Translations under genes and position numbers: made by a program | The notes under the pieces: model-generated | What the model saw: the letters and a program-made list of their open reading frames with translations, nothing else | Database searches by the model: none | Told to the model about the DNA's origin: nothing | Assembly (NCBI GenBank): GCA_003558065.1 | Contig: PWMU01000180.1 | Location: forward strand, 1 to 36,949 | Direction of reading: 5' to 3' | DNA: 36,949 bases | From: Opitutia bacterium | Lineage (GTDB): Bacteria > Verrucomicrobiota > Verrucomicrobiia > Opitutales > T3Sed10-336 | Shown here: piece after piece, positions 1 to 36,949 of the stretch | Numbering within the stretch: the stretch's first letter is position 1 | How the letters are laid out: each line of letters opens with the position of its first letter

Positions 1-2
1 CA

Positions 3-248
3 AGCCGCTTCAATCGGCTCAGTTTGGGAGAGCTGGAGTCCCATATGCTGGTCATTGGAGATGGCACATCCACCTGGCATCTTGGATGGCTGGGCAGTAA
101 TCTGAACTTCCGGCATAATGACCGGGCCAATTATGTGACAGCCGGAGGCTCGGTACGTTCGATCAGCCGCCAGGAACACGAAGACCTTCGCTCCGAACGT
201 TCGGAAATTGAAGCGCTCCTGTACGGTGAATGGAATGAAGTCGATTAG
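3..248 (+). CDS. C-terminal part of a prepilin-type (H-X9-DG-like) protein, cut by window edge
   Basis: The frame is open from the window edge, so the N-terminus lies outside; about 81 residues are visible. The segment FRHNDRANYVTAGGSV resembles the C-terminal H-X9-DG signature of type II secretion/prepilin-like proteins that are abundant in Verrucomicrobia and Planctomycetes, where a His is followed by an A-N-x-x-x-x-x-G turn and a strand. Here the usual D-G pair is G-G. Such proteins normally begin with an N-terminal methylation motif and one membrane helix, which cannot be checked here. The acidic tail ends at a TAG. A function in a pilus-like or secretion pseudopilus is inferred only from the family. 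The next gene starts about 70 bases downstream on the same strand. Confidence 0.6.
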   Translation, partial: SRFNRLSLGELESHMLVIGDGTSTWHLGWLGSNLNFRHNDRANYVTAGGSVRSISRQEHEDLRSERSEIEALLYGEWNEVD

Positions 249-318
249 TGAGGTTTCCAGGCAGCACTGTTTCAGGCACATAACCAATCTCAGACACCCA
301 ACCAACCCTACACTTGGC

Positions 319-2196
319 ATGAATACTGATTTTACCAGTAAAAAACGAGGGTTCCGGTTTTGCGGAACGCTCCTTTCCGTTTTCCTGGCCTCTTCGGTCA
401 GCGCGCCTCTCGCCGCCGGGGAGCCAGGCGACGTGACGGTTTTCTTCGACGATTTCTCGACGTTCGAGTCCGGGGCCTTTCCTGGAGCCGATGAAAACTG
501 GGAAGAAGTGGAGAATCCCGGCCGTACTTTGATCACGGACTTTGAAGGCACCCGGGGGCTGACCTTTGATACGCCTTCTGAAGAGCGTACCACGGTGGAG
601 CGCGCCTTTAGCTTCTCAGCGTCGGGCGATGAGGTCGCTATGAGGTTCACCATTCGCTTTCCCTCCTCGACCTCCGACAATGACGAAATGAACAGCCAGT
701 TTGTGCCGATGGTTCGCATGCACGGCGACACGGGTGATATCCGGCTGGCCATGCAGAGTTGGGGGCGCATCAGGGTATTCACCCTTGATTCTGAAACAGG
801 GGAGCTGACCGACTTTAACCTGGATAGTGATCGGGACGATGGTGTTGCTAATTACATCGGAACGAACCGGTTCGACGAGTTTGTCGAATTGACTCTCACT
901 TACAATCGATCCACCGGCCTGACTACTTTGTCCGGAACGGCCGAAACCGACTACGACTTCCCGGATTATACGGTGGATTGGGATGCGCAGACGGGGATGG
1001 AGTTCAACGCCGTGTCGATTGCCAGCGCCAGCAGCACTTCGGGAAACCGAGGGCACAGCGAGAATTTCTCCCAGATCGGAGAAATCGGCTTTTATGCTTC
1101 AGGAGCGCCTCTGATAACGAGTTATTCCGATTGGGCGGGGGCCTTTCTCTCAGAGCACCCGGAGGAGGCGGATCGATCCGATGATCCGGGCGGCTATGGA
1201 GTTTCGAACTTCGCGCGCTACGCTTTTGCTCTCGATCCGCTGCGGCCGTTCGAGTCACCCCTGCGTGAAGCCTATTGGGTGCCTGAAGACAAGCTGTTCG
1301 GCACCCGTTTTCAGCGCTACGAGGGCATCGAGGATGTAACCTATACTGTGGAATCGGCTGAGGAACCAGAGGGCCCATGGGAGGCGCACTCAGGGGAAGA
1401 GCTGGTGAAGGAAACCTTCTCGCTGAACGACGGGCGCGAAGAGGTCCGGATTGGCGTTTCCGCGGACGGATTCGACCGCCGATTCTTCCGGGTCCGTGCC
1501 GGGTTGCCCGGCGGGCCCGAGGATGCCATTTTTTACGAGGATTTCGAATCTTACTCGGAGGGAGAAACGCCTTCCGGCGAGTGGTTGGTGGACATTCCCG
1601 ATGATACGGCGGTGTTCGTGGAAGGGGATGCCGGAAATCGTTATCTTACCATGACCGATGTCAACCAGGATTCCCTGGCCCAACTGGTTCGGTCCTTTGA
1701 TACAGAGGGAGCGGATACCGTCTCTGTAACCTTTGAGTGGTACCGCAAGACTGGAAGGGCCTACAATAATCACTTGGGCGACGAATTGCAGTGGGTTCCC
1801 GCTTTCTACCTGTTGCAGAACACGACCGATACGGCATTTTACGGGGACGAGATTGTTGCCAAAATTCGTTTTCGGAGTTGGGATAGGGGGCTTTGGAGGC
1901 TTCGCGATGGTTCGGACACCCTTACGCTCGGGGAAGTTGGGTCCGGTGACTTTCTCCACGATGAGCCCTTGTTGATCCGGATGACTTATCGCCGGGAGGG
2001 CGAGGTGGGGATCGAGGTTTCCAAGGACGACTTTGAGACCGTGGAATGGAGCGTGACGAACGATTCGGTCCCCGATCTCAATGTCAACGCCGTGGGCATC
2101 CGCAGTTCCAATACGGCCACCACCGGAACCAACCGCCTCTACGCGGATCCGGTATGGGAGGTCCGGTCGGTGCTGGTTTCGGGGTCGAATGACTGA
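319..2196 (+). CDS. Secreted protein with two concanavalin/LamG-like jelly-roll modules
   Basis: The ATG at 319 is preferred over upstream in-frame starts because it places a basic stretch (KKR) and a hydrophobic signal peptide at the N-terminus, with likely cleavage near residue 33 (LAAG-EP). The protein is about 625 residues. Two similar modules are visible, each opening with an F-x-D-F or YEDFESY-type strand (about residues 42-260 and 405-625), as in LamG/concanavalin-like carbohydrate-binding domains. Between them is a linker with GYGVSNFARYAFALDP, a motif often seen in secreted Verrucomicrobia proteins. No catalytic motif was recognised. The next gene, a likely polysaccharide lyase, starts 14 bases downstream, so the pair is probably co-transcribed and may act on the same glycan outside the cell or in the periplasm. 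The binding target is unknown. Confidence 0.8.
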   Translation: MNTDFTSKKRGFRFCGTLLSVFLASSVSAPLAAGEPGDVTVFFDDFSTFESGAFPGADENWEEVENPGRTLITDFEGTRGLTFDTPSEERTTVERAFSFSASGDEVAMRFTIRFPSSTSDNDEMNSQFVPMVRMHGDTGDIRLAMQSWGRIRVFTLDSETGELTDFNLDSDRDDGVANYIGTNRFDEFVELTLTYNRSTGLTTLSGTAETDYDFPDYTVDWDAQTGMEFNAVSIASASSTSGNRGHSENFSQIGEIGFYASGAPLITSYSDWAGAFLSEHPEEADRSDDPGGYGVSNFARYAFALDPLRPFESPLREAYWVPEDKLFGTRFQRYEGIEDVTYTVESAEEPEGPWEAHSGEELVKETFSLNDGREEVRIGVSADGFDRRFFRVRAGLPGGPEDAIFYEDFESYSEGETPSGEWLVDIPDDTAVFVEGDAGNRYLTMTDVNQDSLAQLVRSFDTEGADTVSVTFEWYRKTGRAYNNHLGDELQWVPAFYLLQNTTDTAFYGDEIVAKIRFRSWDRGLWRLRDGSDTLTLGEVGSGDFLHDEPLLIRMTYRREGEVGIEVSKDDFETVEWSVTNDSVPDLNVNAVGIRSSNTATTGTNRLYADPVWEVRSVLVSGSND

Positions 2197-2210
2197 TTTT
2201 TTTGGAACCT

Positions 2211-3116
2211 ATGTTCAACCGGAATATAAGAATGAAAATGGCGGCGGTGGGATTGATGGTCGCCGCACTGGCGGCTTTCAGCCCAAGCTTGGTTGGGGAC
2301 CCTGCTTCCGATGAACGCAAGGGAATTATTCAGGAGATCTCGGAGGGACTGAACGGAGATGTCTGGACGTTTACCGACGGCGTGGAAACTGTCACCGGCC
2401 CCGATCATGCCGTACGTGGCGGCACCCGTTCGATTCGCGGTGTTATCGGTCAAGGCGAGGACAGTTACCGGGCCGAGTACAATGCCCGTCGAGTCATCCC
2501 GGACAACGATTATTGGTACGGATGGAGTGTCTTTTTTCCTGAAGACATGCCGGTCGACGAAGATCATTGGGGAACAATATTCACCCAGTTCAAATTCTGG
2601 CCGAGAACGGGAATCGACGGAGAGAGTCTGCCCAGCGGAGGGCTTGGTACGCATTTGTATTTAGCGAGCTCAAGGCGTGGGGAGAGGGTGGGGCACCCAG
2701 GCACGCCGACCCTCAGAATGGTGCATCACTGGGAGGATATCGACAGCGATGTTGCGGGTGAGCGCGATATCAGGTACGAATCGTTCCTTATCAAAGCGGA
2801 GCCGGAACTTGGCGTATGGCACGACTTTGTGATGCACGTTAGGTGGAGTGCGGATGAAAGCGGCTTTCTGAAATTGTGGCACCAGGAGGACGATTCGGAG
2901 TACGAGCTTGTTGTCGATCGATCCGGCCCGACAATGTGGAAAAAGCAGCCCGAAGATCAGGGCCCTTTTTTCAGTGCGGGGCCTTATGCCCACGGATCGG
3001 TGGCTGCAAGGACCATCTACTCAGACGAGTTCCGGGCGGGAGACGCGACATCGAGCTTCGATGATGTGCGGCCCGACCGGGAAACCGCTTCTGGCGATGA
3101 GGATTCCGGTAACTGA
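2211..3116 (+). CDS. Secreted polysaccharide lyase-like protein (PF14099, heparin lyase I-type fold)
   Basis: About 301 residues from the ATG at 2211; another ATG at 2232 would also retain the signal peptide (hydrophobic run at residues 11-28). The segment YWYGWSVFFPEDMP near residue 100, followed by W-x-x-I-F-T-Q-F-K and later the GVWHDFVMHVRWS segment, is the pattern of the PF14099 polysaccharide lyase family. These are jelly-roll enzymes that include glucuronan/alginate-type and heparin lyase-like members and cleave uronic-acid polysaccharides by beta-elimination. The exact substrate cannot be read from the sequence. The C-terminal 25 residues are acidic and low complexity. It follows the jelly-roll protein by 14 bases in what looks like a two-gene glycan operon. 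Confidence 0.75.
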   Translation: MFNRNIRMKMAAVGLMVAALAAFSPSLVGDPASDERKGIIQEISEGLNGDVWTFTDGVETVTGPDHAVRGGTRSIRGVIGQGEDSYRAEYNARRVIPDNDYWYGWSVFFPEDMPVDEDHWGTIFTQFKFWPRTGIDGESLPSGGLGTHLYLASSRRGERVGHPGTPTLRMVHHWEDIDSDVAGERDIRYESFLIKAEPELGVWHDFVMHVRWSADESGFLKLWHQEDDSEYELVVDRSGPTMWKKQPEDQGPFFSAGPYAHGSVAARTIYSDEFRAGDATSSFDDVRPDRETASGDEDSGN

Positions 3117-3327
3117 TGGGCGCACTGGGGTTTTGACGGAATAAAAATTTTTTGCCCTGGCGAAGAGGGTCTGGAGCGAGCCCGTCAGTTCGGCGGCGAG
3201 GATCCCCGCCCCCCGAGGCGAAGAAGCGATGACCGATCCGGAGAATCATTGTGAATCCGTGAATTGTTATTATACCGCGCGGCATCAAGTTTTTGGATTC
3301 TGCTCCCCCTTCAAATGCAAGATCATT

Positions 3328-3363
3328 CCCCTCTGGAGAGGGGGGACCATGCGCCAGCATGGT
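3328..3363. repeat. Tandem pair of short hairpins between convergent genes
   Basis: Two adjacent perfect inverted repeats are visible. CCCCTC (3328-3333) pairs with GAGGGG (3338-3343) across a TGGA loop. ACCATGC (3346-3352) pairs with GCATGGT (3357-3363) across a GCCA loop. They are followed by GGGGTGTG. The position, between the 3' ends of a plus-strand and a minus-strand gene, suits a bidirectional terminator or a REP-like interspersed repeat. There is no clear T-run, so an intrinsic terminator is not proven. Only this copy was noticed in the window. Confidence 0.55.
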
Positions 3364-3401
3364 GGGGTGTGTTTTCCGAAAACTTGATGAAGGGAAGTAT
3401 A

Positions 3402-4214
3402 TCACAGCGGGAACAACCCTGCGAGCTCGTCGTCAGTAAGCTGTCTCCCGTATTCCGATAATTCAAACGTTTCGGCGAACTCAACCTCCGCGGCCCGGTC
3501 ACCATAACGTGCGTGGAGAAGATTCCTGAACCGCTCCGCCTGGATACGATTGCGCACCAGCCAACCGTCCTTCAACCATTGACGGCGTCCGGCGGGATCC
3601 TCGGGTACCTCGTTCAAACGCTTTTGCAGATAAGGCAGCCATTCGAAGAATTGCGATTCGTGACAACCGAGCATTTCCAGTTTCTCATCCAATACATCGT
3701 CGATTGCCACGGCGACCGCCGGATCATGCGGAAGCGGTTTCATGAACTTGTCCCACGAGAATAAAAATACCGGCTCCTTCTCGGGAACCGCGCTATCCGG
3801 ACACTCCAGAGGCACCGCAAGCAGAAACGAAGCATCCTGCACCAGTTGTGCCGTTGCCCGGTGATCCGCATGGTAGTCGCATAACCGGTGCGTGATGACA
3901 ACATCAGGCCCCAATGACCGGATCAACCGAATCAGGGCCTGACGGATTTCCAGATGCGGCTCCAGTTGGCAATCCGTGTAGGAGAGCACCCGGTACTCAA
4001 GATCGCAGGTCGCCGCCGCCCGGCGTGCTTCCTCGGCCCGCCTCTCAGCGGTCTGCTCCCGGGTCATCTCATGGTGTCCGCCGGAACCGTCGCACATTGA
4101 TATGAACACAACCCTGTGTCCGGCACGACGGAGTTTGACTGCACAACCTCCGAAAAGGATATCCGGATCGTCGGGATGGGCACCGATCATTACATAAGTT
4201 CTCTTTTCTGGCAT
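3402..4214 (-). CDS. PIG-L/LmbE family N-acetylglucosaminyl deacetylase-like protein
   Basis: 270 residues. The N-terminal AHPDD motif (residues 12-16) and the HADH motif (115-118) are the zinc-binding signatures of the PIG-L/LmbE family; His13, Asp16 and His118 are the expected zinc ligands and Asp15 the catalytic base. Family members remove acetyl groups from N-acetylglucosamine-containing glycans or small conjugates (for example MshB, BshB). No signal peptide is visible, so it is probably cytoplasmic. The length is typical. It lies downstream of the Gfo/Idh/MocA oxidoreductase on the same strand with a gap of 192 bases, so co-transcription is possible but not certain. The substrate is unknown; amino-sugar metabolism is a reasonable inference for this pair. 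Confidence 0.85.
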   Translation of the reverse strand: MPEKRTYVMIGAHPDDPDILFGGCAVKLRRAGHRVVFISMCDGSGGHHEMTREQTAERRAEEARRAAATCDLEYRVLSYTDCQLEPHLEIRQALIRLIRSLGPDVVITHRLCDYHADHRATAQLVQDASFLLAVPLECPDSAVPEKEPVFLFSWDKFMKPLPHDPAVAVAIDDVLDEKLEMLGCHESQFFEWLPYLQKRLNEVPEDPAGRRQWLKDGWLVRNRIQAERFRNLLHARYGDRAAEVEFAETFELSEYGRQLTDDELAGLFPL

Positions 4215-4406
4215 GGAATGCTTCTTATCACTTGTAACCTACAGGCAGAGGAAACGGAGGAAAGGCCGGCGAATGCATCGGGTTGCGGCAAAGAGTTTCC
4301 ACCAGTTGAAACGGGATTTGAGGCGATCGGAGCCCGGCGGGTTATTTTTCCGAACATCGAACGGACAACAGGAATATTCCGTGGTTCGACAGTAAAGTCA
4401 CCCTGT

Positions 4407-5471
4407 TTATGGCCGGTCGCTCGTTGTCCGGATATTGACTGCCCGTTTACTATTGGCCGATTCCAGCGCCGCCAACAGGATCTCGGTTACGTGCCGGGCC
4501 GCCCAGGCATGCGAGAGGGGCGGTGTAATGCCTTTACTGATGCAGTCCAGGAAATGTTGGTGGGCACTGCCCGGGTCGTCCGTCAGTTCAAGGGGTTTGG
4601 AGTCGATAGGTGCATTATCCCTGTTCAGTGCCGTCGGCGTCAGAACCCGGGCATCCTCGCCTTTTTTCTGCGGAGCCTCGACCTTCGCCCGCGTACCGTT
4701 GACGCTGAGAGACCAGGTTCGGGCAGGGTCGCACCAACCGGTTTCGACCGTGGCCAAGGCCCCGTTGGCCATTCGCAAGATCAGGCTGGCCGTGTCCTCC
4801 AGGTCCGTGGGTTTTTCACAAGTGGACGTGAAGGCCGTAACCTGACTGGCCGATCCCAGTAACGCCACCACTTGCGCGACCGCGTAAACCCCCATATCAA
4901 AAAGCGCTCCCACACCCGCTTGTTTCGAGTCAAAAAACCAGAGTTCGTCGGAAGCCTCCTCCCCGAAAATCGACAGCACCTCGCGGTAATAAACCTCCGG
5001 GCCTCCATGACTCGTCCTGGCGCGTGCGCTGGAAACCTTCCCGAGGCCGTCGTTGTTGATCAGGCGGCGAATGCTCCAAACCAATGAGTCGAAATGCGGC
5101 AGGCAGAGGACCGTACGATCGGTTGAGGCCGCGGCTTCCACGAAGGCGTCCGCCTCCGCCATGTCACCGCACAAGGGTTTTTGCATAAAAACGTGTTTCC
5201 CCCCACGAAGCGCCTCAAGACCCCACTCGACATGCTTTGGATGAGGGGTGGCGATGCAGACGGCATCGATGTCCGGATCGCCAATCACCGCTCCGTAATC
5301 AGTCGTATAACCCGGCACGCCGAACTTTTCGCTCAACACTTGAAGGCGCGACTCGCGTCTTCCGCTAAGAAGGACAACTTCACAACGATCGCGTTCGGCC
5401 GCCAGTTCCGGCAGATGCATTTTGGCGGCGATTCCACCCGCCCCGATTATTCCCACGCGAATCTTCTTCAT
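4407..5471 (-). CDS. Gfo/Idh/MocA family NAD(P)-dependent oxidoreductase
   Basis: 354 residues. An N-terminal Rossmann nucleotide-binding motif, GIIGAGGIAAKMHLP (residues 7-21), is followed by the family signature around QKPL (97-100), where Lys98 matches the catalytic lysine of the usual E-K-P motif; glutamine replaces the glutamate. The C-terminal half (about 135-330) has the alpha/beta substrate-binding domain. Members oxidise or reduce sugars, inositols or amino sugars with NAD(P). There is no signal peptide or Tat motif, so it is cytoplasmic. It is followed on the same strand by the PIG-L deacetylase. The azurin-like gene ends 111 bases upstream, so read-through from the copper operon is conceivable but not indicated. 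Substrate not identifiable. Confidence 0.88.
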   Translation of the reverse strand: MKKIRVGIIGAGGIAAKMHLPELAAERDRCEVVLLSGRRESRLQVLSEKFGVPGYTTDYGAVIGDPDIDAVCIATPHPKHVEWGLEALRGGKHVFMQKPLCGDMAEADAFVEAAASTDRTVLCLPHFDSLVWSIRRLINNDGLGKVSSARARTSHGGPEVYYREVLSIFGEEASDELWFFDSKQAGVGALFDMGVYAVAQVVALLGSASQVTAFTSTCEKPTDLEDTASLILRMANGALATVETGWCDPARTWSLSVNGTRAKVEAPQKKGEDARVLTPTALNRDNAPIDSKPLELTDDPGSAHQHFLDCISKGITPPLSHAWAARHVTEILLAALESANSKRAVNIRTTSDRP

Positions 5472-5582
5472 ATCGGTTTTGTTGCCCTGGTGATCGGAAA
5501 TTCATTTCCGCACAAGCGCCGGTGGTACGGCGCGCGAAGCAGGGGTATCCGGTTTCGTTCCGGATTCTCCTGCTGCCGGTGG

Positions 5583-6116
5583 CTACTCGACGGTCATCAC
5601 TCCGACCATGCCGGCTTCGGTGTGTCCCGGGAAGGAACAAACGTAGTCGTAATCCCCGGTTTCCTCGGGAGCGCGAAATACAAGCGTGGCACTTTCTCCG
5701 GGTCCGAGGACGCGGGTGGAAGCGATAACGTCCCCCTCGCGTTCGGGTGCCACGTATTCGTTTCTAACGTGCCGTTGCGCGTCGCGCGCAAATTCAAGTT
5801 TGTCCACCCCTTGTTTGAGCACGACCAGATTGTGTCCCATCGATTCTTTCGGCATGCTCCCGACGTTGTTGAAGGTGATGGTGACGTGCTGGCCGGGCTC
5901 CACGGTAAACTCGGTCACGTCGAAACGCATGCGGTCGTCGCCGCCGATCTCGATCGAAAAGCCTTCTTCGCCCTCGGCAAGCGGTTCCACTTCAGGTGTG
6001 TCGGGGGCGGCAGCTTCGTCTTCTTCCGGTGCCTCCGGTGCTTCGGGTCCGCAAGCGGACAGGATCGCTCCCATTGCGATGAGAGTGAGGAGTTTCATTG
6101 GGTTTGGTGTATTCAT
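5583..6116 (-). CDS. Azurin/plastocyanin-like type 1 copper lipoprotein
   Basis: 177 residues. The N-terminus has a hydrophobic segment ending in a lipobox (ILSAC, Cys22), then an acidic Pro/Glu/Ala-rich linker to about residue 50, then a cupredoxin domain. The type 1 copper ligands of azurin are all recognisable: His95 in GHN, Cys160, His165 and Met170 in the CSFPGHTEAGM segment. It should be a membrane-anchored periplasmic electron carrier. It lies 31 bases downstream of the Sco gene in the same direction and diverges from nosZ, so donating electrons to NosZ, or to a terminal oxidase, is a plausible but unproven role. Met7 is an alternative start and would not change the mature protein. Confidence 0.9.
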   Translation of the reverse strand: MNTPNPMKLLTLIAMGAILSACGPEAPEAPEEDEAAAPDTPEVEPLAEGEEGFSIEIGGDDRMRFDVTEFTVEPGQHVTITFNNVGSMPKESMGHNLVVLKQGVDKLEFARDAQRHVRNEYVAPEREGDVIASTRVLGPGESATLVFRAPEETGDYDYVCSFPGHTEAGMVGVMTVE

Positions 6117-6147
6117 AAAATCGGTTACTTTTCGTTAATGCAGGGTT

Positions 6148-7068
6148 TTATTGTTCCTGCAGAAGGCTTTCCGCCGCTCCGATGACATCATCGGCCGACC
6201 AGGTGTTCCCGCGCCAGATTTTTTCCAGCCGACCGTCCGGGCCGATCAGAACCGTGGCCAGGGCGTGGTCGATATTCGCGGATTCCGCGTCATCTTCAAT
6301 GTAAACGGAAAACCGCGTGGTAAGCTCGTCGATCCGGTCGCGTCCGCCGGTGGCGAAAGTCCAGTTTTCCGTGTTGTCGGTGTAACGGGCCGCGTAGTCA
6401 TTAAGCACTTCGGGCGTGTCGTACTCCGGGTCGATGGTCACGCTGACCAACTGAATGTTGCCGTGGAGATCCGGGTGCTCGGCGGCCCGCTCCTGGATAG
6501 TCTGGAAACGCTCGGACATTAGCGGGCAGAAATCCGGAACCGGGCACCGCGTGAAAATAAAGGTCATGGCGATCGCGCGTCCCTCAAACTCATGAAAATA
6601 AAACGGCTCATCGTCCTGGTTGACCAATCTGAAACTCGGAATAGTGTCTCCCTCCTCAAGCCGGGGAATCCGCGGGTCCGCCGGGCGGCGTCGTCCCTCG
6701 CCGGCGGGGGAAGGGGATACGGCGTCGTCCTCAAGTTTCTCCATCCGGTCGATAAAAGACTCCCGACCCCGGACCACGTAGCGGAATCCCACGGCGTCGC
6801 CCGGTTCCAACCCCTCGACCAGCCCCGCTTCCTTCAGGTGGAAGGGCATGGTCATTGCCGGCATGAATCCGGGAATTTCCTCATGCTCGATGTTGATGGT
6901 TTCCCCGTCGTCGGGAATGCTTCGGACCCGGCCCTTGACTTCGAAGACCTGTTCGTCCGGCTCGATCGCCTCCCCGGTGGATTCCCGCTCCACATCGCCA
7001 CAGCCAGACAAGAGGGCCGCAAAAATTGCCGCAAGCGGCAGAATGCTCTTTGCGAGGAATGCTTTCAT
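6148..7068 (-). CDS. CusF-like copper-binding domain fused to SCO1/SenC thiol-copper chaperone, lipoprotein
   Basis: The start at 7068 is chosen because a GGAA element lies 8 bases upstream and the protein then begins directly with a lipoprotein signal (LLSGC, Cys23); an in-frame ATG at 7095 would add nine residues. The protein has about 306 residues. Residues 41-112 resemble a CusF-type copper-binding domain with the Met-rich IPGFMPAMTMPF segment. Residues 140-303 form the thioredoxin-fold Sco domain with Cys175 and Cys181 (spaced CX5C rather than the classic CX3C) and the conserved His268. Sco proteins deliver copper to CuA centres. Here the gene is first in a minus-strand pair with the azurin-like gene and diverges from nosZ, whose product carries CuA. 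An FNR-like palindrome sits just upstream (7109-7122). Confidence 0.9.
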   Translation of the reverse strand: MKAFLAKSILPLAAIFAALLSGCGDVERESTGEAIEPDEQVFEVKGRVRSIPDDGETINIEHEEIPGFMPAMTMPFHLKEAGLVEGLEPGDAVGFRYVVRGRESFIDRMEKLEDDAVSPSPAGEGRRRPADPRIPRLEEGDTIPSFRLVNQDDEPFYFHEFEGRAIAMTFIFTRCPVPDFCPLMSERFQTIQERAAEHPDLHGNIQLVSVTIDPEYDTPEVLNDYAARYTDNTENWTFATGGRDRIDELTTRFSVYIEDDAESANIDHALATVLIGPDGRLEKIWRGNTWSADDVIGAAESLLQEQ

Positions 7069-7108
7069 TTTGAATGTTCCAGTTTTATGCGTCATGCTGC
7101 GAAATTCC

Positions 7109-7122
7109 TTGAGTCAGATCAA
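7109..7122 (-). promoter_or_regulatory. FNR/DNR-type palindrome upstream of the sco-azurin operon
   Basis: On the plus strand the site reads TTGAG-TCAG-ATCAA, one mismatch from the CRP/FNR-superfamily consensus TTGAT-N4-ATCAA. Its centre is 47.5 bases upstream of the proposed sco ATG (7068). An A/T-rich candidate -10 on the minus strand near 7082-7089 would put the site about 40 bases from the start of transcription, typical of an activating position, but would leave a very short leader. The regulator is not encoded in the window. Confidence 0.5.
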
Positions 7123-7266
7123 TTTTGCGGATAAAAGTTCCGTAAATGCGGAAGGAGTGCCATGACAGGGAGGTAGGGAGTCCCGATCCGCAGATCCTGT
7201 GATCCGGTTATCACTCATTCTTTTAGCCGTCCGTTCAAACCATTCCTTGGAGAATTCTTCACTAAT

Positions 7267-7280
7267 TTGATCCAGGTCAA
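7267..7280 (+). promoter_or_regulatory. FNR/DNR-type palindrome of the nosZ promoter
   Basis: TTGAT-CCAG-GTCAA matches the TTGAT-N4-ATCAA consensus at 9 of 10 positions. A -10-like hexamer TACACT lies at 7302-7307, which predicts transcription from about 7314-7315 and places the palindrome centre at about -41, the standard position for activation by FNR-like regulators at class II promoters. The leader to the nosZ ATG would be about 89 bases. Spacing is seen; activation by an oxygen- or NO-sensing regulator is inferred. Confidence 0.65.
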
Positions 7281-7402
7281 GGCCGGGCTTTTCGATTTTC
7301 CTACACTTTAACGCAGAAATAGCGAGTGCGGTTCGCGACGTCAAGCGTCGTGCGTGCCGTGCTTTCACCAAAAAACCTGACTAACTGAAAGAAATAGACC
7401 CT

Positions 7403-9301
7403 ATGAAACCTGCTAACCAAGAACGAACCCTCAAGTGGCCCGCTTTTCTGGCGGCGCTGCCCCTCTTCGGCATTCTGGCGGCCTGTGCCCCGGACGACGA
7501 GGTCCGACGTGCCGACGGGGAGTCTCCCGCCGAACAATCCTACGTGGCTCCCGGCGACTTCGACGATTACTACCTGTTTTACTCGGGGGGACACTCAGGC
7601 AACGTTTTTGTCGCCGGAATTCCTTCTATGCGGCATATCGTGACGATCCCTGTGTTCACCAAGTACCCGGGCAAGGGATACGGCTATGATGAAGTCACGA
7701 AGGAACATTTGGGCGACTTCACCTGGGGGGATATTCATCACCCGGCCTTGTCCAAGACGGACGGCATGTACGACGGCCGCTGGCTCTTTGTCAACGACAA
7801 CGCTCACAACCGGATCGCGCGAATCGACCTGCGGGACTTCAAAGTGAAACAGGTCCTCGGGCCGATTCCCAACACCAGCGGCAACCACGGCTCCTCGTTC
7901 GTGACCGAGAACAACGAGTATGTCATGGGTGGCACGCGATTTTCCGTGCCGCTCCCCAAGGGGACCTACGCGCATCCGAGCGACTATGAAGACGAATTCA
8001 ACGGGGTGATCACCGGGATCAGTGTCGATCAGGAGACCGGGGAAATGGAGGTCGGCTGGCAGGTGCTCACGCCGCCGTTCAATTGGGACCTCTCCTCAAC
8101 CGGCAAAGGGCCGAGCCAGGACTGGGCGTTTTTCACCTCCTACAACACGGAGATGGCCCACACGGTGCTCGAAGTCAACGCCAGTCAGCTCGACCGGGAC
8201 CTGGGGGCGGCGGTCAACTGGCGCGCCGCGGAACAGGCCGTAGCCGATGGCAATTACACGGAGATCGACGGGGTTCCGGTAATCGATCCGGCCGAGGTGC
8301 CCGGTGTGATGTACTTTATCCCGATCGGGAAATCCCCTCACGGAATGGACACCACGCCTTCCGGTGAATGGATTGTCGCGGGAGGAAAGCTGCAGCCATC
8401 GGCCACCGTATACAGTTTTGAAAGAATGATGGCGGCCATCGAAGCCGAGGATTTCGAGGACGAGAAGAGGGGAGTGCCGGTTCTCAATTACAACAGCGTC
8501 GTCGAAGGGGAAGTGCCCGTGGGGCTGGGACCGCTTCACACGCAATTCGACGGCCGGGGCAACGCCTACACCTCGATGTTTATCGATTCCCAGGTCGCCA
8601 AGTGGCGGCTTCCGCCCTGGAGCGACGAGGAGAAGGAGGATCTCGAGAGTGTTGTGGTGGACAAAATTGATGTTCACTACAATATCGGTCACTTGGTCGT
8701 CGGCGGCAGCGATACAAAGGAACCCTACGGGGACTGGCTGGTGGCGATGAACAAACACGCGGTGGGGCGTCACATCAAGGTCGGGCCCGGAATCCCGGAA
8801 ACCAGCCAGCTCATCGACATTTCCGGCGAAGAGATGCATATGGTCAAAGAAGCGTTTACCGACAAGGAACCGCATTTTGCCCAGATCCTGCGTGCCGATG
8901 CGATCGATCCCATCGAAGTTTATCCGAGGGCCGAAAACGATCACCCCCAGGCCATCTGGGATTTTGACGATGCCGAAGTGACCCGCAACGGAGACGAGGT
9001 GGAGGTCCGGATGATCTCCATACGCAGTCGCTTTGTTCCGGATGTGATCGACGCCCGGGTTGGCGACACGATCACCTTCCACATTACCAATACCGAGCAG
9101 ACTCCGGGCATGACCCACGGTTTCGGTATCGGGGAAATGGACATAAGCGGCAACATTGATCCGGGCGAGACCAAGACCTACAAGGTGGAATTGGATAAAC
9201 CCGGGGTGTTTCCGTTTTACTGTACCGTCTTCTGTTCGGCGCTCCACCAGGAGATGCAGGGTTACCTGTCGGTTGCTCCCGCGGCAGAGGACACGGAATA
9301 G
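7403..9301 (+). CDS. nosZ: Nitrous oxide reductase, clade II (atypical), lipoprotein-type signal
   Basis: 632 residues. It reduces N2O to N2 in the periplasm, the last step of denitrification. The N-terminus lacks a twin-arginine motif and instead has a Sec/lipoprotein signal (GILAAC, Cys28), typical of clade II enzymes. The beta-propeller carries histidines in the positions expected for the seven CuZ ligands: His112 and His113 (DIHHP), His135, His253, His313 (SPHGMD), His379 and His452. The C-terminal cupredoxin domain has the CuA motif C607-x3-C611-x3-H615-x2-M618; the residue that is Trp in clade I enzymes is Val here. It is divergent from the Sco/azurin operon, has an FNR-type box about 130 bases upstream, and is followed by a strong hairpin and the nosB-like, nosD, nosF and nosY genes. 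Confidence 0.97.
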   Translation: MKPANQERTLKWPAFLAALPLFGILAACAPDDEVRRADGESPAEQSYVAPGDFDDYYLFYSGGHSGNVFVAGIPSMRHIVTIPVFTKYPGKGYGYDEVTKEHLGDFTWGDIHHPALSKTDGMYDGRWLFVNDNAHNRIARIDLRDFKVKQVLGPIPNTSGNHGSSFVTENNEYVMGGTRFSVPLPKGTYAHPSDYEDEFNGVITGISVDQETGEMEVGWQVLTPPFNWDLSSTGKGPSQDWAFFTSYNTEMAHTVLEVNASQLDRDLGAAVNWRAAEQAVADGNYTEIDGVPVIDPAEVPGVMYFIPIGKSPHGMDTTPSGEWIVAGGKLQPSATVYSFERMMAAIEAEDFEDEKRGVPVLNYNSVVEGEVPVGLGPLHTQFDGRGNAYTSMFIDSQVAKWRLPPWSDEEKEDLESVVVDKIDVHYNIGHLVVGGSDTKEPYGDWLVAMNKHAVGRHIKVGPGIPETSQLIDISGEEMHMVKEAFTDKEPHFAQILRADAIDPIEVYPRAENDHPQAIWDFDDAEVTRNGDEVEVRMISIRSRFVPDVIDARVGDTITFHITNTEQTPGMTHGFGIGEMDISGNIDPGETKTYKVELDKPGVFPFYCTVFCSALHQEMQGYLSVAPAAEDTE

Positions 9302-9318
9302 AAGCTTCCGCCTGTCGT

Positions 9319-9351
9319 CGTCGCCCGCCCTGTCTGACAGGGCGGGCGACG
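9319..9351 (+). terminator. Long GC-rich hairpin between nosZ and the nosB-like gene
   Basis: Fifteen bases (9319-9333) pair perfectly with 9337-9351 around a three-base loop, built on the CCCGCCCTGT core. It starts 17 bases after the nosZ stop codon. No T-run follows directly, so it may act as a Rho-independent terminator only weakly, or as a 3' stabiliser that makes nosZ mRNA more abundant than downstream messages. It could also be a dispersed palindromic repeat. Confidence 0.6.
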
Positions 9352-9376
9352 GCATGCCTGCAGGTAGTTGCCCTTA

Positions 9377-9390
9377 TTGTTTTCAATCAA
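9377..9390 (+). promoter_or_regulatory. FNR-like palindrome upstream of the nosB-like gene
   Basis: TTGTT-TTCA-ATCAA differs from TTGAT-N4-ATCAA at one position. It lies after the nosZ hairpin and 61 bases upstream (from its last base) of a CTG codon preceded by AGGAA. A promoter here would let nosB-D-F-Y be expressed apart from nosZ. No convincing -10 hexamer was found at the matching distance, so this is tentative. Confidence 0.35.
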
Positions 9391-9417
9391 TAATCACCCG
9401 TAATCGAATCATTCACC

Positions 9418-10062
9418 TTGCAAGCATTCCTTAAGAAACAGGAAATTTTTCTGAGCAAACCGCTCAATCTGTGGTCGCGCCTCTGTCTGGTCCTTGCCGC
9501 GATCTGCATGGGAGCCACTTTCTTTTTTCCCCTCTGGGAGATCCGGCTGGTGGCTCCGCAGTATCGTGACGGCCTGGAGCTCTACATATATTCGTATCAA
9601 CTTCAGGCCGGCAACGACGGCCAGCATCTCGACGAAATCAACCTGCTCAACCACTATATCGGCATGCAGCCGATCCGCGAAGCCGATTTTGTTGAAATGA
9701 CCTGGATCCCGTTTGCTTTCGGCATCTTCATCCTCCTGTCGTTGAGAGGCGTTGTGTTCGGCCGCATGGGCAACATCGTCGATCTGTTCGTGCTTTTTCT
9801 GTACTTCGGCATCTTCTCCATGGCCAACTTCTACTACCGTCTATACAGTTACGGGCACAATCTCGATCCGACCGCGCCCATGACCATCGAACCGTTTACC
9901 CCGGTATTGATGGGGAAGAACCGGATCGCCAATTTCATACAGTACAGCTACCCCGATGTTGCCAGTTATTTTCTGATCGCCTTCGGGGTGCTTCTGGTGG
10001 TTGCGGCGGTCCTTTCCGTTCGCGAAAAGCCGATCGTTCCGGAATCGCACACAACCGCCTGA
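9418..10062 (+). CDS. nosB: NosB-like integral membrane protein of clade II nos clusters
   Basis: Up to 214 residues with four predicted membrane helices (about 20-38, 96-112, 118-140 and 181-200) and an exported loop of roughly 55 residues after helix 1 that includes NHYIGMQP. Genes for such a protein next to nosZ are a known hallmark of clade II nos clusters (nosB of Wolinella-type loci); its biochemical role is not established. The assignment rests on position, size and topology. Start choice is uncertain: the first usable codon is TTG at 9418 without a ribosome site, whereas CTG at 9451 has AGGAA six bases upstream and would give a protein starting SKPLNLW after the initiator. The longer frame is listed. 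The gene sits between nosZ and nosD. Confidence 0.7.
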   Translation: MQAFLKKQEIFLSKPLNLWSRLCLVLAAICMGATFFFPLWEIRLVAPQYRDGLELYIYSYQLQAGNDGQHLDEINLLNHYIGMQPIREADFVEMTWIPFAFGIFILLSLRGVVFGRMGNIVDLFVLFLYFGIFSMANFYYRLYSYGHNLDPTAPMTIEPFTPVLMGKNRIANFIQYSYPDVASYFLIAFGVLLVVAAVLSVREKPIVPESHTTA

Positions 10063-10120
10063 AGCCGGAACTCGAACCTGGCCGGGATGGCTGCAATAAC
10101 TTTCATATACCGATTGTACC

Positions 10121-11458
10121 GTGAACAAGAGAGTCAACAACCGCTGCCGCCTCAAGGCGGCGACAGTCTTCGCCGGGCTGCTTGCCGTTTCGGTGTCGGC
10201 CGGCGAGCCTTCTCTTCAGGAACGCATCGACGCGGCCTCCCCGGGCGACGAGATCGTGGTTGACGGCGGTGTCCACCAGGGGAACCTGCTCGTTGATCGG
10301 CCGCTTACGCTTACGGGAATCGACCGGCCGCACATCAAAGGGGACGGCGACGGGCACACCGTGGCGATTCGTTCCGAGGGAGTAACCCTGCAGGGGTTCA
10401 GGATCACGGATTCCGGCCTGAATCTTTCCGCCGATCACGCCGCGGTCCATGTGAAAGCCGCAAATGCCCGTATCCGGGACAATGATATATCCGAGGCGCT
10501 CCACGGCATCTACGTGCACGGAGTCGGAGGAGTTCGCGTCGAGGGGAATCGTATCCGGGGCATCGAAGTTACCGAGGCCGGCAATATCGGGGCGGCTGCT
10601 CCCGCCTCGCTCGGGTCCGGAGATCTCTGCTCAGTCTCGCGCGACCGGCGCGGCAACGGTGTCCACTTCTGGAACTCCAGCGGAAATTCAATTGTCGGAA
10701 ACGAAATTTCGGGGGTTCGTGACGGAATCTACTTCTCGTTCACCCGTGAGAGCCGGGTGGAACGGAATCTGGTCCGGGACGCACGGTACGGGCTGCACTA
10801 CATGTATTCGGATCGAAATTACTTTTCCCGGAACCGTTTCACGGAGAACGTCGCCGGAGCCGCTCTCATGTTTTCGAAGGAGGTGGTGGTACGTGACAAC
10901 GACTTTGTCGACAACCGCGGATCCCGCGCTTACGGCCTTCTCCTGCACAACGTCGATTCTTCGACGATCGAGAACAACCGGATGAAGCGCAACCGCGTCG
11001 GTTATTACATGCAGAACAGTCACGCCAACACGGCCCGCCGCAACCATTTTGTGTTGAACTACATCGGCCTCCGCCTCACATCCAGTTCAACCAGCAACCT
11101 TTTCAGTTACAACGAGATTGGACGCAACCTGCACAACATTTCCCTGGCCGGGCGCGACAACAGCAATGAATGGGCTGAAAACGGTGTCGGCAACCGCTGG
11201 CTTGATTCCCCGACGCTCGACCTCGACGGCGACGGGGTAAGCGCGCTCCCTCACCGGGAAGTCGACGTTTTCGGCGGCACTCGGGATGATTTTCCGTTTG
11301 TTGCCTTCCTTTCGGAAAGTCCCGGTATCAAGGCCCTGCGGTTCGCCCTGCAGCGGTCGCCCGTCCCCGATACCCACTTCATCACCGACTCCCGGCCCCT
11401 TGCGCCCGGATCGCGCCATTCCGTTTCCGATACGCTCGAAGCGCGCCGCAATCGATGA
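10121..11458 (+). CDS. nosD: NosD, periplasmic parallel beta-helix copper-site maturation protein
   Basis: 445 residues from a GTG start at 10121, which gives a basic N-region and hydrophobic signal peptide with cleavage near residue 27 (SVSA-GEP). Residues about 45-350 are built of short repeated coils with N-x-I and G-I-Y/H motifs (for example HGIYVHGVGG, DGIYFSF), the NosD/CASH-type right-handed beta-helix. NosD works with the NosF-NosY ABC transporter in the assembly of the tetranuclear CuZ centre of NosZ. The stop codon overlaps the nosF start (ATGA), so translation is probably coupled. The length is close to that of known NosD proteins. Confidence 0.95.
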   Translation: MNKRVNNRCRLKAATVFAGLLAVSVSAGEPSLQERIDAASPGDEIVVDGGVHQGNLLVDRPLTLTGIDRPHIKGDGDGHTVAIRSEGVTLQGFRITDSGLNLSADHAAVHVKAANARIRDNDISEALHGIYVHGVGGVRVEGNRIRGIEVTEAGNIGAAAPASLGSGDLCSVSRDRRGNGVHFWNSSGNSIVGNEISGVRDGIYFSFTRESRVERNLVRDARYGLHYMYSDRNYFSRNRFTENVAGAALMFSKEVVVRDNDFVDNRGSRAYGLLLHNVDSSTIENNRMKRNRVGYYMQNSHANTARRNHFVLNYIGLRLTSSSTSNLFSYNEIGRNLHNISLAGRDNSNEWAENGVGNRWLDSPTLDLDGDGVSALPHREVDVFGGTRDDFPFVAFLSESPGIKALRFALQRSPVPDTHFITDSRPLAPGSRHSVSDTLEARRNR

Positions 11459-12132
11459 TCGACGTCCGCAAGCTCAGCAAAAGTTACGGTCGCGCGACCG
11501 TTCTGGACGAGGCCGATCTTTCGGCCGAGCCCGGGGAGATCACACTGCTGGCGGGCGATAATGGGGCGGGAAAATCGACAACCCTGAAGATCCTGGCGGG
11601 ATTGATTCGCCCGACCTCGGCGGAGCGTCTTCGGGTGGACGGAATCGATGTGCGGCAGCGCCGGCAAGCCCAGACCCGGATGGCCTACCTTCCGCAGGGA
11701 GCCTCGTTCCATCCTGCCATGACCCTCGCACAAATCCTGGGCTTTTACGGACGCCTTCGCGATGTCTCCGCGGAGCGAATTGAGAATCTGTTGAACACAT
11801 TCGAGCTCGGCGCGTTTGCGGGCCAACCCGTACGCGAGCTCTCGGGCGGTATGGTGCAGCGTATCGCCCTGGCGGTTCTGTTCCTTCCCGATGCTTCCGT
11901 TTTGCTCGCCGACGAACCGGTGGCCAGCCTCGATCCCGATTGGCGCGATCGCCTTCAGGTTCTGCTGCGCCGGGAGGCCGCGAACGGGAAAACGATCCTT
12001 GTCGCCACGCATTTCCTCGAGGAGTGGGGCGACGACCGGGACAAGGTGTTGTTCTGTCGCCAGGGGCGTTTTCTTCCGGACGAACGGCAAACCGGCAAAT
12101 CCGTCCACGCCAACCCCGGCCGCATTTCATGA
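11455..12132 (+). CDS. nosF: NosF, ABC transporter ATP-binding protein for NosZ maturation
   Basis: 225 residues. All ABC ATPase motifs are present: Walker A GDNGAGKST (34-42), signature LSGGM (129-133), Walker B ending in DEP (153-155) with D-loop Asp160, and a switch His in ATHF. NosF powers the NosDFY complex, which supports copper-sulfur cluster assembly on NosZ. The protein is clearly shorter than the roughly 300-residue NosF of Pseudomonas and ends soon after the nucleotide-binding domain, so it lacks the extra C-terminal region of the clade I proteins. The start overlaps the nosD stop and its stop overlaps the nosY start (ATGA at both junctions). Confidence 0.95.
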   Translation: MIDVRKLSKSYGRATVLDEADLSAEPGEITLLAGDNGAGKSTTLKILAGLIRPTSAERLRVDGIDVRQRRQAQTRMAYLPQGASFHPAMTLAQILGFYGRLRDVSAERIENLLNTFELGAFAGQPVRELSGGMVQRIALAVLFLPDASVLLADEPVASLDPDWRDRLQVLLRREAANGKTILVATHFLEEWGDDRDKVLFCRQGRFLPDERQTGKSVHANPGRIS

Positions 12133-12914
12133 CGTCCCGCATGTCCACGTTCACCGCTTTCTTCCGACGAGAGTTGCGCACCTGTTTCCGGAACCGGTTT
12201 CTGCACGTATTTGCGGTTCTCGGCCTGTTGTGCGGACTCGGAATCGTTTTTTTTTCGCCCTCGGCAGGTTCCATTCCCTTCCTGCACCTGCAGGCGATCC
12301 TTTACCTGTTTCCGCTCTTCGGTTCCCTGATCGGAATCAGTTCCGCGCATGGGGAGCTGGAGGAACAGTCCCTCCTCCTCAGCCAGCCCGTTTCGCGCCT
12401 GGCCTGGGCGTCGGGAAAGGCGGCCGCGCTTGCCCTGGTGTTCGGCGCCGTGCTTTCGCTGGTTTTTATTCCGGCTTTGTTTGCGGGAACTTCCTTCTTT
12501 CGCCTTCTGGGTCTGTGGGCCCAGGGGGCATCTCTCGCGGCTGTGTTTGTAGTGATGGGTCTCGCCGTCGGGTTCTCCACCCGCGAACGCGTCCGGGGCC
12601 TCATCTACGCGCTTCTTCTCTGGCTCTTCTTTCTGGTCGGCTTCGATCTTCTCGCCTTCGCCGGCGCGCAGACCGCGTTCTTTCGTGAAGCGCCCGTTCT
12701 CTGGCTTGCCATTCTTCTCTTTAATCCCGTCGACGCCGTCAGGATTTCGGCCCTGTTTCAACTCGAGGACATTCCTTTTCAGGTTCCCGGCGACGCCGCT
12801 GTTGTGGCCTTCTGGATCGACAACCTGCTGGTGTGGAATTTTATTCTGGCCGGCCTTTGGATCGCGGCGCTCCTGGCCTGGAGTCGATTTCGCCTCGAAC
12901 GCGCGCGTCCCTGA
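12129..12914 (+). CDS. nosY: NosY, ABC transporter permease for NosZ maturation
   Basis: About 261 residues from the ATG at 12129, which overlaps the nosF stop. An ATG at 12141 is an alternative. The protein is very hydrophobic, with about six membrane helices starting near residue 27, and a cytoplasmic EEQSLLLSQPVSR segment near residue 80. The corresponding segment of ABC-2/NosY permeases contacts the ATPase. With NosD and NosF it forms the NosDFY maturation complex in the inner membrane. It is the last nos gene in the window: no nosL, nosR or cytochrome gene follows, and the next gene is convergent, 127 bases away. Confidence 0.93.
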   Translation: MTSRMSTFTAFFRRELRTCFRNRFLHVFAVLGLLCGLGIVFFSPSAGSIPFLHLQAILYLFPLFGSLIGISSAHGELEEQSLLLSQPVSRLAWASGKAAALALVFGAVLSLVFIPALFAGTSFFRLLGLWAQGASLAAVFVVMGLAVGFSTRERVRGLIYALLLWLFFLVGFDLLAFAGAQTAFFREAPVLWLAILLFNPVDAVRISALFQLEDIPFQVPGDAAVVAFWIDNLLVWNFILAGLWIAALLAWSRFRLERARP

Positions 12915-13041
12915 TTCTCCCGGATGTTTGTCGGAGAAAAGCCGTCAGGTGCGAAAGCCACTCGGAGGAGCGGGAGTGCCATTCGGTTGCGGATGAGTTC
13001 TTACCGGTCGTCACCGAGTCACCGGCTGAAAGTAGTGCTCA

Positions 13042-14097
13042 TCAGGAAGTGGTCTTACAGCTTTCTTCCTGATTCCCGAATTCGCTGCATTGCGAAACCA
13101 TTTCCTGGAGAACCTTCAGTCTGGATTGATCATCCGGACCAGTCAAAGGCGCCAGGTTTTCAACCTGGTGTGCCAGTTCGAAGAGGTCACAGGTGGATGA
13201 GAACAGGGGGATCTTCTTTTCGTTGGCGCGGGCGGTGATATCAGCGCCGGGAGAGATGCCGTCGGCCACCAGCACTCCCGCTGCTCCGCTTTCAATAGCC
13301 GCCAGGATAAGGTCGGAGCGGTCGCCGCTGGTTATGACCAGTTTTGACCCGGATTGGAATGTGGGATGTTTTCTCGCTTCGCTGACCGACATCGCTCCCA
13401 AAAAAATAGTGTCAACCGGTGTATCGGAAGCGGGTTCGTTGCCCAGAGGTTTGAGAAACAGATTCTCGGCAAGGAATGGTATCGTCAGGGAGCGAAGCAT
13501 CGGCTTATCCGGCAGGACGCCTGCAACGCGAACCCCGGTCTGCTCGACTATAGGTAGGAACTCCGCTCGAAACTCTTGCGGATCCGGAATTTTGTTGAAA
13601 ATGATTCCGCCGAACGAAGATTTCGGAAGATAGGAGTCCCGTGCCAGGTAGCAGGCTTGATCGACAGCATCTTCGTTCGTTCCGGAAACGACGATGTAAC
13701 ACCTGGCCTGCAATACGAGAGTCAGGGAGAACAAGTCCAGTCCGAGAGAAGCGCCCGAGAAAAGCTGGGATCCCGCCTCGATGAGCAATGCATCCTTGCC
13801 GGTTTCGGCGGCCTCAGCCATCTCGTCGAGACGTTGCTCCATCCCGTTCTTCTCGTATCTGAAGCGCAGTTTCGAATGGTCGAATCCCAGGGTCATCAGC
13901 TCCGGCGATTCCTGGAGCCGGAAAATCCGGGTCATCAACGAAACATCGGTATCCCAGATGCGTTTCTTTTTATAAACGGGTCGATCCCCAAGAGGCTTGA
14001 GGTACCCCAGCTTCCCGTCGATAGTTTTCCCGTATCCGACAATCAGGCTGGTTTTGCCCGAATCGGGGCGAATGGAACCGATCACAATTCTTTTCAT
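13042..14097 (-). CDS. P-loop (AAA_26/BioD-like) plus DRTGG-domain protein of the phosphotransacetylase N-terminal type
   Basis: 351 residues. The N-terminus GSIRPDSGKTS (7-17) is a dethiobiotin synthetase-like P-loop; residues 215-325 fit a DRTGG domain. This two-domain arrangement matches the regulatory N-terminal half of long bacterial phosphate acetyltransferases (Pta), but the catalytic PTA_PTB domain is absent. It is the last gene of a tight minus-strand operon, starting 3 bases after the stop of the ADP-forming acetate-CoA ligase gene. A regulatory or sensing role in acetyl-CoA/acetate metabolism is inferred from domain and context. The extreme C-terminus (EESCKTTS) is unremarkable. 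Confidence 0.85.
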   Translation of the reverse strand: MKRIVIGSIRPDSGKTSLIVGYGKTIDGKLGYLKPLGDRPVYKKKRIWDTDVSLMTRIFRLQESPELMTLGFDHSKLRFRYEKNGMEQRLDEMAEAAETGKDALLIEAGSQLFSGASLGLDLFSLTLVLQARCYIVVSGTNEDAVDQACYLARDSYLPKSSFGGIIFNKIPDPQEFRAEFLPIVEQTGVRVAGVLPDKPMLRSLTIPFLAENLFLKPLGNEPASDTPVDTIFLGAMSVSEARKHPTFQSGSKLVITSGDRSDLILAAIESGAAGVLVADGISPGADITARANEKKIPLFSSTCDLFELAHQVENLAPLTGPDDQSRLKVLQEMVSQCSEFGNQEESCKTTS

Positions 14098-14100
14098 GGG

Positions 14101-16230
14101 TTATTTCTTCACAGTTTCCGATGACAGTAATATCCGGGCGTCCACGGCCAGAATTCCTTCTCCCTGGTCATAGACGAACAGGGGATTGATTTCGATGTCC
14201 GCGATGCTGCGAGAGAACGTCACAATCTCCCCCAGCTTCTCGATCACATCCACCAGCATCTCGATTTCCTTCGGCTCTTCGCCGCGAACCCCTAGAAGCA
14301 ATGGAAACCCGCGGAGTTGCTGAAGCATGGCAAACACTTCGTCTCTGGTCAAGGGAGCCGCCGCGAAGGCGACATCCTTGAGGACCTCAACGTACACTCC
14401 TCCCAGACCCGCCATGACGACCGGGCCAAAAACGGGATCCCGGCGCGCGCCAACAATGAGTTCCAGGCCGGGCGGAGCCATGGCGGAAACTTCGACTCCG
14501 GCGATATCGGCGCCGGGATGCCGGCGACGTACGTTTCCAATGATGCCTTCGTAGCCGTTAATCAGTTCCTCTTCATTCTGAAGGCTGAGCGCAACCCCGC
14601 CGACATCCGATTTATGGAGGATGTCCCTGGATACAATCTTGAGCGCGACCGGATATCCCGTAATACCCGCGGCGGAAACAGCTTCCGCGGCCGTCCGTAC
14701 CACGGCTCGGCCGGGCAGTGGAATAGCCGCTGATTCCAGAACACCGGCCGCTTCGTCCGCCAAAAGGAAGTAGCGCTCATGACCGCGAGCCCCTGCGGCA
14801 ATGTCCTCGATCTTTTCAAGAGGCAACCGGGATTGCCGCAAGGCTTCGGCTGGAGAGGGATGAGCCGTGGCATAGCGGTGCAACGCCCCCATACACCGGA
14901 CTGCAGCGTAAACGTCGGAAAAAACCGGTATCCGGGCCTTGCGCAGGCGCGCGCCCGCGGCTTCCGTTTCCTGTCCCCCCATGGTTGAAAAGACGAGCGG
15001 CCGGCCGATTTTTCGGTAATCCTCGAAATGGCGGGTAAAGATGGCCGCAAGGCTCTCTGCGTTGAATACCGCTGTCTCGCAATACAACGCGATCACAGCC
15101 CCGACCTCCGAAAGATTACGAGCCGTTTTCAAAGCCTTCTCGTAGTCTTCAGGTCCGGCCTCTCCGGTCAGATCAAGGGGATTTCGAGCCGATCCGTACG
15201 CCGGTATTATCCCACCAAAATGCTCTTTCAGCGCATTGGGATCGTCGAACAACGGCAATCGGTGTTTTTCGGCGGCGTCGGTTGCGAGCACCCCGATACC
15301 TCCGCCGTTAGTGACGATCAATGTATTATGACAGGGCTTCAGCGGGACGGCGGAAAGAAAACGGCAGAGATCGAATGCTTCGGCGATACTCTCGGCCCTG
15401 AGCGCCCCGCATTGCCTTATAAGGTCATCGAAAACGCGGTCCGCTCCAGCCAGAGATCCGGTGTGGGAGGCTGCGGCAGCCGCACCGCGGTCGGAGCGTC
15501 CCGACTTTATGATTACCACCGGCTTCTTTCCAGTCGCCCGCCGCAATGCCTGCAGGAAGGATTCGCCATCCCTGACCCCTTCCAGATAAATCAATATAAC
15601 CTCCGTATTGGAATCATTACCCAGGTAATCCAGAAGCTCGACCTCGGTCAGGTCCGCCTTGTTGCCGAGCGATACGATCGTTGACAGGCCGAGATTCTCC
15701 AGGGCCGTGCGTCCGATCATGGACAGGCCGAGAGCTCCGCTCTGAGAGACGATGGCGACCCCGCCGGCTTGAATCCGGTCGGGCCCGAACGTGGCGTTGA
15801 GGGAAACGGCCGAGCTGTAAATCCCGAACATATTGGGTCCCAAAACCCGCATTCCGCGCTTTCGCGCATAGGCGACAATTTCCTTCTCCTCCTCCCGTTT
15901 CCCGATCTCCGAGAAACCGGATGCAATGATCAGGCAGTATTTCACGCCCGCTTTACAACAGTCCCTGACCGCCGACATGACGTGGCGGGCCGGCACCGCG
16001 ATGACCGCAATATCAACCGCCCCGGAGATGGCCGCGACACTCGTATGGACAGGCAGGGTGCGAATCTTTCCACCTTTGGGATTTACCGGGTAGACCGAAC
16101 CCGGGAAACCGCCTTCGATTATGTTGTGAAGAATCTTGTAACCTATCTTTCCGGGATCCGAACTGGCGCCCACCAGCGCAATCGAATTCGGGTGAAAAAG
16201 GGTTTCGATATCAATTTTTTCAGCCGTCAT
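14101..16230 (-). CDS. Acetate--CoA ligase (ADP-forming), single-chain alpha-beta fusion
   Basis: 709 residues. Residues 10-140 form the CoA-binding Rossmann domain (LVGASSDPGKIG at 19-30), followed by two succinyl-CoA synthetase-like flavodoxin domains with the phosphorylatable His256 in ASHTGSLAG (phosphohistidine position of ACD enzymes). The C-terminal part from about 480 is an ATP-grasp domain. The enzyme class interconverts acyl-CoA + ADP + Pi with acid + CoA + ATP and can conserve energy during fermentation, or activate acids. The related lysine acetyltransferase Pat has a similar scaffold plus GNAT, but here GNAT is on the neighbouring gene. Its start overlaps the stop of the upstream CoA-transferase gene by four bases (16227-16230). 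Acetate specificity is assumed. Confidence 0.93.
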   Translation of the reverse strand: MTAEKIDIETLFHPNSIALVGASSDPGKIGYKILHNIIEGGFPGSVYPVNPKGGKIRTLPVHTSVAAISGAVDIAVIAVPARHVMSAVRDCCKAGVKYCLIIASGFSEIGKREEEKEIVAYARKRGMRVLGPNMFGIYSSAVSLNATFGPDRIQAGGVAIVSQSGALGLSMIGRTALENLGLSTIVSLGNKADLTEVELLDYLGNDSNTEVILIYLEGVRDGESFLQALRRATGKKPVVIIKSGRSDRGAAAAASHTGSLAGADRVFDDLIRQCGALRAESIAEAFDLCRFLSAVPLKPCHNTLIVTNGGGIGVLATDAAEKHRLPLFDDPNALKEHFGGIIPAYGSARNPLDLTGEAGPEDYEKALKTARNLSEVGAVIALYCETAVFNAESLAAIFTRHFEDYRKIGRPLVFSTMGGQETEAAGARLRKARIPVFSDVYAAVRCMGALHRYATAHPSPAEALRQSRLPLEKIEDIAAGARGHERYFLLADEAAGVLESAAIPLPGRAVVRTAAEAVSAAGITGYPVALKIVSRDILHKSDVGGVALSLQNEEELINGYEGIIGNVRRRHPGADIAGVEVSAMAPPGLELIVGARRDPVFGPVVMAGLGGVYVEVLKDVAFAAAPLTRDEVFAMLQQLRGFPLLLGVRGEEPKEIEMLVDVIEKLGEIVTFSRSIADIEINPLFVYDQGEGILAVDARILLSSETVKK

Positions 16231-18128
16231 TTGGTTTCTCGACCCCTGAAAGCCATCTTCATTTCGTAAACGCCTTCGTCTTTACGTTTCTGTATATCGA
16301 ACCCCATATTTTCAAAGACGTGCATCATCGGATCGTTTTCTATTAGGACTTCGGCGGTGAAGCCGTGCAAACCCCGCTTTCTTGCCAGTTCGTAAAGATA
16401 TTGAAGCAAGGCCGTTCCGATTCCCATATTCTGATAATCATCGCGTACAGCGAGCGCAACTTCGGCTGTATGAGTGGCCTCCTCCACACCATATTGCCCC
16501 ATTCCCAGTATTCGCTCGTTTTCTTCCCCTCCTACTGTCGCAAGTACGATCATTTCGCGGGTATAGTCGATGACGACAAAGTCCTGAAGACGTTCGTGAG
16601 GAATATCCTTGCGAACCGATATGAAACGCCGGTAGAGGCTGGTGTCGGAAAGTGAATAGAAAAAATCTTTGACCAGGGACTCATCGTTTATTCTTACAGG
16701 CCGAAGGCGTATATCCAGTCCCCCTTTCTTGAGGTGACGGTAATGTTCGAGTTCTTCCGGGTACCGCCCTTTCTTTCCGGCGATATAGGCCTGGTCCTGG
16801 TAGATGAGGTTCCGTTGCTTCGCTTCGCGTATCAATTCAGCACGGAAGTCGGGGTGCGCGATGGAAATCAGTTCCATCGCCCGGTCCCTGATATTCTTTC
16901 CATGCAGATAGGCGATTCCGAATTCGCTTACCACATAATGAACATCGCCCCGATGCAATGTGACTCCGGATCCGCTTTCCAGGGCGGGTACGATTCGGGA
17001 GACCTTTCCGTTCTCCGCTGTGGAGGGTATGGCCAGAATTGTTTTGCCCCCCGGGGCCAAATAGGCTCCCCGCATGAAGTCCGTCTGCCCGCCGACTCCG
17101 CTGAAAAAGGCGCCCTTGATCGACTCTGCCGTGGCCTGGCCTGAAAGGTCAATTTCAAGAGCGCTGTTGATTGCGGTCATGTTATTCTGTCTGGCAATGA
17201 TGAGAGGGGCGTTGGTGTAGTCGACCCGGCGAAACTCAATGGAAGGATTATCGTGAAGGACTCGATAGGTTTTTCGATCGGCCATGCAGAATGAAGCGAC
17301 GGTTTTGCCGCGATTGAGGGACTTCCTGGAGTTGTTGATGACTCCCTTTTTCATCAGATTCACAATTCCCGAGGTCAGCAATTCGCTGTGAACGCCGAGG
17401 TCGTTCTTGGACTCAAGGTTGCGGAGGAGCGCATTCGGGATATTCCCGTAGCCAACCTGGATCGTGTCGCCATCCTGTATCAAGCGGGCGCAGTATTCGC
17501 CGATTCGGCGGGAGACGGATGTTTGGGCCGGTTCTTCGATTTCGAACAAAGGTTCGTCAAAGGGTACCGCAAAATCGATATCGTCGAAATGCACGAAAGT
17601 GTCGCCGAGCACACGGGGCATTTCCCGGTTGATTTGAGCTATTACGAGCGCCGCATTCTCGACGGCCGCTTTTACGATATCGACACTGATGCCCAGGCTC
17701 ATGAAGCCGTGGGGATCGGGCAGGGACACTTGAATGAGCGCAACATCGATCGACACGAGTCGATTCTGGAAGAGTTGGGGGATATTGGAGAGAAAGACAG
17801 GAGTATAGTCGGCGGTTCCTTCGTTGACGGCGTGACGCGTCGCATCCGCTATAAAGAAGGAGTTATGGCGAAAATTGTCCTTGAATCGCGTGTCGGCGTA
17901 GGGTGCCACCCCGAGCGACCATACGTGAAAGATTTCCGCACCGAAAAAAGCTTTTGGATGGGCGTCAACGTAGTCGACCAGGGACCTGACCAGGTGCTGC
18001 GGCTCGCCGCAGCCGGTGCCAACAAAGATTCGGTTTCCGCGGCGGATGTGGCCGAAAATGAATTCGGGGGTGGCGAACTTTTCCCGGTATCGTTGGCGAA
18101 TGCGCTCCGGAATGCGGTTCGACTTCAT
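16227..18128 (-). CDS. Acetyl-CoA hydrolase/CoA-transferase fused to a C-terminal GNAT acetyltransferase domain
   Basis: 633 residues, first gene of the operon. Residues 1-440 form a class I CoA-transferase/acetyl-CoA hydrolase: the GYGNIPNALL segment (226-235), Glu249 in GVHSEL as the expected glutamyl-CoA thioester residue, and a later SGVGGQTDFMRG glycine motif. From about 468 to 625 is a GNAT N-acetyltransferase domain with the acetyl-CoA pyrophosphate loop QNMGIG. This fusion is known in databases as a bifunctional arrangement. The likely reaction is CoA transfer between acetyl-CoA and another acid; the GNAT part may acetylate proteins, perhaps its own operon partners. No export signal. 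The stop overlaps the next gene's ATG by four bases, and a 459-base region separates it from the divergent FAD monooxygenase. Confidence 0.92.
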   Translation of the reverse strand: MKSNRIPERIRQRYREKFATPEFIFGHIRRGNRIFVGTGCGEPQHLVRSLVDYVDAHPKAFFGAEIFHVWSLGVAPYADTRFKDNFRHNSFFIADATRHAVNEGTADYTPVFLSNIPQLFQNRLVSIDVALIQVSLPDPHGFMSLGISVDIVKAAVENAALVIAQINREMPRVLGDTFVHFDDIDFAVPFDEPLFEIEEPAQTSVSRRIGEYCARLIQDGDTIQVGYGNIPNALLRNLESKNDLGVHSELLTSGIVNLMKKGVINNSRKSLNRGKTVASFCMADRKTYRVLHDNPSIEFRRVDYTNAPLIIARQNNMTAINSALEIDLSGQATAESIKGAFFSGVGGQTDFMRGAYLAPGGKTILAIPSTAENGKVSRIVPALESGSGVTLHRGDVHYVVSEFGIAYLHGKNIRDRAMELISIAHPDFRAELIREAKQRNLIYQDQAYIAGKKGRYPEELEHYRHLKKGGLDIRLRPVRINDESLVKDFFYSLSDTSLYRRFISVRKDIPHERLQDFVVIDYTREMIVLATVGGEENERILGMGQYGVEEATHTAEVALAVRDDYQNMGIGTALLQYLYELARKRGLHGFTAEVLIENDPMMHVFENMGFDIQKRKDEGVYEMKMAFRGRETK

Positions 18129-18587
18129 AACGACTTTGCCGGAAAAGGCAATCCGCAGCCGCGGGTTTCAACGTGGAGATTGCGGGAATGTGAGAGACAG
18201 CCGGTTTGGGGAGCTTCCCGCCGCCATCGTTTGTGGAGCGTGCCGGCGGCAGCATTCATGTGAGGAGTCGGGACCCGCCGGACTGCGCTTTTGAGCAACG
18301 CGGAACCCCGACTTCCTGCAATAGGTTTCATGACTACTTTGAGGTACTTCATCAGAGCGAAACAGTCAATGATCTTCGACACGGCGACAAAGCTATTGCG
18401 CAAATTGGCGGCTGGAAGGTGTGTTGCGCAGCAATGAGCGGCGAACACGTCGAAGTCCGTGCGGGGGCGGAATCCGCAGAGTATTCGGCAACAGATGCGT
18501 GGGTTATTAAGGGGAAAACAAGGTATGCTTGGGCAATGTCGTAATTCGGGCGACAGAGGCGGCAAAATTTACAGACGGGAGCTTTTT
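18129..18587. other. Intergenic region between divergent CoA operon and FAD monooxygenase
   Basis: This 459-base stretch holds no gene I can support. Reading frames across it have no recognisable domain and no good ribosome site. It must contain the promoters of two divergent transcripts, but no convincing -35/-10 pair or FNR-type palindrome was found. Just before the monooxygenase start there is GGGAG (18577-18581), its ribosome-binding site. Confidence 0.5.
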
Positions 18588-19901
18588 ATGAAAAAGGCAA
18601 GAAACGTGGAGGTGTTGATTGTCGGTGCCGGGCCTGTTGGGCTCTTTGCGGCATTGATTCTCGCCCGGAGAGGTGTTGACGTGGAGATCATCGACTCTCA
18701 GGCTCATGGGAGCGCTCACAGCTACGCGCTGACAGTGCATTCACAGACCCTGGGGATGCTGGAGGAGTACGGGTTGCTCGAACAGGTGCTTCAGGGGGCG
18801 CGGAAGGTATCCCGGATTGATTACTTTCAGGGACGGAACCGCACCGGCGGTATCGATTTGCGTTCCACTTCTCTGAGGATTCCGTACGTGGCTGTGGTGG
18901 GGCAGAATCACCTGGAAGCGGTGCTCGAAGACGCTCTTGAGCAAGCCGGTGTACGCGTGCAGTGGAAGCATCGGGCGGCGCAGGTGAAGCAGGATGCCGA
19001 CCGGGTTTATGTTAGCGGGGACGAGCTCGAGGAGAGTGTCATCGGCTATGCGGTGGCTCACGGCGAAGGCATTGTGCGCAGGCGCCGGGAGTACACCGCG
19101 TCACTGTTGCTCGGTGCGGACGGGTACAACTCGTTTGTGCGTCGCAGCCTGAATATCGCGTTTCCGGAAGTCGGTTCCCCTGAGGATTACGCGGTGTTCC
19201 AGTTCGACACTTTGTGCGGTGAATGCGATGCGGTGCAGATCGTGGAGAAGGAGGGACTGGTCAATGTTCGTTGGCCGATCGGAGCGAACGGATGCCGATG
19301 GACCTTTGAACTGGCCGGTGAGGGAACGCCTCCGGAGTACCTGAGGAGGAAGGATCCGAATCTGGTGCAGAGGATTGATCATACCGCGACCGGGCCGCTT
19401 GATGAAGCCAGGCTGCAGGAATTGCTGGCCGAACGGGTTCCCTGGTGCCCGGCAAAGGTGGAAAACGAATACTGGAACCTCTGGGCCCGGTTTGAGCGCC
19501 GCCTCGCGGAGCGCTTCGGAGAAGGGCGGGTATGGCTGGCCGGCGATGCCGGACACCTGAGTGCGCCGGTGGGCGTGCAAAGCATGAACGTCGGACTGAC
19601 GGAGGTTTGCGATCTGGCCGAACGCCTGGCGGAGGTGGTGAATACGGGAGCCTCCCTGGAAACCCTTGAAGCCTACAACGAGGACCGCTTGTCCGAGTGG
19701 TCGTTTCTGCAAGGGTTGAACGGGGGATTGGAGCCGATGCCCGGCGCCGAGCCCGCCCTGGTCGACACGCGCGCCCGCTTGCTGTCATGGCTCCCGGCCT
19801 CGGGGCCCGATCTGGAGGTGTTTGCCGGGGCTTTGGGATTCAAGCTATCGGGATGGTCGCCGCGCCCCCGTGCCGAGAAAGCCAAGAGCGGCGCCGCTTA
19901 G
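18588..19901 (+). CDS. FAD-dependent aromatic-ring monooxygenase (PHBH/UbiH fold)
   Basis: The ATG at 18588 has GGGAG six bases upstream and begins just before the dinucleotide-binding motif; longer in-frame starts add unrelated residues. The protein has 437 residues. IVGAGPVGLFAALILARRG (11-29) is the GxGxxG FAD site, with Asp36 ending the second strand; LLGADGYNSFVR is the DG motif; LAGDAGHLSAPVG is the GD motif that also binds FAD. These three in order define the p-hydroxybenzoate hydroxylase-like flavin monooxygenases, which insert one oxygen using NAD(P)H. No membrane segment. It stands alone, divergent from the CoA operon and convergent with fabV (32-base gap). The substrate is unknown: quinone, polyketide or phenolic compounds are all possible. 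Confidence 0.88.
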   Translation: MKKARNVEVLIVGAGPVGLFAALILARRGVDVEIIDSQAHGSAHSYALTVHSQTLGMLEEYGLLEQVLQGARKVSRIDYFQGRNRTGGIDLRSTSLRIPYVAVVGQNHLEAVLEDALEQAGVRVQWKHRAAQVKQDADRVYVSGDELEESVIGYAVAHGEGIVRRRREYTASLLLGADGYNSFVRRSLNIAFPEVGSPEDYAVFQFDTLCGECDAVQIVEKEGLVNVRWPIGANGCRWTFELAGEGTPPEYLRRKDPNLVQRIDHTATGPLDEARLQELLAERVPWCPAKVENEYWNLWARFERRLAERFGEGRVWLAGDAGHLSAPVGVQSMNVGLTEVCDLAERLAEVVNTGASLETLEAYNEDRLSEWSFLQGLNGGLEPMPGAEPALVDTRARLLSWLPASGPDLEVFAGALGFKLSGWSPRPRAEKAKSGAA

Positions 19902-19933
19902 TCCGTGATTTTCGAACGGATCGATTGGCATGA

Positions 19934-21118
19934 TTATCGGGCCGGTACCAGCAGGTCCGTTTCACGTTCGTAGTCGATTCCCGCCAACCCGAAACCGAAG
20001 AGTTTCAGGAACTCGTTACGATAGCCTTCGATGTCGGAAAGCTCGGTCAGGTTCCCGGTGGTGACTTCCTTCCAGATCCGTGCCACCTCATCCTGTACAT
20101 CCGCTCGCATTTCGCGCTCGTCCAGCCGTATCCGCCCCTCTTCATCGAATTCGAGGGCGCCTCCGTGATAAAGGCGGTCGGCGAAAAGGCGGTGCACCTG
20201 TTCGATGCAGCCTTCGTGAAGGCCTTTTGCTTTCATCACTTTAAAAAGGATTGCGATATAGAGAGGGACCACGGGAATCGCCGAGCTGGCCTGGGTCACG
20301 ACCGCCTTGTTGATGGAAACGCGGGCGCGTCCGTTCAGCGGCTTCAGGAGGTCCTCGATCCGTTGAGCACGATGCAGAAGGTCGGCCTTTGCCCCGCCAA
20401 TGGTTCCATTGTGGTATATCGGCCAGGTGACTTCGGGGCCGATGTAGGAGTAGGCGAGGGTGGCGGCTTCCGGAGCGAGCAGGTTGGCCTCGGCGAGTGC
20501 CCGGATCCACAGCTCCCAATCCTCCCCGCCCATGACGGCCACCGTATCCTCGATTTCCTCCTGGCTTGCGGGTTCCAGTGTCACATCGTGGACGATGCCT
20601 TTGTCGACATCGACGGTTTTGTCCGTGAAAGACCGGCCGATGGGTTTGATGACGGATTTGTGCGTCCATCCCGTTTCAGGATGGGTTCGGCGGGGTGAAG
20701 CCAGGCTGTAGACGACCAGATCGACCGAACCGAGTTCCCTTGATATCAGGTCGATAACCTCTTTCTTTACCCCCGTCGAGAAGGCGTCGCCATTGACACT
20801 GCCGGCGTAGAGTCCTTCATTCCGCGCCAACTGCTCAAAGGCGGCCATATTGTACCAGCCGGCGGTGGCCGGTTTGCCTTCGGCGGGCGGACGTTCGAGG
20901 TAGACACCGACCGTATTGGCATGGGAGCCGAATGCCGCGGCAATCCGAGAAGAAAGACCGTAGCCGGCGGAGGATCCGATCACGAGAACATTACGCGGCC
21001 CGTTTTCGAGGCGGCCTTTACCGCGGACGTAGTCAATCTCCTCCCGGACATGCGCGGCGCAACCATCAGGATGGGCTGTGACACACACAAACCCGCGAAC
21101 TTTAGGTCGAATAATCAT
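19934..21118 (-). CDS. fabV: Trans-2-enoyl-ACP/CoA reductase FabV
   Basis: 394 residues, the usual FabV size. GSSAGYG (48-54) is the NADH-binding motif, and Tyr235 and Lys244 form the Y-X8-K catalytic pair (YHNGTIGGAK) in the same positions as reported for Burkholderia FabV. The enzyme reduces the double bond of trans-2-enoyl-ACP (or CoA) with NADH in the last step of fatty-acid elongation and is naturally insensitive to triclosan. The gene starts 6 bases after the stop of the nitronate monooxygenase-like gene, so the two form an operon. An exact FNR-type palindrome lies upstream of that operon. Confidence 0.96.
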   Translation of the reverse strand: MIIRPKVRGFVCVTAHPDGCAAHVREEIDYVRGKGRLENGPRNVLVIGSSAGYGLSSRIAAAFGSHANTVGVYLERPPAEGKPATAGWYNMAAFEQLARNEGLYAGSVNGDAFSTGVKKEVIDLISRELGSVDLVVYSLASPRRTHPETGWTHKSVIKPIGRSFTDKTVDVDKGIVHDVTLEPASQEEIEDTVAVMGGEDWELWIRALAEANLLAPEAATLAYSYIGPEVTWPIYHNGTIGGAKADLLHRAQRIEDLLKPLNGRARVSINKAVVTQASSAIPVVPLYIAILFKVMKAKGLHEGCIEQVHRLFADRLYHGGALEFDEEGRIRLDEREMRADVQDEVARIWKEVTTGNLTELSDIEGYRNEFLKLFGFGLAGIDYERETDLLVPAR

Positions 21119-21124
21119 CGGTTT

Positions 21125-22591
21125 CTAAATCGTGTTGTGTTGGGCGAGACTTGCGGATTCGGCACGCTCCCGGTCGCCGTTCATGAGACGGTTGACGACA
21201 TCCATGGCGGAGTACGAGCTGCGGCCCGGCTGGAGAAATTCGGCGACGAGGGAAGCGTCGTCTCCTGCCGTGACGAGCGCAGGTTCCGCTTCTCCTGTCT
21301 CCAGGGTCTGGCCCAGACCGATAGTACCCAGCAGGCCATTACACACGCATTTGCGTCCCTCGGTCTCCGCCAGGGTGCCGCCCTTTTTGAGATAATCCTC
21401 TTCCGGTTCCCCGGGGCAGCGGTAGCCGACGGTTCCGTCCGGACGGCGATAAGCGCGACGCAGATAGCCCAGGTCGCACTTTTTCGGCCTCGCCTCGAAG
21501 ACCTCTCTTTCCGAAAGCGTTCCGCTCATCTGCACGACCTTCAGAGGGAATCCGGTCGGAGACGCGTAAGGATCGGTGAAGACGCGGGTCTGACCTTTGA
21601 TGCTGAGCCGGATGGTTTCCGCTTTGATATCGGGCCGGATACCCGACTCTTCGCAAAAGGCGAACGCCGTTCCCACCTGGATTCCGGCTGCGCCGAGATC
21701 GAGGGCTTCGCTGAGTTTACCGGGCCGCCCGTAGGCGCCGGCCAGCCAGAACGGCAATCCCAGATTCCGGATCTTGTCGATTTCGGGAACGTCGCGCGCG
21801 CTGTAGACCGGTTCACCTTCCGGTGTCAGTTGCAGCGGGCCGCGGGGCGGGGCATTGTGACCTCCGGCCGCCGTTCCTTCCACGATGAACCCGTCGACTT
21901 TTCCTTCCGCTTTGCGGGCCAGCGTGGTTGCCAGGGCGGAGGAACTGACGATTCCGAGGAATTTCGGCCGCTTCAGGCTGGGCAGCGAGCCGCCCCGGAA
22001 CTCTACCGGATCAAAGGTGGTGGTGAACTTCTCGCCCGGCAGGGCCCCGTCCACGTCGAGGTTCAACGCGACTTTTTCGTGGCTGGCCAGGCGGTCGAGA
22101 ACCCCGGGAATCGTCCGGGGAATACCGGCGCCCATCAGTACGTAATCGACTCCCGCCAGCATGCTGCCGAAGAGGGTTGCCAGGGTGGGAAGCTGGATCT
22201 TTTCGAGGAGGTTGATGCCGACGGGGCCCGTGTTCTTTTCTTTGGCCAGAAAGACTTCCGTAAAGCTGGCCAGCACGGTGAGCTCGAGCAGGTTCCGGGA
22301 GGGGCGCATGCCTGGCATGGGATTGAGCTTGAAGGTGGGGTTCCCGGAGTTGCCGTCGGCCTGAAAATACTTTTCCCAGACGCGCGCGGCGATCTCGGGA
22401 TGGGGAAACGCCTTCAGCGCCCGGCGAAGATGGTCCCCCTCGTCACCCCGTTGAAGGCGCCGCGCGAAGATGGTGGCGATCGCCGTCCCTGCTACCACCC
22501 CCATGTTCCCCGTTTCAGAGACGGCGCGCGCCAGCGGCCAGCCTGAAACGCCCGCGCCCATGCCGCCTTGAATAATCATCGGTAATTGCAT
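21125..22591 (-). CDS. Nitronate monooxygenase / 2-nitropropane dioxygenase-like FMN enzyme
   Basis: 488 residues; the start has GGAAAG eight bases upstream. The N-terminus IIQGGMGAGVSGWPLA is the first FMN-barrel segment of the NMO/FabK/PfaD family. GGHNAPP (243-249) holds the family's active-site histidine region, and the AAGIQVGTAF segment binds the FMN phosphate. The C-terminal third contains KKCD, RCPG and KCVC cysteines, possibly a small metal or disulfide site. Family members oxidise alkyl nitronates or, as FabK/PfaD, reduce enoyl-ACP. The operon partner is FabV, so an enoyl reductase or fatty-acid-related role competes with nitronate detoxification. This long version is larger than FabK (about 310-320 residues). 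Confidence 0.85.
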   Translation of the reverse strand: MQLPMIIQGGMGAGVSGWPLARAVSETGNMGVVAGTAIATIFARRLQRGDEGDHLRRALKAFPHPEIAARVWEKYFQADGNSGNPTFKLNPMPGMRPSRNLLELTVLASFTEVFLAKEKNTGPVGINLLEKIQLPTLATLFGSMLAGVDYVLMGAGIPRTIPGVLDRLASHEKVALNLDVDGALPGEKFTTTFDPVEFRGGSLPSLKRPKFLGIVSSSALATTLARKAEGKVDGFIVEGTAAGGHNAPPRGPLQLTPEGEPVYSARDVPEIDKIRNLGLPFWLAGAYGRPGKLSEALDLGAAGIQVGTAFAFCEESGIRPDIKAETIRLSIKGQTRVFTDPYASPTGFPLKVVQMSGTLSEREVFEARPKKCDLGYLRRAYRRPDGTVGYRCPGEPEEDYLKKGGTLAETEGRKCVCNGLLGTIGLGQTLETGEAEPALVTAGDDASLVAEFLQPGRSSYSAMDVVNRLMNGDRERAESASLAQHNTI

Positions 22592-22939
22592 CCGGTCATC
22601 TTTCCACGTTTTCGAACGGAGGGAAAGGACAATGAGCCCGGGAGTTGATTTGAATCAAACCATCCGAAGTTCTCCGCCGGCGCCGCGAATGGCTGTCGAC
22701 TGGCAAAAGCACGATTTGCCGTGGATCGAACAAGGGGTGCGCGGACATTTTTAGTCGCGGGGAGTAGTGTGGAATTTCACTCCGGATGTGATGATTCACA
22801 CGGAACTCAGGTTTATTCAGACGTGCAGGACAAAGGAAACATTGCCAACCCCTTCCGCCCGGAACTTGTCGCGGGGATCCGCAAGGGCCGATCAGGCCCC
22901 TGATAATTGCTTCGCGTTTCAAAAGGGCGATTCACCCTC
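22592..22939. other. Intergenic region between divergent NMO-fabV operon and radical SAM gene
   Basis: This 348-base stretch has no supportable gene. It holds the ribosome site of the NMO-like gene (GGAAAG on the minus strand), an exact FNR-type palindrome at 22645-22658, and the start region of the B12-binding radical SAM gene. Between about 22700 and 22930 nothing further was recognised. Confidence 0.5.
22645..22658 (-). promoter_or_regulatory. Exact FNR/DNR-type palindrome upstream of the NMO-fabV operon
   Basis: TTGAT-TTGA-ATCAA is a perfect match to the FNR-family consensus and is nearly fully palindromic. At equal base frequencies an exact match would be expected about 0.04 times in a window of this size. 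The centre is 60.5 bases upstream of the NMO ATG, which is compatible with an activating site near -41 and a leader of about 20 bases, although no good -10 hexamer was seen at that distance. It is 281 bases from the divergent radical SAM gene. Confidence 0.65.
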
Positions 22940-24433
22940 ATGAAAGCACTGTTGATTTATCCGGAATTTCCGGCGACGTATTGGAGTTTCAAACACGCAA
23001 TTCGTTTCCTGGGGAAACGCTCCGCCTTTCCGCCGCTCGGGTTGCTTACGGTGGCAGCCATGCTGCCCGCCGACAAGTGGGAGCTTCGCCTGGTGGATAT
23101 GAATGTGCGGCGCCTGAGGCCCAGAGATCTCAATTGGGCCGACATGGTCTTTATCGGCGGGATGATGGTCCAGAAGGAATCCGCCAGGACGGTTATTGCC
23201 CGCGCGCGGAGAGCGGGACTGCCCGTGGTTGCGGGAGGACCGTTGTTTACCTGCGAACCCGAATCCTTTCCCGAGGTGGACCACCTCGTCCTGAACGAGG
23301 CGGAAGTCACATTTCCCCGGTTCCTGGCCGACTGGGAAGCCGGCCATCCCGGGAGGTGCTACCGTAGCGCCGAGTTTCCCTCGCTGGAACAAACGCCCGT
23401 GCCGAGGTGGGACCTTATTGATATGGGGGATTATTCGTCGATGAGCCTCCAATTCTCCCGCGGTTGCCCGTTCGATTGTGATTTCTGCAACGTGACCGCG
23501 TTGCTCGGGCATAAGCCCCGTATCAAAACCTCGGCGCAGATCCTGGCGGAACTGGACGCCCTTTACGATTCAGGTTGGCGGGGGGCCGTCTTTTTCGTGG
23601 ACGACAATTTCATCGGAAACAAGCGCTTCCTGACCAGCGAACTTCTTCCAGCTCTCGCATCGTGGCAACGTGGGAGAAGCGGCATTCCGTTCTATACCGA
23701 GGCGTCGATCAATCTTTCCGACGACTCGAACCTGATGGCGTCGATGGTACGGGCGGGTTTTGACACGGTGTTTGTCGGTATTGAGACGCCCAGCGCCGAG
23801 GGATTGGCCGAATGCAACAAGCGCCAGAACAGCAATCGCGACCTGCTGGAGTGTGTCCGCACGATCCAGCGCGCCGGTTTGCAGGTCCAGGGAGGTTTCA
23901 TTGTCGGCTTTGACAGCGACGGGCCGGATATATTTCAGCGCCAAATCGACTTCATTCAGCAGAGCGGCATTGTCATGGCCATGGTGGGACTGCTCCAGGC
24001 GCCGGTGGGGACCCGCCTGTATGCCAGGTTAAAGAACGAAGGCCGCATCCGGGGGTTTTCAGGCGGCGACAACACGGCCTGTTCGACCAATATCGTCCCG
24101 CGAATGAACCTGGAGGCCCTTCAGGAGGGTTATCGCAGAATCTTCGAGAATATTTACCTGCCCAAACCCTACTATCAGCGGGTCAGGCGATTTCTTCAGG
24201 AGTATCGTCGTCCTGAAATCCGCCAGGGCATCAAAGGCGAACACATTCGCGCGTTCCTGAGGTCTGTGGTGCGGCTCGGGATCATCGGCAGGGAAAGAAT
24301 TCATTTCTGGCGCCTGATGATCTGGACTTTTCTGAACAGAAAGGATCTGTTCCCGACGGCGGTTACGCTCGCCATCATGGGCTTCCATTTCCGAAAAGTC
24401 TACGAGACCCAGTTGAACCGGCCGCGCTTTTAG
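22940..24433 (+). CDS. B12-binding-domain radical SAM protein (DUF4070-type C-terminus)
   Basis: 497 residues from the ATG at 22940; AGGG about 11 bases upstream is a weak ribosome site, but the protein then begins exactly with MKALLIYPEFP, the typical start of a cobalamin-binding domain (residues 1-135). The radical SAM motif is C176-x3-C180-x2-C183 (RGCPFDCDFC). The C-terminal 130 residues (after TNIVPRMN) resemble DUF4070, found in B12 radical SAM enzymes such as the hopanoid C-3 methylase HpnR and relatives. Such enzymes methylate or rearrange unactivated carbons, and are often lipid-related. No hopanoid genes are visible here, so the substrate is open. It is probably cytoplasmic. Confidence 0.87.
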   Translation: MKALLIYPEFPATYWSFKHAIRFLGKRSAFPPLGLLTVAAMLPADKWELRLVDMNVRRLRPRDLNWADMVFIGGMMVQKESARTVIARARRAGLPVVAGGPLFTCEPESFPEVDHLVLNEAEVTFPRFLADWEAGHPGRCYRSAEFPSLEQTPVPRWDLIDMGDYSSMSLQFSRGCPFDCDFCNVTALLGHKPRIKTSAQILAELDALYDSGWRGAVFFVDDNFIGNKRFLTSELLPALASWQRGRSGIPFYTEASINLSDDSNLMASMVRAGFDTVFVGIETPSAEGLAECNKRQNSNRDLLECVRTIQRAGLQVQGGFIVGFDSDGPDIFQRQIDFIQQSGIVMAMVGLLQAPVGTRLYARLKNEGRIRGFSGGDNTACSTNIVPRMNLEALQEGYRRIFENIYLPKPYYQRVRRFLQEYRRPEIRQGIKGEHIRAFLRSVVRLGIIGRERIHFWRLMIWTFLNRKDLFPTAVTLAIMGFHFRKVYETQLNRPRF

Positions 24434-24514
24434 GTTTCATGTGGGTATCAAGCCTTCGAAGGCAATAAGGGGCTTCATTGCGAAGGAAAGACCCGGTCGG
24501 TTTTGGCTGCCGGT

Positions 24515-24640
24515 TCAGTAACGGATTAACGCGTTCATGAGCGAGAACCCGAAGGCGGCACCGGTCATCAACAGGGCGCCCTGAACGGGCGCCGGCAGGC
24601 GGGTGAATCGCGAAGAATCAGTGTTGCGGCTACGCCACAT
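24515..24640 (-). pseudogene. Truncated N-terminus of an EamA/DMT-like membrane transporter
   Basis: Within the 305-base gap between the radical SAM gene and the metal-binding lipoprotein gene, a 41-codon minus-strand frame ends in PVQGALLMTGAAFGFSLMNA followed by LIRY and a stop. This looks like the first membrane helix of an EamA/DMT drug-metabolite transporter, which normally continues for about 250 more residues. No continuation was found in the frame after the stop. It is therefore probably a degenerate remnant. A perfect inverted repeat GGCGCCC-TGAAC-GGGCGCC (24575-24593) lies inside it. The rest of the gap (24434-24514 and 24641-24738) shows nothing recognisable. Confidence 0.35.
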
Positions 24641-24738
24641 CAGGAAAGGCTATCCGATAAGTCCTCCGCCGGAGCAACCGTCGCCTGGCCGAGGGCGGAT
24701 GCGATGCCAGGCACCGCGGACCCTGCCTTCGCCGGGGC

Positions 24739-25671
24739 TCAGTCCGAAGCAAACGCCCGGGCGAGGTTCTCCTTGTTTTGCCGCATAACCCCGAGGAAGT
24801 CATCGCCGTCCGGGGGCTGGCTGCACGGGTGGTACACGAGGCTTCTTATATTCCGTTCCTCGAGCCGTTCGGCGATTGCTTCGAGGGGTTCGTCTTCCCA
24901 CAGGATCCACTCCGCGGGATGGTCTTCCAGCTTTTCGTCGAGGGCATCCCATTCGGAGGCCGACGGCATTTCGTCGGGCTCCCAGTGGAGGTTCTTCAGA
25001 TTGAGCGAGTAACGGGCTTCCAGGTAATGATAAACAGGGTGGGAGGTGAGCAGCGGCCGACCCGCGTCCTGGCTGGTGATTTCCGCCAGGGTTTCGTCCA
25101 GAGCCCGAAGGTCCGCCGCGAGGTCGTCGAAGCGGCCGGCGAATTCTTCGGCATGGGAGGGAAGGCGCTCGCTCAAGGCCTCTTTGACGACGCGCGCGTG
25201 CTCGATGGCGAGCAGCGGGTCCAGCCAGGTGGTGAAGGCGGTTCCGGCGTGGGAGTGCGTGTCTCCGTCACCGTGGCTGTGGACCATGGCGTCCGGGACT
25301 TCGAGCAGGTGCTCCTGGATTTCACGTGCCGTGTTGACGGTTCTGTTCGCGGGCAGTGAGGCGTGTCCGGCCCAGCGGGCGTAACCAGCTCCGTTGAGAA
25401 GGATCAGGCCGGCTCCCTGGTAGTCGAGGATGGTTGCGTCGTCCGGCATCCATTCCGCGGGGTCGACATCCCCCGGCGCGGGGAAACGAACCTCCACCCG
25501 GTTGGCGCCGATACGTTCCGCGAAGTAGTGCAGCGGGTAATTGACGACGAAAACCGAAAGTGGTTGATCCTCCGTTGTCGTGGTCTCGGGTTCCCGTTCT
25601 TCCTGACACGCGGGGAATGCGAGCGCGAGGGCGGGAAGCAGCCAAAAGAGCCGTGTCGTTCGAAAGTTCAT
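24739..25671 (-). CDS. ZnuA-like metal ABC transporter substrate-binding lipoprotein
   Basis: 310 residues. A lipoprotein signal with FPAC (Cys22) is followed by the two-lobe metal-binding fold of the cluster 9 (ZnuA/TroA) family: YPLHYFAERIG near residue 45 and a histidine/aspartate-rich loop HSHGDGDTHSH (131-141). WLDP follows, then TSHPVYHYL with a ligand-type His. The usual first metal-ligand motif (P-H-x-x-E/x-P) reads DPAEWMP here, so that His is missing and metal preference may differ from classic ZnuA. It should bind zinc or a similar divalent metal outside the inner membrane. No ZnuB/ZnuC-type permease or ATPase genes are adjacent; the nearest ABC genes are FtsX/LolD type, 2.1 kb away on the same strand. 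Confidence 0.88.
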   Translation of the reverse strand: MNFRTTRLFWLLPALALAFPACQEEREPETTTTEDQPLSVFVVNYPLHYFAERIGANRVEVRFPAPGDVDPAEWMPDDATILDYQGAGLILLNGAGYARWAGHASLPANRTVNTAREIQEHLLEVPDAMVHSHGDGDTHSHAGTAFTTWLDPLLAIEHARVVKEALSERLPSHAEEFAGRFDDLAADLRALDETLAEITSQDAGRPLLTSHPVYHYLEARYSLNLKNLHWEPDEMPSASEWDALDEKLEDHPAEWILWEDEPLEAIAERLEERNIRSLVYHPCSQPPDGDDFLGVMRQNKENLARAFASD

Positions 25672-25778
25672 GCTGAATTGAGTGGTTGCCGGGAATAATC
25701 AGGTTCCGACTTGGACGGATCTTTCGCAATCCAAAAATAATTGCATTCCCGACCGGAGACGGGTAAGTCCTTCTTTCA

Positions 25779-27587
25779 ATGAAAAAAATACCTTTTTTCG
25801 TTCCGGGGTTCCGCTATTGCCTGATTACGGTCGCGCTTTCCGGGTTCGCTTTATCGGCATTTTCGGGAGAAGCACCGCAGCAGGCAAGCGAAGTGGTCAT
25901 TGAGTTCGACGCCACTTGGCGCTATCACGATGGCAACGAAGACCTTGGAACCGCTTGGAGGGAACCCGATTACGACGATGGTGACTGGGGCGAGGGGCCC
26001 GCTCTGCTCGGTTACGACACCGGGAATCGCAGTCACAGGTGGCCGGAGCCGGGGTTGCGGACCCAACTGGAGGAAAATCTGGTTACCTATTATTTTCGCA
26101 AGGAGTTCGAGTACCATGGCTCAACCGAAGGGCGGCGCTTGCGAATCGAGCAGATCATTGACGATGGGGCCGTTTATTATCTCAATGGGGAAGAGATCGC
26201 CCGAAGCGAACTGATCCCGGAGGGAGCGGTTGATTTCGAAACCGAAGCCACCACTCACACCAATCCCTGGGAGGAACATGAAACCCTGGAAGTGGAGGAC
26301 GCGCCGCTGCGCGAGGGCCGTAATGTGCTGGCGGTCTCGGTCCACAACACGTCCGCCACCAGTTCGGACATCTGTCTGGGGGCCCGGGTAAGTGTCGAGG
26401 AGCCGACCGAAGACCCGGTTGCCCTGTACCTGAGCTGGCAAAACGATCCGACGACCACCATGACCATTCAGTGGCACACCGAGGGGGACACCGGCTTGGC
26501 TGAACTGGAATACGGTCCCCTGGGAAGCGATGAACTGAGTACGGTTGAGCCGGAAAGCCACGCTATGGTGTTTTCCGATCGGATTATCCATACCGTGGAA
26601 ATCACCGGACTGGAGCCGGAGTCGGAACACCGGTTTCGCCTAAATAATATCGTGGATGGAATGAACAGCTCGTTCTACAAGTTTCGCACGATGCCGGAGA
26701 CCGCTTACCGTCCGATCCGGATGGTTGTCGGGGGGGACGTTCTTCACCAGGAGGCGTGGATGCGCCAGGTTAATGAAGAAGCGATGCGCTTCGATCCGGA
26801 TTTTATCGCCTGGGGGGGTGATCTCGCCTATTCCGATGGACGCGAGGACCGGGTGGAGCGGGAGTACACGTTCTTCCGTGTGATGATGGAAACCCTGATT
26901 GCGGACGATGGGCGTGTGGTTCCGGTGCTTATGGGGATCGGCAATCACGAGATCCGGGGTCATTATTATTGGGGGCACGACCGCGGTCGCGACTCTTATG
27001 AGGATACCGACGAATACCGTGAGGAAATCGCCCCGTACTATTATAACCTGTTCGCGTTTCCGGGGCATCCGGGGTATGGGTACCTGGATTTTGGCGATTA
27101 CATGAGCCTGATTTTCCTGGATTCCGATCATTCGGGTCCGGTGGAAGGGACGCAGACCGAGTGGTTGGAGGAGGTGCTCGCCGAACGGGAAGACGTGACG
27201 CACCTGTTTCCGATTTACCACGTGCCTTCCTACCCGTCGGTACGGAATTTCGACGGGGGAGTCAGCCGGAATATTCGCGAGCATTGGCTTCCGCTTTTTG
27301 AGGAAACGCAGGTGAGGGTCGCCTTCGAAAATCACGATCACGCTTACAAACGCACGGTTCCGATCCGGCAGGAAGCCGAGGACGAGGATGGAATCGTGTT
27401 CATTGGCGACGGCGCCTGGGGCGTGGGAGAGCGACAGGTGCATAACGCGCGGGACACCTGGTATTTGGAGCGAAGCGAATCGATCCGCCATCTCATACTT
27501 GTTACCATCCGGAACGATTTCACCGACATTAAGATGATCAATCGCGAGGGACAACTGATCGACCACTATATTCCGCGCAAACGGTAG
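25779..27587 (+). CDS. Secreted purple acid phosphatase-like metallophosphoesterase
   Basis: 602 residues with a signal peptide (hydrophobic run ending SAFSG near residue 30). Residues about 38-207 form a galactose-binding/jelly-roll module; 212-305 a fibronectin III-like domain as in the N-terminus of purple acid phosphatases; 312-560 the calcineurin-type metallophosphatase. Metal motifs in order: VGGD (Asp320), GGDLAY (Asp348, Tyr351), GNHE (389-391), His481 (YHVPSYPS) and NHDHAYKRT (His519, His521) in place of the usual GHxHxYxR. It should hydrolyse phosphate esters outside the cytoplasm. It stands alone on the plus strand, divergent from the metal-binding lipoprotein gene by 107 bases. 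Phosphate scavenging is an inference. Confidence 0.9.
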   Translation: MKKIPFFVPGFRYCLITVALSGFALSAFSGEAPQQASEVVIEFDATWRYHDGNEDLGTAWREPDYDDGDWGEGPALLGYDTGNRSHRWPEPGLRTQLEENLVTYYFRKEFEYHGSTEGRRLRIEQIIDDGAVYYLNGEEIARSELIPEGAVDFETEATTHTNPWEEHETLEVEDAPLREGRNVLAVSVHNTSATSSDICLGARVSVEEPTEDPVALYLSWQNDPTTTMTIQWHTEGDTGLAELEYGPLGSDELSTVEPESHAMVFSDRIIHTVEITGLEPESEHRFRLNNIVDGMNSSFYKFRTMPETAYRPIRMVVGGDVLHQEAWMRQVNEEAMRFDPDFIAWGGDLAYSDGREDRVEREYTFFRVMMETLIADDGRVVPVLMGIGNHEIRGHYYWGHDRGRDSYEDTDEYREEIAPYYYNLFAFPGHPGYGYLDFGDYMSLIFLDSDHSGPVEGTQTEWLEEVLAEREDVTHLFPIYHVPSYPSVRNFDGGVSRNIREHWLPLFEETQVRVAFENHDHAYKRTVPIRQEAEDEDGIVFIGDGAWGVGERQVHNARDTWYLERSESIRHLILVTIRNDFTDIKMINREGQLIDHYIPRKR

Positions 27588-27693
27588 TTTCCGTTAAACG
27601 GAAATTCATGCAAAACCGAAACGCCCCACTGCTTTTGCCATGATATTTCCTCTTGGTACCGGCTCCGCCGGGTTGGGAGTCTGAATGGCACTT

Positions 27694-27774
27694 GGTTAAG
27701 GCGCTGGCTCGAAGTAGCTTAGGCTTCCAGCCTGAGACAAAACGCTGGAAGCGTGTTTTACTTCGGGCTTAACC
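27694..27774. repeat. Nested three-stem palindromic element between convergent genes
   Basis: Three perfect inverted repeats are nested around one axis: GGTTAAG (27694-27700) with CTTAACC (27768-27774); CGAAGTA (27710-27716) with TACTTCG (27759-27765); GCTTCCAG (27723-27730) with CTGGAAGC (27745-27752), leaving a 14-base loop. Such a shape suggests an interspersed palindromic repeat or a structured RNA. It lies between the 3' end of the metallophosphatase gene and the 3' end of the ABC permease gene, where it could end transcription from both sides. The whole gap (27588-27785) holds nothing else. Confidence 0.65.
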
Positions 27775-27785
27775 GTGGCATTCCT

Positions 27786-28964
27786 CTACCCGGTGAGCGT
27801 CTGGATCCACGTTCGTGCCGCCTGCACAGTGATCCACGCGGCCACGAGGGCGAGTCCGGCGCTGATCAGGAGGAGTACCGCCAGTTCGGCCGCCTGAAGC
27901 ATGAAAAGGGTTCCGCGGCTGCATCCGAGGTGGAACATCGTCTCCACCTCGGCACGGCGCAGACGCAGCGAAAGGAGCATCACCAGCGCGACGAATAAAG
28001 CCACCACTCCGGACATGAGGAGGTGGTGCACATCGAAGAATCGCTTGAGCTGGATGACCATGCCGAGCAGTTCCTCTGTCACCTCCAGAGGACGCCAGGC
28101 CTGATACCGGGAGTCCTCGCCGACGTAGCGCCCGAGAAGCAGCGTGGCCCCGCGTTCGTCATTCGGGACCGCGATCACCGCGGTCAGAGGAAAGTCGTCG
28201 GGATCGCCGTGAAAGTGAAAACTGTCGAGGTTTTCCGGGGTGATTCTCGTGTGGGTGCGCAACGCGGGACTGGCGATGATTCGTTCGTCATCCCGTTCGA
28301 GGATGCTTTCGGGATCGCTCCCGGCGTCGAGGTCTTCGTGTCCGTGACCGATCCCCTCGATCACCCACGCGGTGTTGAGATCGACGAAAACAGCGCGGTC
28401 ATCCGGAGAACGCGAGCGCTCCAGCACACCCGTGACCCGCATGTCGAGGGGGTAGACGCCGCCCAGGTCGAAAACGTCCTCCGGGTCCGACAGAAGGCGA
28501 TCGCCCGGTTCAAGGCCAAGTCGCTGCGCTACCTGCCAGCCGACAACACAGTCTCCCAGGCGGGTCGGGAGATGGCCCTCGGCGACCCTGAAGCCGCGAA
28601 ATTCGAAGTAGTCAAGGGTGGTTCCAACGATCGGGTGGCCGCGGGCATGGTAGCGAACGAAAAGCGGGATCGGCGTGGCATAACCGCTTTCGGCGACCCT
28701 GCGGCTCGTTTCCCGCGGAATCGTTCCGGGCGATTCGGTTTGGAACGATAGAGCGTGGAGAACCAGGTCGAACCGGCTCCCTTCAGGTCCGATCACGATC
28801 GGTGTCGCCTCGGCCCGCCGTACCATTTCCGACTGGAGCAGACCCACCAGCCAATGCACCGTCAGGGGAAGATAGAGAGCGGCGGTCAGACAGACGATCA
28901 AGGTGAGCGTCTTGCCTTTGTTATGGGCGAGGTAATGCCAGATCAGCGGAAAAATCTTGTTCAT
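27786..28964 (-). CDS. FtsX/MacB-type ABC transporter permease
   Basis: 392 residues. One membrane helix near residues 17-42 is followed by a large extracytoplasmic domain (about 45-300, MacB periplasmic-core-like) and three C-terminal helices (about 305-390), the FtsX/LolC/MacB topology. The cytoplasmic segment after the second helix (LRLRRAEVETMFHLGCSRG) matches the coupling region of this family. These permeases move lipoproteins, peptides or antibiotics, or transmit force to periplasmic partners rather than form a channel. It is the third gene of the operon; its start overlaps the ATPase stop by four bases. The substrate is unknown. Confidence 0.87.
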   Translation of the reverse strand: MNKIFPLIWHYLAHNKGKTLTLIVCLTAALYLPLTVHWLVGLLQSEMVRRAEATPIVIGPEGSRFDLVLHALSFQTESPGTIPRETSRRVAESGYATPIPLFVRYHARGHPIVGTTLDYFEFRGFRVAEGHLPTRLGDCVVGWQVAQRLGLEPGDRLLSDPEDVFDLGGVYPLDMRVTGVLERSRSPDDRAVFVDLNTAWVIEGIGHGHEDLDAGSDPESILERDDERIIASPALRTHTRITPENLDSFHFHGDPDDFPLTAVIAVPNDERGATLLLGRYVGEDSRYQAWRPLEVTEELLGMVIQLKRFFDVHHLLMSGVVALFVALVMLLSLRLRRAEVETMFHLGCSRGTLFMLQAAELAVLLLISAGLALVAAWITVQAARTWIQTLTG

Positions 28965-29623
28965 TCGGCGTGAAAGTCCTGAAAATCGATGACTTGCTGA
29001 AACCCTTCCAGCAATTCCCGGTCGTGAGTCACCATCACCAGCGTGGCCGCGCGTTTCTCGGTTTCCTCGAACAGGATCCTTAGGATTTTCCGCTTGTTGG
29101 CGGGATCGAGGTTGCCGGTGGGTTCGTCCGCCAGAACGAGATTCGGCTGTGTGACCAGCGCGCGACAGATCGCCACCCGCTGGCTTTCGCCCTGCGACAG
29201 CTCATTTATGCCCCGTTTTCTCTTCTCGGTGATCCCGGTTGCCGCAATGAGTTGCTCCGCCCGTTCGGCCGCTTCCGGAGTCCAGTTCAGGGCGGGATTA
29301 ATGCGAAAAGGCAGTCGGATATTCTGCTCCACGTTCAAATACTCGATCAGTTGAAAATCCTGAAAAACAAAACCGATCGAGGTGATCCGAAAGGCACGCC
29401 GGGCGGCGTCGCCGAGTCCGGGGAGTTCCACGGAATCCAGGGAAAGGCTCCCTGATTCAGGCAGATGGATACCCGCCAGGAGCCGGAGAAGAGTGGTTTT
29501 CCCCGAGCCGCTGGGTCCCACGAACGCCACGCGACTGCCGCTTGCCACTTCGAGTTCCGGTATATGCAGCCGGAACGTGCGATGGGGGTATTCGAAGGTG
29601 AGCCGGGAAATTCGGATGTTCAT
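28961..29623 (-). CDS. LolD/MacB-type ABC transporter ATP-binding protein
   Basis: 220 residues, the size of LolD-type ATPases. Walker A GPSGSGKTT (36-44), Q-loop FVFQD, signature LSQGESQR (Gln in place of the usual Gly-Gly), Walker B VLADEP with the NLD D-loop, and switch His in VTHD are all visible. It pairs with the FtsX-type permease downstream and the exported protein upstream; both junctions are ATGA overlaps, so the three products probably form one complex in the inner membrane. Confidence 0.92.
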   Translation of the reverse strand: MNIRISRLTFEYPHRTFRLHIPELEVASGSRVAFVGPSGSGKTTLLRLLAGIHLPESGSLSLDSVELPGLGDAARRAFRITSIGFVFQDFQLIEYLNVEQNIRLPFRINPALNWTPEAAERAEQLIAATGITEKRKRGINELSQGESQRVAICRALVTQPNLVLADEPTGNLDPANKRKILRILFEETEKRAATLVMVTHDRELLEGFQQVIDFQDFHAE

Positions 29624-31506
29624 TGCCGCAAGCGAATCCGCCTGTCGATCCTTTCCTCCTGAAGCGGCTCAAAGTCCGTGATTTTCCATCCTTCGGGGAA
29701 GCCTTTTATGATAAAGAGCGCTTCATAGCTGTTCGTCCGTGTATGAATGTGTCCCCAGTGTTCAATGGTGCCGGTGACGGTCCAAGTGCATTGGTAAGCG
29801 AAGCTCGGGTAGGCGGGCGAGGATTTGACGTGGAGCTGCCGGGCCCCGTCGAGAATTTCGATTTCGTCAATGCGCGAAACAGCGCCGCCCTGTTCTTCCA
29901 CAGTCAGATTCCTCCGGATCTGCAGATAAAGATCCTCAAGGAGTGGTCCAGCAACGCTTTGATTGAGAGCGTCATAGATCCGCTCCTCGTCGCGGTACTG
30001 GAAGGCACGGTAGATGTTTCGATGAAGCTTTTCGAAGAGCAAGGAAGCCTGCTCGTTGTCGATTTCGGGGTGCGATTGAAAGGGATGTGGTATTTCCGCG
30101 CGGGCGTAGGGCAGGGTCGCGAGGGCGCCGATCGCGAGTCCTCCGGCAACTATCGCGCACGCGAGACGACGGCGGACGGGCCCCGCCCGGAGTCCCGCCA
30201 GCGCGAGAATCACGGCCGCTCCTCCGCCGGTCAGTGAGAAAAGGGGGAGTTGGATCTTCGGCGGCGGGGCGGGCTTTTCAATGCCGGCGAACTGCGGGAA
30301 TTCACGGTCGCGGTCATTCTCCCACTCAAAAGCCGTCCGCCGCGGATGCAGGGTGTTTTCCCTTGTTTCGTCTTCGAAAACGTAAACCGTCGGTTTGAAG
30401 ACGGGAAGACGTTCGTCAAAATAATTCCACTCGAACTTGAGACTCTCCGCTGTTTCCTCAGTCGGGAACGAGAGAATGACTCCGACCCGCGCATTGTGGA
30501 CGCTGACATCGCGTTCAGGAGATTCCCGGGCGAAATCCCGGAACTCCGGACCGAAAAAGTCCAGGCGATCAAGCTCCGGAGACACGGGAGAGCCGTCAAT
30601 CTCGACCCGGTTGTGTTCGGCGAGGAACGACGAAACCGCCTCGCCGGCTGCTTGCTGTTCCTCCACGGTCATGACATCCGGGTCCGCCCGTTCCAGGGGA
30701 AGCCAGGTCTCGAGCGTCAGCAGGGGGATCAGGATTTCGTGCCGGATTTCCGTGTCGGTGATATAGACGTAACTGTAAACCGCACTGTAACTGGTAATCC
30801 CCAGCGCATCCTCCCGGCGTTGCTTGAGTCGCTCACGTGCCTGATCGAGATCGTCCCGGGCCCGCTCCCAGCCGGCATCCCAATCAAGCCGCACGGTATG
30901 GGCGGTGCCATGACTGAGCATCACTGATTCCATGTGAACGCCGTGATGAAAAAAACGCACTCCCATCTCTGCCGGGACCGCCGGTTCGTCTCCTCCGAAA
31001 TTCTGGGAAACCGTCAGGAACTCCGGCCGCTCCTCCAGGGGAAACTCGAAATGGTAGCGAATGGAGTAGGCCATGAGGTCGTCGATGTGCACGCCCTCAT
31101 CGTCCAACTCGGAAAAGTCAATATCGACGATTTCGCCGCTCAGTCGATTCCCGTCCCGGTCGCGGAGATGGAGGTAGCGTAAAAGAAATTTCTGATGCTC
31201 GCGCGCCTGTTCCTTGAGGTCGTCGGCGGGGAAGCGGAACTCATCGTCGCTCTCCATCCAGTAATACAGGATCAGGTCCTCGACGAGCATGTTCAGTTCG
31301 GCCGTTACTCTCTCGTCTTCGACATTGACAAACACGGAGGTCAGGGAGATCGGATGGGCCGCGGAGGGGGATCCTCCGCAGAGCAGGAAGAACAGAGCCA
31401 GGGATGCCGCGTGCCGCAATGATTGAACGAGTGAAAGGGCGCGGCGGGAATGTCCGGCGGGTTCTTGTTCTCGTCCGAATGTCCTCATTGGCTTCATCAT
31501 CCGCAC
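29620..31506 (-). CDS. Large exported/membrane protein of the ABC operon, function unknown
   Basis: 628 residues, first gene of the operon. A signal peptide (hydrophobic 33-44) has a likely cleavage site SPSAA-HPIS, so the mature protein would begin with His51; an exported protein beginning with AHP is also typical of HupE/CopC-type metal proteins, but similarity is only suggestive. Residues about 52-400 form a soluble domain with a coiled-coil-like charged segment (ARDDLDQARERLKQRRED). Two hydrophobic segments follow (about 425-442 and 448-468), then a C-terminal domain of about 150 residues with an NTF2/Tim44-like look. It is probably the extracytoplasmic partner of the FtsX/LolD-type transporter encoded next, with ATGA overlap. 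No catalytic motif recognised. Confidence 0.75.
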   Translation of the reverse strand: MRMMKPMRTFGREQEPAGHSRRALSLVQSLRHAASLALFFLLCGGSPSAAHPISLTSVFVNVEDERVTAELNMLVEDLILYYWMESDDEFRFPADDLKEQAREHQKFLLRYLHLRDRDGNRLSGEIVDIDFSELDDEGVHIDDLMAYSIRYHFEFPLEERPEFLTVSQNFGGDEPAVPAEMGVRFFHHGVHMESVMLSHGTAHTVRLDWDAGWERARDDLDQARERLKQRREDALGITSYSAVYSYVYITDTEIRHEILIPLLTLETWLPLERADPDVMTVEEQQAAGEAVSSFLAEHNRVEIDGSPVSPELDRLDFFGPEFRDFARESPERDVSVHNARVGVILSFPTEETAESLKFEWNYFDERLPVFKPTVYVFEDETRENTLHPRRTAFEWENDRDREFPQFAGIEKPAPPPKIQLPLFSLTGGGAAVILALAGLRAGPVRRRLACAIVAGGLAIGALATLPYARAEIPHPFQSHPEIDNEQASLLFEKLHRNIYRAFQYRDEERIYDALNQSVAGPLLEDLYLQIRRNLTVEEQGGAVSRIDEIEILDGARQLHVKSSPAYPSFAYQCTWTVTGTIEHWGHIHTRTNSYEALFIIKGFPEGWKITDFEPLQEERIDRRIRLRQ

Positions 31507-31734
31507 GCTGTCCGATTTTTCAACCCAACAAGCGGATCAGTTGACGGCTTCCGGTTGTTGTCGGTCGAATGGCTCCTGGAGGCCGGGATGGTTGAAGAAA
31601 TTTCAAAAAATGCAGCGAGCCGGACAAGCAAAGCCCAGCTGAATGGATTTCGGTGTGAGATCCTTTGGTACACGGGGTTTGAAACGCTAGTAATTGAGGC
31701 CGTGCTTGATTAGTCCGGCCTCGGAAGGGAATCG

Positions 31735-32499
31735 ATGGTGCAGAGAAACGATCGGGCCAGCTGGATTACGGGAGGCAGGGTGCGTTGCAGTGATCCGCCG
31801 CGAACGGCGCCGCCGAAGCCGTTCCGGTTCGTGTTGCTCGGGGCGCCGGGAGTGGGCAAGGGGACCCAGGCCGACCTCATCGGCGATCACTTTCGGGTTT
31901 GCCACCTGTCCACAGGGGATGTGTTCCGGGCGGCGAAGCAATTGAGCGCGGACGGTAACGCTTCACCGAATCTGGTAAAGGCGCTGGAGTACATGCGGAA
32001 GGGTGAACTGGTGCCCGACGAGATCGTGCTGGAACTGATCCGGGAGCGATCCCGCTGCATGACCTGTTGCGGCGGATTTATTCTCGACGGTTTCCCGCGG
32101 ACCGTCGCCCAGGCGGAGGCGCTCTCGGAGTTGTTGAAGGAAAAGGGAGTTTCCCTGACGGCGGTGCTGAATTACCAGTTGCCCGAAGAGCGATTGGTAG
32201 CCAGATTGAGCGGCAGACGGGTTTGTCCCGATTGCAGGGCGGTATTCCATATCAGCGGTCATCCGCCTCGTAAGGAAGGCGTGTGCGATCATTGTGGGGG
32301 ATCTTTGTACCAGAGGGAGGACGACTCGCCCGAATCCATTCGGGTGCGGATGCAACAATACGAAGCCAACACCGGCCCTCTGATCCGGTATTATTCGCAC
32401 CGCGGTCAATTGATCACCATCGAAGCGGAGGGCTCTCCCGAGGAGATCTTTCAACGAACCCGGGATGCATTGCGGCAGTACCTGCCGGCCAATCAATAG
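31735..32499 (+). CDS. adk: Adenylate kinase with N-terminal extension and zinc-type LID
   Basis: 254 residues; the ATG at 31735 has GGAAGGGA four bases upstream. About 30 residues precede the usual start, rich in Arg and Pro. The P-loop is GAPGVGKGT (36-44), followed by the NMP-binding LSTGDVFRA and the DGFPRT motif (118-123). The LID domain has four cysteines C164-x2-C167...C184-x2-C187 for zinc, as in Gram-positive-type adenylate kinases. It catalyses AMP + ATP to 2 ADP. It may be a paralogue of a housekeeping copy elsewhere. Its 3' end overlaps the stop of the convergent radical SAM gene by seven bases. The upstream gap (31507-31734) holds nothing recognisable. Confidence 0.92.
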   Translation: MVQRNDRASWITGGRVRCSDPPRTAPPKPFRFVLLGAPGVGKGTQADLIGDHFRVCHLSTGDVFRAAKQLSADGNASPNLVKALEYMRKGELVPDEIVLELIRERSRCMTCCGGFILDGFPRTVAQAEALSELLKEKGVSLTAVLNYQLPEERLVARLSGRRVCPDCRAVFHISGHPPRKEGVCDHCGGSLYQREDDSPESIRVRMQQYEANTGPLIRYYSHRGQLITIEAEGSPEEIFQRTRDALRQYLPANQ

Positions 32500-33845
32500 A
32501 TAAACGGTTCCAGCCGGTAGGGGACCGCTTTCAGATTCAACCGGCGGGCTCCGTCGCGGAGGGCTTCGCGCTGTTCGCGCATTTCCTCCGGCGAAAGGGG
32601 ACGGGAACCGGAGGCCTTCAGGGCCTCGGGGTAGGGTGTTCCGGGATAGGCGATCATATCCGAAAGATAAACCCGGTCGCCCGCTTCCATCGAGGCCGAA
32701 GCCAGAAATTCAAGCGAGCTTCGTGCGTGATCCTCCGCCCGGCGGGATCCCCCCGCGCCAACCAGGAGGATGATGTCGCACCGAATTCCCGCGCGCCGGA
32801 GAACCGAAAGCGTTTGCCGCATTTCTTCGGTGGTGGCGGGTTTTTTCAGCCACTTCAGGAGGGCGTCCGAGCCGCTTTCGACACCCAGGGTCACGCGATT
32901 AAGCCCGAGCCGCCTGAGCCGACCATAGTCGTCCGGAGTCTTCTTGAGCCCGGTAAAGCCGTCCAGAAACGAACCGATGCCGAGAAACCGGAGGCGGTGT
33001 CCCTCCGCCCAGGAGGCTTTCGTGAACCCCTCCGTGTGCGGGAGTTCGACGTGGTTGTTGATGGTTTGGAGGAACGACTCCAGACGGGCCTGGGGAGCGG
33101 CGATCGCGTTGGCCTGGCCGAGGAAAATCGTGTTCCGGCGTCGCAATCCCTCGCCGTGAAAGGCGAGAGCGGCTTTCAGGTGGGCTTCGAATTCGCCGGT
33201 GCTTCGGACCCGGAAACGGAAGCCCCGATAGAGATTGCAGAAAGAGCAGGTGTTAAAGGAACAACCTTCGGTGGCCTGAAGAACGAATGCGGCATACTGA
33301 TCCGGAGGAAGAATGGGGATCGGCTGGTAAATCGCTGCGAATCTTGCGGCGTCCCGCGCCAGCCGGTCCGGCGTCCAGGACACGACCCGTTCGAGCACGG
33401 GACGCAGCGTGCGGACCGTGTCCGCCGTGTCCGGGTGAGCCCGGGCTGTCCTGCCTTCCCCGACCGCCCGCAACAGCGCTTCAGCGGTTTCCCAGGCGCT
33501 CCGGCAAACCCGGTCGAGTTCCTCCCGCGGCAGCGTCTCGCGAATCATGCCGCCGGATTTCCGGCGCGCGATCGATCCCTGGTGGGAGCATCCCCGAAAG
33601 CGGAATTCCGTTCTGGTAGCCGCCCGCAGGAAACGGCCTTCCAGATCGAAGAGGTACTGGATGTCGGGAGTCGTGTGAATCTCTATCGCATCACGCCTGA
33701 GGGCGGCGGCGATCCGCCGTCCTCCGGCAAGGTTGGCCTGAACGACGCCAAGGAATCCCGGGCACCGGTCGAGGGAGCGGCCGGCCTGATAGTTGAGGGC
33801 TGTCGCCGGGCCGGGCTCTTGAAATGGATCGGTGCGGAAAATCAT
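32493..33845 (-). CDS. Radical SAM protein with CX4CX2C cluster motif
   Basis: The ATG at 33845 is preferred over longer in-frame starts because GGAG lies six bases upstream and the residues before it look unrelated. The protein has 450 residues. The iron-sulfur motif is C195-x4-C200-x2-C203 (EGCSFNTCSFC), a spacing seen in a branch of COG1032-like radical SAM proteins instead of the usual CX3CX2C. It is followed by a TIM-barrel with GVESGSD, a strand typical of these enzymes. The N-terminal 180 residues have no recognised domain and no clear cobalamin-binding motif. The reaction is unknown. It converges on the adenylate kinase gene with a seven-base overlap and diverges from the porin gene. 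Confidence 0.85.
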   Translation of the reverse strand: MIFRTDPFQEPGPATALNYQAGRSLDRCPGFLGVVQANLAGGRRIAAALRRDAIEIHTTPDIQYLFDLEGRFLRAATRTEFRFRGCSHQGSIARRKSGGMIRETLPREELDRVCRSAWETAEALLRAVGEGRTARAHPDTADTVRTLRPVLERVVSWTPDRLARDAARFAAIYQPIPILPPDQYAAFVLQATEGCSFNTCSFCNLYRGFRFRVRSTGEFEAHLKAALAFHGEGLRRRNTIFLGQANAIAAPQARLESFLQTINNHVELPHTEGFTKASWAEGHRLRFLGIGSFLDGFTGLKKTPDDYGRLRRLGLNRVTLGVESGSDALLKWLKKPATTEEMRQTLSVLRRAGIRCDIILLVGAGGSRRAEDHARSSLEFLASASMEAGDRVYLSDMIAYPGTPYPEALKASGSRPLSPEEMREQREALRDGARRLNLKAVPYRLEPFIY

Positions 33846-34062
33846 GGGTGTCTCCGGACGGGTTTTATCGATTGAATGACGGGAATACTTCCACGTTGAA
33901 CCAAAAGACAGGACGGATCCGTGCGCCTGTTGGCGGGATTTATGCAGCCATTGCTGTGTTTCGACGGTTGGCCTTTCCGCTGAGAACAAGATATGCGCCT
34001 CATAATGTAACTTGCAGCGGGCACGGGGAATCGAACATGCTCTATAGTCAAACGCAGTTGAT

Positions 34063-35238
34063 ATGAACAGCTTACATACTGGACGAAGCGCTGCCAGGCG
34101 CTGGACTTTTATAATCGGGGCGGCCTTCGCCGGCGCGGGCGGATTGATTCCCGCGAGCCTGCCGGCTGAAACGCCGGATAACGGGGACGGCAAACTGAAC
34201 GCCGAAGTTGCTGAAACTAATACCAGGAGCCTGGTGCTCTACGGCAGGCTTTCGGTGAACGCCTACTACCTCGAGCCTGCCGATCAGAGCGAAGCTTTCC
34301 TGATGGATGACAAATCGTTGAACTCCCGGCTGGGCGTGCGGTTCCACGAGGAGCTTGATCACGGGTTGACCGCTTTTGGCAAGATCGAGTGGAATATTCA
34401 ACCTACAAGCCAGGACGCAACCGCCCAGATGCGGGATACTCATGTCGGCCTCCGCGGCGCCTATGGCGAGCTTGCCGCAGGCAACTTCAACGGCGCTTAC
34501 AAGACGACCGGCGGCGTGACCTGGGATCCCTTCGTCACGACGCCCCTGGAGGCGCGCCGTCAGGCGGCGATGGCGGGCGGCTCCTATGCCCAGTCGGGCT
34601 TTATGCGGCGGATGGTCCAGTACCGGACGCCCGCTGTTCAAGGTTTTACCGGGGCGGTTCAACTGGGAGCGGATGATCGCTCGAGCGAAGAGCCGCACGC
34701 GCGCCAACGCGATGGACAGGGAGACGCGGGCGATGTCAACCTGGGCGGCAAGTATGGAATCGGAGACTTTGAGCTGATCGGCGCGTATTCACGGGCCGAC
34801 CGGGCACCCTCGGGACAGAATCGCAACTGGAAGGCCGGCGCCAGATGGAATAACGGCACCTGGGATATCGCCTACCAGTTCGAGGACGTGGCGATCCGTG
34901 ACCGGATTGATTTTGACGGGTTTGACGATGTGTCGGATGGCGTTACCGTGAACAACCGGCCCCTGGAGGACGATACGCGACATCACTATTCGCGGGTGAG
35001 CTACCGGACCGGACCGAGCCAGTTTCACGGGGTTTGGGGATATATGGATTCAGCCGGGGACGAAACCGATATCACCGTCTACACACTCGGCTATACCCAT
35101 TGGTTCTCCGAAAACTTTCGAGCCATTTCGGGAGTCCAGTTTCAGGATCGGGATGCGGCGTACACCAGCGGGGATCTGACGGTGTTTTCGGCGGGCTTCC
35201 GGTATGACTTCGACGCCGACCTTTATCGGCTTCGCTGA
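34063..35238 (+). CDS. Outer-membrane porin (Gram-negative general porin type)
   Basis: 391 residues with a long signal peptide (basic N-region then a hydrophobic run, likely cleavage near SLPA-ET, residue 36). The mature chain opens with SLVLYGRLSVNAYY, typical of the first strand of Porin_4/OmpC-like proteins, and contains repeated amphipathic strands such as LGVRFHEELDHGLTAFGKIE and DTHVGLRGAYGELAAGNF (equivalent to the E-R-x-x-F-V-G-L-x-G strand of proteobacterial porins). It ends with alternating aromatic strands but the last residue is Arg rather than Phe. It forms a passive diffusion channel in the outer membrane. No ribosome site is obvious before the ATG. An inverted repeat follows at 35294-35310. 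Confidence 0.87.
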   Translation: MNSLHTGRSAARRWTFIIGAAFAGAGGLIPASLPAETPDNGDGKLNAEVAETNTRSLVLYGRLSVNAYYLEPADQSEAFLMDDKSLNSRLGVRFHEELDHGLTAFGKIEWNIQPTSQDATAQMRDTHVGLRGAYGELAAGNFNGAYKTTGGVTWDPFVTTPLEARRQAAMAGGSYAQSGFMRRMVQYRTPAVQGFTGAVQLGADDRSSEEPHARQRDGQGDAGDVNLGGKYGIGDFELIGAYSRADRAPSGQNRNWKAGARWNNGTWDIAYQFEDVAIRDRIDFDGFDDVSDGVTVNNRPLEDDTRHHYSRVSYRTGPSQFHGVWGYMDSAGDETDITVYTLGYTHWFSENFRAISGVQFQDRDAAYTSGDLTVFSAGFRYDFDADLYRLR

Positions 35239-35293
35239 CGGGCTGAGGCACAAGAGTTTTGCGGCGGATCAGGAGGTGGTCCGGTTCGGCCAG

Positions 35294-35310
35294 GGAATGC
35301 GCAGCATTCC
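35294..35310 (+). terminator. Short hairpin downstream of the porin gene
   Basis: GGAATGC (35294-35300) pairs perfectly with GCATTCC (35304-35310) around a GCA loop, 55 bases after the porin stop. It could end porin transcription, but no T-run follows, so the call is weak. Confidence 0.4.
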
Positions 35311-35392
35311 GGGGTGAATTCTGGTAGAGTGCGTAACGGTAGCCCCGATCAAATAACGCGAATTCAACCCCGAAGTGCAAGAGTATGATAGG

Positions 35393-35425
35393 AAGTGAGT
35401 TAGGTGCTTGCGAGCTCACTCACTT
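35393..35425 (+). promoter_or_regulatory. Inverted repeat just upstream of the transposase gene
   Basis: AAGTGAGT (35393-35400) pairs perfectly with ACTCACTT (35418-35425) across a 17-base loop, ending 20 bases before the transposase ATG. Many insertion sequences have such a structure to block translation from read-through transcripts; here that role is inferred. Confidence 0.4.
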
Positions 35426-35445
35426 TCGCGAGAGGCTCTCTTGCG

Positions 35446-36405
35446 ATGAAACAATACCAGCACCTAACTCGAGAAGAACGATATACAATTGAGCGAATGA
35501 GTAAAGAGGGATATGCGCAAAATTCTATTGCCAAATGCCTTAAGCGTTCCGAAGCGACGGTCAGCCGGGAATTACGTCGTAACCGCGGTCAACGGGGTTA
35601 CCGGTTCCAACAGGCCGATGAAAAAGCACGATTGCGCCGATTTGAGAAGCGAAAGCGTATCAAGTTTAGCGATGAGGTTCAATGGAAGGTGGAGAAGCAC
35701 CTGCGCGAGGACTGGAGCCCTGAACAAGTAAGTGGGTACCTGAAAAAAACCGGAGAAGACACGGTTAGCCACGAGCGGATTTACCAGCATGTTTACCGGG
35801 ATCACCGTCATGGGGGCACCCTTTACCGGCATCTTAGGCATCAGCGTAAGAGGCGGCGGAATCGTCTAGGTCGCCGTGATCGTCGTGGCCGCATCGCAAA
35901 CCGGGTCAGTATCGATGAACGCCCGGCGAGCGTTGATCGGAAGCACTTCTATGGAGACTGGGAGGCAGATTTGGTCATGGGTAAGAACAATGAAGGTGCT
36001 GTTTTAACGTTGGTGGAGCGCAAAGGCAAATACTGCCTGATCCATCCTTTGGAAAACAAACGCAGCGATGAAGTCGCCCTGGCAATGGCTGCAACACTAC
36101 AACCGTTCATCGGGAAGATCCGTAGCATCACTGTAGATAATGGGAAAGAGTTTTCGGGTCATGAAATGGTAGCCCAGTGCCTGGACACAAAAATTTATTT
36201 TGCCCATCCGTATGCATCCTGGGAGCGCGGACTGAGCGAGAATACCAACGGATTGATACGGCAGTACCTTCCCAAAGATATGAGCCTAAGAGCGCTTACC
36301 TTGGAAACATGCCAAACGATCGAGGAAAAGCTCAACAGCCGACCAAGAAAGGCCCTTGGATTCAATAGTCCAAACGACCTTTTTCGGAACATCATTGACA
36401 AATGA
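35446..36405 (+). CDS. IS30-family transposase
   Basis: 319 residues from the ATG at 35446; an upstream in-frame start would add 14 residues with no similarity. The N-terminus MKQYQHLTREERYTI plus the helix-turn-helix SIAKCLKRSEATVSRELRRN is typical of IS30 transposases. The catalytic DDE triad is Asp175 (GDWEADLV), Asp231 (ITVDNGKEF) and Glu265 (SENTNGLIRQYLP), with 33 residues between the last two, as expected for the family. The frame is intact and all catalytic residues are present, so it may be active. A basic stretch (RHQRKRRRNRLGRRDRRGR) lies between the DNA-binding and catalytic domains. Confidence 0.96.
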   Translation: MKQYQHLTREERYTIERMSKEGYAQNSIAKCLKRSEATVSRELRRNRGQRGYRFQQADEKARLRRFEKRKRIKFSDEVQWKVEKHLREDWSPEQVSGYLKKTGEDTVSHERIYQHVYRDHRHGGTLYRHLRHQRKRRRNRLGRRDRRGRIANRVSIDERPASVDRKHFYGDWEADLVMGKNNEGAVLTLVERKGKYCLIHPLENKRSDEVALAMAATLQPFIGKIRSITVDNGKEFSGHEMVAQCLDTKIYFAHPYASWERGLSENTNGLIRQYLPKDMSLRALTLETCQTIEEKLNSRPRKALGFNSPNDLFRNIIDK

Positions 36406-36436
36406 GAAACCCTCCAGTAGACGATTCCTTAGAGTC

Positions 36437-36517
36437 CCTCCGGCCTTCGCTTCGCTCCGGCCTTGCCGCTACGCGGCACCCCTTCGGGGACGGCCTCCAC
36501 GAAGCGAAGGCCGGAGG
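36437..36517. repeat. 81-base palindromic element inside the IS
   Basis: An 18-base arm (36437-36454, core CCGGCCTTCGCTTCG) pairs perfectly with 36500-36517. Inside are further stems GCCGC-TAC-GCGGC and CCCC-TTC-GGGG. CTCCGGCCTT occurs twice in the left part (36438 and 36455). The element is GC-rich in an otherwise GC-poorer IS and lies between the transposase stop and the right inverted repeat, so it may be a separate repeat carried or captured by the IS, or a strong terminator. Confidence 0.65.
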
Positions 36518-36678
36518 CCAGAGCCTCCATCCCCCCTCCTAACCTTACAGCACTACATAAGAAATAATAGAACCACAAAATCAAGCCTCCACCTTCTTGC
36601 ACTTGTTAGTTGAAATCAAGTAAGAAAAAATTCGGGCGAATGTAAGATTCGAACGTTTCCGGGAGTTGGTAGGGTGTT

Positions 36679-36949
36679 ATGCAATACATGAAATTCAATC
36701 AAGGATTGTCCATCATCGCTGCAACGCTGGTCGCGTTGTTTGCCTGCGGCTTTACGGCCGTACATGCGGAAACCCCCGTAGTCCGGGGGCCGGGCGCCGG
36801 TGTCTGTGACGGCACCGGGCCGGGAGGAGGAGAGCCCCGTCTTGACGGCAGAGGTCAGGGTGAGGGCCAGTATCGTCTCGGCAGAGGCGGCGACGGGCGG
36901 GGAATGCCCCGCGCGGAACGGGGCGATGGACGGGGGACGCCGCGCCTCG
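36679..36949 (+). CDS. Exported Gly/Arg-rich low-complexity protein, cut by window edge
   Basis: The ATG at 36679 (AGGG four bases upstream) opens a frame that runs to the window end: 90 codons are visible. A second ATG at 36688 is possible. A signal peptide (hydrophobic residues 10-30, likely cleavage VHA-ET) is followed by a segment very rich in Gly, Arg and Asp, with loosely repeated GRGxGxGR, GDGRGMPR and GDGRGTPR units. No known domain. The right end of the IS30 element is 61 bases upstream, so the native promoter may have been displaced. Function unknown. Confidence 0.6.
   Translation, partial: MQYMKFNQGLSIIAATLVALFACGFTAVHAETPVVRGPGAGVCDGTGPGGGEPRLDGRGQGEGQYRLGRGGDGRGMPRAERGDGRGTPRL

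Follow-up and report, generated by a model that had tools for sequence, protein, structure and literature searches.

Paired DNR-type boxes between sco and a clade II nosZ point to a probable NO-responsive regulon in Verrucomicrobiota

The DNA analyzed here (the window, a stretch of 36,949 nucleotides from an Opitutia bacterium of the order Opitutales) carries a nitrous-oxide reductase cluster and, divergent from it, genes for two putative copper proteins. The genes on the two sides are as follows:

5583–6098, minus strand: azurin-like cupredoxin downstream of sco, a putative electron carrier (PF00127)
6148–7068, minus strand: sco, a lipoprotein-like CusF-SCO1/SenC fusion, a putative copper chaperone (PF02630 and PF11604)
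7403–9301, plus strand: nosZ, a Sec-dependent (clade II type) nitrous-oxide reductase (TIGR04246, 808.6 bits, cut-off 625)
9418–12914, plus strand: the rest of the nos cluster (a membrane protein that matches no Pfam family, nosD, a nosF-like ABC ATPase and a nosY-like membrane protein)

Against the TAT model NosZ reached 449.7 bits, below the cut-off of that model, and its nearest named relative is the NosZ of Opitutaceae bacterium EW11 (65% identical). The azurin-like protein matched TIGR02695 at 77 bits, below the cut-off of 105. The sco product, originally described as a putative copper chaperone, can be specified further as a CusF-SCO1 fusion. Its start at 7068 is the choice of a codon-usage gene caller, the longest open reading frame starting at 7095.

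The 334 nt between sco and nosZ (47% GC) hold two 14-bp palindromes, TTGAGTCAGATCAA at 7109–7122 and TTGATCCAGGTCAA at 7267–7280, each of which departs from TTGAT-N4-ATCAA at one of its 10 positions. Positions and matches are those given in the original prediction. In this region 0.018 sites with at most one mismatch are expected, and two or more arose in only 3 of 20,000 dinucleotide shuffles; the whole window has five such sites against 0.84 expected, a number reached in none of 100 shuffles. A CRP-type (TGTGA-N6-TCACA) match and a NorR-type match in the region have two mismatches each. When the palindromes of the window were scored with a matrix of 39 boxes, all taken from outside it, the one at 7267 ranked first and the one at 7109 third:

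7109–7122, minus strand: DNR/FNR-type box facing sco-azurin, TTGATCTGACTCAA in the sco direction (matrix score 16.8 on the minus strand, 14.5 on the plus strand)
7267–7280, plus strand: DNR/FNR-type box facing nosZ, TTGATCCAGGTCAA (24.3, the best matrix score in the window)
9377–9390, plus strand: a third, weaker palindrome, TTGTTTTCAATCAA (matrix score about 12.9)

Both intergenic boxes score higher when read toward the gene that they face. The center of the nosZ box lies 129.5 nt before the nosZ start codon, and that of the sco box (7115.5) lies 47.5 nt before the sco start codon at 7068, a distance that had been predicted and that holds with the start picked by the gene caller. (The third palindrome sits between nosZ and the next nos gene, which begins at 9418, and its role is uncertain.)

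Candidate -10 elements are found on both sides:

7302–7307, plus strand: -10 element TACACT of the nosZ promoter, beginning exactly 21 nt after the box
7082–7087, minus strand: possible -10 element of the sco promoter, TAAAAC, also 21 nt from its box; it does not match TANNNT and is therefore weaker

For nosZ, the predicted start would be at about 7314, with a leader of about 89 nt and the box center near -41, just as had been proposed from TACACT; for sco, it would be at about 7075, with a leader of about 7 nt. Of 43 upstream boxes, 23 are followed by a TANNNT at an offset of exactly 21 or 22 nt, and the nosZ element is one of these; among 92 intragenic controls there are 4 such cases. None of the 43 has the motif at an offset of 20 or 23, and over offsets 20–23 the comparison is 23 of 43 upstream boxes against 5 of 92 intragenic ones (Fisher P 7e-10), where the 43 come from the window genome and its relatives and include orthologous promoters, so that not all are independent. 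As judged from these motifs, the layout is that of a class II activator. At many promoters only 43–47 nt (about 44) separate the box center from the start codon, which leaves a predicted leader of just a few nucleotides (0–7 nt), the leader of nosZ being an exception. When leaderless expression was looked for across the genome, genes without a box showed no clear -10 peak near their start codons. Shine-Dalgarno-like motifs are scarce: in the stretches of the genome that were read, 137 genes have long upstream gaps, and 19 of these carry such a motif.

Which protein would recognize these boxes? The original prediction presupposed an FNR-family regulator, and the genome of the window (4.13 Mb, 97% complete) does encode one clear CRP/FNR protein, which is DNR-like. 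This protein, on contig C140, is the only one above the HTH_Crp_2 cut-off, and its matches to PF13545 (55.6 bits) and PF00027 (77.9 bits), both above cut-off, are those of the CRP/FNR fold; two other cNMP-binding matches in the genome have no HTH_Crp_2 match. Its best match in the PDB is Pseudomonas aeruginosa DNR (3dkw) at 119 bits, followed by one at 82 bits, with the FNR type at about 61, a likeness measured by bit scores against solved structures. Neither the sequence nor the alignment has an N-terminal [4Fe-4S] cysteine cluster of the FNR type. The recognition helix, CTGESLSR, aligns with PETFSR of DNR and has the E..SR residues for TTGAT. The histidine at position 139 of DNR has been considered for heme binding (PMC8510549), and no histidine stands opposite it in the alignment; a second histidine considered for this role, just before the recognition helix (GHL/SHL), is aligned.

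Of 132 related genomes, 9 have nosZ and 24 have the regulator. The regulator is present in 8 of the 9 nosZ genomes and in 16 of the 123 others (Fisher P 3e-6, uncorrected for kinship), and the sole nosZ genome that lacks it is an 82%-complete assembly. In three of the genomes (G087, G046 and G039) no more than about 6 kb separate it from nosZ. In the window genome, the dnr gene adjoins another azurin-like gene. Short repeats from the dnr contig (L077, about 3020–3150 and 3450–3530) have matches at many places in the congener G002 and at some in the congener G001, which suggests that they are dispersed repeats in the genus.

Boxes of this type occur elsewhere in the genome. TTGAY-N4-RTCAA is present 22 times, against 12 and 5 times with N3 and N5 spacing; these spacing controls were chosen because a reversed pattern is unfair, its letters forming rare words (TAG, CTA). 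Fifteen of the 22 N4 sites are intergenic, against 4 of the 17 controls, and the roughly one third of N4 sites inside genes are probably chance matches. Boxes precede genes for a NirK-type protein (C92), RIC/YtfE, hemN, a DUF2249 protein and a small cupredoxin, an azurin-nnrS operon divergent from a B12-type ribonucleotide reductase, an atypical, NO-reductase-like heme-copper oxidase operon (C88), the PfaD/FabV pair and an AMP-binding ligase. Going by the annotated products, the set of nirK, the NO-reductase-like oxidase, nosZ, azurin-nnrS, RIC/YtfE, hemN and DUF2249 reads like a denitrification regulon.

Some of these genes are unusual in themselves. The NirK-like protein (L075, 13611–15746) is 711 aa long, combines an extended N-terminal part with an amicyanin-like domain at the C terminus, and matches the nitrite reductase model below cut-off. 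The boxed oxidase operon (L078, 9682–13685) encodes a COX1-family and a COX2-like protein together with a membrane protein of 499 aa that has no Pfam match. The active-site helix of the COX1-family protein reads GHQSQQVN at the place where oxygen reductases have a GHPEVY-like motif, and because of this replacement the oxidase is possibly an atypical NO reductase. In the window itself, a perfect TTGATTTGAATCAA at 22645–22658 stands ahead of the PfaD-like/FabV gene pair, and the PfaD orthologue of G001 has a box as well (L176, 2534); since both carry a box, these fatty-acid enzymes may belong to the regulon.

The arrangement at nosZ recurs in relatives. A box directly precedes the azurin-nosZ operon in all six order-level relatives that have nosZ; in five it lies outside called genes, and in the sixth (G114) it overlaps the opening codons of a divergent open reading frame, the called start of which was judged too early. 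In one relative (G041) the region between sco and azurin-nosZ contains a pair of boxes, just like the sco/nosZ region of the window. A box again precedes azurin-nosZ in all three named Verrucomicrobiota loci, which come from Opitutaceae bacterium EW11, a Chthoniobacterales genome and an uncultured Opitutaceae genome that has two boxes. In the window, where the azurin gene accompanies sco instead of nosZ, a box is nonetheless present on both sides. The main evidence to the contrary comes from the two congeners. Neither congener has a box with at most one mismatch in its sco/nosZ region: the best in G001 has two mismatches (TCGATGATCGTCAA) and faces nosZ, and the best in G002, where the regulator is present, has three and faces sco. 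Good boxes are kept by G001 at nirK, azurin, the oxidase, the small cupredoxin, PfaD and a PEGA-domain protein, and by G002 at the oxidase, the cupredoxin, RIC and DUF2249/dnr. Among 75 nosZ loci from many phyla, N4 boxes occur in 10 and other spacings in 4–7; outside Verrucomicrobiota the boxes are thus near background, and the claim is not extended across phyla.

It is quite likely that the two palindromes are operators of an NO-responsive, DNR-type CRP/FNR activator, which would switch on nosZ and sco-azurin jointly. From the sequences, their spacing, enrichment, co-occurrence and conservation, we infer that the regulator binds the boxes and activates from them, with NO as the signal. The DNR-type protein would be activated, most likely through NO, and the active dimer would occupy each box at about -41.5 and help RNA polymerase to start at the -10 elements 21–22 nt further on. 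The result would be nosZ on one side and, on the other, sco-azurin for copper delivery and electron transfer, while elsewhere the same regulator would act on nirK, the NO-reductase-like oxidase, azurin-nnrS, RIC and hemN. Of the earlier proposal that one oxygen- or NO-sensing regulator switches both transcripts, the joint control is thus supported in silico (a sole DNR-like regulator, motif enrichment, class II spacing and recurrence), and the signal is likely to be NO through a DNR-type protein, rather than oxygen through an Fe-S FNR. The degenerate boxes at sco/nosZ in the congeners, the weak TAAAAC element of sco, the N4 sites inside genes and the lack of a histidine opposite position 139 of DNR speak against this explanation.

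Could the boxes be genuine and the regulator nevertheless answer to oxygen limitation or general anaerobiosis, as the FNR of its lineage? This is unlikely: the protein resembles DNR much more than FNR (119 against about 61 bits), it lacks the N-terminal cysteine cluster, and its recognizable targets are mostly linked to NO (nnrS, RIC, nirK). On the other hand, hemN and the B12-dependent ribonucleotide reductase, which are useful without oxygen, carry boxes, and a search of the genome found no second CRP/FNR protein. That the palindromes are chance matches or inactive relics, with nosZ expressed without them, is very improbable in view of the shuffle statistics, the exact spacing to the -10 element and the same arrangement in distant members of the order, even though each box has one mismatch, some N4 sites elsewhere lie inside genes and both congeners have degenerate boxes. 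The least probable of the alternatives is that one or both boxes are repressor sites. In Nitrosophilus labii, where such control of nosZ is suggested, a Crp/Fnr gene and clade II nosZ are reported to correlate negatively (PMC11539149), but here the box is spaced from the -10 element as at class II activated promoters and does not overlap it.

E. coli FNR combines a TTGAT-N4-ATCAA box, a class II position and the E..SR residues of the recognition helix; the system described here has such a box and such residues, and a class II position is predicted from its -10 spacing, whereas the present regulator is without the [4Fe-4S] cysteine cluster. The preferred, DNR-type reading has its closest counterpart in Pseudomonas and beta-proteobacteria. 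For the DNR regulon of Proteobacteria, Rodionov et al. 2005 (PMC1274295) gave CTTGATnnnnATCAAG as the box and named nir, nor, nos, nnrS and dnrN as its members. The box is the same, including the preference for flanking C/T and A/G, nirK, nosZ, nnrS and dnrN/RIC are shared core targets, DNR is the nearest regulator by sequence, and the predicted geometry is likewise of the activator type. The present case differs in its phylum, in the Sec-dependent nosZ with a CusF-SCO fusion and azurins, in that no second FNR/ANR was found in the genome, in the additional PfaD/FabV, B12 ribonucleotide reductase and AMP-binding ligase, and in the very short predicted leaders at many promoters. In Campylobacterota (Wolinella, Nitrosophilus), there are likewise Nss-type Crp/Fnr proteins, with TTGA-N6-TCAA sites upstream of a clade II nosZ, but several Nss paralogues are present and negative control is suggested in Nitrosophilus (PMC11539149), compared with one DNR-like protein and predicted activator geometry here. 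FixK2 and NnrR of Bradyrhizobium are also CRP/FNR activators of nos and nir genes, but act in a two-tier cascade on a clade I nosR-nosZ, whereas a single regulator was found here (PMC5582078, PMC6710368). A literature search of partial coverage found no earlier report of a DNR-type regulon in Verrucomicrobiota. Given the match to the regulon of Rodionov et al., this is therefore probably a known type of NO switch that is new for Verrucomicrobiota, as far as the literature was searched.

Tentatively, and with rather more doubt than confidence, one may go further and suppose that the lone DNR-type protein has become the master anaerobic switch of this Verrucomicrobiota lineage, which would combine jobs of FNR (hemN, B12 ribonucleotide reductase, the enoyl reductase FabV with PfaD) with denitrification, through nearly leaderless mRNAs. 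Outside Proteobacteria, bacteria that reduce N2O with a clade II NosZ are important N2O sinks, and little work has been devoted to how their nosZ is controlled. One regulator, one box and one spacing rule together predict which genes an Opitutales bacterium would turn on along with NosZ. The probable link between nosZ and NO hints at when N2O would be produced or removed by such bacteria, and makes the prediction directly testable.
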